Both the position numbers and the translations under genes were made by a program. A DNA stretch of 64,000 bases from Novosphingobium nitrogenifigens DSM 19370 (GTDB lineage: Bacteria > Pseudomonadota > Alphaproteobacteria > Sphingomonadales > Sphingomonadaceae). Positions within the stretch are counted from its first letter, which is position 1. Each line of letters begins with the position of its first letter. This document shows, in pieces, positions 1 to 64,000 of the stretch. The stretch spans positions 647,929-711,928 of the forward strand of contig NZ_GL876926.1 in NCBI RefSeq assembly GCF_000192575.1. Reading direction: 5' to 3'. The notes below the pieces were generated by a model. That model saw only the letters and a list, made by a program, of their open reading frames with translations, was not told the DNA's origin and did no database searches.

Positions 1-861
1 CAGTTGCTGGGACGGATGCCCGAGCCGATCCTGCCGGTTCTGGCCGCTCCCTTGCCGATGGTGCAGCAACGGTTGATGGAGCCGGTGCGGCATCGCGCCT
101 TGCTCGATCGGGTGGTAGAGGATCTGGCCTGCGCACTGGTCCGCAGGCTGGAGGAACAGGGGCAGGGGGCTAGGCGTCTCGATCTCGCCTTGTGGAAAGT
201 CGATGGCGATGTGCTGTTCCGTCGGCTCGAACTGGCTGCTCCCACGCGAGATCCGGCTCATATGACGCGGCTTTTTGCCGGGAAGCTCGACGATCTCGAT
301 GCCGGGTTCGGGATCGAGCTGGTGCGCCTTGCTGCGCCATGGGCCGAACCGCTGGCGCTGACCCAGTCCGATCTCGATGCCGCTGCCCAAACGCATGGGA
401 CCAGCCTTGCCGCCTGTATCGACCGGCTGAGCATGAGGCTGGGCGCAGAGGCAGTGCGTACACCCGTGCCCCATGCCAGCCACATGCCCGAACGGGCCCA
501 GCGCTGGGCCCCGCCACTCGGAAACGTCGCGCTGCAGGAAGGGCTGGAGAAGGGTATCGTGCCGTCCGGTCGCCCGCTCAAGCTGCTCGACCGGGCCGAG
601 CCGATCGCGGTGATCTATGAGGCACCCGACGGTTTGCCCCGCCTGTTCCGTTGGCGGGGACACGTTCACGAGATCGCCCGAGCCGAAGGGCCCGAACGGA
701 TCGCGCCCGAATGGTGGCGGGAAAAGGGTGGCGCACGCCTGCGCGACTATTACCGGATCGAGGACAGCGCCGGACGTCGCTATTGGATCTATCGTCGCGG
801 ACTGCCCGGGGATGGTCGCGGCGGCGCGCCCGAATGGTTCCTGCAAGGACTGTGTGCCTGA
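1..861 (+). CDS. imuB: ImuB, Y-family polymerase-like mutagenesis protein (3' end only)
   Basis: The reading frame is open from the first base, so the N-terminus lies outside the window and only about 286 C-terminal residues are present. The sequence resembles the C-terminal half of ImuB: a little-finger-like region, then a conserved tail with a Tyr-Tyr-Arg-Ile-Glu-Asp motif and a Trp-Phe-Leu-Gln-Gly-Leu ending. In the family, ImuB is a catalytically inactive Y-family polymerase relative that links the beta clamp to DnaE2 in SOS mutagenesis. DnaE2 is encoded about 3.4 kb downstream on the same strand, which supports the call. Unlike the compact imuA-imuB-dnaE2 operon of many alphaproteobacteria, three genes intervene here. 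The catalytic region cannot be inspected. Confidence 0.85.
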   Translation, partial: QLLGRMPEPILPVLAAPLPMVQQRLMEPVRHRALLDRVVEDLACALVRRLEEQGQGARRLDLALWKVDGDVLFRRLELAAPTRDPAHMTRLFAGKLDDLDAGFGIELVRLAAPWAEPLALTQSDLDAAAQTHGTSLAACIDRLSMRLGAEAVRTPVPHASHMPERAQRWAPPLGNVALQEGLEKGIVPSGRPLKLLDRAEPIAVIYEAPDGLPRLFRWRGHVHEIARAEGPERIAPEWWREKGGARLRDYYRIEDSAGRRYWIYRRGLPGDGRGGAPEWFLQGLCA

Positions 862-877
862 GCGGGATGGACCCGCT
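861..877 (+). terminator. Short hairpin at the imuB stop codon
   Basis: A 6-bp GC-rich stem (AGCGGG/CCCGCT, loop ATGGA) begins on the last base of the imuB stop codon. It has no U tract, so it may be only a weak terminator or a chance hairpin. It marks a plausible break between imuB and the genes downstream. Confidence 0.25.
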
Positions 878-1012
878 TGGTATAGCGGGCAGGATCATGG
901 GCCGTGTCTTTAAGGAGATTCCCTGAGGACGGGTTTCATGCCGTGCCAATCGTCGTCATGGCAGAACGGAGAAAGGGGACACAGTCAGGGCTGGAAAGCG
1001 AAGGAGCCTTCC

Positions 1013-1483
1013 ATGACGACGATTTCCGGCACGACCAGCGCCATCGGTGCCTTGACCAGCTATTACCGCTCGCTCACCACGGGAACTTCGACCGGCTCGG
1101 CATCCTCGGATGCCACGGCATCGACCGGGACGACATCGAACAGTTCGACGCTCGATAGCGGCCTGATTTCCCTGATCGAGGGGGCGGCGAGCAGCACGAC
1201 TTCGGCCGATTCGATTTCAACCTTGCTCGGCACCAGCAGCACCGACACCTTGTCGAGCCTGCTTGGCCTTTCGGGCAGTACGACATCGAGCAGCCTGTCG
1301 AGCTTTGGCACGACCAATTCGCTCCTGACCGCAGTCAGCGCCCTTGCCGGCGGTACGACGACGAGTACCACGTCTTCAGGCACCACGACATCGGGCACCA
1401 CCACGCAGCAGCAGAAGATCCTGAGCCTGCTGTCGGATGCCTATGCGGGCGAACAGCAGAACCTGATTTCCCTCCTGCTCTGA
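1013..1483 (+). CDS. Hypothetical Ser/Thr/Gly-rich low-complexity protein
   Basis: Codes for 156 residues. The ATG at 1013 is preceded at good spacing by AAGGAG (1001-1006), so this start is preferred over an in-frame ATG at 938. The protein is dominated by Ser, Thr, Gly, Ala and Leu, with alternating Thr/Ser-rich linkers and short Leu/Ile-rich stretches, and it ends in an amphipathic segment with Gln-Gln-Gln and a Leu-Leu-Leu terminus. I see no signal peptide, membrane helix, Cys or known domain. It sits alone between imuB and a LexA-boxed repair operon, with about 150 bp before it and 105 bp after it. The good ribosome binding site and biased composition suggest a real gene, but I do not recognise it and propose no function. 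It could be a secreted or self-associating protein. Confidence 0.6.
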   Translation: MTTISGTTSAIGALTSYYRSLTTGTSTGSASSDATASTGTTSNSSTLDSGLISLIEGAASSTTSADSISTLLGTSSTDTLSSLLGLSGSTTSSSLSSFGTTNSLLTAVSALAGGTTTSTTSSGTTTSGTTTQQQKILSLLSDAYAGEQQNLISLLL

Positions 1484-1553
1484 AGCGCTGCGGGCGCAGG
1501 GGGGCGTTTTTTCCTGAAATGTCCGGTCCGTCCATGCCTTGCCCCATTGGGCA

Positions 1554-1583
1554 TTGGCATTGGGCAGGATTGGAACATATAAG
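1554..1583 (+). promoter_or_regulatory. Candidate promoter of the radical SAM-udgX-dnaE2 operon
   Basis: TTGGCA at 1554-1559 could serve as a -35 element, with CATATA (1576-1581, spacer 16) or TATAAG (1578-1583, spacer 18) as the -10. Either choice puts transcription start within a few bases of the ATG at 1590, so the mRNA would be leaderless or nearly so. The -10 lies inside the LexA operator at 1573-1587, an ideal position for repression. The assignment is by eye only. Confidence 0.45.
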
Positions 1584-1587
1584 GAAC
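1573..1587 (+). promoter_or_regulatory. SOS box (LexA operator) GAAC-N7-GAAC
   Basis: The sequence GAACATATAAGGAAC exactly matches the alphaproteobacterial LexA consensus of two direct GAAC half-sites seven bases apart. It ends two bases before the start codon at 1590 and overlaps the likely -10 element and purine-rich region. The same arrangement occurs upstream of lexA in this window at 20543-20557. It implies that the radical SAM, UdgX and DnaE2 genes are induced together by DNA damage. Confidence 0.8.
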
Positions 1588-1589
1588 AA

Positions 1590-2837
1590 ATGGCGCAACT
1601 GACGACGCTCGAAAAACTGGCGATTCTGGCCGATGCGGCGAAATACGATGCCTCGTGCGCGTCATCGGGCACGACCCGACGCGACAGTCGCGGGGGCAAG
1701 GGGATCGGATCGACGCAAGGCATGGGGATATGCCATGCCTATGCCCCCGATGGGCGCTGTATTTCCCTGCTCAAGGTCCTGTTGACCAACCATTGCATTT
1801 TCGATTGCCACTATTGCGTCAATCGCAAGAGTTCGAACGTTCGCCGTGCCCGCTTTTCGCCGCAGGAAGTGGCCGACCTGACGCTCGCGTTCTATCGCCG
1901 CAATTATATCGAGGGCCTGTTCCTGTCCTCGGGGATCGTCAAAAGCTCCAGCCACACGATGGAGCAGATGATCGAGACTGCGCGTATCTTGCGCGAGGAA
2001 CATGGCTTTCGCGGCTATATCCATCTCAAGACCATTCCCGAAGCCGATCCCGAACTGGTCCGCCGTGCCGGGCTTCATGCCGATCGTGTCTCTATCAATG
2101 TCGAATTGCCGACCGAGGCTGGACTGGCGCGGCTGGCGCCGGACAAGTCGGCCCCGCGCATCGAAGGAGCCATGGGCTTGATGCAGGGTGCGCTTCTCGA
2201 AGGTCGCGATGCGCGCCGACGGTTCCGCCATGCGCCCCGCTTTGCGCCGGGCGGACAATCGACACAGATGATTGTCGGGGCCGATGCGGCCAGCGATGCC
2301 GACATCATCACCCGGGCGAGCACGCTTTACGACCGCTTCGCCCTGCGCCGGGTCTATTATTCGGCATTCAGCCCGATCCCCGATGCCAGTGCCGTCCTGC
2401 CGCTGCGGCGTCCGCCGTTGATGCGCGAACATCGCCTCTATCAATCGGACTGGCTCATGCGCTTTTACGGCTATGCGCCCGATGAAGTGCGCGCGGCAGC
2501 CGATCCTGCGGGCATGTTGCCGCTCGACATCGATCCCAAGCTCGCCTTTGCCTTGCGCTTTCGCGAGCAGTTCCCGGTCGATGTCAATCGTGCGCCTCGC
2601 GATCTCCTGTTGCGGGTGCCGGGATTGGGCGTGCGCGCGGTTCAACAGATCCTCTCCGCGCGGCGGCAACGGCGCTTGCGGCTGGAGGATCTCGCTCGCC
2701 TGACGGTATCGCTGACCAAGGTCCGCCCGTTCATCGTCGCGGCCGACTGGCGCCCGGTCCTGCTGACCGATCGGGCCGATTTGCGGCAGATCGTCGCGCC
2801 ACCGGTCGGTGAACAGCTTGAACTGTTCGGGCCATGA
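1590..2837 (+). CDS. Putative DNA modification/repair radical SAM protein
   Basis: Codes for 415 residues. The cluster-binding motif CxxxCxxC is at C69, C73 and C76, as expected for a radical SAM enzyme with a [4Fe-4S] cluster and S-adenosylmethionine. Near the C-terminus, a helix-hairpin-helix-like segment (RVPGLGVRAVQQI) suggests DNA contact. The protein matches my recollection of the family annotated as putative DNA modification/repair radical SAM protein, which is regularly linked to a DUF4130/uracil-DNA-glycosylase partner; that partner follows here with a 4-bp ATGA overlap. The ATG at 1590 is chosen because it follows the SOS operator directly; an upstream in-frame start at 1539 would place the operator inside the gene. 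The chemistry of the family is not established, so the substrate is unknown. Confidence 0.85.
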   Translation: MAQLTTLEKLAILADAAKYDASCASSGTTRRDSRGGKGIGSTQGMGICHAYAPDGRCISLLKVLLTNHCIFDCHYCVNRKSSNVRRARFSPQEVADLTLAFYRRNYIEGLFLSSGIVKSSSHTMEQMIETARILREEHGFRGYIHLKTIPEADPELVRRAGLHADRVSINVELPTEAGLARLAPDKSAPRIEGAMGLMQGALLEGRDARRRFRHAPRFAPGGQSTQMIVGADAASDADIITRASTLYDRFALRRVYYSAFSPIPDASAVLPLRRPPLMREHRLYQSDWLMRFYGYAPDEVRAAADPAGMLPLDIDPKLAFALRFREQFPVDVNRAPRDLLLRVPGLGVRAVQQILSARRQRRLRLEDLARLTVSLTKVRPFIVAADWRPVLLTDRADLRQIVAPPVGEQLELFGP

Positions 2838-4261
2838 ACGTCTCGGGACCGGCGCGGACTGTCTTTCTGGCTGCGCAAGATGATTTCGGCTTGTGGCGGG
2901 ATGCGGCCAGGGGATTGATCCAGGCCGGGATCGCGCCCGACCATGTTATCTGGCGCTTGCCGGGCGAGCATGTCGGCGATCTTTTTGCGGGCAGTTCCGT
3001 ATCGGAAGCTGGGGACGCCCTGCCGCAGGTGGCGGTCGATGCGCCGTCGCCGCGTGTCTCGCGTGCCTTTCTCGATCATGCCGCCCGCGCGGTGCTCCAT
3101 GCCGATCCGGGGCGGTTCGACCTGCTCTATCGCCTGCTCTGGCGGCTTCAGTCCGCACCCCGGCTGATGGAGGATCGCGCCGATCCCGACGTACGGCGGA
3201 TCGATGGTCTTGCCCGCGCGGTCGGACGCGACATCCACAAGATGCGCGCGTTCGTGCGTTTTCGCGAAGTCGCCGATGCGCAAGGTAGCAATCACTACGT
3301 CGCCTGGTTCGAACCGGCGCACCATATCCTCAAGGCCAATGCCGCCTTTTTCGTGCGCCGTTTCACGACGATGCGGTGGTCGATCCTGACGCCGCTCGGT
3401 GCCTTGCACTGGGATGGCGAAACCTTGCGCGAAGGACCTCCCGCGCAACGGGCCGATGCTCCCGGCGCAGATCCGGCCGAAGACCTTTGGCGCACCTATT
3501 ATGCCGCAATCTTCAATCCCGCCCGGCTCAAGGTTGGTGCCATGGTCAAGGAAATGCCGCGTCGGTACTGGAAGAATTTGCCCGAGGCAGCACTCATTCC
3601 CGAACTCGTCGCCACGGCACAGGCACGCGAGGCGGCGATGGTGGCGCTGGGGGGAAACGATGCGCCTCCCGCTCCGGAAACCCTGGCCGATCTAGAAGCG
3701 GCCGTCGGTGCTTGTCGGCGCTGTGCCATCGGTTGCAACGGCACCCGCGCGGTGGCGGGCGAGGGACCCGATCGCGCGCGGGTGATGATCGTGGGCGAGC
3801 AGCCGGGCGATTGCGAAGAACGCGACGGGCGTCCTTTCATCGGCCCTGCCGGACAAGTCCTGCGATCCTGTGCCGATGCGGCGGGGCTCGATCTGGCCTC
3901 CGTACGCCTGACCAATGCGGTCCGGCATTTCCGTTTCGTCGCACGCGGCAAGGTCCGGCTGCATCAAAATCCTTCGGCGCGCGAAATCGACACCTGCCGC
4001 TGGTGGCTCGATGCCGAACGCAGGATCGTAGCGCCCCGGCTGGTGCTGGCTCTGGGGGCAAGTGCGGCACGGGCAGTGCTGGGGCGCACGGTCGCGGTAC
4101 AAAAGGAGCGTGGGGTTTTCCTGCCGCTCGACGATGGGGCGGATCTGCTGATCACGGCTCATCCCAGCTATCTCCTGCGTCTGGGGGACAAGGCGCGCGC
4201 AGAGGAAGAGCGGCGCTTTACCGCCGACCTTGCCATGCTGGCGCGTCGGATCGCGGGGTAG
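2834..4261 (+). CDS. DUF4130 / UdgX-type uracil-DNA glycosylase fusion
   Basis: Codes for 475 residues in two parts. Residues 1 to about 270 match the DUF4130 DNA metabolism domain. Residues from about 290 onward form a uracil-DNA glycosylase of the UdgX group, with cluster-type cysteines C294, C297 and C301, the GEQPGD motif at 321-326, and HPS at 443-445. The loop histidine H377 lies in a KVRLHQ context matching the KRRIHQ loop of UdgX, where the His forms a covalent bond with uracil; it is conserved here. The gene overlaps the radical SAM stop by 4 bp (ATGA) and is followed 2 bp later by dnaE2, so the three are almost certainly one transcript. The expected role is recognition of uracil in DNA during the SOS response. 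How DUF4130 and the radical SAM partner contribute is unknown. Confidence 0.88.
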   Translation: MNVSGPARTVFLAAQDDFGLWRDAARGLIQAGIAPDHVIWRLPGEHVGDLFAGSSVSEAGDALPQVAVDAPSPRVSRAFLDHAARAVLHADPGRFDLLYRLLWRLQSAPRLMEDRADPDVRRIDGLARAVGRDIHKMRAFVRFREVADAQGSNHYVAWFEPAHHILKANAAFFVRRFTTMRWSILTPLGALHWDGETLREGPPAQRADAPGADPAEDLWRTYYAAIFNPARLKVGAMVKEMPRRYWKNLPEAALIPELVATAQAREAAMVALGGNDAPPAPETLADLEAAVGACRRCAIGCNGTRAVAGEGPDRARVMIVGEQPGDCEERDGRPFIGPAGQVLRSCADAAGLDLASVRLTNAVRHFRFVARGKVRLHQNPSAREIDTCRWWLDAERRIVAPRLVLALGASAARAVLGRTVAVQKERGVFLPLDDGADLLITAHPSYLLRLGDKARAEEERRFTADLAMLARRIAG

Positions 4262-4263
4262 TC

Positions 4264-7200
4264 ATGCCCGACGCGCCTTCCACTCCCGATCGTCGTCATA
4301 TCGATGCCGATCCCGGCCTTGCCGCTCCGCCGCGCGCGGAGTTCGTCGAACTCGGGCTGATGAGTTGTTTCTCGTTCCTGCGCGGGGCGTCGGATGCGGT
4401 CGATCTGGCGCTGACGGCACGGCGACTGGGGTATGACGCCATCGGCATTGCCGACGCCAACAGCATGGCCGGAGTGGTGCGTCTTCATGGCGAGGCGCGC
4501 GCCCTGCATCTGCGGCCGGTGATCGGATGCCGGATCGAAACGGTCGAGGGCCTGTCCTTCCTCGCCTATCCGCGCGACCGGGCTGCCTATGGGCGCTTGT
4601 GCCGTCTCATTTCGCTCGGGCGCATGGAGACGCCCGACGGCGAGTGGCAGGACAAGGGGCGTTGCCAGATCACGCTGCCGATGTTGTCCGATCAAGGGGA
4701 GGGCATTGCGCTTGTGCTGGTCCCCCCACGCGAACTCGACACGCAATTGACGATCCCGGTTGCCAGCAACGTCGTCGCTCTGGGAGAGAGCCGGGCGCCC
4801 TCCCTGATGCCTTTGTCCGCATCGTTTCCCGATCTTGTGCCCAGACTTGTCCACATCCTGCCGGGGATGCGCCACATCGCCGCCTGCTACCTTCATCGCG
4901 GGGATGACGTCGCGCGGATCAATGCGCTCGATGCCCTGACCCGGGCGAATGGGCTGGAATTGCTGGCAACCAACGACGTGCTCTATCACGAAGCGGCGCG
5001 GCGTCCCCTGCATGACGTCATGACGGCCATTCGTCATCGCACCACGGTCGCGGCGGCCGGGCATCTGCTCGAAGCCCATGGGGAACGCCATCTCAAGTCT
5101 CCGCAGGAAATGCAGCGCCTGTTCGATCGCTGGCCCCATGCGATCTCGGCGGCCCGGACATTGGCGGATGCCTGCACCTTTTCGCTCGATGATTTGCGGT
5201 ACGAATATCCGGAGGAAATCTGTCCGGAGGGGTGTGATCCGCAAGACTGGCTGGAGGAACGGACCTGGAGCGGGGCGGCGTGGCGCTATCCCGAAGGGGT
5301 TCCCGAAAGCGTCGCAGCCACGTTGCGGCGCGAACTGGCCTTGATCGGAAAGCTGCAACTGGCCACCTATTTCCTGACCATCAAGGACATCGTCGATTTC
5401 GCCCGCGGACAGGAACCGCCGATCCTGTGTCAGGGGCGCGGGTCGGCGGCCAATTCGGCGGTGTGCTATTGCCTTGGCATCACGGCCGTCGATCCGGCCA
5501 AGCACGCCCTGCTGTTCGACCGTTTCATTTCCGAAGAGCGCAAGGAGCCACCCGATATCGACGTCGATTTCGAACACGAACGACGCGAGGAAGTGATCCA
5601 GTACATCTATCGCCGCTATGGGCGCCGACGCGCGGGGCTTTGCGCGACCGTCATCCATTATCGCCCGCGCATGGCCATCCGCGAAGTGGGCAGGGCGATG
5701 GGGTTGACCGATGACGTCACCGGCGCGCTTGCCCGGACGGTCTGGGGCAGTTGGGGCAGCGGCCTTGCCGAACGGAACGTGGCGCAGGCCGGGTTCGACC
5801 TCGGCGATCCCCATTTGCGCCGCGTCTTGCGCCTTGCCGAACAGATGATCGGAATGCCCCGGCATCTGTCGCAACATGTCGGGGGCTTCATCCTGACGCA
5901 GGGGCCTTTGGTCGAGACGGTCCCGATCGGCAATGGCGCCATGCCCGAACGCAGCTTCATCGAGTGGGACAAGGACGACATCGACGCGCTCGGCATTCTG
6001 AAAGTCGACGTGCTGGCTCTGGGCATGTTGACGTGCATCCGCAAATGCCTCGACCTGCTCGAAGCGCATCACGGTCGCCCGCTCACGCTGGCCACCATCC
6101 CGCGCGAGGATCAGGCCGTTTACGACATGCTGTGCCGGGGGGATTCACTCGGGGTTTTTCAGGTCGAAAGCCGGGCGCAGATGAACATGTTGCCCCGCTT
6201 GCGCCCGCAGGAATTCTACGATCTGGTCGTACAGGTCGCGATCGTGCGGCCAGGCCCCATTCAGGGGGACATGGTCCATCCTTATCTCAAACGGCGGCGC
6301 GGTGTCGAAACGGTGTCGATTCCCGCGCCCGATCCCCGTCATGGACCGCCCGATGAACTGACCTCGATTCTCAAGCGCACGTACGGCGTGCCGATTTTTC
6401 AGGAACAGGCGATGAAGATCGCGCTGGACGCAGCCAAGTTCGACAGCGGCGAAGCCAATCGCCTGCGCAAGGCCATGGCGACGTTCCGCAGCCGGGGCAT
6501 GGTTCACGAGCTTGAGGAACTGATGGTCGGGCGCATGATCGCGCGCGGCTACGATCCCGAATTCGCCACGCGTTGTTTCAATCAGATCAAGGGGTTCGGC
6601 GAATATGGCTTTCCCGAAAGCCACGCGGCGAGCTTTGCCTTGCTGGTCTATGTGTCGAGCTGGCTCAAATGCCATTACCCTGCGGTCTTTGCCTGCGGAT
6701 TGCTCAATTCACAGCCGATGGGGTTCTATGCTCCGGCTCAGATCGTGCGCGACGCGCGCGACCATGGCGTCACCGTGCTGCCGGTCGATATCAATCACAG
6801 CGAATGGGATTGCACGCTCGAACAGGAGGGCGCAGCCTTGCGGCTCGGGTTCCGGCAGGTCGACGGCCTGGCCGAGCATCGGGTCGCGGCCCTGATCGCC
6901 GCGCGCCAGCATGAAGGCGCTTATGTCGATCTCGCCGATGTGAAGGCACGTTCGGGCCAGCCTCCGGCGATCATCGAGCGACTGGCGGCGGCGGATGCCT
7001 TCGGCTCGCTCGGGCTGTCCCGGCGTGAAGCCTTGTGGCAGGCGCGCAGCCTGATCGCGGCGCCCGAACTGCCGTTGTTTGCTGCAATGGGCGCCAGGGG
7101 GGAAGGGGCCGAAGCAGTGCAGGCGCGGCTTCCGGTCATGCCGCTCGCCGAGGAAGTCGTTGCCGATTACCAGACACAGCGTCTCTCGCTCAAGGCGCAT

Positions 7201-7632
7201 CCCATGGCGTTCTTGCGACCCGGTCTTGCCGAGCGTGGTTTCCTGCGTTCCTGCGACCTGCGCAATCGCAAGACGCGATCGATGGTCCATGTCGCGGGAC
7301 TGGTGCTGGTCCGTCAGCAACCGGGCAGTGCCAAGGGAGTCTGCTTCATCACGCTGGAGGATGAAACCGGGGTCATCAATCTGGTGATCTGGCCCGATCT
7401 CAAGGAGAAACAGCGCAAGACGGTCATGGGCGCGCGGTTGATGGAAGTGCGCGGACGGGTCGAATACGACGACGAAGTGATCCATGTCATCGCCGCGCAC
7501 ATGACCGATATCAGCCATGAACTGATCCGCCTGTCGGATGATCCTGTCGATCCGGCTCGTCCTGTGCCAGCTCCTGCTTCCGCGCATCCGCGCAATGTCC
7601 GGATCATCCCGAAATCACGCGATTTTCATTGA
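4264..7632 (+). CDS. dnaE2: Error-prone DNA polymerase III alpha-like DnaE2 (ImuC)
   Basis: Codes for 1122 residues. The N-terminal PHP domain begins with a degenerate ELGLMSCFSFLRGASD motif, typical of DnaE2 rather than DnaE1. The catalytic carboxylates are present: PDIDVDF at about 430-436 (D431, D433) and D582 in ILKVDVLAL. An OB-fold lies near residues 1008-1060. DnaE2 is the translesion polymerase of the ImuA/ImuB/DnaE2 mutasome. The ATG at 4264 is 2 bp after the udgX stop. The open frame continues far upstream, but that part lies over udgX in another frame and is not coding. By position it is co-transcribed with the radical SAM and UdgX genes under the LexA operator at 1573. It converges with the next gene at 15 bp distance. 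Confidence 0.95.
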   Translation: MPDAPSTPDRRHIDADPGLAAPPRAEFVELGLMSCFSFLRGASDAVDLALTARRLGYDAIGIADANSMAGVVRLHGEARALHLRPVIGCRIETVEGLSFLAYPRDRAAYGRLCRLISLGRMETPDGEWQDKGRCQITLPMLSDQGEGIALVLVPPRELDTQLTIPVASNVVALGESRAPSLMPLSASFPDLVPRLVHILPGMRHIAACYLHRGDDVARINALDALTRANGLELLATNDVLYHEAARRPLHDVMTAIRHRTTVAAAGHLLEAHGERHLKSPQEMQRLFDRWPHAISAARTLADACTFSLDDLRYEYPEEICPEGCDPQDWLEERTWSGAAWRYPEGVPESVAATLRRELALIGKLQLATYFLTIKDIVDFARGQEPPILCQGRGSAANSAVCYCLGITAVDPAKHALLFDRFISEERKEPPDIDVDFEHERREEVIQYIYRRYGRRRAGLCATVIHYRPRMAIREVGRAMGLTDDVTGALARTVWGSWGSGLAERNVAQAGFDLGDPHLRRVLRLAEQMIGMPRHLSQHVGGFILTQGPLVETVPIGNGAMPERSFIEWDKDDIDALGILKVDVLALGMLTCIRKCLDLLEAHHGRPLTLATIPREDQAVYDMLCRGDSLGVFQVESRAQMNMLPRLRPQEFYDLVVQVAIVRPGPIQGDMVHPYLKRRRGVETVSIPAPDPRHGPPDELTSILKRTYGVPIFQEQAMKIALDAAKFDSGEANRLRKAMATFRSRGMVHELEELMVGRMIARGYDPEFATRCFNQIKGFGEYGFPESHAASFALLVYVSSWLKCHYPAVFACGLLNSQPMGFYAPAQIVRDARDHGVTVLPVDINHSEWDCTLEQEGAALRLGFRQVDGLAEHRVAALIAARQHEGAYVDLADVKARSGQPPAIIERLAAADAFGSLGLSRREALWQARSLIAAPELPLFAAMGARGEGAEAVQARLPVMPLAEEVVADYQTQRLSLKAHPMAFLRPGLAERGFLRSCDLRNRKTRSMVHVAGLVLVRQQPGSAKGVCFITLEDETGVINLVIWPDLKEKQRKTVMGARLMEVRGRVEYDDEVIHVIAAHMTDISHELIRLSDDPVDPARPVPAPASAHPRNVRIIPKSRDFH

Positions 7633-7647
7633 TTGCAGAGAGGCGGT

Positions 7648-10305
7648 TCAGGCGCGCAGGCGTTCGATCCCTTGCGCCAGGACGACGTAGAGCTTGCCCA
7701 TGTCCGAGGAAAGCAGCGTCACCCCCAGCGCATTGCCGTCACGGGTCGACAGCAACTGCCGCAGCATGGATTCGAAATCGTGGATGTAGCGGTTCACATG
7801 CGTCCGGAAATCGGCGTCGTTTTCGTAATGCTGCTGCACGAGACGCGCTTCGCTGTTTTCCAGCAGCGACACTGCGCGGCGGGTGAAAATGCCGCGTTCG
7901 CCGCGCAGATACGACGCCCATGCGCTTTCCGACACTTCCTGCGACAGGATGCGGGTGATGTCGATCGCGGTCGAATTGAGGCTTTCGGTGATGATCGCCG
8001 TGCGCCGGGCAAAGTCGCTGTCGACTTTCTCCTCTGCCTTTTCGCGCGCGCGGCTGACCCGGTTTTCGAGATTGCCCGCCAGTTCGTCGATCTTGGCGAG
8101 CTGGTCGCGCAATTGCACGGCGGTTTCGCGCGCCGAGCTGGCGGCATTGTCGATCGCTTCCTCGAGCCGGGCGATCATTTGCGCTCCGCGACCCTGGATC
8201 GCGCGGGCGAGCGCCGTGCTGGTTTCCTCACCCAGACGATCGGCCATGGCGCTGATTTCTGAGGCGGTTTTGGACGAAAGATCGCTTCCGGTGCGGACGG
8301 CGGCGGTTTCCAGTTCGGCAATCGCCCCGGCAAGACGCCGTTCGATGCTGCCGGTGACCAGATCGCTTTCGGTCTGGGTCGCGCGCAAGGCATCGCGCAG
8401 GCCGGACAGGCGTTGTTCCTGTTCGTCGGCACGGGCCAGCAGGGTTTCGTTGGTGCGCACGATTTCGGCAAATAGCACGCCCAGTCGGTCCTGTGTCGTG
8501 CCGACGTCTCCCGCCAGTGTCCGCCCGGCGTCTCCCGCTTCGCGCAAAGTGTCGCGCAGGGCGACGACGCGGCCTTCGACTTCTCCCAGCCCGGCCGAGG
8601 CACTGCGGAGAGCTTCGGGCAATTGGGTACGGGTGTGTTCGCCCGCCGCCTCGATCAGTTCGAGCAGGCGCACCGCGCCATCGGTCAGCGAAGTGACCGT
8701 GCGGTCGGTTCCGTTCAAGGCCTCGCGCGTGCCGTTGAGGCGGGCATTGAGCGTTGAAACCGCAGCATCGACAATCGCTGCCGTGCGCGATCCTTCTTCG
8801 CTCGAACTCGAAATGACCGACGCTAACCCATTGATTCGCGTGACAAGAACGTCGCAAGTGCGCGCCAGCGTCTCGATGTTCTCGATCTGGCGTTCGTGCT
8901 GTTCCTCGATACTGGCATCGACGACGGCAAGGCGCGCATCGAGCGTTTCGGCAACGTCGGCTGCTGCTGCGGCAAGAGCGGCACGCCTTTGGCCGATGGC
9001 GGTGTCGAGCGTTTCGAGTTGCGAGCGAAACGCCTCGGCCATCGAGGCCATGGTCGTTGCCAGGGCTTCGCGCCGGGTGCCCATGGCCGCGTCGATATGC
9101 CCGGCTTCTTCGGACAGCGTGCGGTTCAAGGCACGCACATCTTCTTCGAAACGGGTCAGGCGATGACGGGATGCGCTGACAAGGCTGTCGTGATCGCGCC
9201 CGACTTCGTCGATGGCAACGGTCAGCGCCGATGCCACGCGCCGCATTTCCCCCTCGAAGGTCGCGATGCGGCGGGACAGCGCGGCAATGCCGTCTTCCTC
9301 GGCGCTCACGATGACTTCGCGCTGGGCCGTGATTTCCCCGGCCAGGGTTTCGGCGCGGGTGCGCATGGCGGCCAATGCGGCCTGTTCTTCGGACTGGAGG
9401 CGATTGCGCAGGGAATCGAGCGACAATGTCACTTCGCGCAGGCGATCTTCACCCAGACGCCCGATACGGTCGCTGGCGTCGGCAAAGGCCGTCAACGCGG
9501 TTTCTACCTGCCGCTTCACTTCGTCGACCTTGCGCCCGCTGGCCACGCCAAAGTCGTTGAGGCGATTGAACCCGGCGATCAGGTCGTTGAGCTGAACGTC
9601 GGCAGTGCGTCCGCTGGTGGCGATCGCATTGGCAAGATCGCGCGCCGAAGCCGTTGCAGTTGGCATGTTGGAATTGATATTTTCGAAATTATCCAGCGCC
9701 TTGCCAAGCACGGTTCCGATGTTTTCGACTTCCCTTTGCTTGTCGGAAATGAGCGCTCTGAGTTCCCCGGCACTGGTCGTCAGCCGTTCGACCGTCGTGC
9801 GACCCAGTGCATCGAGGTCCTGCGACTGTGTCTCGATCAAGGCGTGGGCCTGCGCCAATTCGCGATTCATCGACGACAGGCGTTCCTCGAGCATGCGGCT
9901 GTCACGCGCGAGCGCAGTCGAAACCCGTGCATAGCGGCTCGCCTCGCGCCACGAGGTGCGGGTCAGCAGAAGAAGAACAAGAACGAGTACGACCGGCAGG
10001 GCCCAGGCGGCAATGAGGTCGGCAAGCGTCGCGGCATCGAACGATGCTGCGAAAAAGCGCCGCTTTCCAAAGGCGAACAGGATCGTCCAGCCCAGAATTG
10101 CAAGTCCGGCAGCGATTGGAATGATCCGTCCGAATCTCGGGACAGGCGCCACTTCGTAAGTCTCGTCTTCGCCGGTCTCATCTGTCGGTTCGAGCACCGG
10201 TTCAGGAAATGCCGGGGGGTTGGGAACAGACGTATCGGACGCGCGGGCCTCCGCGCTGTCGCGTGAGCCGCCGTCTAGCGCAACTATGCGAGGTACCCCG
10301 TTCAT
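7648..10305 (-). CDS. Large membrane-anchored coiled-coil protein of unknown function
   Basis: Codes for 885 residues. An acidic, Pro-rich N-terminal 55 residues is followed by two predicted transmembrane helices at about 61-79 and 93-115. The rest, roughly 650 residues, is rich in Ala, Glu, Arg, Thr and Leu with heptad-like spacing, consistent with long coiled coils on one side of the membrane. The last 100 residues look globular (SEVSESAWASYLRGERGIF onward). I see no catalytic motif. The organisation recalls conserved sphingomonad membrane proteins of unknown function; apolipoprotein-like or methyl-accepting-like matches would be expected from coiled coils alone and should not be trusted. 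It is divergent from the Hpt-like gene at 10378, with 72 bp between starts. Confidence 0.8.
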   Translation of the reverse strand: MNGVPRIVALDGGSRDSAEARASDTSVPNPPAFPEPVLEPTDETGEDETYEVAPVPRFGRIIPIAAGLAILGWTILFAFGKRRFFAASFDAATLADLIAAWALPVVLVLVLLLLTRTSWREASRYARVSTALARDSRMLEERLSSMNRELAQAHALIETQSQDLDALGRTTVERLTTSAGELRALISDKQREVENIGTVLGKALDNFENINSNMPTATASARDLANAIATSGRTADVQLNDLIAGFNRLNDFGVASGRKVDEVKRQVETALTAFADASDRIGRLGEDRLREVTLSLDSLRNRLQSEEQAALAAMRTRAETLAGEITAQREVIVSAEEDGIAALSRRIATFEGEMRRVASALTVAIDEVGRDHDSLVSASRHRLTRFEEDVRALNRTLSEEAGHIDAAMGTRREALATTMASMAEAFRSQLETLDTAIGQRRAALAAAAADVAETLDARLAVVDASIEEQHERQIENIETLARTCDVLVTRINGLASVISSSSEEGSRTAAIVDAAVSTLNARLNGTREALNGTDRTVTSLTDGAVRLLELIEAAGEHTRTQLPEALRSASAGLGEVEGRVVALRDTLREAGDAGRTLAGDVGTTQDRLGVLFAEIVRTNETLLARADEQEQRLSGLRDALRATQTESDLVTGSIERRLAGAIAELETAAVRTGSDLSSKTASEISAMADRLGEETSTALARAIQGRGAQMIARLEEAIDNAASSARETAVQLRDQLAKIDELAGNLENRVSRAREKAEEKVDSDFARRTAIITESLNSTAIDITRILSQEVSESAWASYLRGERGIFTRRAVSLLENSEARLVQQHYENDADFRTHVNRYIHDFESMLRQLLSTRDGNALGVTLLSSDMGKLYVVLAQGIERLRA

Positions 10306-10377
10306 CCCCTGATCCTATCACGCTTTGCTCGCCCGATGTAACCCCGCCTTAACCGCCTTCGTCGTAATGGGATAGTC

Positions 10378-10683
10378 ATGGCTCATCTTGGCGAAGCAAT
10401 CGATGCCCATCTGGCGGTCGTCGTCGGCGACGATGCGGTGCTCCATGCCGATTTGCGCCGCGCCTTCCGCGAAAGCGCGCTCGGCATGGTCGACTTGCTC
10501 GAACGGGCGCGATGCGACGCGAACTGGGTCGTTGCAGCAGAGCGTCTGGAAAATCTGGCGGCCACCTTTCACGGGGACGAATTGCTTACGCTGGCCCGCC
10601 GGGCCGCTGCCGGAGCGCCGGGCGATCCGGCCATCTTGCGGGAAATTCGCGCGCTTTTGCGCGAGATCGAACCGTACGGCTGA
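10378..10683 (+). CDS. Hpt-like small helical protein lacking the phospho-accepting His
   Basis: Codes for 101 residues, almost entirely helical. The segment FRESALGMVDLLERA, then AAERLENLAATF around residues 53-64, then repeated Leu/Ala helices resembles a histidine phosphotransfer domain (consensus AHxLKGxA). At the position of the phosphorylated histidine there is Glu55, and the following Lys-Gly is Glu-Asn, so phosphotransfer by the normal route is not expected. It is the first of four same-strand genes ending in a kinase-like gene, also without its catalytic His. A binding or scaffolding role is possible. The Hpt assignment itself is by pattern only. Confidence 0.65.
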   Translation: MAHLGEAIDAHLAVVVGDDAVLHADLRRAFRESALGMVDLLERARCDANWVVAAERLENLAATFHGDELLTLARRAAAGAPGDPAILREIRALLREIEPYG

Positions 10684-10894
10684 CTTTACCTTTTCCCGCA
10701 GCGCCTTACTATAAGCGCGACCGGTTCGCGACGGGCAGGCGCGGAACTTGTCAACAGCCCGCCTTGGCATGGCGGGGTGCGGTGCCTACGATAAGGGAAC
10801 GGGATTGCAGTCCCGGTTTCGACAATTTTCCCGGGTTGGCAACTTGGGGCATGTGCCGTCGCGGCTCTCGACGGCCAAAGGGAGAACGGGATCC

Positions 10895-12133
10895 TTGCGG
10901 GTCGCTTTGCTGTCACTCACCGAAGCCGTCTCCGGCGAGCCGCATGGTTTGCGCGGCTATCTGACGATCGGCGGGCGCACGCTGGCGCGGCATCAGCTCG
11001 GGATCGCACTGGCATTCGGTTGCACCCGGGTTGTCGTCCTGACCGAAGGTCTCACCGGCGAAGTGCTCACGCTGCAACATGCAGCGGAAGAAGGCGGCGC
11101 ACGCTTTCACGTCATCACCTCGGCACATGCGCTGTTGCCGCTGATTACCGCCGATGACGAACTGATCGTGCTGTCGGACGGTCTCTTCGCCTTGCCCGAA
11201 GTCGTGCTTTCCCATCTCTCCGATGGACCGGGCGTTCTTGCCCTGCCGGTCGAGGCAGGGGTTGCCGCCGGTTTCGAACGGATCGATATCAATCATGCCG
11301 CCGCCGGTGTCATGCGCTTGCCGGGACGGCTCATCGCCGGGCTCGGCGATCTGCCCTCGGACTGGAACGCGCATGCCGCGCTCCTGCGACTGGCGGTGCA
11401 GGCGCGCACGCCTATGCGGCAACTGCCTTCGGCTGTTCTCAACGACGGGCGCTGGGGACTGGTCCGCAGCGAGGACGAGGCTCATCGCGTCGAACCGGCA
11501 TGGATCAGGCTTCATACCCGAAGCGCGCAGCAGCGCAGCCCGGGGGAATGGCTGGCGGCCAAGACCGTGCATATGGCAGGGCCCGCACTGCTTCACGCCG
11601 GGACGCGTCCCTGGTTGGTCGCCATGGGGGCGGTCGTGCTCCTGCTGCTTGCCGTGGGGGCCGGGTGGTTCGGGTGGTGCACGCCCGGTTTCGTGCTGCT
11701 CGGCATGGGATGGGTGGTGGCACAGGTCGCCACGCAGATTGCGGGAATCGAAACCGCATCCCTGCTGGCGCTGCGGGATCGCTCGCCCATTGGTCCTGCG
11801 TTTGCTTTCCTGATCGATGCGGCCTTCGTCACGCTGGCGGCGTGGCGCAGCGACATTGCGTCAGTCGCGGGCGTTTCTTTTGCCGCCACCTGGTTCGCGC
11901 CGGTCGTGCTGGTGATGCTTCTTCATCTTCTGCCGCGCGCTCTTCCCGAAGGTCGCTGGACATGGTGGTTGCAGGATCGCTTGCTGGCTGGGCTTGTCTG
12001 CGCGGCGGTGAGTGTGCTGCTTCCTTTCGATCTGGCGCTTCGCGCGGTGGTCGTCCTCTTGCTGGGCTGGGCGATCCTGATCGTTCCGCGTCGCACCGGA
12101 TCGGCTAACGCCCCCTTAACCGGAAGCCGTTAG
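10895..12133 (+). CDS. Unknown protein: nucleotidyltransferase-like domain plus C-terminal membrane helices
   Basis: Codes for about 412 residues from a TTG start at 10895, preceded at 10 bp by AAGGGAG (10878-10884). An in-frame TTG at 10748 and ATG at 10769 are alternatives, but the extra residues look non-coding. The first 230 residues resemble a sugar-nucleotide transferase fold: a beta-rich start, GGRTLARHQL, then FGCTRVVVL, and DDELIVLSDG in the position of the nucleotide-binding Asp. The C-terminal 180 residues contain about five hydrophobic helices (for example LVAMGAVVLLLLAVGAGW). The domain order recalls fusions of a nucleotidyltransferase with a CDP-alcohol phosphatidyltransferase, but I do not find the DGxxAR catalytic motif of the latter. 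It is followed after 9 bp by the next gene. Confidence 0.7.
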   Translation: MRVALLSLTEAVSGEPHGLRGYLTIGGRTLARHQLGIALAFGCTRVVVLTEGLTGEVLTLQHAAEEGGARFHVITSAHALLPLITADDELIVLSDGLFALPEVVLSHLSDGPGVLALPVEAGVAAGFERIDINHAAAGVMRLPGRLIAGLGDLPSDWNAHAALLRLAVQARTPMRQLPSAVLNDGRWGLVRSEDEAHRVEPAWIRLHTRSAQQRSPGEWLAAKTVHMAGPALLHAGTRPWLVAMGAVVLLLLAVGAGWFGWCTPGFVLLGMGWVVAQVATQIAGIETASLLALRDRSPIGPAFAFLIDAAFVTLAAWRSDIASVAGVSFAATWFAPVVLVMLLHLLPRALPEGRWTWWLQDRLLAGLVCAAVSVLLPFDLALRAVVVLLLGWAILIVPRRTGSANAPLTGSR

Positions 12134-12142
12134 TTTCAACCT

Positions 12143-13078
12143 ATGGTGCAGGCTGGCAATTTGGGGAACGGAAGTGACGGCGGGAGGGGAACGGCAAACC
12201 GTTCCCTTGCTCTTGCCGATCATGAGCTTGCGGCGAGTGTCGAGATGCTTGAGCGGCTTGTCGTGCTTGCCCCGGGACGCCTGCTCGATGATGAGACCGT
12301 GGCCCGGGTTCGCGCGCTTGCCCATGATGTCGCCCGACAGCTTGCCGGGATGGCGGGGCGGGCGGGCGATCCGCAGTTCCTGACCATGCTCGCGGGAATG
12401 GTGGCGGGCAATCGCGCGCTGTTGCTCCACTTTCACGCGCTCGCGCTCGAATGGCGTCAGGGCGAGGTGCTTGCGCGTTCGCGCGGGCTCGATCCGGTGC
12501 TGTCGCCGTTGTTGCGTCGTCGTCTCGATGCCGGGGCGATGGTTCCTGACGCAAGCGCCTTGCTGGCAGCCCAGGCGCGCACGGTCGAAGCCTTGCGGCG
12601 CATGCATTTGCCCCTTTCCGAATTGCCCGCCGATCTCCACCGGATGGCGATCGCGATCCTGCAAGGGGCATGTGCGGTCGCCGGCGATGATGGCAAAGTC
12701 GTCGCGATGGCGCCGATCACCCATGACGAGCATGGGACGCGTCTGGCTCTCGTGCGCCGGTTTCTCGATGGTCTCGGGGAAGAGATCACTTCGGCCTTGT
12801 GTCTTGGCGACGCGGGACTTGCGGTGTTCCTGACGGCTCTAGCCATCGCAGCCGGCCAACCGCGCGAGGTGGTGGCGATCGCCATGGCAGAGGACGATGC
12901 CTTGCGGCTTGCGCTGATCCTGCGTGCGGCGGGGCTCGAATCGGGCCAGGCCGCCGCCCAGTTGCTGATCCTGCGTCCCGAGGCGGATCCCGCTCTGGTT
13001 CAGGGGCCTCGCGACGCGCGGGACGCCGAAGGCAGGCTTGGTGAATGCGCGGCGCTTCATGCCGGGGCTGTCGAATGA
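12143..13078 (+). CDS. Hypothetical all-helical protein, possibly DUF2336-like
   Basis: Codes for 311 residues, nearly all predicted helix and rich in Ala, Leu, Arg and Asp, without signal peptide, membrane segment or Cys motif. Repeating short helices (for example FLTALAIAAGQPREVVAIAM followed by the LALILRAAGL stretch) recall the HEAT-like DUF2336 family found beside two-component genes in alphaproteobacteria, but this is a weak resemblance. The stop overlaps the start of the following histidine kinase-like gene by 4 bp (ATGA), so the two are translationally coupled and probably work together. Confidence 0.7.
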   Translation: MVQAGNLGNGSDGGRGTANRSLALADHELAASVEMLERLVVLAPGRLLDDETVARVRALAHDVARQLAGMAGRAGDPQFLTMLAGMVAGNRALLLHFHALALEWRQGEVLARSRGLDPVLSPLLRRRLDAGAMVPDASALLAAQARTVEALRRMHLPLSELPADLHRMAIAILQGACAVAGDDGKVVAMAPITHDEHGTRLALVRRFLDGLGEEITSALCLGDAGLAVFLTALAIAAGQPREVVAIAMAEDDALRLALILRAAGLESGQAAAQLLILRPEADPALVQGPRDARDAEGRLGECAALHAGAVE

Positions 13079-14439
13079 GCGGGCATCCCCCGGTTCACGG
13101 CCGCTGCGACGGCAGCGACTGTCTGGTCGAGGCGGACGATCCACTGGCCGGACTGCAGATCCGGTGCGGCGGGAAAATGCCGGGGATGCTGGCCATCCCG
13201 GCCTTGCTGGCGCTGGTGCGCAAGGTGCGCCACGCCGGGATCGCGCAGGAATGTCGCCTTACCGCTTTCGATGAAGGCAAGCTGATCGCTTTCTTTGCCA
13301 GCGTCATCCCCGACGGCAGCGGGACGCGGATCGAATTGCGGCAATGGCGCATGATCGGCGAAACCCACCCGGAAGCGGGGCTTGATGCGGGCGCCGGGGA
13401 CATTCTGCTGCACCAGCTTGCCGCGGCGCATGCCTTGCTCGATCCGGAGCAGCATGTGCTGACGGCCGACCTTCTCGACAGGGGCGATGCCGGTCTTGCT
13501 GGACTGGTCGCCCGATGGCAGGGCGCTCCGGGCGAGGCGTGGACCAATGCCGTCGAAATCGCCGGACTGACTCACCAGCAGCCACTGCATTGGCGGTTGA
13601 TGGACGACACGGTCTTTACCGTGGAGGGCGGTGAAACCTTGTGGCGCGCGCGCCTTTTGCCGCGTGGGGACCATGGTTTCGACCTTCTGATCATTCCCGA
13701 AAGCTTGCCGGAGCCAGCCGAAGAGCCTGTGGTCGACGCCGGGAAAGTCGTTGAAAACGGCTGGAGTCGTGCGATCGGTCGTGATCTTGCTCCAGCCTTG
13801 CGGCAGCCGATCACGCGCATCATCGCCAATGCCGAGACGATCCGGACCCGGCTCGCCGGACCTTTGGCCGAAGACTATACCGGATATGCCGCTGACATCG
13901 CCGATGCCGGGCGCCACCTTCTCGATCTCGTCGAGGATCTGGCCGATCTTGATGCCGTCGAATCTCCCGGCTTCGCTCCGGCGCCGGATCGGATCGATCT
14001 GGGTGATTGCGCGCGCCGGGCGGCAGGCATTCTCGGGGTCCGGGCGCAGGAGCGCTCGATCCGCCTGATCACTCCGCCCGAGGGTATGGTCGTACCCGCG
14101 ATCGGCGAGTTTCGCCGCGTGCTTCAGATCCTGCTCAACCTCATCACCAATGCCATTCGCTATGGCCCGGCGAATTCAACGGTCACGATCACCGTCCTGC
14201 GCGAGGAAAATGCCGCGTGGGTGTCGGTCGCGGATGAGGGAGACGGGTTGAGCGCGGAACAGGCCGCCCGCGTGTTTGACAAGTTTGAACGCCTGGGACG
14301 CAGTGGAGATGGCGGCAGCGGTCTTGGCCTTTACATTTCCCGCAGGCTCGCCCGCGCCATGGGCGGCGATCTGGTGGTCGCGGGACCGGGGCCGGGTGCG
14401 TGCTTTATCCTGTCTCTTCCGGTGCCGCCGGTTTCCTGA
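13075..14439 (+). CDS. Histidine kinase-like protein with intact ATPase domain but no H-box histidine
   Basis: Codes for 454 residues. An N-terminal PAS-like sensory region (about 1-220) is followed by a dimerisation region (230-295) and a HATPase domain. The ATP-binding boxes are complete: N box around N355-N359 (LLNLITNA), G1 at 387-391 (DEGDG) and G2 at 414-419 (GSGLGL). In the H box, where kinases have His-Glu-Leu-Arg-x-Pro, this protein has Pro-Ala-Leu-Arg-Gln-Pro with Pro240 at the His position. Autophosphorylation on His is therefore not expected. It overlaps the preceding gene by 4 bp and ends a four-gene run. No transmembrane segment is seen, so it is probably cytosolic. The start at 13075 is favoured by the ATGA overlap. 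Confidence 0.85.
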   Translation: MSGHPPVHGRCDGSDCLVEADDPLAGLQIRCGGKMPGMLAIPALLALVRKVRHAGIAQECRLTAFDEGKLIAFFASVIPDGSGTRIELRQWRMIGETHPEAGLDAGAGDILLHQLAAAHALLDPEQHVLTADLLDRGDAGLAGLVARWQGAPGEAWTNAVEIAGLTHQQPLHWRLMDDTVFTVEGGETLWRARLLPRGDHGFDLLIIPESLPEPAEEPVVDAGKVVENGWSRAIGRDLAPALRQPITRIIANAETIRTRLAGPLAEDYTGYAADIADAGRHLLDLVEDLADLDAVESPGFAPAPDRIDLGDCARRAAGILGVRAQERSIRLITPPEGMVVPAIGEFRRVLQILLNLITNAIRYGPANSTVTITVLREENAAWVSVADEGDGLSAEQAARVFDKFERLGRSGDGGSGLGLYISRRLARAMGGDLVVAGPGPGACFILSLPVPPVS

Positions 14440-14461
14440 CAGTTTCGCGTTGGACGGATCG

Positions 14462-14491
14462 ACAAAAGCCCCGCTTGTGCGGGGCTTTTGT
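14462..14491 (+). terminator. Strong hairpin terminator after the kinase-like gene
   Basis: A perfect 13-bp stem (left arm 14462-14474, loop TTGT, right arm 14479-14491) begins with AAAA and ends with TTTT, so it can act on both strands between the convergent kinase-like gene and gltA. Confidence 0.8.
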
Positions 14492-14530
14492 GTTTCTGCC
14501 CCCTGCAAAAGCAAATGCCCGAAACGCAAA

Positions 14531-14558
14531 TGGCGGAGATGCCTGAGCATCTCCGCCA
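14531..14558 (-). terminator. Hairpin downstream of gltA
   Basis: A perfect 12-bp stem with a CTGA loop (14531-14542 with 14547-14558) lies 43 bp past the gltA stop, and on the minus strand is followed by TTTGCGTTT. A second perfect 8-bp hairpin (14575-14595) lies just before it. Together they probably end gltA transcription. Confidence 0.65.
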
Positions 14559-14601
14559 CTGACGTGCGGTCTGGCGCGCCGCATAAAGCGGCGCGTCAGG
14601 A

Positions 14602-15888
14602 TCAGCGCTGTTCGATCGGAACGTAGTCGCGCTGCGTCGGGCCGGTGTACAGCTGACGCGGGCGGCCGATCTTCTGGCCGGGATCCGAGATCATTTCGTT
14701 CCACTGTGCGACCCAGCCCACGGTGCGGGCCAGAGCGAAGAGCACGGTGAACATCGTGGTCGGGAAGCCGATCGCCGAGAGGATGATCCCCGAGTAGAAG
14801 TCGACGTTGGGGAACAGCTTCTTTTCAATGAAGTACGGATCGTTGAGAGCGATTTCTTCAAGACGCATCGCGGTTTCGAACACGGGGTCCGTAACCTTGA
14901 GTGCTTCGAAGACTTCGCGGACGGTCTTCTGCATGACGGTCGCGCGCGGGTCGTAGTTCTTGTACACGCGGTGACCGAAGCCCATCAGACGGAACGGATC
15001 GTTCTTGTCCTTGGCGCGTTCGATGTAGTGCGGAATACGGTCCGGCGTGCCGATTTCGCGGAGCATGTTGAGCGCCGCTTCGTTGGCGCCACCATGCGCA
15101 GGACCCCACAGGCAGGCGATGCCGGCGGCCATGCACGCGAACGGATTGGCGCCCGACGAACCGGCAAGGCGCACGGTCGAGGTCGAAGCGTTCTGTTCGT
15201 GGTCGGCGTGAAGGATGAAGATGCGGTCCATCGCGCGTTCGACGGCGGGGATCACTTCATATTCTTCAGCCGGAACGCCGAAGGTCATCTTCAGGAAGTT
15301 GCCGGTGTACGACAGCTTGTTGTCCGGATAGACGAAGGGCTGACCAACGGTGTACTTGTAGGCCATCGCCGCGATCGTGGGGATCTTGGCGATCAGGCGG
15401 TGCGAGCTGATCTTGCGATGCAGCGGGTCCGCGATGTCGGTCGAGTCATGGTAGAACGCCGAGAGAGCGCCGACCACGCCGCACATGACGGCCATCGGGT
15501 GCGCGTCACGACGGAAGCCCTTGTAGAAGCTGCTGAGCTGTTCGTGCACCATCGTGTGGCGGGTGATGGTGCGGTTGAAGTCTTCCAGCTCCGCCTTGTT
15601 CGGCAGTTCGCCGTTCAGGAGCAGGTAGCACACTTCCATGTAGGACGAGTGTTCGGCCAGCTGACCGATCGGGTAGCCGCGGTGAAGCAGGACGCCCTGG
15701 TCACCGTCGATGTAGGTGAGCGCGCTGTCGCAGCTGGCAGTGCTGGTGAAGCCGGGATCGTAGGTGAACAGGCCGGTCTGGCCATAGAGCTTGCGGATGT
15801 CGACCACGTCGGGGCCGAGCGTACCGCTCCGGACCGGCATGTCGACGGTTTTACCGTCCGCGGAAAGGGTTGCCTGGGTTTCGCTCAC
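14602..15888 (-). CDS. gltA: Citrate synthase
   Basis: Codes for 428 residues, the usual length of the hexameric type II enzyme, which condenses acetyl-CoA and oxaloacetate to citrate in the TCA cycle. Recognisable features are the N-terminal beta domain, the [16 protein letters not shown] segment, and the active-site regions with HADHEQNAS and [13 protein letters not shown]. The start is a GTG at 15888 preceded by AGGAGG at good spacing. It is monocistronic by appearance, followed by two hairpins, and lies 89 bp downstream of gltX on the same strand. The neighbourhood gltA-gltX-comEC-lexA is typical of sphingomonads. Confidence 0.97.
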
Positions 15889-15977
15889 GTCTTGTCCTCC
15901 TGTGTGTTAGTTGGCCGGAATCCCGGTCACGTGAGAAACGCTTGTGTTCACCCCCCCGGGCAAACATGCGCCACCCC

Positions 15978-17456
15978 TCATCCTATGGTCTCCCCGGCGA
16001 ATTGGTCCCGGATCCTAGCCAAGGCCTCGTCCCGTCCGAGAAGGACGAGAACGTCGAAGATACCGGGAGAAGTCGTCTGGCCGGTCAATGCCGCGCGGAG
16101 CGGTTGAGCCAGCTTGCCAAGGCCAAGGCCGAGTTCCCCGGCAAGGTCCTTGAGACTGTGTTCGAGCACTTCGGCGGTCCATTCCGTCGCGGGCTCGAGC
16201 CGGGCGGTAATTTTCGCCAGCACGGCGCGCGCATCGTCGGTCAGGATTGCCGTCGCCTTCGCATCGGGTTCGAGCGGGCGGCGTGCAAAGAGGAAACGGG
16301 CCCCATCGGCCAGTTCGTTGAGGTCGGCCGCGCGGACCTTGAGCACCGGCATCGCCTTTTCGAGCAGGGCAAGATCGGCTGCATCGGCAAGGTCGAGGCG
16401 CTTGGCGACTTCGGCAGTCAACCGGGCGTCATCGGCAAGGCGCAGGTAGTGGCCGTTGAGATTGAGCAGCTTCTTGAGGTCGAAGCGTGCCGCGCCCTTG
16501 TTGACGTGGGTGATGTCGAACCATTCGACCGCTTCCTCGCGGCTGATGATTTCGGCATCGCCGTGGCCCCAGCCAAGACGCAGCAGATAGTTGAACACCG
16601 CTTCGGGAAGGAGGCCGAGTTCGTCGCGATACGCATCGACGCCGAGTGCGCCGTGGCGCTTCGACAGCTTCGCCCCGTCCGCGCCGTGGATCAGCGGGAT
16701 GTGGGCGTAGATCGGGTCAGGCCAGGCACCTGTCCCGGCGGCCTGTTCAATCGTATGCATCGCGCGGATGACGACGAGCTGGCGGAACGCGTTGTTGATG
16801 TGATCGTCGCCGCGAATGACGTGGGTAACGCCCATGTCGTGGTCGTCGACAACCACCGCGAGCATGTAGGTCGGGGTTCCGTCGCTGCGCAGGATGACGA
16901 AGTCGTCGATTTCGCGGTTGCTGACCGTGATCTGCCCCTGAACGAGGTCGTCGATGACGGTTTCGCCTTCGCGCGGAGCCTTGATGCGGATCACATACGA
17001 CTGGCCTTCGGGCCAGGTCGCGGGATCGGCATCGCGCCATTCGCTGTCGATACGGAAAGGACGGCGTTCGGCCTGGGCCAGTTCGCGCCGCGCCGCGAGT
17101 TCCTCGGGCGTCAGGTAGCAGCGATAGGCATGGCCAGCGGCCAGAAGCTGGTGCGCCACGTCGGCATGACGGTCGGACCGGGCAAACTGGAACACAGGTT
17201 CCTCGTCGCCGCCGAGTCCGAGCCAGGACAGGCCGTCGAAAATGGCATCGATTGCCGCGTCGGTCGAACGAACCCGATCGGTATCCTCGATCCGCAACAG
17301 GTACTTGCCGCCGGTGTGGCGAGCAAACAGCCAGTTGAACAGCGCGGTACGCGCGCCGCCGATGTGAAGGAATCCCGTCGGGGAAGGAGCAAAACGCGTA
17401 ACAACCGCCTGCTGGCGGTCAGAAGTCGCAAAATCGGTCACACTCGCGCTTGCCAT
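15978..17456 (-). CDS. gltX: Glutamyl-tRNA synthetase
   Basis: Codes for 492 residues. The class I signatures are [13 protein letters not shown] near residue 25 and KLSKRHG around 255, with RIEDTD in between, all typical of bacterial GluRS. It charges tRNA-Glu in the cytoplasm. The ATG at 17456 is only 29 bp from the divergent comEC start at 17486, so the two promoters must overlap or lie within the coding ends. Confidence 0.97.
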
Positions 17457-17485
17457 TGCTGGCGCAGACCTTTCAGACCATCATC

Positions 17486-19825
17486 ATGGCAGAACAGGCA
17501 AAAGCCTTATCCACCGTTGGGGTTGACAGCGCCGATCGGACCGGGACTCAAGACTCCGATCCGGGTCGGCTTGGCGGCCCTTGCGGCAGTTTGAAGCGAT
17601 TGTCCAGTGTGCAGCGCACCATTGAGCAATTCGTCGAGGGTCGCCCCTTTGAAAGGGGGCCGTGGCTGGTCGTGGGCTTTGGCGCGGGGATCGCGGCATG
17701 GGCGATTTTGCCCGGTCCATGGCAATGGTGCGCGTTTCTGGCCGCCTGCACGGCCGCAGCTGCGCTGGCGCCGCTCTTTGCTCCAGAGGGGAAGGGTGAC
17801 CACACTCGGCACGCCATCTGGGGCATGGCCCTGATGCTGGCGGCCGGATGCGGCGTGATCTGGGCCAAATCGGTTCTGGTCGGGCGTCCGGCCATTGCGC
17901 ATCGCGAAGTCGTCATGGTGAACGGGCGTATCGTCGATCGCCAGGACGAAGGGGCGGAAGGACGTTTGCGACTCGTCCTGCTGGCCCGGATCGAAGGCGA
18001 ATCGCAGCCGACCACGATACGCGTGACTTTGCCCGAAACTTCGGACCAGCCCCAGCTCGTCGTGGGAGCCATGATTGCGGCCCGGGCGCGCCTTGTTCCG
18101 CCATCACCGCCGATGCTTCCGGGGGGTTATGATTTTGCCAAAACGGCGTGGTTTCAGGGGATTGGCGCGACGGGGTCGATTCTGGGGGACGTCACGGTGC
18201 TGAGCCCGGCGGGGCCGGTTCCCTCACTTCGCCGGGTGCAAGACGCGCTCGCCCGGCATGTTCTTGCGCAATTGGGGGGATCGCCCGGCGCGATTGCGGC
18301 GGCTCTGGCAAGTGGCGATCGCGGCGCGATTGCGCGCGAGGACGAAGACGCGATGCGCGACGCCGGATTGACGCATTTGCTCTCGATCAGCGGCCTTCAC
18401 GTCAGTGCCGTGATTGCCGGTGTCTATTTCCTGACCATTCGTCTGCTTGGATTGTTCCCCTGGATCGCCTTGCGGGTCCGGCTTCCGGTCGTTGCCGCTG
18501 CCGCCGGGGCAACGACGGGTATCGCCTATTGCCTTGTCACCGGATCGGAAGTGCCGACGGTACGATCGGTGGTCGGCGCCTTGCTGGTTCTCGGCGCGCT
18601 GGTGCTCGGGCGGGATCCCTTGTCCTTGCGCCTGCTCGCGGTCGCGGCATTCTTTGTCATGCTGTTCTGGCCCGAAGCCGTCCTGGGGCCGAGTTTCCAG
18701 ATGAGTTTCGCGTCGGTCATGGCGATCATCGCGGTTCACAATGCCGCGCCGGTGAAGCGGTTCCTGGCAAAGCGTGATGAAGGTCGCCTCATGCGCCTGC
18801 TGCGGGAAACGGCCATGTTGCTGGCAAGCGGCGTGGTGATCGAATTGACGCTTATGCCGATTGCCTTGTTTCATTTCCACCGCGCAGGGATTTACGGCGC
18901 CTTTGCCAATCTCGTGGCCATTCCGCTGACGACTTTCACGACTATGCCCGCGATCGCGCTTGCCCTGGTGCTCGATCTTGCCGGGCTTGGGGCGCCGGCA
19001 TGGTGGGTGACGGGAAAGTCGCTCGAAGCCTTGCTGTGGCTCGCACACATCACTGCCACGATGCCCGGTGCAGTCACGATGATGCCGACGATGCCGGGCT
19101 GGATTTTCGGGATTATGCTGGCCGGGCTGCTCTGGCTTGGCCTGTGGAGCGGGCGCGTACGGCTTTGGGGGCTGTTGCCGGTGGCTCTGGGATGTGCGGT
19201 CTATGCCGGAGAGCGGGCGCCCGATGTCCTGATCTCAGGGGACGGGCGCCATGTCGGGTTGACGGGGCTGGGGCCCGACCTTGTCGTCCTGCGACCGGGG
19301 CGCGGCGGTTACGCGCGGGAAGCGCTGCTGGAAAGCGCAGGCATGTCGGGGGACGTCCGTTTGCTGGAGGACTGGCCCGGAGCCCGCTGCAACGTGGCCT
19401 TTTGCATGGTGCGGTTGGCGCGGGGAGGGCGTTCCTTCGCCCTTCTGTTCGCGCGGGGAACCGGTCTGGTCGATATAGACCAACTCGAGGCGGCTTGCGC
19501 CGCGAGCGACATCGTCGTTGCCGACCGTCGCCTTCCCCAAGCCTGCCGACCCCGACTGCTCAAGGCCGATCTCGGCTTGCTCGAACGGACCGGCGGTATG
19601 ACGATCGACCTCGTTTCCGGTCGTATCCATACCGTCGCCGAAAATCGGGGTGAGCATCCGTGGGTGCAGCAAGCCGGGATCTTTGGCGCGCCCCATGGCG
19701 GGCCCGCAGTTGATCGGGACGGAGCGGGCAACCGAAGTGGGGGGCGAGACGGGGAGAACGGGGCAGGGGGCGTGGATCCCGACTGGATACCGGTCACGCC
19801 ATCTCCTGCCGTTCCCGTTCAGTGA
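17486..19825 (+). CDS. comEC: ComEC/Rec2-family DNA uptake membrane protein
   Basis: Codes for 779 residues from the ATG at 17486. It has an N-terminal pair of membrane helices and a soluble OB-like DUF4131 region. The multi-helix Competence domain follows, containing the diagnostic [18 protein letters not shown] near residues 297-314, and then further helices up to about residue 570. The C-terminal 200 residues occupy the place of the metallo-beta-lactamase-like domain, but I do not see a HxHxDH metal motif, so that domain appears degenerate, as in many alphaproteobacteria. ComEC forms the inner-membrane channel for transforming DNA. The stop overlaps the convergent lexA stop by 7 bp. An in-frame start at 17450 is less likely because it would overlap gltX. 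Confidence 0.9.
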
Positions 19826-20505
19826 TAGCGGCGCAGCAATCCGGCCAGCTTGCCCTGAACCTGCACGTCGTTCGGGGTGTAGAACTGGGGGTCGTAAGCC
19901 GCATTGGCCGGATCGAGGCGGATCATGCCTTTTTCCCGGCGCAGATATTTGAGCGTTGCTTCTTCCCCGCGAACGAGTGCGACGACGATTTCCCCGTCGC
20001 GCGCCACTTCGGTGCGGCGGATCAGGGCCAGATCCCCGTCGAGAATGCCCGCATCGACCATCGAATCGCCCGAAACCTCAAGCGCATAGTGCTCGCCGGG
20101 GCCCAGCAGGGCGGCCGGAACGGGCAATGTCGCGCTGCCCTCGAGCGCCTCGATCGGAGCGCCTGCGGCAATGCGGCCGTGGAGCGGTATCTCGATCACG
20201 TCGTTGGCCGCTTCGGGGGCGACGAAAGGAGGGGGCGGCGGTGTCGGCGCAGGCTTTGTCGCCACCCTGGCAGCGCCACGCGGGCTCGCCGTTTCGGGTT
20301 CGCGGATCACTTCGAGAGCGCGTGCCCGATTGGGCAGGCGGCGAATGAAGCCGCGTTCTTCCAAGGCGGAAATCAACCGATGGACACCCGACTTCGATTT
20401 CAGATCGAGGGCGTCCTTCATTTCCTCGAACGAGGGGGAAATGCCGGATTCTTCCAGCCGGTTCTGAATGAAAGTGAGAAGTTCGTGCTGCTTTCGCGTC
20501 AGCAT
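19819..20505 (-). CDS. lexA: LexA, SOS repressor
   Basis: Codes for 228 residues. The winged-helix DNA-binding domain starts [10 protein letters not shown]; a Pro/Ala-rich linker follows; the autoprotease has the Ala114-Gly115 cleavage site (RIAAGAP), nucleophile Ser148 (GDSMVD) and Lys186 (ATLKYL). The start at 20505 is chosen to match the family; an in-frame ATG at 20571 would lie upstream of the operator. A GAAC-N7-GAAC operator is 38 bp upstream, consistent with autorepression. The same operator type precedes the radical SAM-udgX-dnaE2 operon in this window. It is convergent with comEC. Confidence 0.97.
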
Positions 20506-20542
20506 CGACCGGACTCCCGCGTGATGATGTTCACATCCTTGT

Positions 20543-20557
20543 GAACGAATGCGGAAC
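20543..20557 (-). promoter_or_regulatory. SOS box of lexA
   Basis: On the minus strand GTTC-CGCATTC-GTTC is the alphaproteobacterial SOS operator. The proximal half-site is also one arm of an 18-bp palindrome, GTTCACATCCTTGTGAAC (20529-20546). The operator follows directly on the -10 element, as expected for lexA self-regulation. Confidence 0.88.
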
Positions 20558-20585
20558 GAATAGGTAACCAATCAGGCCTAGTCAA
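20557..20585 (-). promoter_or_regulatory. Candidate lexA promoter
   Basis: TTGACT (20585-20580) and TATTCG (20562-20557) are separated by 17 bp on the minus strand and abut the SOS operator. The -35 is a near-consensus match; the -10 is weaker. Transcription would start inside the operator. Confidence 0.6.
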
Positions 20586-20636
20586 GCAATTCCGCCATTT
20601 TTCCCGCCGTGGCGGATCGATCTTGGTGCTATCGTT

Positions 20637-21329
20637 TCAACCGATGGCAAGTGCGGTCGCGGCGGCGGCATGGAGCGCGGTTGTGTCGAACAAGGGGACC
20701 GGGCTGTCTTCCGGTCGGACCAGAAGCATGATCTCGGTACAGCCCAGAATGATCCCTTGCGCACCGCGCTCGGCAAGGCGGGCAAGGGCGCCCCGATAGG
20801 CTTCGCGAGAGCGCGGCTCGATGCGTCCGGCGACGAGTTCTTCATAGATCACGCGATGGACGATCTGGCGGTCGGCGTCTTCGGGAACGATCACGTCGAG
20901 CCCGTGGCGCTCGGCAAGGCGTTCGCGATAGAATGCCTGCTCCATGGTGAAGCGGGTTCCGAGCAGGCCGACGCGCTCGATCCCGGCTGCCCTTACCGCG
21001 GCCCCGGTCGGGTCGGCAATGTGGAGCAGGGGAACCGCGACATTGGCGGCGATGAGGTCGGCGCAGCGGTGCATGGTGTTGGTGCAGATAAGCAGCGCTT
21101 CGGCGCCTGCTGTTTCGAGGCGGCGTGCAGCATCGACCATGCGGGAGGCAAGCGCGTCCCAGTCACAGGCATGCTGGAGCGCCTCGATTTCGGCAAAGTC
21201 GAACGACCACAACAGCAGGCGCGCCGAATGCGTGGGGCCCAGCGCGTCGCGGACACCCTGATTGATGATGCGATAGTATTCGGCTGAGCTTTCCCAGCTC
21301 ATTCCACCGATCAGGCCAAGCGTCTTCAT
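20637..21329 (-). CDS. Aspartate/glutamate racemase family protein
   Basis: Codes for 230 residues from ATG 21329. The N-terminal KTLGLIGGMSWESSAEYY motif and the two catalytic cysteines, in CTNTMH and LGCTEI, fit the cofactor-independent Asp/Glu/hydantoin racemase family, closest in style to YgeA broad-specificity amino-acid racemases. It probably interconverts L- and D-amino acids in the cytoplasm. It lies between lexA and the SPFH gene on the same strand, 60 bp after the latter. In many sphingomonads this position between trpC and lexA holds moaC and moeA instead. Confidence 0.88.
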   Translation of the reverse strand: MKTLGLIGGMSWESSAEYYRIINQGVRDALGPTHSARLLLWSFDFAEIEALQHACDWDALASRMVDAARRLETAGAEALLICTNTMHRCADLIAANVAVPLLHIADPTGAAVRAAGIERVGLLGTRFTMEQAFYRERLAERHGLDVIVPEDADRQIVHRVIYEELVAGRIEPRSREAYRGALARLAERGAQGIILGCTEIMLLVRPEDSPVPLFDTTALHAAAATALAIG

Positions 21330-21389
21330 GGGCGGATCGTGAGGCAGCAATGTGGCAGGGATGGGGCGCTCCCACCCCCGCCATGGGGT

Positions 21390-23366
21390 TCAGGCCGCGT
21401 CCTGTTCCTCGCGCGCAAGCAGGGCTTCCCCCTTTTCGGAAAGGAGCAGGCCGAGAAGTCCCGCCAGCGGATTGGCAGCATCGTTTCCCGCACCGCTGAT
21501 CTGGATCCGGGGGACGATATCGACGCCGGACTTTTCAAGCGCTTCGGCAAGGCGTTCGACGACCTGTCGAGTGAGCTGATAGCGTGAGCCGCCCGATGCC
21601 TCGGCTTGCTTGGCGATCGTTTCGGCCGTGGCAAGACCGGTCTTGGTGATGCGCTCGGCGTCGGCGCTTGCGATGGCGACCATCTTGGCGGCCTCGCCTT
21701 CACCGATGATCTTGACGCGATCGGCTTCGGCACGGGCAAGGGCGCGGGTCTGGTCGGCCTGTTGCATGGCGAGCCGCAGGGCGGCCTTGCCTTCGTTTTC
21801 CTTGACCGTGATCGACAGTTCGGACTGGGTGATCGCGGTCTGCTGGTTGGCGCGGGCTTCGGCTTCGCGCAGCATCTTTTCGCTTTCGGCGGCGATGCGT
21901 TGCTTTTCGTAAGTCGCGACGCGTTCCTCGGCGACCTGGCGCTCGCGCAGCTGCTGGAGGACTTTCTCGATCTGATTGCTGTCGGTGCTTGATGCACGCG
22001 GCGTTCCGATCAGGACTTCCTGCAGTTCCAGATTATAGGCAGAGAACCGCTCGTGCATTTGTTGTCCGGCCAGTTGCTGGATGTCCGCCCGTTCCTGAAG
22101 CAGTTCGATCAGCGTACGCTTTTGTGCGACGTTCTTGAAATAGGCCGAAACCATTGGATCGAGCGTCTGTTCGACCAGCCGCTTGATGTCGCCGAAACGC
22201 TGCACGACGAGCGGCGCCTTGCGATAGTCGATGTGGACGACGACCGAGAGCGGCAGCACCGGTTCGAACGCGTCGCGGGTGATAAGCGAGACTTCGGCAA
22301 GGTTCTCGTCATAGCGATGCGTGCCGACGGCGGCCTGATCCCACTTCAGGATGAAGTTGGTCGTCGGGACCATCAGGATCTTGCCCGCATAGGTGTTGAA
22401 GGCATATTTGCCGGGCAGCAGCGGTTCGCTCCAGACCCCGCGCGATCCGCGTGCGACGAGTTCGCCGTGGCGATAGTCCTCGCCCGAGGTGTCGCCGGTA
22501 TCCGCCCCGGTATAGCTGATGACAACGCCGACGTGGCCGACCTCGATCACGGTCTTGGCAACCATCTCGACCGTCGCGAACAGCCGGTTGATGTAATAGC
22601 TGCCTTCGACCAGAACCTGAAGCTGGCGCCCGCGACGACCGCCTGCGGTGATGAACTTTTCCGGGTCCTGGAATGAGTTATGGAATGTTCCTGCGGTCGA
22701 CTGATCGGTGCCGACTTCGGGGGCGATGATCTCTTCGGCCCCCAGGGCGGGGCCGTCATGGACGGTGACGACGCCGATCTGGTCCTGCGCGTCCTTGATG
22801 ACGACGGCATCGAACCCGCTGCGCGAAGCGATCAGCGACGACATCTGGTCGAACACCTGCTGATCCGCGCGTTCGAGCATCAGGCCATAGATTTGGTCGC
22901 GCGTGATGATGACGAACTGGGCAAGGTTGATGGCATAAGTGCCTTCGCGCAGGATCGCGCGTTGCGGGCCTTTCTGGCCTCCGGCAGTCAGGAATGCCCG
23001 GACGTCGAGGAAATCGGCGGTCGCGGCATTGCTGGCGAGAGTCTGCGTAGGCTCAAGCGGCATGCCGTCGCGGGCGAAGACATAGCCGATCTGCCCTTGG
23101 GGAATGGTCACCAGCGGCTCGGCATGAAGGCGATATTGGAACGGCAGAAAGAAGTGAAAACCGCCGCGCAGGACTTCGGGTTGATATCCGGCTTCGCCCG
23201 CCAGCGCGATCAGGCCGCCGCTGACCGAACCCGAGCCGCTCCAGAGTTTTTCGATGATGGCCACGCGATTGTTGCCAACGTAACGGATCGCGCCCGAAAC
23301 ACGCACAAACGCGGCCACCGCCACCAGACCGGTGACGATTTCGGCCCACAAGGGGATATGAAACAT
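21390..23366 (-). CDS. SPFH/Band 7 (flotillin-like) membrane protein
   Basis: Codes for 658 residues. An N-terminal membrane helix (about 6-24) is followed by a long SPFH-like beta region and then by an extended Glu/Ala/Arg-rich coiled coil (about 480-590) of the flotillin type, with repeated QTAITQSEL/EAEADRVK-like segments. The C-terminal tail of 50 residues ends LLSEKGEALLAREEQDAA. Flotillin-like proteins scaffold membrane microdomains; the specific partner here is unknown. It is on the same strand as trpC (187 bp downstream of it) and the racemase gene (60 bp further on). Confidence 0.85.
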   Translation of the reverse strand: MFHIPLWAEIVTGLVAVAAFVRVSGAIRYVGNNRVAIIEKLWSGSGSVSGGLIALAGEAGYQPEVLRGGFHFFLPFQYRLHAEPLVTIPQGQIGYVFARDGMPLEPTQTLASNAATADFLDVRAFLTAGGQKGPQRAILREGTYAINLAQFVIITRDQIYGLMLERADQQVFDQMSSLIASRSGFDAVVIKDAQDQIGVVTVHDGPALGAEEIIAPEVGTDQSTAGTFHNSFQDPEKFITAGGRRGRQLQVLVEGSYYINRLFATVEMVAKTVIEVGHVGVVISYTGADTGDTSGEDYRHGELVARGSRGVWSEPLLPGKYAFNTYAGKILMVPTTNFILKWDQAAVGTHRYDENLAEVSLITRDAFEPVLPLSVVVHIDYRKAPLVVQRFGDIKRLVEQTLDPMVSAYFKNVAQKRTLIELLQERADIQQLAGQQMHERFSAYNLELQEVLIGTPRASSTDSNQIEKVLQQLRERQVAEERVATYEKQRIAAESEKMLREAEARANQQTAITQSELSITVKENEGKAALRLAMQQADQTRALARAEADRVKIIGEGEAAKMVAIASADAERITKTGLATAETIAKQAEASGGSRYQLTRQVVERLAEALEKSGVDIVPRIQISGAGNDAANPLAGLLGLLLSEKGEALLAREEQDAA

Positions 23367-23516
23367 GGGAATTGGCGTCCTTGGCCAAGTAGGGATCGTC
23401 GATGATTGCGTCGACGTCCGGCCTTTTACGCCTTATGAAGTCAAGGCCCAAATAAAAGCGGCATAAAGAACCGTAAAGACGGCATTTCTGTTGCGTAATT
23501 GCCGCAAGTCATTCCC

Positions 23517-23544
23517 CCCCCGATTGTCCAGTCGACATCGGGGG
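23517..23544 (-). terminator. Hairpin just after trpC
   Basis: CCCCCGAT and ATCGGGGG form an 8-bp stem around a 12-base loop 10 bp past the trpC stop. It has no U tract, so it is a weak candidate for the end of the trp operon. Confidence 0.35.
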
Positions 23545-23554
23545 AAGTGCACGA

Positions 23555-24349
23555 TCAGTCCGCTCCGGTCAGCAGGCGGCGGGTGGCTGCCTCGACATCG
23601 TCCTCGCGCATCAGGCTTTCCCCGACAAGGAATGTACGCGCGCCACAGGCCGACAGGCGGACACAATCGGCATGGCTGTTGATCCCGCTTTCCGCGACAA
23701 GCAGGGTTCCTTCGGGCGCGAGCGAGGCAAGGCGCTCGGTCACGGCCAAGTCGGTGACAAATCGCTTGAGATCGCGATTGTTGACCCCGATCAGGCGCGA
23801 CTGGAGGCGGTGCGCACGTTCCATTTCGGCTTCGTTATGCACTTCGACCAGGGCGTCCATGCCGAGTTCGCGGGCGGCGGCTTCGATTTCGGCCATTTGC
23901 CCGTCGTCGAGAGCGGCAACGATAATCAGGATCGCATCGGCACCGATCGCGCGTGCCTCTGCGCACTGCCACGGGTCGACCATGAAATCCTTGCGGATGA
24001 CCGGCAGCGCGCAGGCAGCTCGCGCGGCAATCAGGAAGTCTTCATGGCCTTGAAAATAGGGGGCATCGGTCAGGACCGAGAGGCAAGCCGCCCCTCCCGC
24101 CTCATAGGCACGGGCATGATCGGCGGGCCGAAAATCCGGCCGGATCAATCCCTTGGAGGGGCTTGCTTTCTTGATTTCGGCAATCAGCGCAAACCCGGTC
24201 GCAGCCTTTGCCCGCAAGGCCGCTTCGAACCCGCGGGGCGCGGTCTGCGTCGCCGCGCGCGCACCAAGTTCGGCAAGGCTCGTATTGGCCTTGCGGATGA
24301 CGACTTCCTCGCGCTTGGTGGCGCAGATCTCGGCAAGCTTGTCGGTCAT
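23555..24349 (-). CDS. trpC: Indole-3-glycerol-phosphate synthase
   Basis: Codes for 264 residues. The [10 protein letters not shown] motif (58-67) with catalytic Lys, LVEVHN and the phosphate-binding VAESGI are all present, so this is the TIM-barrel enzyme closing the indole ring in tryptophan synthesis. The ATG at 24349 is 16 bp after the trpD stop; upstream in-frame sequence lies over trpD and is not coding. It is the last gene of a ppiD-trpE-trpG-trpD-trpC run. Confidence 0.96.
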
Positions 24350-24365
24350 GACGTGTCCCGTTCGG

Positions 24366-25361
24366 TCAGGCGAGCGCGGCGATCCAGCAATCGAGCAGGG
24401 CTTTGGCAAGCCCCTTGTCGATCGCTTCGGCGGCTTCCTCGATGCCGGCGTGCCAGTCATCGGTTTCGCCCGCAACGATGAGAGCGGCGGCCGCATTGAA
24501 CAGCACCGCGTCGCGATAGGGGCCTTCCTCGCCGAGCAGGAGGCGGCGAAGCGCATCGGCATTGTGCACCGCGTCTCCGCCCCGGATCGCTTCGACCGGA
24601 GAGATCGACAGGCCGACGTCGGATGGCGCGACCCGGCGCATGCGGACGGTTTCGCCGCTGACTTCGGCGATCTCGTTCCCGCCGGCGAGGCTGAGTTCAT
24701 CGAGGCCCTCGTCGCCCGAGACGACGAACGCGTGAAGCGTGCCGAGGCGACGAAGGGCATCACCATAGATCGGCACATAGGCGGGACGGGCAATGCCGAC
24801 GAGTTGCCGACGCACTCCGGCCGGATTGGCCAGCGGGCCCATCAGGTTGAAGATCGTCCGGCGACCGATCGCGCGCCGGATCGGCATGATCCGGCCCATC
24901 GACGGGTGATGGCGGCCTGCGAACAGGAAGCAGATGCCAAGGTCGTTGAGCGTCGCCTCGGCGGTTTCGCCCACGCGGTCAAGATCGAGCCCGAGTGCTT
25001 CAAGCGTATCGGCAGCGCCCGCCTTGGAACTGGCGGCGCGGTTGCCGTGCTTGGCCACCGGGACACCGCATGCGGCGACCACCAGGCTGACCGCTGTCGA
25101 GACGTTGAGCGTGTGGTGCCCGTCGCCCCCGGTCCCGCAGACGTCGATCGCGTTGGCCGGGGCACTGATCGGGATCATGCGTGCACGCATGGCCCGCGCG
25201 GCACCGGCGATCTCGCTTGCCGTCTCGCCGCGATCGGACAGCGCGACGAGGAACGCTGCAATGGCGTCATCGGCGACGCCGCCATCGAGAATGGCGCCGA
25301 ACGCGGCTTCGGCTTCGTCTTCATCCAGCGGTGTCGCGGTGACCGGCGGCAGTGTGGTCAT
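24366..25361 (-). CDS. trpD: Anthranilate phosphoribosyltransferase
   Basis: Codes for 331 residues. The PRPP-binding GTGGD motif is at 76-80, followed by [15 protein letters not shown] and [21 protein letters not shown], all diagnostic. It transfers phosphoribose to anthranilate. The ATG at 25361 overlaps the trpG stop by 4 bp (ATGA), so the pair is translationally coupled. Confidence 0.96.
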
Positions 25362-25957
25362 GCGACCAGGCTGCCGACGTGTTCGCGCGGAGTCAGGCCG
25401 CAAATACGCAGGAAATTGGCGATCATCGCATGACCGTGTTCGGTCGCGATCGATTCGGGGTGGAACTGCACACCGTGGATCGGCTTTTCGACATGGCGAA
25501 AGCCCATGACATGCCCGTCGTCCGACCGCGCATTGACCGACAGGACCGGCGGAATGTCCTCGACGATCAACGAGTGATAGCGCGTGGCGATGAAGGGCGA
25601 AGGAATGCCTGCGAAAACGCCGGTTCCGTCATGAGTGACCGAACTCGTCTTGCCGTGCATCAGCCCGCCGCGCACGACCTTGCCGCCGAAATACTGGCCG
25701 ATCGACTGGTGTCCAAGGCAGACACCGAGCAGCGGCAACCCGCTGTCCGCCGCCGCACCGACGAGGTCGAGGCTGATGCCCGCTTCGTTCGGCGTGCAGG
25801 GGCCGGGAGAGATCAGGAATCCCTTTGCTCCGCTCGAAATGGCCTGTCCGGCGGAAAGCGCGTCATTGCGCACCACTTCCACTTCGGCGCCCAGTTCCAT
25901 GAGGTAGTGGACGAGATTCCAGGTGAAGCTGTCGTAATTGTCGATGACGAGGATCAT
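25358..25957 (-). CDS. trpG: Anthranilate synthase glutamine amidotransferase subunit
   Basis: Codes for 199 residues, a class I glutaminase with catalytic Cys80 in GVCLGHQ and the His-Pro-Glu-Ser motif near the C-terminus. It supplies ammonia to TrpE; in some bacteria one protein also serves PabB. It lies 6 bp after trpE and overlaps trpD by 4 bp. Confidence 0.95.
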   Translation of the reverse strand: MILVIDNYDSFTWNLVHYLMELGAEVEVVRNDALSAGQAISSGAKGFLISPGPCTPNEAGISLDLVGAAADSGLPLLGVCLGHQSIGQYFGGKVVRGGLMHGKTSSVTHDGTGVFAGIPSPFIATRYHSLIVEDIPPVLSVNARSDDGHVMGFRHVEKPIHGVQFHPESIATEHGHAMIANFLRICGLTPREHVGSLVA

Positions 25958-25963
25958 GGCGTC

Positions 25964-27478
25964 TTACTGCCCGAACTTGGTGTCGCTGGCCACCCGGATT
26001 GCCTCGCGGGCGGCAGCAAAGAGGGCGCCCGACTTGGCTTCGCATTCGCGCTGCTCGTAAACGGGGTCGCTGTCGGCAACGATTCCTGCGCCCGCCTGAA
26101 CATGCATGACCCCGTCCTTGAGCACCGCAGTGCGCAGGACGATGCACGAATCGACCGATCCGTCGGGAGCGAAATAGCCGACGCCGCCAGCATAGGCGCC
26201 GCGCGTTTCCGGTTCGAGTTCGGCGATGATCTCGCAGGCCCGGACTTTTGGCGCGCCGCTGACGGTCCCGGCCGGGAACCCGGCGAAGAGCGCATCGACC
26301 GAATCCGCACGACTGGCGTCGAGACGGCCGACCACGTTTGAGACGATGTGCATCACATGGCTGTAGCGTTCGATCGTGAAGCTCTCGGTCACGCGGACGG
26401 TACCGGCCTCTGCCACGCGACCGACATCGTTGCGGCCAAGGTCGAGCAGCATCAGGTGCTCGGCGCGTTCCTTGGGATCGTCGAGCAGGCTTGCTTCGTT
26501 CGCGCGATCCTCTTCCGCCGTCTTGCCGCGCGGACGCGTCCCCGCGATCGGGCGAATGGTCACTTCACCATCGCGGATCCGGACCAGGATTTCCGGGCTC
26601 GACCCGATCAGGGCAAAGCCGGGGAGGTCGAGGAAGAACAGGAACGGCGAAGGATTGATCCGCCGCAGTGAGCGGTAGAGTGCCGAGGCGGGGAGCGGGA
26701 AGGGGGTCGTGAAGCGCTGTGCGATGACCACCTGAAAGATGTCGCCCGCTTCGATATAGTCCTTCGCGCGCGTCACCATGTCGGCATAGGCGCCGGGCGC
26801 CATGACCGGTTGGCGGGCAAGCTCGATCGCTTCGGCAAGGCGCGGATCGGCGGGCAAGGGGCCGTTGAGCCCGGCGAGAGCCGCGTCGATGCGCTCGGCG
26901 GCAATCGCCAGTGCCTCTTCGGGGGTGGTTGCCGAAGGCCAGATCGGCGCCAGGGCCACGAGTTCGTCGCTCAGGCGGTCGAACACCAGGAGGACCGTCG
27001 GCCGCACGAACAGCATGTCGGGCAGTTCGAGCGGGCTGTCCGGCGCGCGGGGCAGCTTTTCGACAAGGCCGATCGTCTCGTACCCGAAATAGCCGACGAG
27101 GCAGGCGAGGACCGGCGGCAGACCGGCAGGAACGTCGATGTGGCAGGCCGTGACCAGCGCGCGCAGTTCCGCAAGGCTGTCGCGTTCCAGTGGCTCGAAT
27201 GCCTCGGGATCGGTGGCCCAGTGGCGGTTGATTTCCGCCTTGGCGCCCTTGGCCCGGAACACGAGATCGGGGGCAAGGCCGAGCAGGCTGTAGCGCCCGC
27301 GCACTTCGCCGCCCTCGACCGATTCGAGCAGGAAGTCCCCGCGTCCCTCGCGCATGAGTTTCAGTGCTGCGCCGACCGGCGTTTCGGTATCCGCGATCAG
27401 GCGGCGGCAGACCAGCGCAGGGAGGCCCGAGCGCAGGGCGTCGAGCGCGATGGCGGCGTTTTCGAGTGTGTCGCGCAT
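25964..27478 (-). CDS. trpE: Anthranilate synthase component I
   Basis: Codes for about 504 residues. The chorismate-binding domain is clear in the C-terminal half: PSPFLFFLDLPGFALIGSSPE, IRPIAGTRPRGKT, MLLDLGRNDVGRVA and PAGTVSGAPKVRA. The N-terminal half includes LLESVEGG, the LLES element associated with tryptophan feedback inhibition. The ATG at 27478 follows the ppiD stop by 2 bp; a GTG at 27484 overlapping that stop is an alternative. No leader peptide or attenuator is visible, since ppiD lies directly upstream. Confidence 0.95.
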   Translation of the reverse strand: MRDTLENAAIALDALRSGLPALVCRRLIADTETPVGAALKLMREGRGDFLLESVEGGEVRGRYSLLGLAPDLVFRAKGAKAEINRHWATDPEAFEPLERDSLAELRALVTACHIDVPAGLPPVLACLVGYFGYETIGLVEKLPRAPDSPLELPDMLFVRPTVLLVFDRLSDELVALAPIWPSATTPEEALAIAAERIDAALAGLNGPLPADPRLAEAIELARQPVMAPGAYADMVTRAKDYIEAGDIFQVVIAQRFTTPFPLPASALYRSLRRINPSPFLFFLDLPGFALIGSSPEILVRIRDGEVTIRPIAGTRPRGKTAEEDRANEASLLDDPKERAEHLMLLDLGRNDVGRVAEAGTVRVTESFTIERYSHVMHIVSNVVGRLDASRADSVDALFAGFPAGTVSGAPKVRACEIIAELEPETRGAYAGGVGYFAPDGSVDSCIVLRTAVLKDGVMHVQAGAGIVADSDPVYEQRECEAKSGALFAAAREAIRVASDTKFGQ

Positions 27479-27480
27479 GA

Positions 27481-29418
27481 TCACTGTGCGCCGACCAGAG
27501 CTTCGCGAACGGTGCGGAGCGTAGCTTCGTTCCGCTTCGAGCCGATTTCATGCGTGATCGCGGTGCGCAGTTCGTCGGCATATTCGCGCCCGGCGACCTG
27601 ACCGAGCTGGCCGGCGGCCTGGGCGATCAGCGGATCGTTGGGAGCAACGGTGCCGTTTTCGACGTTGTCGAGTGCGATCACCAGCCATCCGGCCTGATTG
27701 GGGGCAGCCAGCTTCTTGGCCGACCCCTTGGTCATGGAGAACATCAGGGCATAGGGCGCGGGGACACGCGGCTGCATCTGGGTCAGCTGTTCGCGGGTCA
27801 TCGCGACCTTGTCGATCGGAGGCAGCGGCAGGCCGAGCGACTTCACCGCAACGTCGAGCGGTGTCTTCTTGGCCACGGCAGCAAGGACCTTGTCGGCGGC
27901 AGCGGCAGCGGCAGCTGCGCCCTGTGCACGAGCCCAGTCGGCCGCGACCTGCGCCTTGATCTCGGCGAGCGCAGCAGGGGCGGCGGGCGTGATCGCGCCG
28001 ACGTCGAACACGGCGAAACGCAGCCCGTTGGGAAGGCCTGCGACCTGCGGCTGACCTTCATGTTCCATGGCAAAAGCGGCCTGAACCAGTCCCTGCACGT
28101 CGGGCGACAGCTTGTCGCCGGGCTTGGCCGGGTTGCTGCCGTCGGCCTGAACCGGGTCGGTGGTCTGGATAGTCAGGCCATAGGCCTTGACGATATCGGT
28201 AAGGCTGGTGCCGTTTTCGGCCTGCTCGCCGATGCGGGCGGCAAGGTCGGTCATCGCCGCCTTGTGGCGTTCGGCGGTGAGGGCGAGGACGATTTCGGCG
28301 CGCGCCTGGTCGAGCGTCTTGCCGGGGTTCTTCTTGATCGCGTCGACGCGTGCGACGCTCCAGCCGAGCGCGCCCTTCGTCGGGGTGATCAGTTTGCCCT
28401 GCTGGGCGGAAAACACGGCGTCGGCAACCGCCTTGGACGTGTCGGATACCAGTTGGTCATGCGTACGGTCGGCGATCTTGGCCGGGGCAAGGCCCTTGGC
28501 CGCAGCCGCCGCCTCGATCGTCTTGCCGCCTGCAAGGTCGGCGGCGAAAGCCTGTGCTGCCGACTGCGAAGGCAGGATCACCTGGGTGATCGAGCGGGTT
28601 TCGTTCGGCGCATAGAGAGCCGCATTGGCCTGATAGCGCTTTTGAATGTCGGCATCGCTGGGTGCGCCGAGATTCTTGATCGCGGCTTCATCGACCAGGA
28701 CGTAGCGGATCGTGCGGCGTTCCGGGCGCTGATAGCGCACGATGTTGGCCTTGTAGAAATCGGCGACTTGCTGGTCGGTGGCCGGCGCCTTGGGGGCAAA
28801 GGCCTGCGAGGGCAGCATCAGGATGCCGCCGCTGCGCTTTTCCTTGAGCAGTTCGGCATAACGCTGGGCAACGCCGTTGGGCATTGCGGCGCCTTCGCTG
28901 GCACCCGCCATGATGAGCTTGCCCATCAATCCCTTGGCAATGTCCTCGCGCACCTGCTTGTCGGTCAGGCCGCGCTGCGCGATCAGCTGGTTATAGACCT
29001 GCTGGCTGAACTTGCCGTCCGGGCCCTGGAACGCGGGCAGCTTGGCGATTTCGCTGTCGATCAGGCGGTCACTGACGCCGATGCCGTTCTTTTGGCCCCA
29101 TTCCTGCACTGCGGCGCGATCGATCAGGCCGCTCAGAACTTCCTCGAGCGCATTCTGGCTCGTGACGAAATCCTTCATCGTCAGGGTAGGAGTGCGCTGG
29201 CGTTCGCCGTCAAAGGCGGCGCGAACCGTCTTGTCGAGTTCGCGCGAGGAAATGCCGGTATGACCGACGGTTGCAACGTCGTCGCCGCCGAAAAGGTTGC
29301 CGGTGCGAAGGCCACTGACGTCGGCCCCGGCAAAAGCCAGGACGATCAGGACGAGGAAGACGAGGCCGAGGACCGCACCGAAGCGGGACTTGATAATGGC
29401 ACGAAAGAAACCGAGCAT
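27481..29418 (-). CDS. ppiD: PpiD-like periplasmic peptidyl-prolyl isomerase / SurA-N domain protein
   Basis: Codes for 645 residues. It has a short cytosolic start, one membrane helix (about 15-34), then a SurA-N-like chaperone region with ATVGHTGISSRELDKTVR, and Ala-rich parvulin-like segments. The architecture fits PpiD, a membrane-anchored periplasmic chaperone for newly secreted proteins. Parvulin catalytic residues are not obvious, as is common in alphaproteobacterial PpiD. It is the promoter-proximal gene of the trp run and is divergent from tpiA, with 207 bp between starts. Confidence 0.9.
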   Translation of the reverse strand: MLGFFRAIIKSRFGAVLGLVFLVLIVLAFAGADVSGLRTGNLFGGDDVATVGHTGISSRELDKTVRAAFDGERQRTPTLTMKDFVTSQNALEEVLSGLIDRAAVQEWGQKNGIGVSDRLIDSEIAKLPAFQGPDGKFSQQVYNQLIAQRGLTDKQVREDIAKGLMGKLIMAGASEGAAMPNGVAQRYAELLKEKRSGGILMLPSQAFAPKAPATDQQVADFYKANIVRYQRPERRTIRYVLVDEAAIKNLGAPSDADIQKRYQANAALYAPNETRSITQVILPSQSAAQAFAADLAGGKTIEAAAAAKGLAPAKIADRTHDQLVSDTSKAVADAVFSAQQGKLITPTKGALGWSVARVDAIKKNPGKTLDQARAEIVLALTAERHKAAMTDLAARIGEQAENGTSLTDIVKAYGLTIQTTDPVQADGSNPAKPGDKLSPDVQGLVQAAFAMEHEGQPQVAGLPNGLRFAVFDVGAITPAAPAALAEIKAQVAADWARAQGAAAAAAAADKVLAAVAKKTPLDVAVKSLGLPLPPIDKVAMTREQLTQMQPRVPAPYALMFSMTKGSAKKLAAPNQAGWLVIALDNVENGTVAPNDPLIAQAAGQLGQVAGREYADELRTAITHEIGSKRNEATLRTVREALVGAQ

Positions 29419-29625
29419 GACAGCCGATCGCTAGGGAGAGACAAACCGCGCTGCCTTAGAGGCTGGTTCGGCCTTCGCCAAGCCGCGATTTGCGCAAGGA
29501 GCGACAGAGAATTCCGTGGGCTCGACCAACGGGTGTTTTGCAATCCGGGTCCCCATTTGGTAGCCGCCGAAGAGCGGAACTGATTCACCGCAATTCGGGC
29601 AACTTGGGGAGCGGGACTGAAGGTT

Positions 29626-30387
29626 ATGGCGCATCGACCCTATATCGTCGGCAATTGGAAGATGAATGGCAGTCGCGCCATGCTGACCGAGGCAAGGGCC
29701 ATCGATCGCGGCGCGCAGCGTTGCCCCGATGTGCAGGTCGCCCTGGCTCCGCCCTTTCCGTTTCTGGCGCTCCTGCGCGAGGAAACGTCGAATATCGGCA
29801 TCGGTGGGCAGGATTGTCACACCGCAGCCAAGGGCGCGCATACCGGCGACGTTTCGGCGGCCATGCTGGCCGACATCGGGGCCGATGTCGTGATCGTCGG
29901 GCACAGCGAGCGCCGTCGCGACCATGGCGAAACCGATGCGATCGTGAAGGCCAAGGCCGAAGCCGCGCTGGCGGCGGGGCTTGGTGTCATCATCTGTGTC
30001 GGTGAAACGCTCGACGAACGCGATGCGGGCCAGGCCGAGGCCGTTGTCGGCGGCCAGGTCGATGCGTCGCTGCCGTTGGTGCAGGGCGCGGCAGAAGCTG
30101 CTGCGCTGGGCAAGCTCTCCCTTGCCTATGAGCCCGTCTGGGCCATCGGGACCGGACGTGTCGCGGCGGTCGAGGACGTGATCGCGATGCATGCCTCGAT
30201 CGGCGCTCGTCTTGTCGCGGCGTTCGGCGATGCGGCGGCGAAAGTGCGTATTCTTTATGGCGGTTCGGTCAATGGCGAGAACGCGTCGGCACTTCTGGCT
30301 TCGCCGGGCGTGGGTGGGGCGCTGGTCGGCGGTGCTAGCCTGACGGCCGATGCGTTCCTGCCGATCGTGGCGGCTGCGGCGCGCTGA
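29626..30387 (+). CDS. tpiA: Triosephosphate isomerase
   Basis: Codes for 253 residues. Catalytic residues are in place: Asn9 and Lys12 in VGNWKMN, His93 in VGHSERR and Glu169 in LAYEPVWAIGTG, with the phosphate-binding YGGSVN near the end. It interconverts dihydroxyacetone phosphate and glyceraldehyde 3-phosphate. The tpiA-secG-pyrG order is standard in sphingomonads. Confidence 0.97.
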   Translation: MAHRPYIVGNWKMNGSRAMLTEARAIDRGAQRCPDVQVALAPPFPFLALLREETSNIGIGGQDCHTAAKGAHTGDVSAAMLADIGADVVIVGHSERRRDHGETDAIVKAKAEAALAAGLGVIICVGETLDERDAGQAEAVVGGQVDASLPLVQGAAEAAALGKLSLAYEPVWAIGTGRVAAVEDVIAMHASIGARLVAAFGDAAAKVRILYGGSVNGENASALLASPGVGGALVGGASLTADAFLPIVAAAAR

Positions 30388-30517
30388 CGGAAACGGCTGG
30401 CGAAAGCGTCCGCCGGACACAGGTGTCCGCGTGGGCATGTGGTCATGCATGGGTGGGCTTGCGCTGACGCTTCCCCCGCCCTAAGTGGCCGTGCATGATT
30501 TTCAGGCAGGTCTATTG

Positions 30518-30934
30518 ATGTCCTTGTTCGTATTCCTCTCGGTGGTTCAGGCCATCGTCGCGCTTCTGCTGGTCATGGTTATCCTGATGCAGAAGTCCGA
30601 AGGCGGCGGCCTCGGGGTTGGCGGCAGCCCGTCCGGCTTCATGTCGGCGCGCGGTGCGGCCGATTTCCTGACTCGCGCCACCACGATTCTGGCCGCGATT
30701 TTCGTCGGCCTGTCGATCGTGCTCGCCGCGCTTGCGGTCGGCACCAATTCGACGCACCAGATCGACACCTCGCTCAACCGTTCGCTGCCGACCCAGTCGG
30801 CTCCCGATCCGCTGGCCGGCGCGGGTCAGGCTGGCGGCGCGACCGGGCAGGTTGCTCCCGCGACGCAGGCGCAGCCTTCGTCGGGTGCAAAGCCGCTGCC
30901 CAGCGACCCTCTGTCGGGTGCCGCGAAGCAGTAA
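30518..30934 (+). CDS. secG: SecG preprotein translocase subunit
   Basis: Codes for 138 residues from ATG 30518; a GTG at 30485 is a poorer alternative. Two membrane helices flank the conserved LMQKSEGGGLGVGGS loop, as in SecG. The C-terminal 60 residues form a Pro/Ala/Gln-rich tail common in alphaproteobacteria. SecG assists SecYE in protein export. It lies between tpiA and pyrG. Confidence 0.93.
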   Translation: MSLFVFLSVVQAIVALLLVMVILMQKSEGGGLGVGGSPSGFMSARGAADFLTRATTILAAIFVGLSIVLAALAVGTNSTHQIDTSLNRSLPTQSAPDPLAGAGQAGGATGQVAPATQAQPSSGAKPLPSDPLSGAAKQ

Positions 30935-31138
30935 CACATCGACCGCATGAGGCGGGCTGCCCCTGTCGGGCGGCCTGCTTGCGGCTATTTTCGCCTGAAA
31001 CAAGGATCGGTCCCGGCCTGCCATGCGGCAGGCTGCGGGCCTCCTGCGTTTCATTCATACGGTGCCTGTGGATTGCGGTAATATTCTCCCGCTAACCGCT
31101 TGCGCCCGTGCAACCTCTGACGCTAAGGTCCAATTCCC

Positions 31139-32770
31139 ATGGCGCGGTACATTTTTATCACCGGCGGCGTGGTTTCCTCGCTCGGCAAGGGTCTCATGGC
31201 AGCAAGCCTCGCGGCGTTGCTGCAGGCACGCGGATTTCGCGTGCGCATCCGCAAATTCGATCCCTATCTCAATGTCGATCCGGGGACGATGAGCCCCTAT
31301 CAGCATGGGGAAGTCTTCGTGACGGACGACGGGGCGGAAACCGACCTCGACCTCGGTCACTATGAACGCTTCACCGGCGTATCGGCGCGGCAGGCGGACA
31401 ACATCACGTCAGGCCGAATCTATCGCGACATCATCACCCGCGAACGACGCGGCGATTATCTGGGCGCGACGGTTCAGGTGATTCCCCACGTGACCGATGC
31501 GATCAAGGATTTCGCCCAGGCGGAAACCGACGATCTCGATTTCGTCCTGTGCGAAATCGGCGGCACGGTCGGCGACATCGAAGGGCTTCCGTTCATCGAG
31601 GCCCTGCGTCAGCTCCACAACGAACTCGATCGCGACCAGACCTGCTTCGTCCACGTGACGCTGGTGCCCTATATCGCGGCAGCCGGCGAGCTGAAGACCA
31701 AGCCGACGCAGCACTCGGTACGCGAACTGACGGGGCTCGGCATTCAGCCCGACATTCTGCTCTGCCGCTGTGAAAAGGCGCTGCCCGAAAGCGAGCGGGC
31801 CAAGATCGCGCAGTTCTGCAATGTGCGCAAATCGGCGGTCATCCCGGCGCTCGACGCGAGCAGCATCTATTCGGTGCCCTTGCAGTATCATGCCGAAGGC
31901 CTCGACAACGAAGTCCTGCGTCACTTTGGCCTGACCGCACCCGATCCCGACCTTGCGCGCTGGATCGACATCGTCGACCGCTTCCACAATCCGGAAGGCG
32001 AAGTGACGATCGGTGTCGTCGGCAAGTATGTCGGCCTGCCGGACGCGTACAAGTCGCTGAACGAGGCTCTGGTCCACGGCGGCCTTGCCAATCGCGTGAA
32101 AGTTCACATCCGCTGGATCGATGCCGAGCTGTTCGAAAAGGACGACAGTGAGATCGCCGCGCATCTCGAACCGATGCATGCCATTCTCGTACCGGGCGGA
32201 TTCGGCGAACGTGGGACCGAAGGCAAGATCGCCTCGGTCCGTTTTGCCCGCGAGCGCAAGGTGCCATTCTTTGGTATCTGTCTCGGCATGCAGATGGCCT
32301 GCGTCGAAGCGGCCCGCAACACGGCCGGGATCGCTAATGCCGGTTCGACCGAATTTGGTCCGACTGACGAACCGGTGGTCGGCATCATCACCGAATGGAT
32401 GACGGCCGAAGGGCTCGAAACCCGTGCGGAAGGCGGCGATCTGGGCGGCACGATGCGTCTTGGCGCCTATGAAGCGCGGCTCGACGGCAACAGCCATGTC
32501 GCGGCGATTTATGGTGCAACCACGATCAGTGAACGCCACCGCCATCGCTATGAAGTCAACGCGGCCTATCGCGAACGTCTCGAAGCGGGCGGACTGGTCT
32601 TTTCGGGCATGTCGCCCGACGGGCTCCTTCCCGAAATCGTGGAACGCCCGGACCATCCGTGGTTCATCGGCGTGCAGTTCCACCCCGAACTCAAGAGCCG
32701 TCCGTTCGATCCGCACCCGCTGTTCCGCGATTTCATCTCGGCGGCGGTGAAGCAGGCCCGTCTGGTCTGA
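31139..32770 (+). CDS. pyrG: CTP synthase
   Basis: Codes for 543 residues. The N-terminal synthetase domain starts [15 protein letters not shown]. The C-terminal glutaminase has catalytic Cys381 in GICLGMQ and a His-Pro-Glu near residue 519. It makes CTP from UTP, ATP and glutamine. The 203 bp before it hold no other gene; the ATG lies close after a pyrimidine-rich stretch without an obvious strong Shine-Dalgarno. A palindromic hairpin follows the stop. Confidence 0.97.
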
Positions 32771-32780
32771 TCGCCCGATC

Positions 32781-32807
32781 CGTCATCCCGGCGTTGTCGG
32801 GATGACG
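32781..32807. repeat. REP-like palindrome after pyrG
   Basis: Arms CGTCATCCCG (32781-32790) and CGGGATGACG (32798-32807) form a perfect 10-bp stem around GCGTTGT. A closely similar palindrome (CGTCACCCCGGA arms) is at 47759-47787, and GTCATCCCGG-type palindromes are widely dispersed in alphaproteobacterial intergenic DNA. It may also help end pyrG transcription. Confidence 0.6.
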
Positions 32808-32832
32808 CCGGTCAATAAAGACGGGGGACGAC

Positions 32833-32859
32833 AAAAAGGCGGATCGAAACGATCCGCCT
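32833..32859 (-). terminator. Rho-independent terminator, distal hairpin after the hsp20 gene
   Basis: A perfect 10-bp stem (AGGCGGATCG / CGATCCGCCT, loop AAA) is followed on the minus strand by five T. It lies about 65 bp past the hsp20 stop and is the stronger of two tandem hairpins. Confidence 0.75.
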
Positions 32860-32878
32860 GAAAGTGGTTCGCCAGGAA

Positions 32879-32902
32879 ACGGGCGCCCGAAAAGGCGCCC
32901 GT
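32879..32902 (-). terminator. Proximal hairpin after the hsp20 gene
   Basis: ACGGGCGCC and GGCGCCCGT form a 9-bp stem with a six-base loop (CGAAAA), 20 bp past the hsp20 stop. On the minus strand TTTCC follows. It probably acts together with the hairpin at 32833-32859. Confidence 0.55.
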
Positions 32903-32922
32903 TATGCGTTGGAAGGCGTCGA

Positions 32923-33390
32923 TCAGGCCGCCGCGCTTGAATTGCCGTCGATCACCGACAGCGTCTTTTGCGCACCGATCAGCACTTTCTTGGGCTTCAT
33001 CGCTTCGGGCACTTCGCGCACGAGGTCTATGGTCAGAAGGCCGTCGGCAAGGTCAGCATCCTCGACACGGACGAAATCAGCGAGTTCGAAACGGCGTTCA
33101 AAGCCGCGATTGGCGATTCCCACGTGCAGGAACTGGCGGTTTTCGGGATCGGTATCCGCCTTGTTGCCCTTGACGACGAGCAGGTTCTGCTGCGCGGTGA
33201 TGTCGAGGTCTTCGGGCTTGAACCCGGCAACGGCAAGAGTGATGCGATACTGGTCTTCGCCGCGCCGTTCGATGTTGAACGGGGGATAGTTGTCGCCGGT
33301 CTGAGCGCGGGCCTGACGTTCGAGCAAATCGAACAGGCGGTCGAAACCGACGGTGGTGCGGCGGTAGGGCGTGAAATCGAAACGGTTCAT
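32923..33390 (-). CDS. Small heat-shock protein, Hsp20/alpha-crystallin family
   Basis: Codes for 155 residues from ATG 33390. The alpha-crystallin core spans about 40-130, with PPFNIERRGEDQYRITLAVAGF, LLVVKG and GLLTIDLVREVP; the start MNRFDFTPYRRTTVGFDRLFDLL matches IbpA-like class A proteins of alphaproteobacteria. It binds unfolding proteins as an ATP-independent holdase. Regulation is visible in the sequence: the Shine-Dalgarno AGGA (33402-33399) is paired with a UUGCU element in a ROSE-type hairpin, and a sigma32-like promoter lies about 115 bp upstream. The gene is divergent from grxC and followed by two hairpins. Confidence 0.95.
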   Translation of the reverse strand: MNRFDFTPYRRTTVGFDRLFDLLERQARAQTGDNYPPFNIERRGEDQYRITLAVAGFKPEDLDITAQQNLLVVKGNKADTDPENRQFLHVGIANRGFERRFELADFVRVEDADLADGLLTIDLVREVPEAMKPKKVLIGAQKTLSVIDGNSSAAA

Positions 33391-33500
33391 GAGCAACATC
33401 CTCAATGCTGAGCAATCTGCACAAGGACCTGCTGGAGCCCATCACGGCGCTCCGGCAGGCCGGTCTTCCGGTCAAGCCCGACTTGCGGCGCCTGACCTCT
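33391..33500 (-). promoter_or_regulatory. ROSE-type RNA thermometer in the hsp20 leader
   Basis: On the minus strand, just before the start codon, TTGCTC (33415-33410), a six-base loop, and GAGGAT (33403-33398) form the hallmark ROSE hairpin. The anti-Shine-Dalgarno UUGCU faces AGGA with a G opposite G in the middle, as in rhizobial ROSE elements. Upstream GC-rich hairpins, including CCGGAAGACCGG, fill the rest of a leader of about 110 bases. At low temperature the ribosome site is masked; it melts on heat shock. The 3' hairpin is read directly; the 5' limit depends on the inferred promoter. Confidence 0.75.
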
Positions 33501-33506
33501 TGCGCC

Positions 33507-33534
33507 ATGTGTGGTGGTCAACGCGAATTTCAAG
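33507..33534 (-). promoter_or_regulatory. Sigma32 (RpoH)-like promoter of hsp20
   Basis: CTTGAAA (33534-33528), a 13-bp spacer and CCACACAT (33514-33507) resemble the heat-shock consensus CTTGAAA-N11-16-CCCCATNT; the -35 is exact, the -10 partial. It gives a leader of about 110 bases, the normal size of a ROSE element. Confidence 0.5.
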
Positions 33535-33542
33535 AGGGGCCG

Positions 33543-33821
33543 ATGAGCGAAAACGGCAAGCCGCAACCGCGGGTCGAGATCTATACCAAATGGGGTTGTC
33601 CCTATTGCTTCCGTGCGAAAGCCTTGCTCGAGGAAAAGGGCGCGGCCTTCACCGAGTACGACATCACCATGGGTGGTCCCAAGCGGCAGGAAATGCTCGA
33701 TCGCGCGCCCGGTCGCACGACCGTGCCCCAGATTTTCATCGATGATCGCCATATCGGCGGATGCGACGACCTGATGGCGCTCGATGCGCAAGGCGGGCTC
33801 GATCCGCTGCTCGGACTGTGA
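33543..33821 (+). CDS. grxC: Glutaredoxin 3
   Basis: Codes for 92 residues. The redox motif CPYC is at C19-C22, followed by the TVPQIFID cis-Pro loop and the GGCDDL glutathione-binding element, typical of dithiol GrxC. It reduces disulfides with glutathione. The ATG at 33543 is preceded by AGAGGGG. The nitrilase-family gene starts 10 bp later and DUF1178 overlaps that, so the three form an operon. Confidence 0.95.
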   Translation: MSENGKPQPRVEIYTKWGCPYCFRAKALLEEKGAAFTEYDITMGGPKRQEMLDRAPGRTTVPQIFIDDRHIGGCDDLMALDAQGGLDPLLGL

Positions 33822-33831
33822 GCGCGGTGCC

Positions 33832-34713
33832 ATGAATGCTGCCCATGTGAACGAGACTTCGGTTCCGCCCGGTGTACGCGCGGCTGTGCGTGTCGCTGTC
33901 CTGCAGATGACGAGCGGGATCGATCCCGCCGCCAATGCCGCGACGATTGCGGAGGCGCTCGGCAAGGCCGCCGACGAGGGCGCGGCCATGTTGTTCACAC
34001 CGGAAATGGCCGGGCTGCTCGACCGCGACCGGAAACGCGCGGCGCCGCATATCCTGCCCGAGGCGTCCAATCCGACGCTGGCAACTTTGCGCGAAGCGGC
34101 CGCGAAGCACGGCACCTGGCTTCATGTCGGGTCCTTGCCGGTCCGGGCCGAGCGCGACGGCGAAGGACGCTTTGCCAACCGGACGTTCGTGATCGATCCG
34201 AGCGGTGAAATCGTTGCCCGCTATGACAAGATCCACATGTTCGACGTCGATCTCGCGACCGGCGAAAGCTGGCGGGAATCGGCGGCCTATCGTCCCGGCG
34301 AAGAGGTGGTGACGGTGGATTGCCCGGTCGGGCGACTGGGTCTTTCGATCTGCTACGATCTTCGTTTTCCCGCTTTGTTTGAAGAGCTTGGACGGCGTTC
34401 CTGCGATGTAATCGCTATCCCTGCGGCCTTCACGGTGCCGACGGGCAAGGCGCATTGGCATCTGATGCAGCGCGCCCGTGCGGTCGAGGCGAGTGCCTTC
34501 GTGATCGCCCCTGCGCAGACAGGACGGCACGAGGACGGGCGCGAGACTTACGGCCACTCGCTGGTGATCGATCCGTGGGGGCAGGTCATTCTCGACATGG
34601 GCGAGGAAGCCGGGCTCGGCTTTGCAACGCTCGACATGGCGCGCCTTGCCGAAGTGCGTCGGCAGCTGCCCAGTCTTGTCAACAAGCGCGACATTCCCAC
34701 ATCAAGGCCATGA
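33832..34713 (+). CDS. Carbon-nitrogen hydrolase (Nit/omega-amidase-like)
   Basis: Codes for 293 residues. The nitrilase-superfamily triad is Glu58 (FTPEMAG), Lys133 (YDKIHMFDVD) and Cys174 (SICYDLRFP). The KIHMFDVD context is that of Nit1/Nit2-type amidases, which in several organisms act on deaminated glutathione; that would fit the adjacent glutaredoxin gene, but the substrate is inferred. ATG 33832 is preferred over an in-frame start at 33784 that overlaps grxC. It overlaps the next gene by 4 bp. Confidence 0.92.
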   Translation: MNAAHVNETSVPPGVRAAVRVAVLQMTSGIDPAANAATIAEALGKAADEGAAMLFTPEMAGLLDRDRKRAAPHILPEASNPTLATLREAAAKHGTWLHVGSLPVRAERDGEGRFANRTFVIDPSGEIVARYDKIHMFDVDLATGESWRESAAYRPGEEVVTVDCPVGRLGLSICYDLRFPALFEELGRRSCDVIAIPAAFTVPTGKAHWHLMQRARAVEASAFVIAPAQTGRHEDGRETYGHSLVIDPWGQVILDMGEEAGLGFATLDMARLAEVRRQLPSLVNKRDIPTSRP

Positions 34714-35216
34714 TTGTCTTCGATCTTGAATGCAAAGCGGCCGGGCACCGTTTCGAAGGGTGGTTCGGCTCGTCCGACGATTATGCCGAGCAACATGCGC
34801 GCGGGCTGGTGACGTGCCCGGTCTGCGGCAGCAGCGACGTGACCAAGGCGGTCATGGCGCCCCATGTCGGGCGCAAGGGCAACCAGTTGCCCGACCAGAT
34901 GCCCAAAGCCGTTCCGGCGCGCGCGCAGGAAGCGGATGCAGGCCCTGCAACCGCTCCTGCACCCGCGCCGCCGCTGTCCCCGCAAGCCGCAGCCGTACTT
35001 CAAGCTATTGCCAAGGCGCAGGCCGAGGCGCTCAAGTCCTCGACCTGGGTCGGCAAGCAATTCGTCGAGCAGGCCCGCGCCATGCATTACGGCGAACAGG
35101 ACAACGCCATGATCCATGGTGAAGCCAGCCCGGACGAAGCGAAGGCCCTGATCGAGGAAGGCGTTGAAATCGCGCCGATCCTGTTTCCGGTCGCCCCGCC
35201 TGGTGACGTCAACTGA
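34710..35216 (+). CDS. DUF1178 family protein
   Basis: Codes for 168 residues. The N-terminal MIVFDLECKAAGHRFEGWF and the CPVCGSS zinc-ribbon-like pair are the DUF1178 signature; the first Cys (residue 8) and His residues may join them in binding a metal. A Pro/Ala linker (about 65-90) precedes a helical C-terminus ending EEGVEIAPILFP. Function is unknown. The ATG overlaps the nitrilase stop (ATGA), and the grxC-nitrilase-DUF1178 grouping is recurrent in alphaproteobacteria. Confidence 0.9.
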   Translation: MIVFDLECKAAGHRFEGWFGSSDDYAEQHARGLVTCPVCGSSDVTKAVMAPHVGRKGNQLPDQMPKAVPARAQEADAGPATAPAPAPPLSPQAAAVLQAIAKAQAEALKSSTWVGKQFVEQARAMHYGEQDNAMIHGEASPDEAKALIEEGVEIAPILFPVAPPGDVN

Positions 35217-35292
35217 ATCTGCCGGCGAGGGCTCGGCAATTGCCAAGCCCCGCCATTGCGCCGAATCTCCAAGGCCCCTATGGAGAACTCGG

Positions 35293-35369
35293 GCGCCCGT
35301 AGCTCAGCAGGATAGAGCACAAGATTCCTAATCTTGGGGCCATGGGTTCGAATCCCGTCGGGCGCACCA
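35293..35369 (+). tRNA. tRNA-Arg (anticodon CCT)
   Basis: A complete 77-base cloverleaf: acceptor GCGCCCG pairs with CGGGCGC, anticodon stem CAAGA/TCTTG with loop TTCCTAA giving CCT (reads AGG), T arm GGGTTCGAATCCC, and an encoded ACCA end. No integrase or attachment-site duplication is seen next to it. Confidence 0.97.
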
Positions 35370-35391
35370 CTTTCTTTCCTGATTTTCCGCA

Positions 35392-36630
35392 TCAGGACAG
35401 GTTTTCCAACAGCTTGAGGAAATCGTCGAGCGGGCAGGTGTCCGGGGCGATCCGCGTTGTGCAGCGACCGATCGTCAGGGGCGTGCGCCATGCCTTGGCA
35501 AGCGGGGCTGCGGTGCGGATCTGGTCCAGCGTCTGGGCGCGGTAGGCGGCGCGGACGAACCGGGTTCCATCTGCGTCCCGCAGCAATTCCAGAACGATGG
35601 CGCCGCCCGGTGCCGGATCGTCGGCGGCAAAGCCGGGAACGTGCCAATGGGCATCGAGCAATCCGGCAAGATTGGCGACATTGGTGTCGTGTCCGGCAAT
35701 CAGCGTCACTTTGGCCGATCCGCTCAATCCTTCGCGAATGACCGGGGTCAGGCCTGCCAGACTGGCCGCCGCGATCACGGGCGGACGCGCCAGCAGGCGG
35801 AATTCAAGCGCGTGGAATGCGGAAAGCGCGGCGATGTCGGCTGCCGATGCGCGTCCCCAACCGACTTCGCTCAGCGGCTTTCCTTCGCCGTATTCGAGCA
35901 GCAGGACTTGCGCTGCGGTCGATGCCTGATCGAGCGCGCCGCTCATTTTCGGGCGTCCACCGGCTTTTCCTGAGACAAGGACGCTGGGGTTTGTGGAGAC
36001 GCCGCAGGCACTTGTGGCAGGGCCGCACAGGATGGCGTCAAGTCGCGTCAGCAGCGGACGGTTCGCGCGGTCGAGCGCTGCCATGCCGTCGGGACCGGTT
36101 GCCGCCTCGACAGCGGCCATCGCCTGTGCGGGATCGAGTTTGGCAAGGCCGCTTCTGAGCGGATCGAACCGGGGATCGTTCTCGTCCTGGGGCTTGTGAT
36201 CGATGGCGAGCGCGCAGGCAGGCGCCAGCGCCCTGGTCCAGTGCCGCGCCGTTTCGATCGTGCGCTGGTCGCTGTCGGCGACAATGCGAACGGCCGCCGC
36301 CGATGGGCAGCCGTGACGGGGGAGCAGGCCTTGTGCGCGAAAGCGCAAGGCATCGGCCGTGCCGAGCCTTTCGACGGCGAGCCCGCCATGCGGAGTAAGC
36401 CAGCCCGGCGCGACCGGCCAGTCGGGCCACGCCTGTGCCGCGACGCCTTGCGGCATGGCGGGCGCCTTGGTCGGAGGACGCACGCCGTGCCGCATGACCA
36501 GCACGGTGCGCTCGACTTTGAGGGAAGCGACTTTCAGGGAGGCGTTCGGGGCCTTGGCCTGCGCTCCGCCCGAAAGCAGGAGAGTTGTCGCAAAGACCGC
36601 TAAGGTGAGCAGGGAGGGACGCATTGTCAT
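35392..36630 (-). CDS. Secreted histidine acid phosphatase, AppA-type phytase
   Basis: Codes for 412 residues. A signal peptide (about 1-25, ending GGAQA) precedes the phosphohistidine motif RHGVRPPTK with nucleophile His48. The proton-donor motif GHDTN is near residue 317, followed by VANLAGLLDAHWHVPG. The segments AWPDWPVAPGWLTPHGG, ERTIET-like DQRTIETAR and GWGR, together with several Cys, closely follow E. coli AppA, a periplasmic 6-phytase and acid phosphatase. It should release phosphate from phytate or other phosphomonoesters. It lies 6 bp after the TonB receptor gene on the same strand, so receptor and enzyme are probably co-expressed. Glucose-1-phosphatase is the main alternative. 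Confidence 0.88.
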   Translation of the reverse strand: MTMRPSLLTLAVFATTLLLSGGAQAKAPNASLKVASLKVERTVLVMRHGVRPPTKAPAMPQGVAAQAWPDWPVAPGWLTPHGGLAVERLGTADALRFRAQGLLPRHGCPSAAAVRIVADSDQRTIETARHWTRALAPACALAIDHKPQDENDPRFDPLRSGLAKLDPAQAMAAVEAATGPDGMAALDRANRPLLTRLDAILCGPATSACGVSTNPSVLVSGKAGGRPKMSGALDQASTAAQVLLLEYGEGKPLSEVGWGRASAADIAALSAFHALEFRLLARPPVIAAASLAGLTPVIREGLSGSAKVTLIAGHDTNVANLAGLLDAHWHVPGFAADDPAPGGAIVLELLRDADGTRFVRAAYRAQTLDQIRTAAPLAKAWRTPLTIGRCTTRIAPDTCPLDDFLKLLENLS

Positions 36631-36636
36631 GAGCTT

Positions 36637-39438
36637 TCAGAAATGGACCTGCACGCCGCCGCGCAGCGACGGGCCATAGCGTTCGCGTTCGATCAGATAG
36701 GACGTCCCGGCGCCGAGATAGCGGCGCCACGGCGCATCGGTGAGGTTGACCGCGTCGCCGAACACCGTGATGGCGGGGCGGATCTGATAGCTGGCGTGGA
36801 AATCGAGCTGGCCGTTGGCGTCGGTATACTGGTCGAGTGTCGCGCTGGCGCCGAGCGTGTCGAGATAGGCCGAGCGGTACGAGAACGCGAGGCGGGCGGT
36901 GAAGCCGTATTTTTCATAGAAGATCTGTGCGGTTGCCACGTTCTTCGACTGATAGGCGAGCGGCACGGCGCTGGCCCGGATTTCGCTTGCTCCGGCATGG
37001 CCCCAGGTGTGGCTGAAATTCCCCGAGAAGCCGAACCCGGACAGTGCGCCGGGAAGATTCTGGAACTGGTGCTGGATGTTGAATTCGACGCCGGTGATGC
37101 TTTCGCTCGATGCGTTGATCGGCTGGGTCACGCTGGCATTGGTATAGGCGACCGCAGCATAGGTGCCGTCGACGCCGGTGCGGGTGTAGGAATAGATCGG
37201 GTTGTCGATATCCTTGTGGAAAATTCCGGCAGAAACGATGCTGCCCGGCATCGGATAGAATTCCACCGCCGCATCGAGATTGACCGCGCGATAGGGTTTG
37301 AGGTCCGGGTTGCCGAGCGTGATCGCCGGGATCGACGGCGTGCTGGTATCGACGATCACATAAGGGGCAAGTTGCGGATAGTTGGGCCGACCGATCGAGG
37401 TCGTTACGGCGCCACGCACCTGCAGCTTGCGGGATGCTTCGAACTTGACGTTTAGTCCGGGGAAGACGTCGATATAGCCGACCGAGCCGAAGCTGTTGAA
37501 ACCCTGGGCCAGAGTGGAGGACGCGGTGACCAGCTTGGCCTTGGTGCTGTCGTGCGTGGCTTCGACGCGCACACCGGGAATGACGGTGAGATTGCCGAAT
37601 TTCAGCCGGGCCATGACATAGCCCGCCGCGATCGTTTCGCGCACGTCATAGTCGCTCGACAGCGAGTCCGAGATCGTGCTCGAGGTGTTGACCGTCGCAT
37701 AGGTCGCCATGTTCGCAGTGAGATAGTCCCGCGCCGCGAAGTAGTTGATCCGCGTGCCGAAATCGAACTCGTTGCCGTAAAAACCGGTGTTGCCGGTATA
37801 GCCGACGTTGGAGAGATACCAGGCGGTCTTGGTCGCGTTCCAGGTGGTCTTGTTGTGGTCGTCCGCCTTGTGCCGGTCGAGCAGCTTGGCTCCCAGCTTC
37901 ACTTCGGAATCGCTGCCGAGCGGGATCGGGTGGCTGTAGTCGATCTTGCCCTGCCAGATTTCCTCGTAGGCATAGCGTTGTTCGAAATTGTACTTCGAAA
38001 AATAGAATTTCGACGGATCGGCGAACAGGCCGGAAAAGCTGCCCGATGGGGTCAGCGTATAGGGATTGGTGGAAGGATCGTAGTTGAGCGAGGTCACGCT
38101 GCTTTTGGCGGTGGTGAACGTGAATTCGCTGCGGATCGGGTCCTTCTTCACCGCGCGGGTATAGCCGCCCGCCATTTCGAGATGGCCCCCGGCAATGTCG
38201 GAGAAATCACCGCCCAGGGTTGCGCCGATGGTGTGGTCGTTTTCCTCGCGACGGCGGACCAGGATGGTCGCGGTGGCCTTGGAGGGCGCGCCGGTGGTGC
38301 TGTCATAGCCGGTGACGGCGAGACGGTTCTGGTCGCGCGTCTCGTGATCCTCGAATTCGGAATAGGACGTGCGCAGATAGATTTTGACCTTGTCGCTCGG
38401 GTGCCAGTCGAAATTGCCGACAATGCCGAGACGCGTGCGGGTGAGGTTGTAGTCGCGCAGGCCATTGCCGTCCGGAACGCCGGTCGCGGCATAGGTGGCT
38501 GCGCTCGACCCCTGATAGTTCTCGCTTTCGATCGGGCGCCGGGAATAGTTGACGCTGACGACGGCGCCGAACTGCCGCTCCGCACCGAAACGGCCGCCGA
38601 GCGTCCCGTCGATTTCATAGGGCACCTTGTTGTTGAGCAATATGGCTCCGGCCGAAGCGCGTGCGTCGAAGAAGAAGGGCTTCTTGCTGTCGAACGCAGT
38701 CTTGGTGCGGATGGCGACTTCACCGGCGATGGCGTTGGCGTCCTGGCTGGCGAGCAGCGATTTCGAGACCGTGACCGACTGGATCATCGCGCTGGGCAAG
38801 TCGTCGAGCTTGACCTGGCGCCCGTCCGGTTCGGGAGCGGGCTGGGTCATGCCGTTCAAGGTGACGTTGGCAAGGGCCGGGTCGATGCCGCGGATCACCG
38901 CATAGCGTCCTTCGCCCTGGTCGTTTGCGGCGGTCAGGCCCGGCAGGCGCTTGATCGCCTCGGCAACGTTCTGGTCGGGCAATTTGCCGACATCGTTGGC
39001 ATGGAGCGTTTCGACGACATTCTCGGCCTCGCGCTTTTCCGCGACGGCCTCGCGCTGGGCTTCGAGGACGCCGGTCACGATGATGGCCGGAGCCTCGTCT
39101 GCCGGGATGGCTGCGGCCTCATCGGCGTTTGGGACGATCACATAGGCGTCTTCGCCCGACTTGCGCGCGGAAAGCCCGGTTCCGGCGAGCATGTGGGCAA
39201 GGGCCTCGTCGACCGACATGGCTCCGGCGATCGCGTGCGTGCGGCGCCCCTGTGCGACGCGGCCTGCGACAACGATCTGTACATGGCTCTGGCGACCGAA
39301 CTGGCGCACGGCGGCCGCGACATCCTGTGCCGGAACATTGAAGCCGGTCGTCTGCGCGGCGGTGGCAAGGCCCGGAGCCCCGAGCATCGTGGTGGCAAGC
39401 GCGGTGCCGGCAAGCGTGCGGCGAAAAAATGAAGTCAT
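36637..39438 (-). CDS. TonB-dependent receptor with STN signalling domain
   Basis: Codes for 933 residues from ATG 39438. A signal peptide is followed by an STN domain (about 30-105, FNVPAQDVAAAVRQFGRQSHVQIV), as in FecA-type transducers. The plug follows with VVETLHANDVGKLPDQNVAEAIKRLPGL, then a large beta-barrel ending in Phe. The PDQNVAEALQRxPG plug style belongs to the sphingomonad/Caulobacter family often tied to sugars and other non-iron substrates. FecR- and FecI-like genes sit directly upstream and a phytase directly downstream. The inferred substrate is therefore a phosphorylated organic compound such as phytate or its breakdown products. Confidence 0.93.
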   Translation of the reverse strand: MTSFFRRTLAGTALATTMLGAPGLATAAQTTGFNVPAQDVAAAVRQFGRQSHVQIVVAGRVAQGRRTHAIAGAMSVDEALAHMLAGTGLSARKSGEDAYVIVPNADEAAAIPADEAPAIIVTGVLEAQREAVAEKREAENVVETLHANDVGKLPDQNVAEAIKRLPGLTAANDQGEGRYAVIRGIDPALANVTLNGMTQPAPEPDGRQVKLDDLPSAMIQSVTVSKSLLASQDANAIAGEVAIRTKTAFDSKKPFFFDARASAGAILLNNKVPYEIDGTLGGRFGAERQFGAVVSVNYSRRPIESENYQGSSAATYAATGVPDGNGLRDYNLTRTRLGIVGNFDWHPSDKVKIYLRTSYSEFEDHETRDQNRLAVTGYDSTTGAPSKATATILVRRREENDHTIGATLGGDFSDIAGGHLEMAGGYTRAVKKDPIRSEFTFTTAKSSVTSLNYDPSTNPYTLTPSGSFSGLFADPSKFYFSKYNFEQRYAYEEIWQGKIDYSHPIPLGSDSEVKLGAKLLDRHKADDHNKTTWNATKTAWYLSNVGYTGNTGFYGNEFDFGTRINYFAARDYLTANMATYATVNTSSTISDSLSSDYDVRETIAAGYVMARLKFGNLTVIPGVRVEATHDSTKAKLVTASSTLAQGFNSFGSVGYIDVFPGLNVKFEASRKLQVRGAVTTSIGRPNYPQLAPYVIVDTSTPSIPAITLGNPDLKPYRAVNLDAAVEFYPMPGSIVSAGIFHKDIDNPIYSYTRTGVDGTYAAVAYTNASVTQPINASSESITGVEFNIQHQFQNLPGALSGFGFSGNFSHTWGHAGASEIRASAVPLAYQSKNVATAQIFYEKYGFTARLAFSYRSAYLDTLGASATLDQYTDANGQLDFHASYQIRPAITVFGDAVNLTDAPWRRYLGAGTSYLIERERYGPSLRGGVQVHF

Positions 39439-39524
39439 GGATCCCCTCGACGGATGGCAGGCCCGATCCGGCCCTCTCATCCATTCGACGGGTGTGCTCC
39501 ACCTTTCCTTAGGCGGGGCGAGAA

Positions 39525-40496
39525 TTATTTTTCGCCGATCACGATATCGTTGCCTTCAACGCGGACGGGGGCGGCGATGCTGAGGGCTGCGGCACGGGCA
39601 AACTCTTGCGGGTCGTCGAGGCGGAACGCGCCATAGAGCTTTTCGTCGGCAAGCGCGGGACGGGCGAGGCGGATCTGCACACGGTTGCGGCGGTTCATGT
39701 CGGCGATGGCCGCGCCGAGAGTGTCGCCGTCGAGTTCGAGCTGCCCATTGCTCCACGCCAGAGTGCGTTCGACGGTATCGGTGGGAAGGGCCTGTACCAT
39801 CGGCGCCGATCCGCGGGCAAATGTCAGTTTCTGACCGGCAGTCAGGCGCGCATTGCCGGTCGGGGTGGCGACGTCGACGATGCCTTCGCCGACCACGACC
39901 GTGACCTTGCCCTCATCCTCGTCCACTTCGAACACGGTGCCGACATCGGTGATGGTGACATCGTCGACTGTCACCCGGAACGGGCGCTGCACGTCGTGAG
40001 CGACGCGGAACAAGGCTCGTCCGGTCTCGAGCTCCACGGTGCGTTTGTCGCGGTCGAGATCGACTTTGAGCTTGCTGTGCGCGTCGATGGTGAGGGCGGT
40101 GCCGTCGGCAAGGGCGACGTGGCGCAATTCGCCGGGGTCCGTCGCATAAGTCCGCGCGTCAGAGAGCAGCAGGAACGCTGCGACCACCGATGCCGCCAAG
40201 CCAGCCAGCCCGCCGATGAGCGCGCGCCGGTGGCGCGGGTGGTGACGGGCGGAGGGCACGACCGGCGCTTCGGCAGGGGCCATGCACTCGGGGGTGGGTT
40301 CTGCGGTATTGAGCAGGTGCAGCATGGCTTGCGCGCGCAGCAATGCCCCGCTGTGCGCGGGGGCTGCATCGAGCCAGTTGTCGAGGTCTTGCTGGAGATC
40401 GGCGGGCAGTTGCGAAGATGCGGCGTCGATCCGCGCGGCCCATTCGGCCGCTTCGGCTTCAACCGTAGTGCCGTATTTTCTCGCGTCCTGCGCCAA
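39525..40496 (-). CDS. FecR-family anti-sigma / sigma regulator
   Basis: Codes for about 323 residues. An N-terminal cytosolic DUF4880-like part (EAAEWAARIDA ... DLQQDLDNWLDAAPAHSGALLRAQAM) is followed by one membrane helix (ALIGGLAGLAASVVAAFLLL). The periplasmic FecR domain then contains GELRHVALADGTALTIDAHSKLKVD and a C-terminal STN-interacting part. It should relay the receptor signal to the ECF sigma factor. The TTG at 40496 with AGGA six bases upstream is chosen; an ATG at 40550 is possible but would overlap the sigma gene by 92 bases. Even the chosen start overlaps it by 38. Confidence 0.88.
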   Translation of the reverse strand: MAQDARKYGTTVEAEAAEWAARIDAASSQLPADLQQDLDNWLDAAPAHSGALLRAQAMLHLLNTAEPTPECMAPAEAPVVPSARHHPRHRRALIGGLAGLAASVVAAFLLLSDARTYATDPGELRHVALADGTALTIDAHSKLKVDLDRDKRTVELETGRALFRVAHDVQRPFRVTVDDVTITDVGTVFEVDEDEGKVTVVVGEGIVDVATPTGNARLTAGQKLTFARGSAPMVQALPTDTVERTLAWSNGQLELDGDTLGAAIADMNRRNRVQIRLARPALADEKLYGAFRLDDPQEFARAAALSIAAPVRVEGNDIVIGEK

Positions 40497-41067
40497 GGTC
40501 GTTCCTGTCTTCGTCGTCGGGGGACGCCATATGCGTTCCCATGTCCGCATCGGCAGATCGCATGGCGGCCATCAACAGGCGCAAGGCTTTCTGCACGTCA
40601 TTTTCCACTACGCTTTCGCTCACCCCGAGCGTGCGTGCAATCTCTCGCTGTGACAGGCCTTCCACCCGTTTCATCGTGAAGATCCGGCGGCAGCGTTCCG
40701 GCAGATCCTCGATCAGGCGTTCGACCATCCGCAAATGCATCCGGGCGGCCACGGCCTGTTCGGGACCGGTCGCATCGGGATCGACGAAGATCTGCGCACT
40801 TTCCGTAAGGTCTTCGAAACGGATGATTGCCGCGCGCCGCAAATGGTCGCGCCACAGGTTCTTGACCGTCTGCATGAAATAGGCGCCGGGCCGCTCGATG
40901 TGGTCGGTGCCTGAAAGTGCGGCAAAGCGACAATAGGCGTCCTGCACGATGTCGTCGATGTCGCCGCCCATGACGCCCAGCCGGCGCAGAGCCGAACGCA
41001 CCGCCGGTTCGTGGGGCACGATGCGGGTGGCGACCCAGCGAATGATTTCAGGTTTGGCGACGGGCAT
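40459..41067 (-). CDS. ECF sigma factor, FecI-like
   Basis: Codes for 202 residues. Region 2 (VMGGDIDDIVQDAYCRF ... FMQTVKNLWRDHLRR) and region 4 (LPERCRRIFTMKRVEGLSQREIARTLGVSESVVENDV) are complete. The C-terminal 30 residues are an acidic extension. With the overlapping FecR gene and the STN receptor it forms a complete cell-surface signalling set. It is divergent from hyuA, with 217 bp between. Confidence 0.92.
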   Translation of the reverse strand: MPVAKPEIIRWVATRIVPHEPAVRSALRRLGVMGGDIDDIVQDAYCRFAALSGTDHIERPGAYFMQTVKNLWRDHLRRAAIIRFEDLTESAQIFVDPDATGPEQAVAARMHLRMVERLIEDLPERCRRIFTMKRVEGLSQREIARTLGVSESVVENDVQKALRLLMAAMRSADADMGTHMASPDDEDRNDLGAGREKIRHYG

Positions 41068-41284
41068 GACCGGGGGAGCTCCTGCGGCTCTGCGCTATGA
41101 CCCGATTGCGTAACCTTGGTGACACTGGACGGGTGTCGGCATCCTTTTCGTGCGGGCGGGTCCGTCCTGTCACTTGTGCGGCTCCGTCCAAGCGGGACGC
41201 GCGGCAAGCGTGTTCAATGCCCTTCGCGTGGTGACAGCCACAGGCAGAAACGATGGCGCCCGATGCGCCAGAGGGGCAGGCAGC

Positions 41285-43360
41285 GTGACATACAAGATTT
41301 CAGTCGATACCGGCGGAACCTTCACCGATGTGATCGTCAGCGACGCGAGCGGCGTCATGACCATCGGCAAGGCACTCACCACTCATCGCCGCATTTTCGA
41401 AGGGGTGCACAGCGCGATCGAGGCGGCGGCTTCCGAACTCGACGTTCCGGTCGGCGATTTGCTCGCACAGACGTCGCTGTTCATCTACGGCACCACCCGT
41501 TCGACCAATGCGATCGTCACCAAGAACGTCGCGCGGACGGCTTTCGTCAGCACCGAGGGATTTCCCGACATTCTGCTGTTGAAGGAAGGGGGCAAGTTCA
41601 ATCCCCATGACTTTACCCAGGACTATCCGGCTCCCTTCATTCCCCGTCGCCACACGTTCGAATTGCCGGGGCGCATTTCGGCCGAAGGCGAGGAACTGAC
41701 CGCTTTCGACGAGGCCGCCGCCCGGGAGCTTGCCGCCGAAATCGTTGCTCGCGGGTTCGAGGCGGTCGCCGTCTGTCTCCTGTGGTCGGTCGCCAATCCG
41801 GCCCACGAATTGCGGTTCGGCGAAATCCTGCGCTCGGTTGCGCCGGACATCCCCTTTACCCTTTCGCATCAGCTGATCCCGGTGGTCCGCGAATATCGCC
41901 GCGCTTCGGCAACCGCGATCGACGCCTCACTCAAGCCGCTGATGCAGCAGCATCTGCGCGAACTGGAAGAAGACCTGCGCGCGGCGGGCCTTGTCGGCGA
42001 AATCCTCGTCAGCACGGCGGCTGGCGGGTGCAGTCATATCGATGCGCTGGTCAGCCGCCCGATCTACACGATCGGATCGGGTCCGGCGATGGCGCCGATT
42101 GCCGGACGGGCCTTTGCCCGGATGGAGGATCTCGGCGACAACGTCATCATCTGCGACACCGGGGGCACGACGTTCGACGTCGGGCTGGTGCGCGACGGAC
42201 GCATCACCTTCAGCCGCGATACCTGGCTCGGGCCTGCCTATACCGGCGACCTTCTCGGCATTTCGGCCGTCGACATGCGCTCGATCGGCGCGGGCGGCGG
42301 TTCGATCGCATGGATCGATGAAGGCGGGCTGATGCGGGTCGGACCGCAATCGGCGGGATCGGAACCGGGGCCTGCCTGTTACGGGCGCGGCGGCACCTTG
42401 CCGACCGTTTCGGATGCCGCGGTCGTGCTCGGCTATTTCGACCCGGATTACTTCCTCGGCGGGCGGATGAAGCTCGACGTGGCAGCCGCGCGTGCCGCAG
42501 TCGGATCGGTTGCGGGAGCCGTGGGGCTCAGCATCGAGGAAACCGCGTTCCGGATCATGAGTCTTGCCAGCGACCTCATGGTGCGGGCGATCGCCGACGT
42601 CACGATCAGCGAAGGGCTCAACCCGCGCGAAAGCACGATCGTTGCAGGCGGTGGTGCGGCCGGGGTCAACATCATGACCATCGCGGCGGAACTGGGGTGC
42701 GAACGGGTGATCCTGCCCAAGGTCGCCTCGGCTCTGTCGGCCTCAGGCATGCAGCATGCGGACATTGTCGCGGAGGAAACCGCGAGCCTCGTCATGCAGA
42801 CCGACCGGCTCGACATTGTCGAAGTCAACCGCGTGCTGGGCACCTTGCGTGAGAAGCTCGAAGGGTTCGCAGCGAGCTTGCCCGACCGCGACATGAGCGG
42901 GGCCAGGATCGAATACATCGCCGAAGCCCGCTATCTGGGACAGGTCTGGGAACTCGACACGCCGCTGCCGCAAGTGCCGCTGCCGATCGAAGGCGGGGCC
43001 GAGCTGCTCGCCGAGACGTTCCATCAGGTTCACGAGCGCGTCTTTGCCGTTCGTGACGAAGGCAGCCCGGTCGAGATCGTCAACTGGAAAGCGCGCCTGA
43101 CGGTGCCGTTGGCCAAGCCCGTCGATGTCGCCGCCAAGGCCGATGAAGTGACGTTGCCGCCGCCCGCGCTGACGCGTCAGTGCTTCTTCGGCGGAACCGA
43201 GCCGGTCACGACGGGCATCTACAAGCCAGCCGACCTTGCGCCGGGGCGCACGATCGTCGGCCCCGCGATCATCGAAGAGCCAACCACCACGCTCGTCGTC
43301 TATCCCGGCACCAGCGTGATGGTGAGCGGCGCGGGCAATTTCCTTCTCAAGGTTCGCTGA
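41285..43360 (+). CDS. hyuA: Hydantoinase/oxoprolinase A subunit (HyuA-type, ATP-binding)
   Basis: Codes for 691 residues, the usual length. The ASKHA-type phosphate loops SVDTGGTFTDVIV (start) and CDTGGTTFDVGLV (near residue 290) are present, with GAGGGSIAW and PGPACYGRGG between the two halves. HyuA-type proteins activate an amide carbonyl with ATP, and the B subunit completes hydrolysis. Known relatives are N-methylhydantoinase, 5-oxoprolinase, acetophenone carboxylase and the caprolactamase CapAB; sequence alone does not separate them. Start is GTG 41285, preceded by a GGGGCAGG-like site; upstream in-frame codons are not conserved in style. hyuB follows after 12 bp. Confidence 0.92.
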   Translation: MTYKISVDTGGTFTDVIVSDASGVMTIGKALTTHRRIFEGVHSAIEAAASELDVPVGDLLAQTSLFIYGTTRSTNAIVTKNVARTAFVSTEGFPDILLLKEGGKFNPHDFTQDYPAPFIPRRHTFELPGRISAEGEELTAFDEAAARELAAEIVARGFEAVAVCLLWSVANPAHELRFGEILRSVAPDIPFTLSHQLIPVVREYRRASATAIDASLKPLMQQHLRELEEDLRAAGLVGEILVSTAAGGCSHIDALVSRPIYTIGSGPAMAPIAGRAFARMEDLGDNVIICDTGGTTFDVGLVRDGRITFSRDTWLGPAYTGDLLGISAVDMRSIGAGGGSIAWIDEGGLMRVGPQSAGSEPGPACYGRGGTLPTVSDAAVVLGYFDPDYFLGGRMKLDVAAARAAVGSVAGAVGLSIEETAFRIMSLASDLMVRAIADVTISEGLNPRESTIVAGGGAAGVNIMTIAAELGCERVILPKVASALSASGMQHADIVAEETASLVMQTDRLDIVEVNRVLGTLREKLEGFAASLPDRDMSGARIEYIAEARYLGQVWELDTPLPQVPLPIEGGAELLAETFHQVHERVFAVRDEGSPVEIVNWKARLTVPLAKPVDVAAKADEVTLPPPALTRQCFFGGTEPVTTGIYKPADLAPGRTIVGPAIIEEPTTTLVVYPGTSVMVSGAGNFLLKVR

Positions 43361-43372
43361 GGAGCCACGGCC

Positions 43373-45139
43373 ATGACCGATTTCGACCCTTACATGACCG
43401 CGATCATCGCCAATCGCATCGACGGTATCGTGCGTGAGATGACGCATACCTTGCTGCGGGCGGCCCGTTCGGCGGTCATCAACAGCGCACGCGATTTCAG
43501 CTGTTCGATCTGTACCGCCGACAACCAGTTGCTTGCAGCCGCAGAAGGTCTGCCGATCCATATCTTCGGCAGCCACCTCCAGACGCAGGCGATGACCGAC
43601 TACCACGGCGGGGACATTCTCGAAGGCGACTGCTACCTCCACAACGACCCCTACACCGGCAACACCCACCCGGCGGACCATACCTTTCTGGTGCCGGTCT
43701 TCTTCGAGGGCGAACACCTCTTCACCACGGTCGCCAAGGCGCACCAGGCCGACATCGGCAATTCCAAGCCGACCACCTACATGGCCGACGCCGTCGACAT
43801 CTATGAGGAAGGGGCGCTGATCTTTCCGGCGGTCCGGGTGCAGCGCGACTACAAGACTGATGAAGACGTGTTGCGCATGTGCAAGAGCCGCATTCGCGTG
43901 CCCTCGCAATGGCACGGCGATTTCCTCGCCGGGATCGGCAGCGCCCGCATCGGCGAGCGGCGGTTGAAGGAGCTTTGCGAAAAGTACGGCAAGGACACGA
44001 TCAAGACCTTCATTGCGGCATGGTTCGACTATTCCGAACGTCGCATGGTTCAGGCGATCCGCAAGCTGCCCGCTGCCGTGCTCACCCATTCGGGCGCGCA
44101 CGATCCCTTTGGGGATCTCCTGCCCGACGGCATTCCGCTCAACATTACGACGCGGATCGATCCGGAAGCCGCGCGGGTGACGCTCGACCTCACCGACAAT
44201 GTCGACAACGTCGATTGCGGTTTCAACGAAAGCGAGGCGACCGCGACATCGGCCTCGGTTGCCGGGGTATTCAATTCGATCGACCCGACGGTGCCGCGCA
44301 ATTCCGGCTCGTTCCGCCGGATCGACGTTATCCTGCGCGACGGATCTGTGGCGGGGCGTCCGCGCTTTCCCCACAGTTGCTCGGTTGCGACGACCAATGT
44401 GGCGGACCGCCTCATCAATATCGTGCAGTCGGCCTTTGCCCAGATCGGCGACGGGTTCGGGCTTGCCGAGGGCGGCGTGGGCATGGGCGCGGGGTTTGCA
44501 GTCGTGTCGGGCAAGGACGCGCGCACCGACGGCGCGCCTTACGTCAACCAGATGATCATCACCAGCGCGGGCGGGCCGGGCAGTCCCTCGGCCGATGGCT
44601 GGCCCACATACGCGCTGCCGGTGATCGCTGCGCTGATGTACCGGGATTCGATTGAGATTGACGAGTTGAAGCACCCGATCCTGTTCCGGTCGTTGCGCAT
44701 GCAGACCGGGACCGCTGGGGCAGGGCGCTTCCGCGGGGCTCCGGCGCTCGAAGTCGCCTATGGGCCGCGCTTCGATCCGATGGAAGTCCACTGGCCTTGC
44801 GACGGGACCTATTTCCCGGCGCGCGGGGTGCGTGGGGGCAATGACGGCATCTGCGCCCGTCACTTCCTGGTCGGGGTCGATGGCGAGCGGGAGGAACTGC
44901 CCAACATTGTCGCACGCAAGCTGATGCCGGGCGAATATGTCGAAGGCAACCATGCCTCGGGCGCGGGATATGGCCATCCGTTCGAACGCGAACCGTCACG
45001 CGTGCTGCGCGACGTGCTCGAGGGATACGAGGACGAGGTCCGCGCGCGCGACGTCTATGGCGTCGTCTTTACCGGCACGCTCGCGGCCGAGGATCTTGCC
45101 GTCGATGCCGAGGCCACCGCTCGCCTGCGCGCGGGCTGA
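43373..45139 (+). CDS. hyuB: Hydantoinase/oxoprolinase B subunit (HyuB-type)
   Basis: Codes for 588 residues, typical of HyuB. Conserved segments are SCSICTADNQLLAAAEGLPIHI, LHNDPYTGNTHPADHTF and the Gly-rich GFGLAEGGVGMGAG near residue 365. It pairs with HyuA to hydrolyse a cyclic or substituted amide at the cost of ATP, in the cytoplasm. ATG 43373 follows GAGGAG at good spacing, 12 bp past hyuA. A TonB receptor gene starts 84 bp downstream and may share the transcript. Confidence 0.92.
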   Translation: MTDFDPYMTAIIANRIDGIVREMTHTLLRAARSAVINSARDFSCSICTADNQLLAAAEGLPIHIFGSHLQTQAMTDYHGGDILEGDCYLHNDPYTGNTHPADHTFLVPVFFEGEHLFTTVAKAHQADIGNSKPTTYMADAVDIYEEGALIFPAVRVQRDYKTDEDVLRMCKSRIRVPSQWHGDFLAGIGSARIGERRLKELCEKYGKDTIKTFIAAWFDYSERRMVQAIRKLPAAVLTHSGAHDPFGDLLPDGIPLNITTRIDPEAARVTLDLTDNVDNVDCGFNESEATATSASVAGVFNSIDPTVPRNSGSFRRIDVILRDGSVAGRPRFPHSCSVATTNVADRLINIVQSAFAQIGDGFGLAEGGVGMGAGFAVVSGKDARTDGAPYVNQMIITSAGGPGSPSADGWPTYALPVIAALMYRDSIEIDELKHPILFRSLRMQTGTAGAGRFRGAPALEVAYGPRFDPMEVHWPCDGTYFPARGVRGGNDGICARHFLVGVDGEREELPNIVARKLMPGEYVEGNHASGAGYGHPFEREPSRVLRDVLEGYEDEVRARDVYGVVFTGTLAAEDLAVDAEATARLRAG

Positions 45140-45223
45140 TCCCTGTCTCCATTCTTTTCCAGCAAGGCATTCGCGCAATCGCGCAATTTTCAGCAGAGAT
45201 CATAACAGGGGGGTATTCGAGCC

Positions 45224-47668
45224 ATGAAAATGAAACTGGCCCTGATGACAGGGGTAATGCTGTCCTGCCTGTGGGGCAATGTCGCCCACGCAGGCACGGG
45301 CGACGATGCCGCGGGGGCGGCACCGGCAACGCCTGCGGCCGCTCCGGCGCCGCAGGATGCGGGGGGGCCATTGCAGGACATCGTCGTCACTGCACAGCGT
45401 CGGTCGCAGAAGTTGCAGGATGTCGGCATTGCGATCACCGCGTTCAACGGTGCGCAGATGCACCAGCTTGGCTTTACCAGCAGTACCGATCTCGCCAAGA
45501 TGGCACCCAATGTCGCGATCTCGACCAGCTTCGGCGGGCAGACGTCGCAGTTCACCATGCGCGGCGTGACCCAGAGTGACTATAACGACCACGTCGAATC
45601 CGTGATCGCGGTCTATGTCGACGATACCTACATCGCCATGCAGCAGGGCCAGATGTTCGGCCTGTTCGACGTCGACCATGTCGAAATCCTCAAAGGGCCG
45701 CAGGGTACTTTGTTTGGGCGGAATGCTACCGGCGGCGTCGTCAATTACCTGACCAAGCGGCCGACCGATCGCTTCGACGGCTATCTTGATGCGACCTATG
45801 GTTCGTACAACAACGTCCGGCTCGAAGGCGGCGTGGGCGGTGCGCTGGTCGAGGGCGTACGCGGTCGCCTTTCGGGCTTTTACGAACGGTATGACGGCTA
45901 CATCAAGAACACCTATCCCGAGCAGACTTATGTTCCGGCAGCCTATCAGGCGGGCCTTGGCAAGAATTCGCTGCCCGGTGCGGGATCCGACCTCGGCGGG
46001 GTCAAGGGCAATTGGGCGTTGCGCGGGCAGATCGAGGCCGATCTCGGACCCAAGACCCAGCTCTGGATCTCGGCGACTTACAACACTTCGGTCGCTTCGA
46101 CGGGGCCTTACCAGAACAAGGCGACCGTTGCCGTACTCGACAGTGCAGGCAACATCATCAACGCCATCGATGCTGCGCCCAATCAGACCTGTCAGGGGAT
46201 CCAGAACGGTCAGTGCGTTCACATGGCCTATTCGCCTTATGCCGGGACGACGCGTCCGGTCGCGGGCGGGGATTTCTATGGTTATCGCGATCCGGATGGC
46301 AATGGCCCACTGACTGCGAGCGATTATACCTTCGGCAATGCCAATACTTTCACCAACTGGGGCTTCAGCGCCAAGCTGACGTCGGACCTGGGTTTTGCCA
46401 CGCTGACCTCGATCAGCGATTTCAAGCACTTCGACAAGGATTTCAGCCTCGATCTCGAAGCAGGACCGGAAAACCAGTTCGTCTGGCACAACGTCGCCAA
46501 CGAAAAGACCTTCTCCCAGGAACTGCGCCTCAACGGCAAGTCGGGCGGTCTCACCTGGGTGACGGGCGGGTATTTCCTCTATGTTCTCAATCACAGTGCC
46601 TCGGGTCTCGGGGCGCTTCCTGAAAGCACCTATTCGTTCCCGGCGTTCGACCAGCCGCGCGTGGTGAAGCTCGACACCAAGTCCTATTCGGCCTTCGCCC
46701 AGGTCGAATATGCAGTGAAGAGCAATCTGTCGCTGATCGGCGGTGTGCGTGTGTCGCGCGAAGTGAAGGACTATGATTTCCAGGTGCTGCTGGTCACGCC
46801 CACGACCGGGCTCGACCCCTATCACTGGAACTATTCGCCCACGATCAGTTTCCCAGGTTTTTCGCAGGATCTCTATCAGGGACACCTGGCCAATACCCTG
46901 TGGTCGTGGAAGGGCCAGATCGACTGGCATCCGGCGGAAAAGGTGCTCATTTATGCCGGTGTGACTCAGGGGGCCAAGTCGGGCAGCTTCAACGCGGGCG
47001 GGCCGCCGCTTGCCGTGAGCGCGATCCCCTACAAGCCCGAACGCCTGATCTCGTATGAAGCGGGGATCAAGTCGACCTGGTTCGACCGTCGCCTGCGTTT
47101 CAACGCGGCCGGGTTCTACTACGACTACAAGAACTACCAGGCCGCCCAGTGGCTTGGTGCCTCGACGCTGATCATCAATGCCGATGCCTATATCTATGGC
47201 GGCGAAGCGGAACTGGCGGCGACCCCGGTCAACAATCTCGATATGTCGGTGAACCTGGGGTACCAGACGAACAAGGTGAAGAACGTGCCGGTCGGCGGGC
47301 AATTGCTTGACCGCCAGGTGACTTTTGCCCCGCACTGGACGCTTTCGGGCCTGTTGCGTTACTCGGTGCCCAAGCCGGTTGCGGGCGGCAAGATGGCGTT
47401 CCAGATCGACGGTAGCTATCAGTCGTCATCGTTCCAGAATCTCAACAATTTCAGTGCCAACAAGATGCCCGGCTGGGGCATCATGAACCTGAAGCTCGAC
47501 TGGACCGCGCCCGACCCGCGCTGGCAGGTTTCGGTCTTTGCCCGCAACGTGCTCAATTCGTGGTATCAGACCGGCGGCTTCGACCTTTCGGCGATCTGCG
47601 GCTGTAACGAAGTGGCCGTGGGTAAGCCGCGCTGGATCGGCGGGCAGGTGCGCTACTCGTTCCGCTGA
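45224..47668 (+). CDS. TonB-dependent receptor (outer membrane), linked to hyuAB
   Basis: Codes for 814 residues. A signal peptide (about 1-25) and Ala/Pro linker are followed by a TonB box-like DIVVTAQRR, the plug (ITAFNGAQMHQLGFTSSTDLAKMAPNV), the VEILKGPQGTLFGRNATGGVVNYLTKRP motif and a barrel ending in Phe-Arg. There is no STN domain, so it does not signal through an anti-sigma factor. Position just after hyuAB suggests it imports the compound, or a polymer or conjugate of it, that HyuAB hydrolyses. A strong terminator follows. Confidence 0.94.
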   Translation: MKMKLALMTGVMLSCLWGNVAHAGTGDDAAGAAPATPAAAPAPQDAGGPLQDIVVTAQRRSQKLQDVGIAITAFNGAQMHQLGFTSSTDLAKMAPNVAISTSFGGQTSQFTMRGVTQSDYNDHVESVIAVYVDDTYIAMQQGQMFGLFDVDHVEILKGPQGTLFGRNATGGVVNYLTKRPTDRFDGYLDATYGSYNNVRLEGGVGGALVEGVRGRLSGFYERYDGYIKNTYPEQTYVPAAYQAGLGKNSLPGAGSDLGGVKGNWALRGQIEADLGPKTQLWISATYNTSVASTGPYQNKATVAVLDSAGNIINAIDAAPNQTCQGIQNGQCVHMAYSPYAGTTRPVAGGDFYGYRDPDGNGPLTASDYTFGNANTFTNWGFSAKLTSDLGFATLTSISDFKHFDKDFSLDLEAGPENQFVWHNVANEKTFSQELRLNGKSGGLTWVTGGYFLYVLNHSASGLGALPESTYSFPAFDQPRVVKLDTKSYSAFAQVEYAVKSNLSLIGGVRVSREVKDYDFQVLLVTPTTGLDPYHWNYSPTISFPGFSQDLYQGHLANTLWSWKGQIDWHPAEKVLIYAGVTQGAKSGSFNAGGPPLAVSAIPYKPERLISYEAGIKSTWFDRRLRFNAAGFYYDYKNYQAAQWLGASTLIINADAYIYGGEAELAATPVNNLDMSVNLGYQTNKVKNVPVGGQLLDRQVTFAPHWTLSGLLRYSVPKPVAGGKMAFQIDGSYQSSSFQNLNNFSANKMPGWGIMNLKLDWTAPDPRWQVSVFARNVLNSWYQTGGFDLSAICGCNEVAVGKPRWIGGQVRYSFR

Positions 47669-47695
47669 TCGGATTTCCCTCGTTTCCACCCTTGA

Positions 47696-47730
47696 CCCGG
47701 GAAAGGCTCACCGCCTTTCCCGGGCTTTTT
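47696..47730 (+). terminator. Rho-independent terminator after the hyu-linked receptor
   Basis: A perfect 12-bp stem (47696-47707 with 47713-47724, loop TCACC) is followed by CTTTTT. This is a strong terminator that ends the hyuAB-receptor unit. Confidence 0.9.
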
Positions 47731-47758
47731 CATGCCTAGGGATTGCGGCAGTAACGTC

Positions 47759-47787
47759 CGTCACCCCGGATCAAGTCCGGGGTGACG
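47759..47787. repeat. REP-like palindrome
   Basis: CGTCACCCCGGA and TCCGGGGTGACG form a perfect 12-bp stem around TCAAG. It is similar to the palindrome after pyrG at 32781-32807 and resembles common dispersed alphaproteobacterial intergenic repeats. It lies between the receptor terminator and the araC-type gene and could serve as the terminator of the latter. Confidence 0.65.
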
Positions 47788-47810
47788 AAATCCTTCGCAA
47801 GTCCGCTGCG

Positions 47811-48794
47811 TCAGGCCCGGCCCAGGCGCGCGAAATCGGACGGGGACATGCCCAGTTCCTTCTTGAACGCGCGGCAGAAATACGAGGAATCGGCAAAGCC
47901 CGCGTCATAGGCGATCTGCGTGATCGAAAGGCCACCTTGTCCCGGACGCGTCAACAGGCGCTGGGCTTCGGCAAGGCGCCTTTCGCGCAGCACGGTTGCG
48001 AGCGATTGATCGACTTCGGCAAAGATCTTTTGCAGATACCGTTCGGAAACGCGCATCTGCTGGGCGATGTCGGAAATGCGCAAGTCGGCCGAGCGGAACT
48101 GACGCTCGAGCAAAGTCAGCGCCTTGCGCCGATGCGCGGCGTGGACTGCGCTGCCCGACGCCTCTTCCTGTCCACCGGTCAGGGACAGCGCGAGCAGCTC
48201 TATGAGATGCTGGATCAGCGTTCCGGCCGATGAGCTGTCCATCAACGGCGCATGGCGGCAGAAGGAATGGACGAAATCGACGAAGAGGCGCGATGTCGCA
48301 TCCTCGGCCGATGTCGGCGCATTGATATAATCGCCTACCATGGGAAAGCGTGCGGCCAGCATGGGGGCAGGGATTTTCAGCGTGACCACTGAACTGTGTC
48401 CGCGCTGTTCATAGATATATTCGTCGGCCGCCGCGACCATGCCGAAAGCCCCGGGGGCGACGAACCGCGTGTTGCGCCCCTGGGTCAGCCACAGGGGAGT
48501 CGAACCGGGAATTTGTATGACAAAGGAATTGTCCCCGTCGTCGCGCACGTGGGCGGGACGGCGATGAACGCGGGTCGCATCGGATTCGAGCTTGCCGATC
48601 CGCAGCGAGCCAACGTTGAAGACATCGAAGCGACCCTCGGTGAAATCGGGCACGGTGCTGACGTCGAAATTGTAATAACCGCGTTGCAGCGCTTGCGACC
48701 AATAGCCCTGGCGAGAGGCAAGGGGGCGGTCGCTCACGTCGACAGAAAAGCCTCCGTGTCCGGGAACATCGCCAAGCGATTGAAAACCGTTCAT
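47811..48794 (-). CDS. AraC-family transcriptional regulator
   Basis: Codes for 327 residues. The N-terminal 200 residues form a cupin-like AraC-binding domain (VPDFTEGRFDVFNVGSLRIG ... FVIQIPGSTPLWLTQGRN). The C-terminal 100 residues hold the two helix-turn-helix motifs (LRISDIAQQMRVSERYLQKIF and SITQIAYDAGFADSSYFCRAFKK). Its position, facing hyuAB-receptor and divergent from the LuxR-type gene, makes it the likely local regulator, with either unit as target. Confidence in the family is high; the target is inferred. Confidence 0.93.
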   Translation of the reverse strand: MNGFQSLGDVPGHGGFSVDVSDRPLASRQGYWSQALQRGYYNFDVSTVPDFTEGRFDVFNVGSLRIGKLESDATRVHRRPAHVRDDGDNSFVIQIPGSTPLWLTQGRNTRFVAPGAFGMVAAADEYIYEQRGHSSVVTLKIPAPMLAARFPMVGDYINAPTSAEDATSRLFVDFVHSFCRHAPLMDSSSAGTLIQHLIELLALSLTGGQEEASGSAVHAAHRRKALTLLERQFRSADLRISDIAQQMRVSERYLQKIFAEVDQSLATVLRERRLAEAQRLLTRPGQGGLSITQIAYDAGFADSSYFCRAFKKELGMSPSDFARLGRA

Positions 48795-49134
48795 GTTTCA
48801 CGTCCCTGCCCATGCACCGGCAAGGCTGCGTCGGTCACAGATGCTGTGTCGCCCCTCGCGACGTCTGTTCCCTTTGGTCGAATGGCGACCGCAACTTGCT
48901 CGCCCTCGTTGTCATGCGGAAGTCACCGACCCGGTGCATTATTATTGGTCGAGAATGCCTCAAAATGGCGGTTTTGCAAGGCTTGGAGCGCAGCTTTGTT
49001 AGGGTTTTGACGCGCTCGCCCTTCCACCCTTTCATGGCGGATTGCTGCATTCGTCTTGCAGGCATGTTGCCGTGCGGTATCGTTCGGGGTTGTCTCCGGC
49101 TGGGGCGCCGGACGCCAAGGGTGGGCTGCACGCA
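48795..49134. other. Divergent intergenic region between araC- and luxR-type genes
   Basis: No coding region is supported in these 340 bp. The middle (about 48936-48980) is the most AT-rich part. Weak promoter candidates are TTGAGG-N16-TAATGC toward the AraC gene (48963-48936) and TTGCAA (48974-48979) with TGTTAG 17 bp later toward the LuxR gene. I see no convincing long palindrome or operator repeat. Confidence 0.5.
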
Positions 49135-50292
49135 ATGGTGAAGCTGGATGACCGTTTGATCGCAACGCTTTATTCGGCGGTGGACAACGACAGCCGCTGG
49201 GTCGACTTGCTCGACGGCATGCGCGCGGAGTTCGAAGTCGAGAGCGCAGTGGTGCAGGTGCTGGACAATTCCGCACCCGATCTGCGCATGGTCTGGGAAA
49301 GCCGCGATCGCATTTCGCAAAGCCGCGTGGCCTTGCACGACTCGTGGGCCAACACGCTCGCCAATCCGCGTTTCCGCCGTCCGCGACAACGGATCACCGA
49401 CGTGCAGATCAGCAGCGACCAGCGCCTGTCCGATTACACGGCGCAGGATCGCAGCGTTCTGCGCGAGGGGCTGGCGCGATGCCGATTGGGCCTCGCATTC
49501 TGGATCAGTGTCCGGCTCGACCCTGCGCGTCATTTCACGATGATCTTTCATCGGGCACCCGAAGACGGGCGCGATATCGGGCCACAGGATCTGGCTCGCC
49601 TGGAGGGGTTGGCGCCGCATTTGCAACAGGCCTTACGCTTGTGGGTGCGCCTCGATCAGGCCGAGGCGCGGGTCCGTTTGATCGAGGACGCCGCAGATGG
49701 GCCGCTGGCCGCGATGATCGCATGCGATCGCCGGATGCGCGTGCAGTGGATGAATGCGGACGCGCGGCGCATCCTTCATGCCGGAGGACAAGGCATGGGT
49801 CCGCTGCTCCTGCGGGGTGGGGGGCTCGCATGCCGGAAGTCCGGGGATCAGGACCGCTTGCAACGGCTGGTCCATGGTGAAGGATCGGTGCTGGTGATCG
49901 GCACGGACGGCCGGCAAGCCTTGCATGTGCGCGCGTCCTTTCCGGCGCTGGCCGGGCAAGGTGGTCAGCAACAAGGTGGCCGGCAACAAGGTGGGTTGTC
50001 GTCGGATCACGTCCTGTTGATGCTGTCACGGCCGGACGCCGAAGTGTGCTTCGACGCGGGCGACATCGCCCAGCTTTTCGGCCTGACCGCGACCGAGGCC
50101 TTGCTGGCCGCGAGCCTTGCCGGGGGTGCCAGTGTCAGCGAATTTGCCGAGACGCGCGGCATTGCCGAAGGAACCGCGCGTCTCCACCTCAAGCGTATTC
50201 TCGCCAAGACAGGAACATCGCGCCAATCCGAGCTTGTCCGCCGCATTTGCCTGTCGGTGGGTGGGCGTGGGGAGCAACGCATCACCCTTTGA
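49135..50292 (+). CDS. LuxR-type helix-turn-helix transcriptional regulator
   Basis: Codes for 385 residues from ATG 49135. The C-terminal 65 residues form a LuxR/GerE-type domain: FGLTATEALLAASLAGG, VSEFAETRGIAEGTARLHLKRILAKTGTSRQSELV. The N-terminal 300 residues look like PAS/GAF sensory domains with no receiver or autoinducer signature. A Gly-Gln-rich insertion (about residues 275-287) is encoded by a 15-bp tandem repeat. It is followed 140 bp later by a TonB receptor and NylB-like hydrolase, probable targets. Confidence 0.88.
   Translation: MVKLDDRLIATLYSAVDNDSRWVDLLDGMRAEFEVESAVVQVLDNSAPDLRMVWESRDRISQSRVALHDSWANTLANPRFRRPRQRITDVQISSDQRLSDYTAQDRSVLREGLARCRLGLAFWISVRLDPARHFTMIFHRAPEDGRDIGPQDLARLEGLAPHLQQALRLWVRLDQAEARVRLIEDAADGPLAAMIACDRRMRVQWMNADARRILHAGGQGMGPLLLRGGGLACRKSGDQDRLQRLVHGEGSVLVIGTDGRQALHVRASFPALAGQGGQQQGGRQQGGLSSDHVLLMLSRPDAEVCFDAGDIAQLFGLTATEALLAASLAGGASVSEFAETRGIAEGTARLHLKRILAKTGTSRQSELVRRICLSVGGRGEQRITL
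49957..49994 (+). repeat. 15-bp tandem repeat inside the luxR-type gene
   Basis: Two full and one partial copy of CAAGGTGGTCAGCAA (second copy with two changes) encode Gln-Gly-Gly-x-Gln repeats. The unit keeps the frame, so copy-number change would lengthen a flexible linker between the sensory part and the DNA-binding domain. Confidence 0.75.
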
Positions 50293-50432
50293 AAGCACTT
50301 ATCCCATTTGGGGGACGCGGGGCCGCACATGCCTCGTCACCTTCGCAGCATCGGGCCTGAATACGGCGGGCATCAACCGCCATCGGCCCGACATTCATCA
50401 CGCGACAGGGCGCGATAGCTGCGAGGGATCCG

Positions 50433-52742
50433 ATGAACCACGACAAGACCATACTGGCCTGCCGTACGAGCTGTCTTGCGCTTGCACTGGGGCTCGCCAT
50501 TCCTGCTCAGGCGCAGGATGTGCCGCCGACGACCAAGGCCGATCCGCCGTCCTCGGGGGAAATCATCGTGACCGCGACCCGTCGGAGCGAAGCGCTCAGT
50601 AAAGTGCCGTTGTCGATCACGGCTCTGGGGCAGGCCTCGCTCGACAAGCGGGGGATCAAGGACATCGCCGGGATCGTGCGGCAGACGCCGGGCATCCAGT
50701 TCGATCCCAACGGGTTCGGCAACCAGACCAATATCGCCATTCGCGGGGTAAGTTCGACCGTCGGCGCGGCCACGACCGGGATCTATATCGACGATACCCC
50801 GATCCAGAGCCGGGTCGTCGGCTATGGGGCCACCAATGCCTTTCCGGCGGTTTTCGATCTTGCTCGCGTCGAAGTGCTGCGTGGACCACAAGGCACTCTT
50901 TTCGGTGCGGGATCGGAAGGCGGGACCGTCCGCTTCATCACCACCCAGCCAAGCCTTGACGCGGCCCATGTCTATGCCCGTGCCGAAGGTTCGGGAACCG
51001 AGGGCGGGGCCATGTCGGGCGAACTGGGGGCATCGGTCACCGGGCCGTTGATCCCGGGAAAACTGGGTTTTGCCGCCAGTTTCTGGATGCGTCACGACGG
51101 CGGCTGGGTCGATCGCAAGAATGCCAATCCCGAGGTTGCCGACGCGTCTTATTTGAAGAACGTCAACTATGTGGACACGCAGGTCGGGCGTGTGGCACTC
51201 AAATGGACCCCGGTCGAGGGGCTCGAAGTGACCCCTTCGCTGTTCTATCAGCGCCGGGTCGCCAACGACAGCGACAACTATTGGGAGACGCTGTCCTCGC
51301 CCGGGCATTATGTCAGCGGGCAACCCAACGCAGCCCCTGATCGCGATCGCTTCCTGCTTCCCGCGCTTAATGTCAGCTATGATTTCGGCGGGGTGCAGCT
51401 CATCAACAACACGTCCTATTTCATCCGCGACCAGAGTTCCGCGATTGACTATTCAACGCTCTGGCCTTCGGTCTTCGATGGGACGCCATGGGTCGGGGCG
51501 GGTTACAACTCGCTGGCGCACATGACCAATGACCAGCGCACTTTCACCGAGGAAATGCGGCTGCAATCGACAGGTCGGGACACACGGCTGAGCTGGGTGC
51601 TTGGCTTTTTCTATTCCCGCTCGGTGCAGCATTTCAGCGAGAACGTTTACGATCCCGATTTCTCGATGATCTTCGGCGGCGTCCCGCCCGAGATCATTTT
51701 CGGCACGCCGCTGGTCGACGGAAAATACTCGCTTTCCGGGCGAGGTCGCGGGGCCGACGAACAGGTCGCCGGGTTTGTCGATGCGACGTTCGCGATCACG
51801 CCGACGCTCAAGGTAACGGCAGGCGTGCGCGTGGCTCACACCCGGTTCGAGGGCAATTCGCTGTTCCAGGGACCGGTGTCGGGCGAGCAGTTGCAGCCGC
51901 AGCAATCGGTGGGCGAAACGCCGGTTACGCCCAAGTTCGCGCTCAACTGGCAGGCGTCGCCCTCGCTGCTGCTCTACGGCACAATCGCCAAGGGCTATCG
52001 GATCGGCGGGACCAATGCGCCGGTTCCCTTGTCGACGTGCGCCGCCGATCTGTCCGGGTTCGGCTATTCCAACGTACCCGATACCTACAAGTCGGACAGC
52101 CTGTGGAGCTATGAAGTCGGTGCCAAGGGGCGTGTGGGGCGCGGCCTGACATTCGCCGCCAGTGCGTTCCGCGTCGATTGGAGCAATATCCAGCAGAACG
52201 TCTACCTCCAGCATTGCGGTGCACAGTTCACCGACAATCTGGGCAAGGCGCGCAGCCAGGGGTTCGACCTTCAGGTGACGGTCAAGGTTGCGCGCGGGTT
52301 TTCGCTCGACGGGACGGTTGGCTATACCGATGCCCACTTCACCCGGAATGTATCTGACGGGGCATTGGCGACGACGGCCGATCATCTCGAAACCCATCCC
52401 TGGACGATGACCGTCGGGGCCGATTACGAGACCAGGCTCGGATCGGGCACCGGCTATCTGCGTGGGGATTACCAGTACAAGAGCGTCGGGCGTACCACTG
52501 TAACGACCGACAGCGCGACCAATTCCTATGACCCCGGCGCCATCCGCACGCCCGAAGTCGATTTCGTCAGCCTGAGACTGGGCTGGCGGCATGGTCCTGC
52601 CGACGTTTCGTTCTTCGTCGACAATCTTGCCAATGCGCACCCGGCCCTGTCGCGGGCGATCGATGTGGTGGGGGTGGGGTCCTATCGCGACATCACCCTG
52701 CGCCCCCGCACTTATGGCCTCACGCTGCTGCTGCGCCAGTAA
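50433..52742 (+). CDS. TonB-dependent receptor linked to NylB-like hydrolase
   Basis: Codes for 769 residues. A signal peptide (ending IPAQAQD) is followed by EIIVTATRR, a plug with ITALGQASLDKRGIKDIAGIVRQTPGI, the VEVLRGPQGTLFGAGSEGGTVRFITTQP motif and a barrel ending Leu-Arg-Gln. No STN domain is present. It differs in sequence from the receptor at 45224, so it is not a recent duplicate. The serine hydrolase gene begins 35 bp after its stop, suggesting one transcript and a shared substrate. Confidence 0.93.
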   Translation: MNHDKTILACRTSCLALALGLAIPAQAQDVPPTTKADPPSSGEIIVTATRRSEALSKVPLSITALGQASLDKRGIKDIAGIVRQTPGIQFDPNGFGNQTNIAIRGVSSTVGAATTGIYIDDTPIQSRVVGYGATNAFPAVFDLARVEVLRGPQGTLFGAGSEGGTVRFITTQPSLDAAHVYARAEGSGTEGGAMSGELGASVTGPLIPGKLGFAASFWMRHDGGWVDRKNANPEVADASYLKNVNYVDTQVGRVALKWTPVEGLEVTPSLFYQRRVANDSDNYWETLSSPGHYVSGQPNAAPDRDRFLLPALNVSYDFGGVQLINNTSYFIRDQSSAIDYSTLWPSVFDGTPWVGAGYNSLAHMTNDQRTFTEEMRLQSTGRDTRLSWVLGFFYSRSVQHFSENVYDPDFSMIFGGVPPEIIFGTPLVDGKYSLSGRGRGADEQVAGFVDATFAITPTLKVTAGVRVAHTRFEGNSLFQGPVSGEQLQPQQSVGETPVTPKFALNWQASPSLLLYGTIAKGYRIGGTNAPVPLSTCAADLSGFGYSNVPDTYKSDSLWSYEVGAKGRVGRGLTFAASAFRVDWSNIQQNVYLQHCGAQFTDNLGKARSQGFDLQVTVKVARGFSLDGTVGYTDAHFTRNVSDGALATTADHLETHPWTMTVGADYETRLGSGTGYLRGDYQYKSVGRTTVTTDSATNSYDPGAIRTPEVDFVSLRLGWRHGPADVSFFVDNLANAHPALSRAIDVVGVGSYRDITLRPRTYGLTLLLRQ

Positions 52743-52777
52743 ATCCCGTTTCCCCCTCTGCGAAAGGCAGTCATCTC

Positions 52778-54055
52778 ATGTCGTTTATCAAAAAGGGCCG
52801 TCTTGCGGCCGGGATCGCGCTTGGCCTCGTCCTGCCGTGCGTGTCGGTGTCGGCCCAGACCGCGCCAGCCCATGTTCTGCCCGACGGGACGGTGCCGCCC
52901 GCACTCAAGGCTGCGCGCATGCACATTCTCGATGCGCCGGAAAACATGCTGACATTCCACAACATGGACCAGCTCTTCGAAACGCGCCCGGTTCCCCGCT
53001 CGGGTCCCGTCGCGCCCTTCGCCCATAGTGACAAGGCTCTGCCCGATGCCGTGATCGGCGGGACCACCATGACCGAGGATGCCTGGGAGGATCGGACTTA
53101 TACCGCTGCGCTCCTCGTCATGCGGGACGGGCATATTCTCCACGAAAGCTATCGGGACAATACCGACGCAAGCACCCATTTCATCTCGTTCTCGATGGCC
53201 AAGACGATCACCTCGATGCTGATCGGGATCGCGGTCGGGCAGGGGGCGATCCATTCCATCGACCAACCCGCGACCGACTTCGTGCCAGAATTGAAAGGGT
53301 CGGGATACGACGGGGTGACCATCCGGCAGTTGCTGCAGATGCGCTCGGGCGTTGATTACGAGGAGCGCTATGACTTTGGCGAAAAACCGAGTGTTCCGGC
53401 GCAGATCTTCCTGAATGCGATCGTCGCCAACAAGGAGCGTTTTGCCGACATGGCGCCGCGTCTGGGGCGCAAATGGAAACCGGGAAGTCATTTCAATTAT
53501 TCGACGCTCGACACCTCGGTTCTGGGCTGGGTGCTCGAACGCGCGACCAAGCGTCCGCTCGCCGATTTCATGACCCAATACCTGTGGCAGCCGATGGGGA
53601 TGGAATCCTACGGCTACTGGCTCGCCGACGGAGCACCGGGCGTCGGGCGTGAATTGAACGGCATGGGCTATAACGCGACTTTGCGTGACTTTGCGCGGCT
53701 GGGGCAAATGATGCTCGACAAGGGGGCCTTCAACGGGCGCCAGATCGTTCCGGCCGACTGGGTCGGCGCGGCGACAACGATGACACCCAATGCCGATCCG
53801 GGAACGCCGCCTCCGCCTGCCTCGGTGACCAGTCCGTTCGCCCGTTCGGGCTACGGTTTCCAGATCTGGAAGCTCGATGAGACCGGGGCCTACACCGCGC
53901 TCGGCCTCCAGGGTCAGTTCATCTATGTCCACCCGGCCACGCGCACGGTGATCGTCAAGCTCAGCTTCTTCCCGCCCGAAGGCAGTGCGGAAGGCGACCG
54001 GGCGCTCGAGGATACGCTCGCCTATTTCGGCACCCTTACGCGCTGGAAAGGCTGA
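52778..54055 (+). CDS. Secreted serine hydrolase of the class C beta-lactamase fold, NylB-like
   Basis: Codes for 425 residues. A signal peptide (1 to about 26, VSVSA) indicates a periplasmic enzyme. The SxxK motif is Ser139-Met-Ala-Lys142, and the catalytic Tyr is Tyr241 in FNYSTLDTSVLGW. Several stretches run parallel to 6-aminohexanoate-dimer hydrolase NylB as I recall it: TDFVPELKGSGYDG against TEYVPELAGSVYDG, LARVGRMMLD-like LARLGQMMLD, and a C-terminal TVIVKLS. Tyr194 in GVDYEERY sits where NylB has Tyr170, a residue important for amide hydrolysis. Natural substrate is unknown: amide, ester or peptide-like. The receptor gene directly upstream suggests the two act on the same compound. 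Family is firm; the NylB subgroup is an inference. Confidence 0.87.
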   Translation: MSFIKKGRLAAGIALGLVLPCVSVSAQTAPAHVLPDGTVPPALKAARMHILDAPENMLTFHNMDQLFETRPVPRSGPVAPFAHSDKALPDAVIGGTTMTEDAWEDRTYTAALLVMRDGHILHESYRDNTDASTHFISFSMAKTITSMLIGIAVGQGAIHSIDQPATDFVPELKGSGYDGVTIRQLLQMRSGVDYEERYDFGEKPSVPAQIFLNAIVANKERFADMAPRLGRKWKPGSHFNYSTLDTSVLGWVLERATKRPLADFMTQYLWQPMGMESYGYWLADGAPGVGRELNGMGYNATLRDFARLGQMMLDKGAFNGRQIVPADWVGAATTMTPNADPGTPPPPASVTSPFARSGYGFQIWKLDETGAYTALGLQGQFIYVHPATRTVIVKLSFFPPEGSAEGDRALEDTLAYFGTLTRWKG

Positions 54056-54060
54056 TCGAC

Positions 54061-54092
54061 GGCGGCGGGCAGGTTCGTGCCTGCCCGCCGCC
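54061..54092 (+). terminator. Hairpin after the NylB-like gene
   Basis: A perfect 13-bp GC-rich stem (54061-54073 with 54080-54092, loop TTCGTG) begins 5 bp after the stop. No U tract follows, so termination may be partial. Confidence 0.6.
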
Positions 54093-54155
54093 ACGCGATG
54101 GCGCTGGATTTCGGCCCCTGAACGCGGCATGCAGAGGTGAAATCTGTATGGGGTC

Positions 54156-55115
54156 ATGATGAAAGATCGCGATATTCTTCCTGACGTTTTGAAGGCGTTG
54201 GCGATAGTCGGCGTTGTCTTCATCCATCAGGAAGTGCCGTGGAAAGCGATATTCCGATATTGTGTTCCCGCCTTCATAGCGATCTCGGCGTTTTATATGG
54301 AACGCGGCTGGGCTCGCGGGGGAATGGACACCGCCCGGTTCTGGCGGCGGAATTTTCCGGTCTATGCGATTCCCTTTGTTTTCTGGAGTTTGCTTTACGC
54401 GGTTGTTTCCGGTGGCCCGCTCTTTTTCCGGAATGTCCCTATCCATACGCTGATCGGAAGTCAGTTCGGAGGGTTTGGATTCTCGGGGCAATACTATTTC
54501 ATCATCCTGTTTCAGGTCATTCTGCTCTTTCCGTTTTTCCGGAATGCACTGGATAGTCGGACCAAGGTCCTTGGGGCGATCGCGACAGGGTTCCTGTTCG
54601 ACTGGGCGATCGTCTATGGGTTCAGCCAGCACGAACTGCTCGAGAAGATCGGCTATCGCGTCGTCGTCTACTGGATTGGCTATGTCGCACTCGGCATCGC
54701 CTGTGCGCGCGGTTATCTGAAGGTGAGGACGTTGTGGCCCGCTCTTGCCGGATGTGTGGTGATGGCCCTGGCCTTGGTCGAACTGCGCGTGCTGCCCGAC
54801 CTTTGCGTCTATATCGCGCCATCGGTCACGATCGGAGCGAGCCTTCTCATCGTGACGGCATTTGGTCAGGCGAGCCTTGGCGCGATCGCGGAATCAAGAG
54901 CGGGGCAGGCCGTTCTCGCGTCGGTGCTCTATCTCGGGCAGAACAGCTTTGCCGTCTTTGTCAGCAACCGGTTGTTCCTCGATCTGGTGCACCGCAGTCT
55001 TCCGGGATGGAGCGCGGTTCCCGCCATTCCCGTCACGATCGCGATCCTGTGCGGCCTTGGGCTCGGGCTCGTGCTGGAACGGATCGGCCTTGGCCGGCTG
55101 GTCGGGAAACGCTGA
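54156..55115 (+). CDS. Acyltransferase-3 family membrane protein
   Basis: Codes for 319 residues with about ten hydrophobic helices. The start (DILPDVLKALAIVGVVFIHQ) has the conserved His of acyltransferase-3 (OafA/OpgC type) proteins in a variant context, and helices such as YYFIILFQVILLFPFF follow. Members move acyl groups onto extracytoplasmic sugars or peptides. The first 400 bp look less GC-biased than neighbours, which may hint at later acquisition. It lies 100 bp past the NylB-like gene behind a hairpin, so co-transcription is uncertain. ATG 54156 or 54159 may be the start. Confidence 0.8.
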   Translation: MMKDRDILPDVLKALAIVGVVFIHQEVPWKAIFRYCVPAFIAISAFYMERGWARGGMDTARFWRRNFPVYAIPFVFWSLLYAVVSGGPLFFRNVPIHTLIGSQFGGFGFSGQYYFIILFQVILLFPFFRNALDSRTKVLGAIATGFLFDWAIVYGFSQHELLEKIGYRVVVYWIGYVALGIACARGYLKVRTLWPALAGCVVMALALVELRVLPDLCVYIAPSVTIGASLLIVTAFGQASLGAIAESRAGQAVLASVLYLGQNSFAVFVSNRLFLDLVHRSLPGWSAVPAIPVTIAILCGLGLGLVLERIGLGRLVGKR

Positions 55116-55123
55116 CGCCGGAC

Positions 55124-55163
55124 ATGAGAAAACCCGGCCGCCGATGGCGACCGGGTTCCTCAT
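55124..55163. terminator. Bidirectional terminator between acyltransferase and OMP genes
   Basis: AACCCGG/CCGGGTT arms, extended by ATGAG/CTCAT and an inner CGCC/GGCG pair, form a long hairpin. On the minus strand it is followed by a T-rich stretch. It separates the convergent genes ending at 55115 and 55193. Confidence 0.75.
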
Positions 55164-55192
55164 TTCCACTCCCGCAGGGGAAAATCGCGGGA

Positions 55193-55780
55193 TCAGAAGT
55201 GATAGGCAACGCCCAGCAGGAGCTGGTGGCGGTCGAACTTGCCCGCACCTTCACTCAGGTTGGTGTAGCGATATTCCATGCGACCGGTGATGTGCTTGGT
55301 CACATACTGTTCGATACCGCCGCCCAGCATCCAGCCGTTCTGGCTACCCGAAACGTAGATCGGGGTTTCGGCGTTGATGATGGTGCTGGCGCGCACGTTG
55401 CTGTAACCGCCGCGCACATAGAGCAGGGTCTTGTCACGCAGCACGTAACCGGCGCGCAGCGACAGATCGACCGAACGCTTCGGGTCGACGGTGGTGGTGC
55501 CGTCGGTGATGTGCGAGTTGATCGGGAAGTTCACTTCGGCCTGGCCGCCGATGACGAAGTTCTTCAGGATGCGATAGTCCTGACCAACGAACACGCCCAG
55601 GGTGCCGGTGTCGCCGGTGCCGTACAGGTTCGTCGGGCCAACGCCGGTGCTCGGGTTGTTGACGCTGTTTTCTTCCCAGCCGCCTTGTGCACCGATGAAC
55701 GGGCCGTTGAAGGTCTTGGCATGAGCGTTGGCAGCAACCAGAGCGGCAGCCGTAGCTGCGAGATAAGCGATCTTCTTCAT
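55193..55780 (-). CDS. Small outer-membrane beta-barrel protein
   Basis: Codes for 195 residues from ATG 55780, with GGAGG (55786-55792 region) ahead. The signal peptide MKKIAYLAATAAALVAANAHA is textbook, and the mature part is alternating amphipathic beta-strands with Gly/Tyr/Asn turns, ending in His-Phe as outer-membrane proteins do. It fits the eight-stranded porin-like/OmpA-barrel family (Omp25-like). Function is probably structural or transport-related. It is convergent with the acyltransferase gene and isolated by terminators. Confidence 0.9.
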   Translation of the reverse strand: MKKIAYLAATAAALVAANAHAKTFNGPFIGAQGGWEENSVNNPSTGVGPTNLYGTGDTGTLGVFVGQDYRILKNFVIGGQAEVNFPINSHITDGTTTVDPKRSVDLSLRAGYVLRDKTLLYVRGGYSNVRASTIINAETPIYVSGSQNGWMLGGGIEQYVTKHITGRMEYRYTNLSEGAGKFDRHQLLLGVAYHF

Positions 55781-55967
55781 TTTCACGTCCTCCATGTTCC
55801 GGGCCGGTAACCGCGCCGGAGCGCGGTTTTGGGGGGGAGTGACCGTGACGATCCTGAAACATGCGTGTTTTGCGTCAGCGGTCCCGACCGGAACGGGACG
55901 CCAGATGGGCGCTTAAAAGGGTGATGAGAAGGTGCTCAAATTGTGACAGATTGTTGTCTATTTGATG

Positions 55968-56900
55968 TCAATCGGCGTGATGGGCATGGGTTGACCTGCG
56001 GCCAATTGGCCACAGGTGTGATGCCAGGAAGTCGATGAAACTGCGCACCGAGGGCAGGATCCCGCGCGGCAGCGGATAGACGAGATGCAGGCTATATTCG
56101 GGAGTCGACCACTCCGGCAGGACGTGGACGAGCGTGCCGTCGTCAAGCGCGCTCGCGACCACCGATTCCGGCAAAAGCGCAATGCCCGCTCCCGATGCGG
56201 CAGCCTCGAACTGGACATTCTGATCGTTGGTGACGAGTCGAGGCTGGGCTGCGACCCGCGCGTCACGACCGTCATCGGTGGTCAGTGCCCAGCGTACTTC
56301 GCCGTCATGCATGTCCTCGATCCGCGCGATCAACGGCAGGTGAGCCAGTATGTCGGGATGGTCCGGGGCAAAGACATGCCCAGCCGATGTCCGTCCGGTG
56401 ACAAGAATGCGGCGTACCCGACCGATTTCCCGGGCGACCAGACTCGACCCGGGCAGAGCCTCGACCATGGTGGTGAGGGCAAGGTCGAGATCGCTGTCGA
56501 GCGGATTGATCCAGCGGTCGCCATGTTCGACCACAACCGTGACTTTGGGGTGAGTGGCCAGATAATGGGGTAGAATGGGCGCAAGGTAGTTCTGCGCCAG
56601 CACCACCGAGCAGCCGATCCGCACGATCCCGGCGGGTTCCTTTTGCAATTCGGCGATACTTTCCATCGCGGCGCGCGCGCTGCCGAGCACAGCCTGGCAT
56701 CCGTGATAGAACCGTTGCCCGGCATCGGTCAGGGAAATGCTGCGGGTCGAACGATTGAGCAAGCGAACCCCGAGATTTTCTTCGAGCGAAGCGACGCAAC
56801 GGCTCAGGCGCGCCTTGTCGATGCCGGTGGCGCGTGCCGCAGCGGTAAAGCCGCCATGTTGCGCGACCGCTGCAAAATAGGAAAAGTCGTTAAGGTTCAT
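55968..56900 (-). CDS. LysR-family transcriptional regulator
   Basis: Codes for 310 residues. The N-terminal winged helix is clear (MNLNDFSYFAAVAQHGGFTAAARATGIDKARLSRCVASLEENLGVRLLNRSTR), followed by the periplasmic-binding-like effector domain. It resembles the DsdC/AaeR-type subgroup that regulates nearby or divergent oxidoreductases, but no such target is adjacent. The OMP gene downstream is on the same strand, and pyk lies upstream, 134 bp away, also on the minus strand. Confidence 0.93.
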   Translation of the reverse strand: MNLNDFSYFAAVAQHGGFTAAARATGIDKARLSRCVASLEENLGVRLLNRSTRSISLTDAGQRFYHGCQAVLGSARAAMESIAELQKEPAGIVRIGCSVVLAQNYLAPILPHYLATHPKVTVVVEHGDRWINPLDSDLDLALTTMVEALPGSSLVAREIGRVRRILVTGRTSAGHVFAPDHPDILAHLPLIARIEDMHDGEVRWALTTDDGRDARVAAQPRLVTNDQNVQFEAAASGAGIALLPESVVASALDDGTLVHVLPEWSTPEYSLHLVYPLPRGILPSVRSFIDFLASHLWPIGRRSTHAHHAD

Positions 56901-57034
56901 TCTCTTTCATCGCATTGCGCAAGCGGCGTGACGGGGCTTGCAAGCAAAACCCGTCGCTGTGCCCGTGCAGCTTTGGCAAAGACCAGTTTGCCCTGAGATG
57001 AAAGCAAATTCGAAAAATCGACACGTTCTACGGG

Positions 57035-58522
57035 TTATCCCCAGCTACGGAGGCGGCGCAGCTGGGGCGTCTTCTTGTGTACATGGTCTTCCATGCGGGC
57101 GAGCAGGACGTCGAGCCAGTCGAGCGCCTCGAGCAGGAACGGCCCCTTGTTCAGCATGACGCATTCGGCGCGCGCGGCCATCGCCGCATCGGTCAGTTCG
57201 CCGCGATTGGGCATGCCTTCCTTGACCAGATGTTCCATGACCTGGGTTGCCCAGATCACCGGAACCTGAGCCGCTTCTGCGATCCAGAGGATTTCCTCCT
57301 GCATTTCGGCAAGGCGGGCAAAGCCGATCTCGATGGCAAGATCCCCGCGCGCGATCATGACGGCAATCGGCTGGCGGGCGGCGGCGCGCACGATGATATC
57401 GGGAAGATGCTGCACGGCGCGCGCGGTTTCGATCTTGAGGACAAGCGCGATGGTGTTCCAGTCGTCGGGGCGCAGATGCGCCAGTTCCGCCTGCAACGTC
57501 GCGACGTCCTCTGCGGTCTGGACAAAGGAATAGTCGATGCCGTCGGCATGCGCGGCAACGAAAGGCAGGGCTTCGCGATCGGCGGGGGTAAGCGCGGGGA
57601 TGGACAAGTCGGTGTCGGGCAGATTGATACCCTTTTCCGGCTTGGGCTTCATGCCTTTGGCGCGGGTGCGATCGACCCGCGCGATCAGGGTGGCGCCGTC
57701 GGCGTCGAGGATGGTGCAGGCGATGCGCCCGTCGTCGATCAGCAGCCGTTCGCCTGCCCGCGCGGCGGCGATCGCTTCGGGAAGGGTGCAGGCAATGGTG
57801 AAATCGACCTTGCCCCAGGGTGTTGCGGGAACCTTTGTCTCGATCGCGTCGGGCGCGACTACGGCAATAAGGTCACCGTCATGCAGGCGGGTCGTCTTGC
57901 CGCGCGCGCGGATTTCCCCGGTGCGCAGTTTCGGTCCGGCCAGATCCATGAAAATCGCGAACGGCGGGCGCTCGTCCGTCTGGGCGGAGCGGGCATTGGT
58001 GATCATTGCGGCCCAGCGTTCGGGCGTGTCATGTGCGCAATTGATGCGCAGGGCTTCGATCCCGCGCTCGTTCAGATGAGCAAAGAAGTCCGGTTCCTCG
58101 GCCGCTTCGCTGGGGCACGTCACCATCATGGCGGCAAGGCGATTGTGGTGCACTGCGCCGAACAGGGCCTGGGCCCGGGTTTCGAGGCGTTCTTCTCCTT
58201 CGAAGAAAGTCGCTGCGGTGACGGCCCCTTCGTCCTGATCCCCGGCGAGCACGGCGAGGGCATGACGGACTGCGCGCAGGGCGGGCATGACGCGGCTTTC
58301 GAGGCGGCCGAGCGAGGAAAGTCCGAGCGGCATCAGCGCGCGTTGCAGCTCGCGCAAGTCATGACGGCGCAAGGCGAGATAGGCGGCGAGGTTTTCCGCG
58401 CTCGCCTTGAAATCCGGGCGGATGTCCCACGGCTCCCAACGGGCGAGAATCGCGTGGGAGTCGCGCTCCACATTGTCGATCAGCGCGTCGATCTGGGTGA
58501 GCAGTGTGGTCGGATCGGACAT
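57035..58522 (-). CDS. pyk: Pyruvate kinase, atypical (N-terminal extension, no C-terminal domain)
   Basis: Codes for 495 residues from ATG 58522. About 125 extra N-terminal residues, mostly helical, precede the TIM barrel. Catalytic motifs are recognisable: RINCAHD (159-165), MDLAGPKLRTG (192-202), LVLKIE with the catalytic Lys, IARGDLAIEIG and PVIWATQVMEHL. The usual C-terminal allosteric domain is absent. Lys198 replaces the Glu of GPEIRTG, the change known from potassium-independent pyruvate kinases, and the Ser of NFSHG and the Thr after Asp193 that bind the cation are also changed. It should convert PEP and ADP to pyruvate and ATP. It is divergent from the iron receptor, with 151 bp between starts. 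Confidence 0.88.
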   Translation of the reverse strand: MSDPTTLLTQIDALIDNVERDSHAILARWEPWDIRPDFKASAENLAAYLALRRHDLRELQRALMPLGLSSLGRLESRVMPALRAVRHALAVLAGDQDEGAVTAATFFEGEERLETRAQALFGAVHHNRLAAMMVTCPSEAAEEPDFFAHLNERGIEALRINCAHDTPERWAAMITNARSAQTDERPPFAIFMDLAGPKLRTGEIRARGKTTRLHDGDLIAVVAPDAIETKVPATPWGKVDFTIACTLPEAIAAARAGERLLIDDGRIACTILDADGATLIARVDRTRAKGMKPKPEKGINLPDTDLSIPALTPADREALPFVAAHADGIDYSFVQTAEDVATLQAELAHLRPDDWNTIALVLKIETARAVQHLPDIIVRAAARQPIAVMIARGDLAIEIGFARLAEMQEEILWIAEAAQVPVIWATQVMEHLVKEGMPNRGELTDAAMAARAECVMLNKGPFLLEALDWLDVLLARMEDHVHKKTPQLRRLRSWG

Positions 58523-58609
58523 CGCGGGCCTTTCATGGTGGGGTGAAACCGCAGTTTTTGGCGATTTTCGGCAGGATGAGGGGTTTCCGGAGCCGGATTT
58601 GTCATTTTC

Positions 58610-58632
58610 GTATTGCGAAGCAGTCGCAATAC
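58610..58632. promoter_or_regulatory. Perfect inverted repeat between pyk and receptor gene
   Basis: GTATTGCGA and TCGCAATAC are exact inverted copies separated by AGCAG. The half-site TTGCGA recurs in the motif at 58647-58662. The position between divergent starts suggests an operator, perhaps for Fur or another iron regulator, but this is unproven. Confidence 0.55.
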
Positions 58633-58646
58633 CGTATGAGGGTTCC

Positions 58647-58662
58647 TGATAATCATTCGCAA
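58647..58662 (+). promoter_or_regulatory. Fur-box-like sequence upstream of the iron-type receptor
   Basis: TGATAATCATTCGCAA resembles the GATAATGATAATCATTATC Fur consensus core (ATAATCAT) 11 bp before the start codon at 58674. With the TonB receptor of siderophore type this suggests iron repression. Only about half of the full palindrome is well matched. Confidence 0.5.
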
Positions 58663-58673
58663 CAGGGGAACTC

Positions 58674-61115
58674 ATGCAGACATCGCTCTCTTCGGCCGAC
58701 GCCAGGACGTCCGGCCATGCCGCGCGAACCGGCGTTCAGCGCCCTGCAGCTCTTTCCACCGGCATGGCGATCGGGGCGATCGGCCTCTTCGCTCCGGTCT
58801 TTCCTGCGGCGGCGGCAACACCCGAAGCGACGCCTGCCGATCCGCAGGCCCAGACGACGCACAACCAGGCCGAGCTTGGCGCGGTCACGGTGACCGATAC
58901 CGTCGTCGTCGAAGGCAGCTATCGTGCCGACCGTCTGTCCTCGTCCAAGGCAACCGCCGACCTCGTCGATACGCCGCGCAGCGTGACCGTGCTCACGCGC
59001 CAGCTTCTCGACGACACGCATTCGACCACGCTGGCCGAAGCGCTGCGCATGGTGCCGGGGATCACGCTCGGGGCTGGTGAAGGCGGCAATCCGCTCGGCG
59101 ACCGTCCGTTCATTCGCGGCTCTGACAGCTCGAACGCGATCCATATCGACGGCCTGACCGATATCGCTGCGCAGACCCGCGAGACGTTCGACGTGGAATC
59201 GGTCGAAGTGGTCAAGGGGTCGGACGGGATCACCAACGGGTCGGGCAATGCCGCCGGTTCGATCAATATCGTGTCCAAGGCGCCCGAAGAGCATCGCTTC
59301 GTCGCGGTCGAAGGGGATGTCGGCAGCGCGGCCTATCGCCGTTTCACCATCGACGTGAACCAGCCGCTGACGTCCACCATCGGCCTGCGCATCAATGCGA
59401 TGAGCCATGACCAGAACGTTTCGGGCCGCGCCGTAACCTGGCAACGCCGCTGGGGCATCGCGCCGTCGTTGACGATCGGGATGGGGACGCCGACACGGGT
59501 CACGCTCGACTGGTATCACCTCAATACCGCAGAGCTGCCCGACGAAGGCATTCCCTATACCAGGGCTGCAAGCTCGCTCAGCTCGGGCGTGACCGAAGTC
59601 GCGCCGCTCGGCACCGACGCATTCGCCACCGCCAATGGGCAGACCGTGACCCGTTCGCGCGACACGTTCTATGGTCTTGCCAATCGCGATTTCCGGCGCA
59701 CGCTGACCGATGCGGCGACCGTGCGGGTGGCCCATGACCTCGGCGGGGGTTTCCAGCTCACCAACGCGACGCGCTATTCGCATGTAAACCAGGAATACCT
59801 GTGGACGCTGCCCGATGACTCCAAGGGCAACGTCTATGCTTACGGCACTGTCTCGCGCCGGGTGAACAGCCGCTATTCGCGCCAGACCGGCGTCGTCGAT
59901 CAGCTGGCCGTTAACGGCAAGTTCGACACCGGCCCGCTCAAGCACAGCCTGGCCGCCGCGTTCGAATACAACTGGCAGAAATCGGGCTACGGCTCCTATT
60001 ACGCGGATTCGAGCCGCACTGCGTTGCCGTTGGCGATTGCCTGTCCGACCGCGACCAGCGGGACCAACGCGATCTGCACCAGTGCGTCCAATCCCAATCC
60101 CTATGACCAGTGGACGGGCGGATGGGTCATGGGCTCGCCCCAGACGATGACGCTGGCCAACTGGACGACGCTTTCGGCTTCGGTCTACGACACCATTTCG
60201 ATCGGCGACAAATGGAAGATCAATCTGGGCGGGCGTTACGATCACTTCGTGACCCATGCCAGTGCTGCGCTTTCGGCGACGTCGACGGCCCAGCGCACCT
60301 GGGCACGGCGACAGGACGACCTGTTCACCTATCAGGCCGGGCTCGTCTACAAGCCACGTCCGAACGGCAGCGTCTATTTCAGCACGGCGACGTCGGTCAT
60401 CGCTCCGGGTTCGTTCCTGGCGCAGGGTTCGGAAGACAATGCCTTTGTCTCGTCGACCACGACCATCGATCCCAGCGCGCTCAAAGTGCAGCACACCACG
60501 TCCTATGAACTGGGCACCAAGTGGAACTTCTTCGGCGACGGGCTGAGCGTCACCGCCGACATCTTCCAGACCCGGACGACCAATGCGCGCACCACCGACG
60601 CGGGTGGCTTTGTCTCCAACGTCGGGATCAAGCGCGTGCGCGGCTTCGAAGCCAGCGTCTCGGGCAATGTGACCGACAAGTGGAGCCTGTTCGGCGGATA
60701 TGCGCATACGCCTTCGGTTATTACCGACGGTGGTTACACGCTTGTTGCAGGGGCCTATGTCCCGGCGGCCAGCACCGGTCGCCGCGCGCCCAATACGCCG
60801 ATGGACAGCATGACGCTGACCAGCCAGTACAAGATCACGCCCCGTTTTACTCTGGGCGGCAGCGCGATCTTCAACTCGAAGGTCTATGGCGGTTTTGCCT
60901 ATGGCTCGAATGCGTCGGTCGTCCGCGGCGTCTATGTCCCGTCGTACTGGCGCTTTGACGCCAACGCGAGCTACCGTCCGACCAACCACATCACGATCAA
61001 GCTCGATGCGCTGAACCTGACCGACAAGCTTTATTACGATCAGGCCTATGCCAGCCACTATGCCCACCAGGCGGCAGGGCGGACGATCATCGGTTCGGTC
61101 GCGTTCAAGTACTGA
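58674..61115 (+). CDS. TonB-dependent siderophore receptor (catecholate/Fiu-like)
   Basis: Codes for 813 residues. A long signal sequence (about 1-48, FPAAAA) is followed by the plug with LVDTPRSVTVLTRQLLDDTHSTTLAEALRMVPGITLGAGEGGN, a form typical of the catecholate siderophore receptor Fiu group, then VEVVKGSDGITNGSGNAAGSINIVSK and a barrel ending Phe-Lys-Tyr. It probably imports a ferric siderophore. AGGGGA precedes ATG 58674. A Fur-like site and an inverted repeat lie upstream. A Sel1 protein and TonB follow, a common iron-uptake grouping. Confidence 0.93.
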   Translation: MQTSLSSADARTSGHAARTGVQRPAALSTGMAIGAIGLFAPVFPAAAATPEATPADPQAQTTHNQAELGAVTVTDTVVVEGSYRADRLSSSKATADLVDTPRSVTVLTRQLLDDTHSTTLAEALRMVPGITLGAGEGGNPLGDRPFIRGSDSSNAIHIDGLTDIAAQTRETFDVESVEVVKGSDGITNGSGNAAGSINIVSKAPEEHRFVAVEGDVGSAAYRRFTIDVNQPLTSTIGLRINAMSHDQNVSGRAVTWQRRWGIAPSLTIGMGTPTRVTLDWYHLNTAELPDEGIPYTRAASSLSSGVTEVAPLGTDAFATANGQTVTRSRDTFYGLANRDFRRTLTDAATVRVAHDLGGGFQLTNATRYSHVNQEYLWTLPDDSKGNVYAYGTVSRRVNSRYSRQTGVVDQLAVNGKFDTGPLKHSLAAAFEYNWQKSGYGSYYADSSRTALPLAIACPTATSGTNAICTSASNPNPYDQWTGGWVMGSPQTMTLANWTTLSASVYDTISIGDKWKINLGGRYDHFVTHASAALSATSTAQRTWARRQDDLFTYQAGLVYKPRPNGSVYFSTATSVIAPGSFLAQGSEDNAFVSSTTTIDPSALKVQHTTSYELGTKWNFFGDGLSVTADIFQTRTTNARTTDAGGFVSNVGIKRVRGFEASVSGNVTDKWSLFGGYAHTPSVITDGGYTLVAGAYVPAASTGRRAPNTPMDSMTLTSQYKITPRFTLGGSAIFNSKVYGGFAYGSNASVVRGVYVPSYWRFDANASYRPTNHITIKLDALNLTDKLYYDQAYASHYAHQAAGRTIIGSVAFKY

Positions 61116-61137
61116 CGTGAAAGCAGGGCCCGAGATT

Positions 61138-61923
61138 ATGGAAAAGGATCTGTCGGCAGAACAGTGGCGGTTGCTGCTGGCAGGTCCTCCCGGGGACCTC
61201 GCCAAGGCGCTCTTCGGAGCGGCCGAGGCGGGGGACCCGCTTGCGCAGTTGATCTACGGGCAATGCCTGCTCGACGGGAATGGAGTGGCGGCCGATGCGC
61301 AGGCCGCCTTTCTCCATTTTCACCGGGCCGCGCAAGCCGGGCTCGCCGAAGCAATGAACATGGTCGGGCGCTGTTTCGATCAGGGCTGGGGTGTGCCCGT
61401 CCTGCCCGAAGAGGCCGCCCGATGGTTCGAACGCGCGGCAGAGGCGGACCTCGATTGGGGCCTCTATAATTTCGCGACCATGCTGGCGCTGGGGCGGGGT
61501 GTGGCGATGGATCGGGAACGGGCGCTCGGCTTGTTCCGGCGTGCCGCGTCGCGCGGCCATGCCAAGTCCGCAAACATGGTCGGCAGCTTTCACGAAGACG
61601 GCTGGAGCGTGCCGGTCAACCGCGCGCTGGCGGCCTATCACTATGCCCGCGCGGCCGAAGGCGGCGATTTTCGCGGGGCCTTCAACCATGCCCGGATGCT
61701 GGCCGAAGACGGCAAGGCGGACAAGGCGCTGCACTGGCTCGACCGCGCGCGCGATCTTGCCCAATCGTGCGGGAACGTTCGTTTCCTGGGGCAGATGGCG
61801 GCTTGGCTGGCTGGACGCGAAGAGGCCGAATTCCGCGCTCTTTCTGCTGAATTCAAAGAGTTTTCATTGAAATCGGATGAGGGCTTTACCCACAACTTTG
61901 AAACTGCTAATGACTCGCAATAA
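61138..61923 (+). CDS. Sel1-like repeat (TPR) protein
   Basis: Codes for 261 residues from ATG 61138; a GTG at 61117 is an alternative. At least four Sel1 repeats are visible from about residue 28, for example GDPLAQLIYGQCLLDGNGV, GLAEAMNMVGRCFDQGWGV, LDWGLYNFATMLALGRGV and GHAKSANMVGSFHEDGWSV. These make a helical scaffold for protein contact. It lies 22 bp after the siderophore receptor and 32 bp before tonB. Sel1 proteins recur next to Fiu/PiuA-type receptors, often with a PiuC-type hydroxylase that is missing here. Confidence 0.88.
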   Translation: MEKDLSAEQWRLLLAGPPGDLAKALFGAAEAGDPLAQLIYGQCLLDGNGVAADAQAAFLHFHRAAQAGLAEAMNMVGRCFDQGWGVPVLPEEAARWFERAAEADLDWGLYNFATMLALGRGVAMDRERALGLFRRAASRGHAKSANMVGSFHEDGWSVPVNRALAAYHYARAAEGGDFRGAFNHARMLAEDGKADKALHWLDRARDLAQSCGNVRFLGQMAAWLAGREEAEFRALSAEFKEFSLKSDEGFTHNFETANDSQ

Positions 61924-61955
61924 GTGATCCCGGGTAACCCCGTGAAAGGCGTGTC

Positions 61956-62789
61956 ATGATGGCTCAGCAGTCGGTTTCTCCCAGCTTTTCGCCGAACATT
62001 TCGTTCGTGCCGTCCCTCGGCAAGAGCGAAACGGGCGGGACACGGGCGAAGCCGCATCGTGCGCTTGCACAGGGTGGAAATGCCCGTGCCGAGGCGCTGG
62101 TCGCCGGATTTCGCAAGCAGCTCGAACGCGGTGGGGCAGGGCTCGTTTCCGCCCTCGTTGTCGGGGGCCTCTTTTCCGCGCTGGTCTTCATCGGCGCCGG
62201 CCCGATGGTGAGCGAACGTCATCGCTCCGAGATCGTTTCGGTCTCGCTGATGTCGCAGCAGAGCGCGCCCAAGCCTGCTCCCGCCAAGGCACAGGAAAAG
62301 CCTGCCGCCGCGCAGCCCCATGCCGCCACGGCCCCGGTCCCCGCACCGGTTCAGGCCGCGGCCCAGCCGACTGCCGCAACGCCGCAGCCGCTTGCACTCG
62401 CGCCGTCGCAGGTGTCGGCACCCGCTGCTGCGGCTGCACCGGCTCCGGCCCCTGCCGCCGCTTCGGGTTCGGCTTCGGCGGCCCCTGTTGCGCCGAGCGG
62501 TCCTGTTGATGGCGGTGATCTGTCGGCGCGTCTGGTTTCGTTCAAGGCGCCTTCCTATCCGATGGAATCGCGCCGCCAGCATGAACAGGGAACCGTTTTC
62601 CTGCGCCTGCTCGTCGACACCGAAGGGCATGTTTCGGAGATCGGCATCGATCGTTCGAGCGGGTCGAGCCGTCTCGACAAGGCTGCGCTCGATGCCGTCC
62701 GGCACTGGCGCTGGGCTCCGATGATGGTGCGCGGCGAAGCGGTGATGGTGCGCGGCGTCGTCAAGATTCCCTTCGTCCTGCAGGGTTGA
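61956..62789 (+). CDS. tonB: TonB energy transducer
   Basis: Codes for 277 residues. A cytosolic N-terminus of about 50 residues, one membrane helix (AGLVSALVVGGLFSALVFIG, about 61-80), a Pro/Ala-rich periplasmic spacer (about 100-195) and a C-terminal TonB domain (ARLVSFKAPSYPMESRRQHEQGTV ... GSSRLDKAALDAVRHWRW) are present. It couples the proton gradient, through ExbB/ExbD, to receptors. No exbBD genes lie here. It is likely co-transcribed with the siderophore receptor and Sel1 genes. Confidence 0.93.
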   Translation: MMAQQSVSPSFSPNISFVPSLGKSETGGTRAKPHRALAQGGNARAEALVAGFRKQLERGGAGLVSALVVGGLFSALVFIGAGPMVSERHRSEIVSVSLMSQQSAPKPAPAKAQEKPAAAQPHAATAPVPAPVQAAAQPTAATPQPLALAPSQVSAPAAAAAPAPAPAAASGSASAAPVAPSGPVDGGDLSARLVSFKAPSYPMESRRQHEQGTVFLRLLVDTEGHVSEIGIDRSSGSSRLDKAALDAVRHWRWAPMMVRGEAVMVRGVVKIPFVLQG

Positions 62790-62792
62790 CCC

Positions 62793-62829
62793 TCGAAAGG
62801 CCGGTTTGGCTTGACTCACCGGCCTTCGA
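62793..62829 (+). terminator. Hairpin after tonB
   Basis: TCGAA-GGCCGGT pairs with ACCGGCCTTCGA (one bulged A, 12-base loop) just past the tonB stop. There is no U tract. It is a plausible end of the receptor-Sel1-tonB unit. Confidence 0.5.
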
Positions 62830-62973
62830 TGTGATCTGCCTGCAGGTCTGAGCCGGAACGCAAGTTTCGGCGGCGGCACCGGCCCGTTCCTCCATCAGAC
62901 TGCCTTGTCGGCGGATGCCGTTGGGCAGTCTGGTGGGAGAGAGGGTCGGTGCCGTTCAGATTCCGGGCGGTTC

Positions 62974-63029
62974 GGATTCTGGCCCATTCAGATTCCGAAT
63001 TGCCGGAATTTCTGATCCTTTCAGAATCC
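62974..63029. other. Nested inverted repeats upstream of the shikimate dehydrogenase-like gene
   Basis: GGATTCTG (62974-62981) and CAGAATCC (63022-63029) bracket a second hairpin, ATTCCG-AATTGC-CGGAAT (62992-63009). Related CAGATTCCG words recur at 62957 and 62989. This could be a structured leader of the following gene or a repeat element; no known riboswitch is recognised. Confidence 0.5.
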
Positions 63030-63066
63030 AAAGATCGTTGACTCACCGGGCAAGGAGCAAGCGGCC

Positions 63067-63930
63067 GTGGCGAAACCTCCGATCGGGCGTGATACGCGTC
63101 TGTGCATGTCGCTGTCCGGGCGTCCCGGCAATGCGGGATCGCGGCTTCACAACCATCTCTACGACGCGCTCGGCCTCGACTATGTCTACAAGGCATTTAC
63201 GACGACCGATCTGCCCGCCGCGATTGGGGGCATCCGTGCGCTTGGCATTCGTGGCGCTGCAATTTCGATGCCGTTCAAGGAAGCGGTGATCCCCTTGCTC
63301 GATCGGCTCGATCCGACCGCTGCCGGGATCGAAAGCGTCAACACCATCGTCAACGATGACGGCGTACTCTCAGGGTACAACACCGATTATTCGGCCGTGC
63401 GCGATCTTTTGGCCGCAGGGCCTGCCGATCCGGCCCGTCCCTTTGTTTTGCGGGGAAGCGGCGGCATGGCCAAGGCGGTTGCCGCCGCGCTGCACTATTG
63501 CGGTTTTCACGAGGGCATGATTGTCGCGCGCAATGCCGAGGCCGGACCTGCGCTTGCGGCGCTTTACGGCTATGCGTGGAGTGCGGATCTTCCCGAACCG
63601 GGCGCCGCGCTGCTGGTCAATGTGACGCCGCTCGGGATGGAAGGCGCCGATGCAGAGGCTCTGGCCTTTCCCGAAGCGATGATCGCGGCTGCCGATGTCG
63701 CCTTCGACGTCGTTGCCCAACCGCCGCGCACCCCGTTCATTCGCATGGCCGAGGCGATGGGCAAGGCCATCGTGACCGGGACCGAAGTGATCGTGCGACA
63801 GGCGATCGAGCAATTCGTGCTTTATACCGGCGTGCGCCCTTCGCCCGGGCAGATCGTCGATGCCACCCGTTTTGCCCATGGCGAAGCTGCCGCTGCCCGG
63901 CTTGCGCAAGCCTATGGTCTTGGCGGCTGA
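63067..63930 (+). CDS. Shikimate 5-dehydrogenase family protein (AroE-like variant)
   Basis: Codes for 287 residues. The catalytic Lys71 (MPFKEA), Asn92 and Asp107 (GYNTDY) are conserved, and RGSGGMAKAV serves as nucleotide-binding loop. The N-terminal substrate motif reads LCMSLSGRPGNAGSRLHNH instead of the GxPxxHSLSP of canonical AroE, which marks a variant group. It may act on shikimate, quinate or a related compound with NAD(P). It is probably not the biosynthetic AroE. Start ATG/GTG 63067 follows AAGGAGC. A partial gene follows 21 bp later. Confidence 0.85.
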   Translation: MAKPPIGRDTRLCMSLSGRPGNAGSRLHNHLYDALGLDYVYKAFTTTDLPAAIGGIRALGIRGAAISMPFKEAVIPLLDRLDPTAAGIESVNTIVNDDGVLSGYNTDYSAVRDLLAAGPADPARPFVLRGSGGMAKAVAAALHYCGFHEGMIVARNAEAGPALAALYGYAWSADLPEPGAALLVNVTPLGMEGADAEALAFPEAMIAAADVAFDVVAQPPRTPFIRMAEAMGKAIVTGTEVIVRQAIEQFVLYTGVRPSPGQIVDATRFAHGEAAAARLAQAYGLGG

Positions 63931-63951
63931 GGCAGGATAGGCAGGACGGCG

Positions 63952-64000
63952 ATGACAAGCCATCCTGCGCGCGACGATCGCCCCGTTCTTCAAGACCTTA
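63952..64000 (+). CDS. Start of an unidentified gene (partial)
   Basis: An ATG at 63952, preceded by GGCAGGACGG, opens a frame of 16 codons to the window edge. It is too short to identify. It lies 21 bp after the shikimate dehydrogenase-like gene, so it is probably co-transcribed with it. Confidence 0.45.
   Translation, partial: MTSHPARDDRPVLQDL

Follow-up and report, generated by a model that had tools for sequence, protein, structure and literature searches.

The locus raises the question of why the gene for the error-prone DNA polymerase DnaE2 directly follows a gene pair for a radical SAM protein (rSAM) and a UdgX protein, and whether the three products share a reaction or a response. 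Comparison of the window (the whole stretch of DNA analysed, 64 kb) with its relatives points to the latter: rSAM, DUF4130-udgX and dnaE2 probably form an SOS operon under one LexA-type operator, and their shared induction would explain the joining. The features are as follows, numbered in the window unless L112 is named, the locus in which window base 1 is position 10001.

L112 8536-8550, upstream of the window: imuA's own LexA-type box, GAACATAATAAGAAC
L112 8596-9363, upstream of the window: imuA
1..861, plus strand: 3' part of imuB (DUF6504 and IMS_C matches)
1013..1483, plus strand: Ser/Thr-rich open frame downstream of imuB and ahead of the operator, a doubtful gene
1554..1559, plus strand: predicted −35 element TTGGCA (5/6 match), with a conserved −35 in relatives
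1573..1587, plus strand: LexA-type operator GAAC-N7-GAAC, GAACATATAAGGAAC, read directly, with a box in relatives
1578..1583, plus strand: predicted −10 element TATAAG (5/6 match), inside the operator
1590..2837, plus strand: radical SAM gene, TIGR03916 (family score; CX3CX2C at residues 69-76)
2834..4261, plus strand: udgX, DUF4130 (TIGR03915) fused to UdgX (TIGR03914) (family models, GEQPG motif, aligned His)
4264..7632, plus strand: dnaE2, error-prone DNA polymerase (NF004225, 1372.9 bits against a cut-off of 939)
19819..20505, minus strand: lexA
20543..20557, plus strand: second GAAC-N7-GAAC of the window, 37 nt ahead of the lexA ATG, GTTC-N7-GTTC in the lexA direction

The three genes lie head to tail. 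Their coordinates, read directly, bear out the initial annotation: rSAM and udgX overlap by 4 nt, a 2-nt gap separates udgX from dnaE2, and the perfect box ends two bases before the rSAM start. The window begins inside imuB, and imuA-imuB with their own box upstream were out of sight of that annotation, which also passed over the second GAAC-N7-GAAC before lexA. The upstream gene we take to be imuA from its position and general features rather than by a family model. PADLOC gave no hit for a defence system, and Rfam gave no RNA element at gathering score in 1-10000.

The predicted transcription start is 1590. The −35/−10 spacer is 18 nt here and 17 nt by the best registers in relatives, where 65 of the 78 boxed genome-contig loci have the first base of the box at −17 or −18. 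Among 93 boxed loci of relatives, T stands at box −18 in 82 and G at box −16 in 83; the mean match to TTGACA is 3.71/6 at register −18 as against 1.44 over all registers, the best −10 register is +5 (spacer 17), and the first in-frame start codon is at +17 in 66. Outside the family, register −18 is still the best across all 47 forward-boxed alphaproteobacterial loci (mean 2.21), and its match is 3.05 in the 22 that have a start at +16 to +18. A consensus promoter scan of 800-7700, the single check for an internal dnaE2 promoter, returned no promoter and missed the proposed rSAM promoter too, presumably because it demanded T as the last −10 base. The conserved geometry supports the earlier proposal that the operator overlaps the −10 element, and makes the leaderless rSAM mRNA, put forward at first as an option, a likely prediction.

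At the rSAM front (−150 to +60 of the rSAM start), the alpha-type box was found in either orientation in 144 of 147 alphaproteobacterial loci (136 forward, eight reverse only), and CTGT-N8-ACAG in 23 of 26 other Pseudomonadota loci; the loci are kin, so these counts do not represent independent events. No locus of the alpha or non-alpha group has the LexA motif of the other. None of the tested boxes occurs at 3/147 alphaproteobacterial, 3/26 other Pseudomonadota and 3/3 other-phyla loci. Away from gene fronts, a stretch of 210 bp holds on average 0.0049 forward boxes, 0.0025 reverse boxes and 0.0011 copies of CTGT-N8-ACAG. Among genome-contig relatives, 78 of 80 carry a box at the rSAM front. 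Nine of 39 alphaproteobacterial loci are without the forward box; eight of them have GTTC-N7-GTTC, the same motif on the opposite strand, and a one-mismatch forward scan added no box among the nine. Both lexA and recA of the own genome have a box upstream. The mark of a LexA regulon, a clade-specific box kept at the promoter in orthologues, is thus found, and this comparison of loci argues for the single SOS-type operon that the initial annotation had predicted. The rSAM and udgX protein searches scored about 8000 candidates each, at least 120 of them close, and were left out of the counts; rSAM matched ten phage records, none at 60% identity or above.

The locus amounts to an imuA-imuB-dnaE2 mutasome that is split by rSAM-udgX between imuB and dnaE2 and has two LexA-type boxes. 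As in the Caulobacter-type SOS mutagenesis cassette, the same genes stand together in the same order with LexA-type boxes; here all three fall inside about 9.1 kb. In contrast to that cassette, they do not form one contiguous operon from one LexA box: rSAM-udgX and the second box intervene, and dnaE2 lies behind the rSAM promoter. The order rSAM-udgX-dnaE2 occurs in 26 of 70 scorable loci, 25 of which also have imuA-imuB upstream; dnaE2 is beside the rSAM pair in none of 65 loci outside the family, and the split arrangement was found only in the Novosphingobium-Erythrobacteraceae group. Forty dnaE2 loci of the family comprise 32 with imuB-dnaE2 and eight split ones. When their imuA and dnaE2 fronts were scored in forward orientation only, 31 of the 32 had a box about 2.1-2.4 kb upstream of dnaE2, at the imuA start, and each of the eight split loci carried two boxes. 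Elsewhere in the family, the rSAM-udgX and imuA-imuB-dnaE2 modules lie at separate sites, and each has a box of its own.

In the dnaE2 tree the split rows group together (three changes against a shuffled mean of 22.4; 0 of 500 shuffles as low), and the starred branches force at least two changes. Two canonical rows, L147 and L149 (from G199), fall inside the split group, so that a single gain needs a later loss; G155, the source of L147, has no rSAM match, which fits loss. Some Novosphingobium loci, for example L044 and L088, are not split.

The radical SAM protein scores 559.5 bits with TIGR03916 (rSAM_link_UDG; cut-off 343.5), which places it in this family, presumably identical to COG4277. 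The cluster motif C69, C73 and C76 (CX3CX2C) is present in 177 of 177 aligned rSAM sequences, and a second cysteine set, C23, C48 and C57, in 176. There is a sub-threshold HhH match at residues 329-360, and the structure model is of low confidence (mean pLDDT 65.8). SPL was absent among the matches listed (50, 50 and 20 rows). DUF4130-associated radical SAM proteins are called SplB-like in a passage of PMC3765255. The window protein shares with spore photoproduct lyase (SplB) its radical SAM nature and a proposed action on DNA, but differs in its DUF4130 partner and the second conserved cysteine set.

The UdgX part belongs to TIGR03914 (276.6 bits, cut-off 189.95). GEQPG and a His (residue 377) are invariant in 38 aligned UdgX sequences, and this His aligns with H109 of Mycobacterium smegmatis UdgX; an alignment to PDB 6iod was also made. 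In the sections of PMC10359453 consulted, the UdgX signature is given as loop KRRIH and motif B HPS(S/A)(L/V)(L/V)R, and the precise physiological role of UdgX is described as largely unknown. The window protein matches neither element, having KVRLH and HPSYLLR; in alignment A2 the loop is KRRIH or KRRLH in most rows, and motif B mostly contains Y or F. M. smegmatis UdgX excises uracil with covalent capture of the abasic site. The window protein, which differs from it in these motifs and in its N-terminal DUF4130 fusion, is by its sequence a divergent family member, and covalent capture is putative.

A Pfam search of the DUF4130 part up to E 10 gave DUF4130 alone, and the matches listed for the DUF4130-UdgX fusion model cover the UDG part. 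Outside the family, DUF4130 accompanies rSAM in all 63 alpha and non-alpha loci on Pseudomonadota genomes or plasmids; no UdgX was found at 17 of 64 loci, of which 14 are still boxed. Judged by gene content, the constant partner of rSAM in the Pseudomonadota loci examined is DUF4130, and UdgX is optional.

Could GAAC-N7-GAAC be a chance match? The motif is not rare by itself, with two occurrences against 1.89 expected in the 64-kb window and 135 genome-wide against 108 for a reversed control pattern, and its count was rejected as evidence. Since it is commonplace alone, the weight rests on its place and conservation: the box in 144/147 alpha loci and the other LexA motif in 23/26 non-alpha loci, against a background of 0.001-0.005 per 210 bp, make a chance match hardly credible. 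It is also quite improbable that transcription of dnaE2 is independent of the rSAM promoter, owing to an internal promoter in udgX or to uncoupling, with the adjacency a neutral insertion. This would agree with the gap of 104-622 nt between udgX and dnaE2 in five of 26 linked loci, and with two of the eight split loci (L152 and L160), in which a forward GAAC-N7-GAAC falls within rSAM-udgX, some 1.1 kb ahead of dnaE2. However, no forward box lies within about 1.1 kb of dnaE2 in any of the eight, and the imuA promoter is parted from dnaE2 by an imuB-rSAM gap of 0.04-2.8 kb plus the pair, so that SOS control of dnaE2 would probably be lost if there were no read-through.

Somewhat less improbable, but still unlikely, is one biochemical pathway, in which UdgX or rSAM recognises and processes uracil or a modified base, DnaE2 bypasses it, and the operon was selected for this coupling. 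The tight spacing of udgX and dnaE2, which are −1 to 14 nt apart in 21 of the 26 linked loci, and the retention of the arrangement throughout one group of the dnaE2 tree are in favour, as is a suggestion in part of PMC8565304 that SOS-controlled uracil-DNA glycosylases handle errors of SOS-induced error-prone polymerases. Against it, dnaE2 does not adjoin in 44 of 70 scorable loci and in 65 of 65 outside the family, both modules are separately boxed when apart, and UdgX was not found in 17/64. The initial annotation had suggested such processing followed by DnaE2 bypass. The one operon is supported by comparison; because the constant partner is DUF4130 and not UdgX, the pathway from uracil to DnaE2 is weakly supported. 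The most likely reason for the joining is that the genes are induced together, not that rSAM, UdgX and DnaE2 form an obligatory chain of reactions.

In the operon with shared induction, LexA on 1573-1587 would cover the −10 element. RecA would trigger LexA self-cleavage, and transcription would begin on or close to the first base of the rSAM start codon and run through udgX into dnaE2, a read-through proposed from the 2-nt gap. In most loci of the family examined dnaE2 comes directly after imuA-imuB; here it would likely be transcribed from the rSAM promoter, and imuA-imuB just upstream would be released simultaneously from their own box. The rSAM/udgX overlap probably provides translational coupling. 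rSAM and DUF4130 would be the core unit acting on damaged DNA by radical chemistry, with HhH contact to DNA; the fused UdgX would excise uracil and may remain covalently on the abasic site, by analogy with M. smegmatis UdgX; and DnaE2 with ImuA-ImuB would copy past remaining lesions.

In PMC8565304 an SOS-controlled UDG/COG4277 two-gene operon is predicted for Bacteroidetes, with citations for Verrucomicrobia and Alphaproteobacteria. In Clostridium acetobutylicum, CAC3343-CAC3344 is putatively LexA-controlled (PMC3828012). Both resemble our locus in a radical SAM repair-type protein, a downstream partner and LexA-type control, but here dnaE2 is attached, and the near-universal partner in the Pseudomonadota loci covered is DUF4130, with UdgX optional. 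Literature searches gave no paper joining UdgX to radical SAM or to dnaE2; papers on UdgX and SOS were off topic, judged by title, and from the search on dnaE2, Novosphingobium and LexA, the portion of PMC1839093 at hand had no match for 'radical'. The rSAM/UdgX pair, earlier called conserved but uncharacterised, is conserved, but its SOS control is already reported for some groups in the cited part of PMC8565304; the attached dnaE2 is the new feature of this variant.

The neighbourhood link between radical SAM and UDG can now be put as a regulon claim open to testing. Across the Pseudomonadota loci compared, the LexA motif in front of the rSAM pair is that of the host group whether UdgX is present or not; this speaks for an activity that resides in rSAM-DUF4130 and responds to DNA damage. 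A broader proposal is tentative: Pseudomonadota may have in rSAM-DUF4130 a core DNA repair enzyme, induced by damage, whose SOS control was kept as LexA motifs changed from GAAC-N7-GAAC to CTGT-N8-ACAG. Its rSAM, with two iron–sulphur clusters (CX3CX2C; C23, C48, C57), might perform radical, possibly sulphur-transfer, chemistry on a DNA lesion, with UdgX fused as a trap for a uracil-like product; in one lineage dnaE2 would have been captured, giving repair and bypass from one leaderless SOS transcript. Such capture would place the polymerase under the damage switch of the repair genes. As dnaE2 lies behind a promoter other than that of imuA, one can test whether DnaE2 depends on being co-transcribed with ImuA-ImuB, and the split mutasome is a natural experiment on this point.

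The Ser/Thr-rich frame at 1013-1483 was rejected as part of the operon: a protein search gave two weak relatives, and tblastn gave no match in 80 loci. Among 27 relatives, imuB and rSAM are 41 to 2819 nt apart.

The operon keeps the structure that the initial annotation gave it: direct reading of the sequence bore out the operator, a 4 nt overlap between the radical SAM gene (rSAM) and udgX and a 2 nt gap between udgX and dnaE2, and family models bore out the three gene identities.

1-861, + strand: 3' part of imuB (DUF6504 and IMS_C); the window opens inside this gene
1554-1559: predicted -35, TTGGCA (5 of 6 match)
1573-1587, + strand: operator GAACATATAAGGAAC, from sequence reading
1578-1583: predicted -10, TATAAG (5 of 6 match), spacer to the -35 of 18
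1590-2837, + strand: rSAM, ATG at 1590 (TIGR03916)
2834-4261, + strand: udgX (TIGR03915 plus TIGR03914)
4264-7632, + strand: dnaE2 (error-prone polymerase model NF004225)
19819-20505, - strand: lexA
20543-20557: the window's sole GAAC-N7-GAAC besides the operator, 37 nt ahead of the lexA ATG

In the genome, where the window is G000:C2:647929-711928, imuA lies further upstream; its own box, GAACATAATAAGAAC, is 45 nt ahead of its ATG, and the gene overlaps the chosen imuB start. The name imuA is our assumption, based on the order of the genes and on features of the sequence. With imuA upstream and the imuB end in the window, the region holds imuA, imuB and dnaE2 in that order, rSAM-udgX standing between the last two. 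The locus is best described as a split imuA-imuB-dnaE2 mutasome with the polymerase gene in a second, independently SOS-type operon. In Caulobacter, imuAB-dnaE2 is described as SOS-controlled (PMC1839093). A Ser/Thr-rich open frame of 156 aa at 1013-1483 (+ strand) gave two weak relatives in a protein search.

Of 80 rSAM loci (the best 80 of 595 confirmed genome_contigs matches, mostly Sphingomonadales by name), 26 have dnaE2 after udgX, 44 lack it there and 10 were unscorable. Upstream of the dnaE2-linked loci, imuA-imuB is present in 25 of 26; an own forward box was found at 25 of the 26 imuA copies detected in the 80 loci. A dnaE2-based sample of 40 Sphingomonadaceae loci was drawn from the matches over cut-off (89 of 99 genomes), roughly by score and with room on the contig preferred, so that it is not random. 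It contained 32 canonical imuB-dnaE2 loci and eight in which imuA-imuB is followed by rSAM-udgX-dnaE2, all eight with two boxes; none of the 40 was intermediate. In 31/32 canonical loci, L158 being the exception, a forward box stands about 2.1-2.4 kb upstream, at the start of imuA; imuA itself was unmatched in two of the canonical loci (L132, L141). Some Novosphingobium loci, among them L044 and L088, are not of the split kind. None of 65 loci outside the family, 60 from genomes and 5 from plasmids, had dnaE2 on the downstream side or imuB in the 4 kb upstream (the downstream stretch of L245 is short, about 2.5 kb).

In a tree built from 67 dnaE2 rows, 35 of them split and 32 canonical (split locus L067 was lost at the score filter), the split/canonical label needs three changes, versus a mean of 22.4 after shuffling (0/500 as low), and the starred branches force at least two changes. 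Canonical rows L147 and L149 fall within the split group. No TIGR03916 match exists in G155, the source genome of L147, which fits loss of the inserted rSAM-udgX pair.

The SOS control proposed initially is well supported by comparison of gene fronts. In the genome_contigs sample 78/80 loci have a box between -150 and +30 relative to the rSAM start, 65 of these at -17 or -18. A class survey placed 8/144 genomes above the family cut-off, our own included; the other seven, five of them outside the family, all have the box. A phylum survey placed 103/397 genomes above cut-off, 88 of them outside the family (53 of the same class, 35 not), from which we took 60, limiting each genus to one or a few (36 and 24, respectively); 21 of 158 plasmid records were picked for different genera. 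Counted in both orientations at -150 to +60, the alpha-type box precedes rSAM in 144/147 alphaproteobacterial loci (genome_contigs 78/80, class survey 7/7, split dnaE2 loci 8/8, plasmids 16/16, phylum survey 35/36), figures that count loci and not events, since the loci are related and some perhaps from the same species. CTGT-N8-ACAG occurs in none of these 147 fronts and in 23/26 from non-alpha Pseudomonadota (24 genome loci and two Caballeronia plasmids), where the alpha motif is absent (0/26); neither occurs in three plasmid loci of other phyla (Bacteroides, Acetoanaerobium, Gemmatirosa). We take the two to be the LexA motifs of alphaproteobacteria and other Pseudomonadota, respectively. 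Background per 210 bp outside fronts is 0.0049 (GAAC-N7-GAAC forward), 0.0025 (reverse) and 0.0011 (CTGT-N8-ACAG). By motif comparison, rSAM-DUF4130 appears to belong to the SOS regulon with few exceptions in the Pseudomonadota loci surveyed; this wider claim most deserves a test.

On the Caballeronia plasmids (L180, L185) the beta/gamma motif (CTGTATAAATATACAG, CTGTATAAACATACAG) starts 20 nt before rSAM, occupying the gene-front place of GAAC-N7-GAAC in alphaproteobacteria. The reversed box, GTTC-N7-GTTC, was seen in eight loci (L187, L216, L226, L227, L228, L240, L241, L249), 14 to 90 nt ahead of the nominal rSAM start.

Promoters were aligned on the box in 93 boxed of 95 loci (80 genome_contigs, 7 class survey, 8 split). 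Relative to it, T stands at -18 in 82/93, G at -16 in 83/93 and C at -14 in 63/93; mean match to TTGACA is 3.71/6 in the -18 register versus 1.44 over all registers. The best -10 register is +5, within the box (spacer 17 nt), and the window's predicted -10 likewise falls inside the operator, as the initial annotation had suspected. A start 7 nt past the -10 would be +17, which is also the position of the first in-frame start codon in 66/93. This conserved geometry relative to the start codon predicts a leaderless rSAM mRNA, in line with the earlier guess. In about 12 of 78 boxed genome_contigs loci the box is at -28 to -56, some nominal starts being unsure; leaders there would be roughly 11-25 nt or more. 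Of 56 alphaproteobacterial loci outside the family, 47 carry the box in forward orientation; over these 47 the -18 register again scores highest (2.21), rising to 3.05 for the 22 whose start is at +16 to +18. At imuA boxes (n=63) both elements lie two bases further upstream, spacer 17. A consensus scan of 800-7700 requiring the last T of the -10 returned no promoter.

The mere number of GAAC-N7-GAAC matches carries no significance: the window has 2 versus 1.89 expected, and the genome 135 versus 108 for the reversed control pattern. The window's only other box fronts lexA, so both stand at SOS-type genes. Elsewhere in the genome, recA (C2:147145-148104) has GTTC-N7-GTTC upstream, and open frames behind LexA-type boxes resemble uvrA (L116, box C2:1342209-1342223) and an SRAP (DUF159) gene (L113, box C2:5778-5792). 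A second, weak RecA-like match (L252, G000:C2:797389-797733; 28.4 bits, below cut-off) has a LexA-type box, GTTCGCGTAATGTTC, about 230 nt upstream and may be a further ImuA-like or SulA-like gene.

The proposed pathway from uracil recognition to DnaE2 bypass is slightly favoured by a suggestion in PMC8565304, that SOS-regulated UDGs deal with misincorporation by SOS polymerases; the link to DnaE2 gains from this, and uracil recognition followed by bypass stays tentative. The same paper predicts SOS regulation of the UDG-based two-gene system COG1573-COG4277 in Bacteroidetes and cites it as reported in Verrucomicrobia and Alphaproteobacteria. Other papers describe CAC3343-CAC3344 of Clostridium, a radical SAM and an unknown protein, as putatively LexA-controlled (PMC3828012), associate DUF4130 with SplB-like radical SAM proteins and UDGs (PMC3765255), and describe UdgX chemistry, its precise physiological role being called largely unknown (PMC10359453). 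Our literature search found no paper joining UdgX with dnaE2 or with radical SAM.

A hemerythrin-like gene (PF01814, family test on two copies) lies between rSAM and udgX in 16/87 loci, none dnaE2-linked (L047, L049, L057, L059, L060, L069, L074, L085, L088, L090, L092, L097, L104, L110, L111, L127). Its product might, at a guess, sense oxygen or iron alongside two Fe-S proteins.
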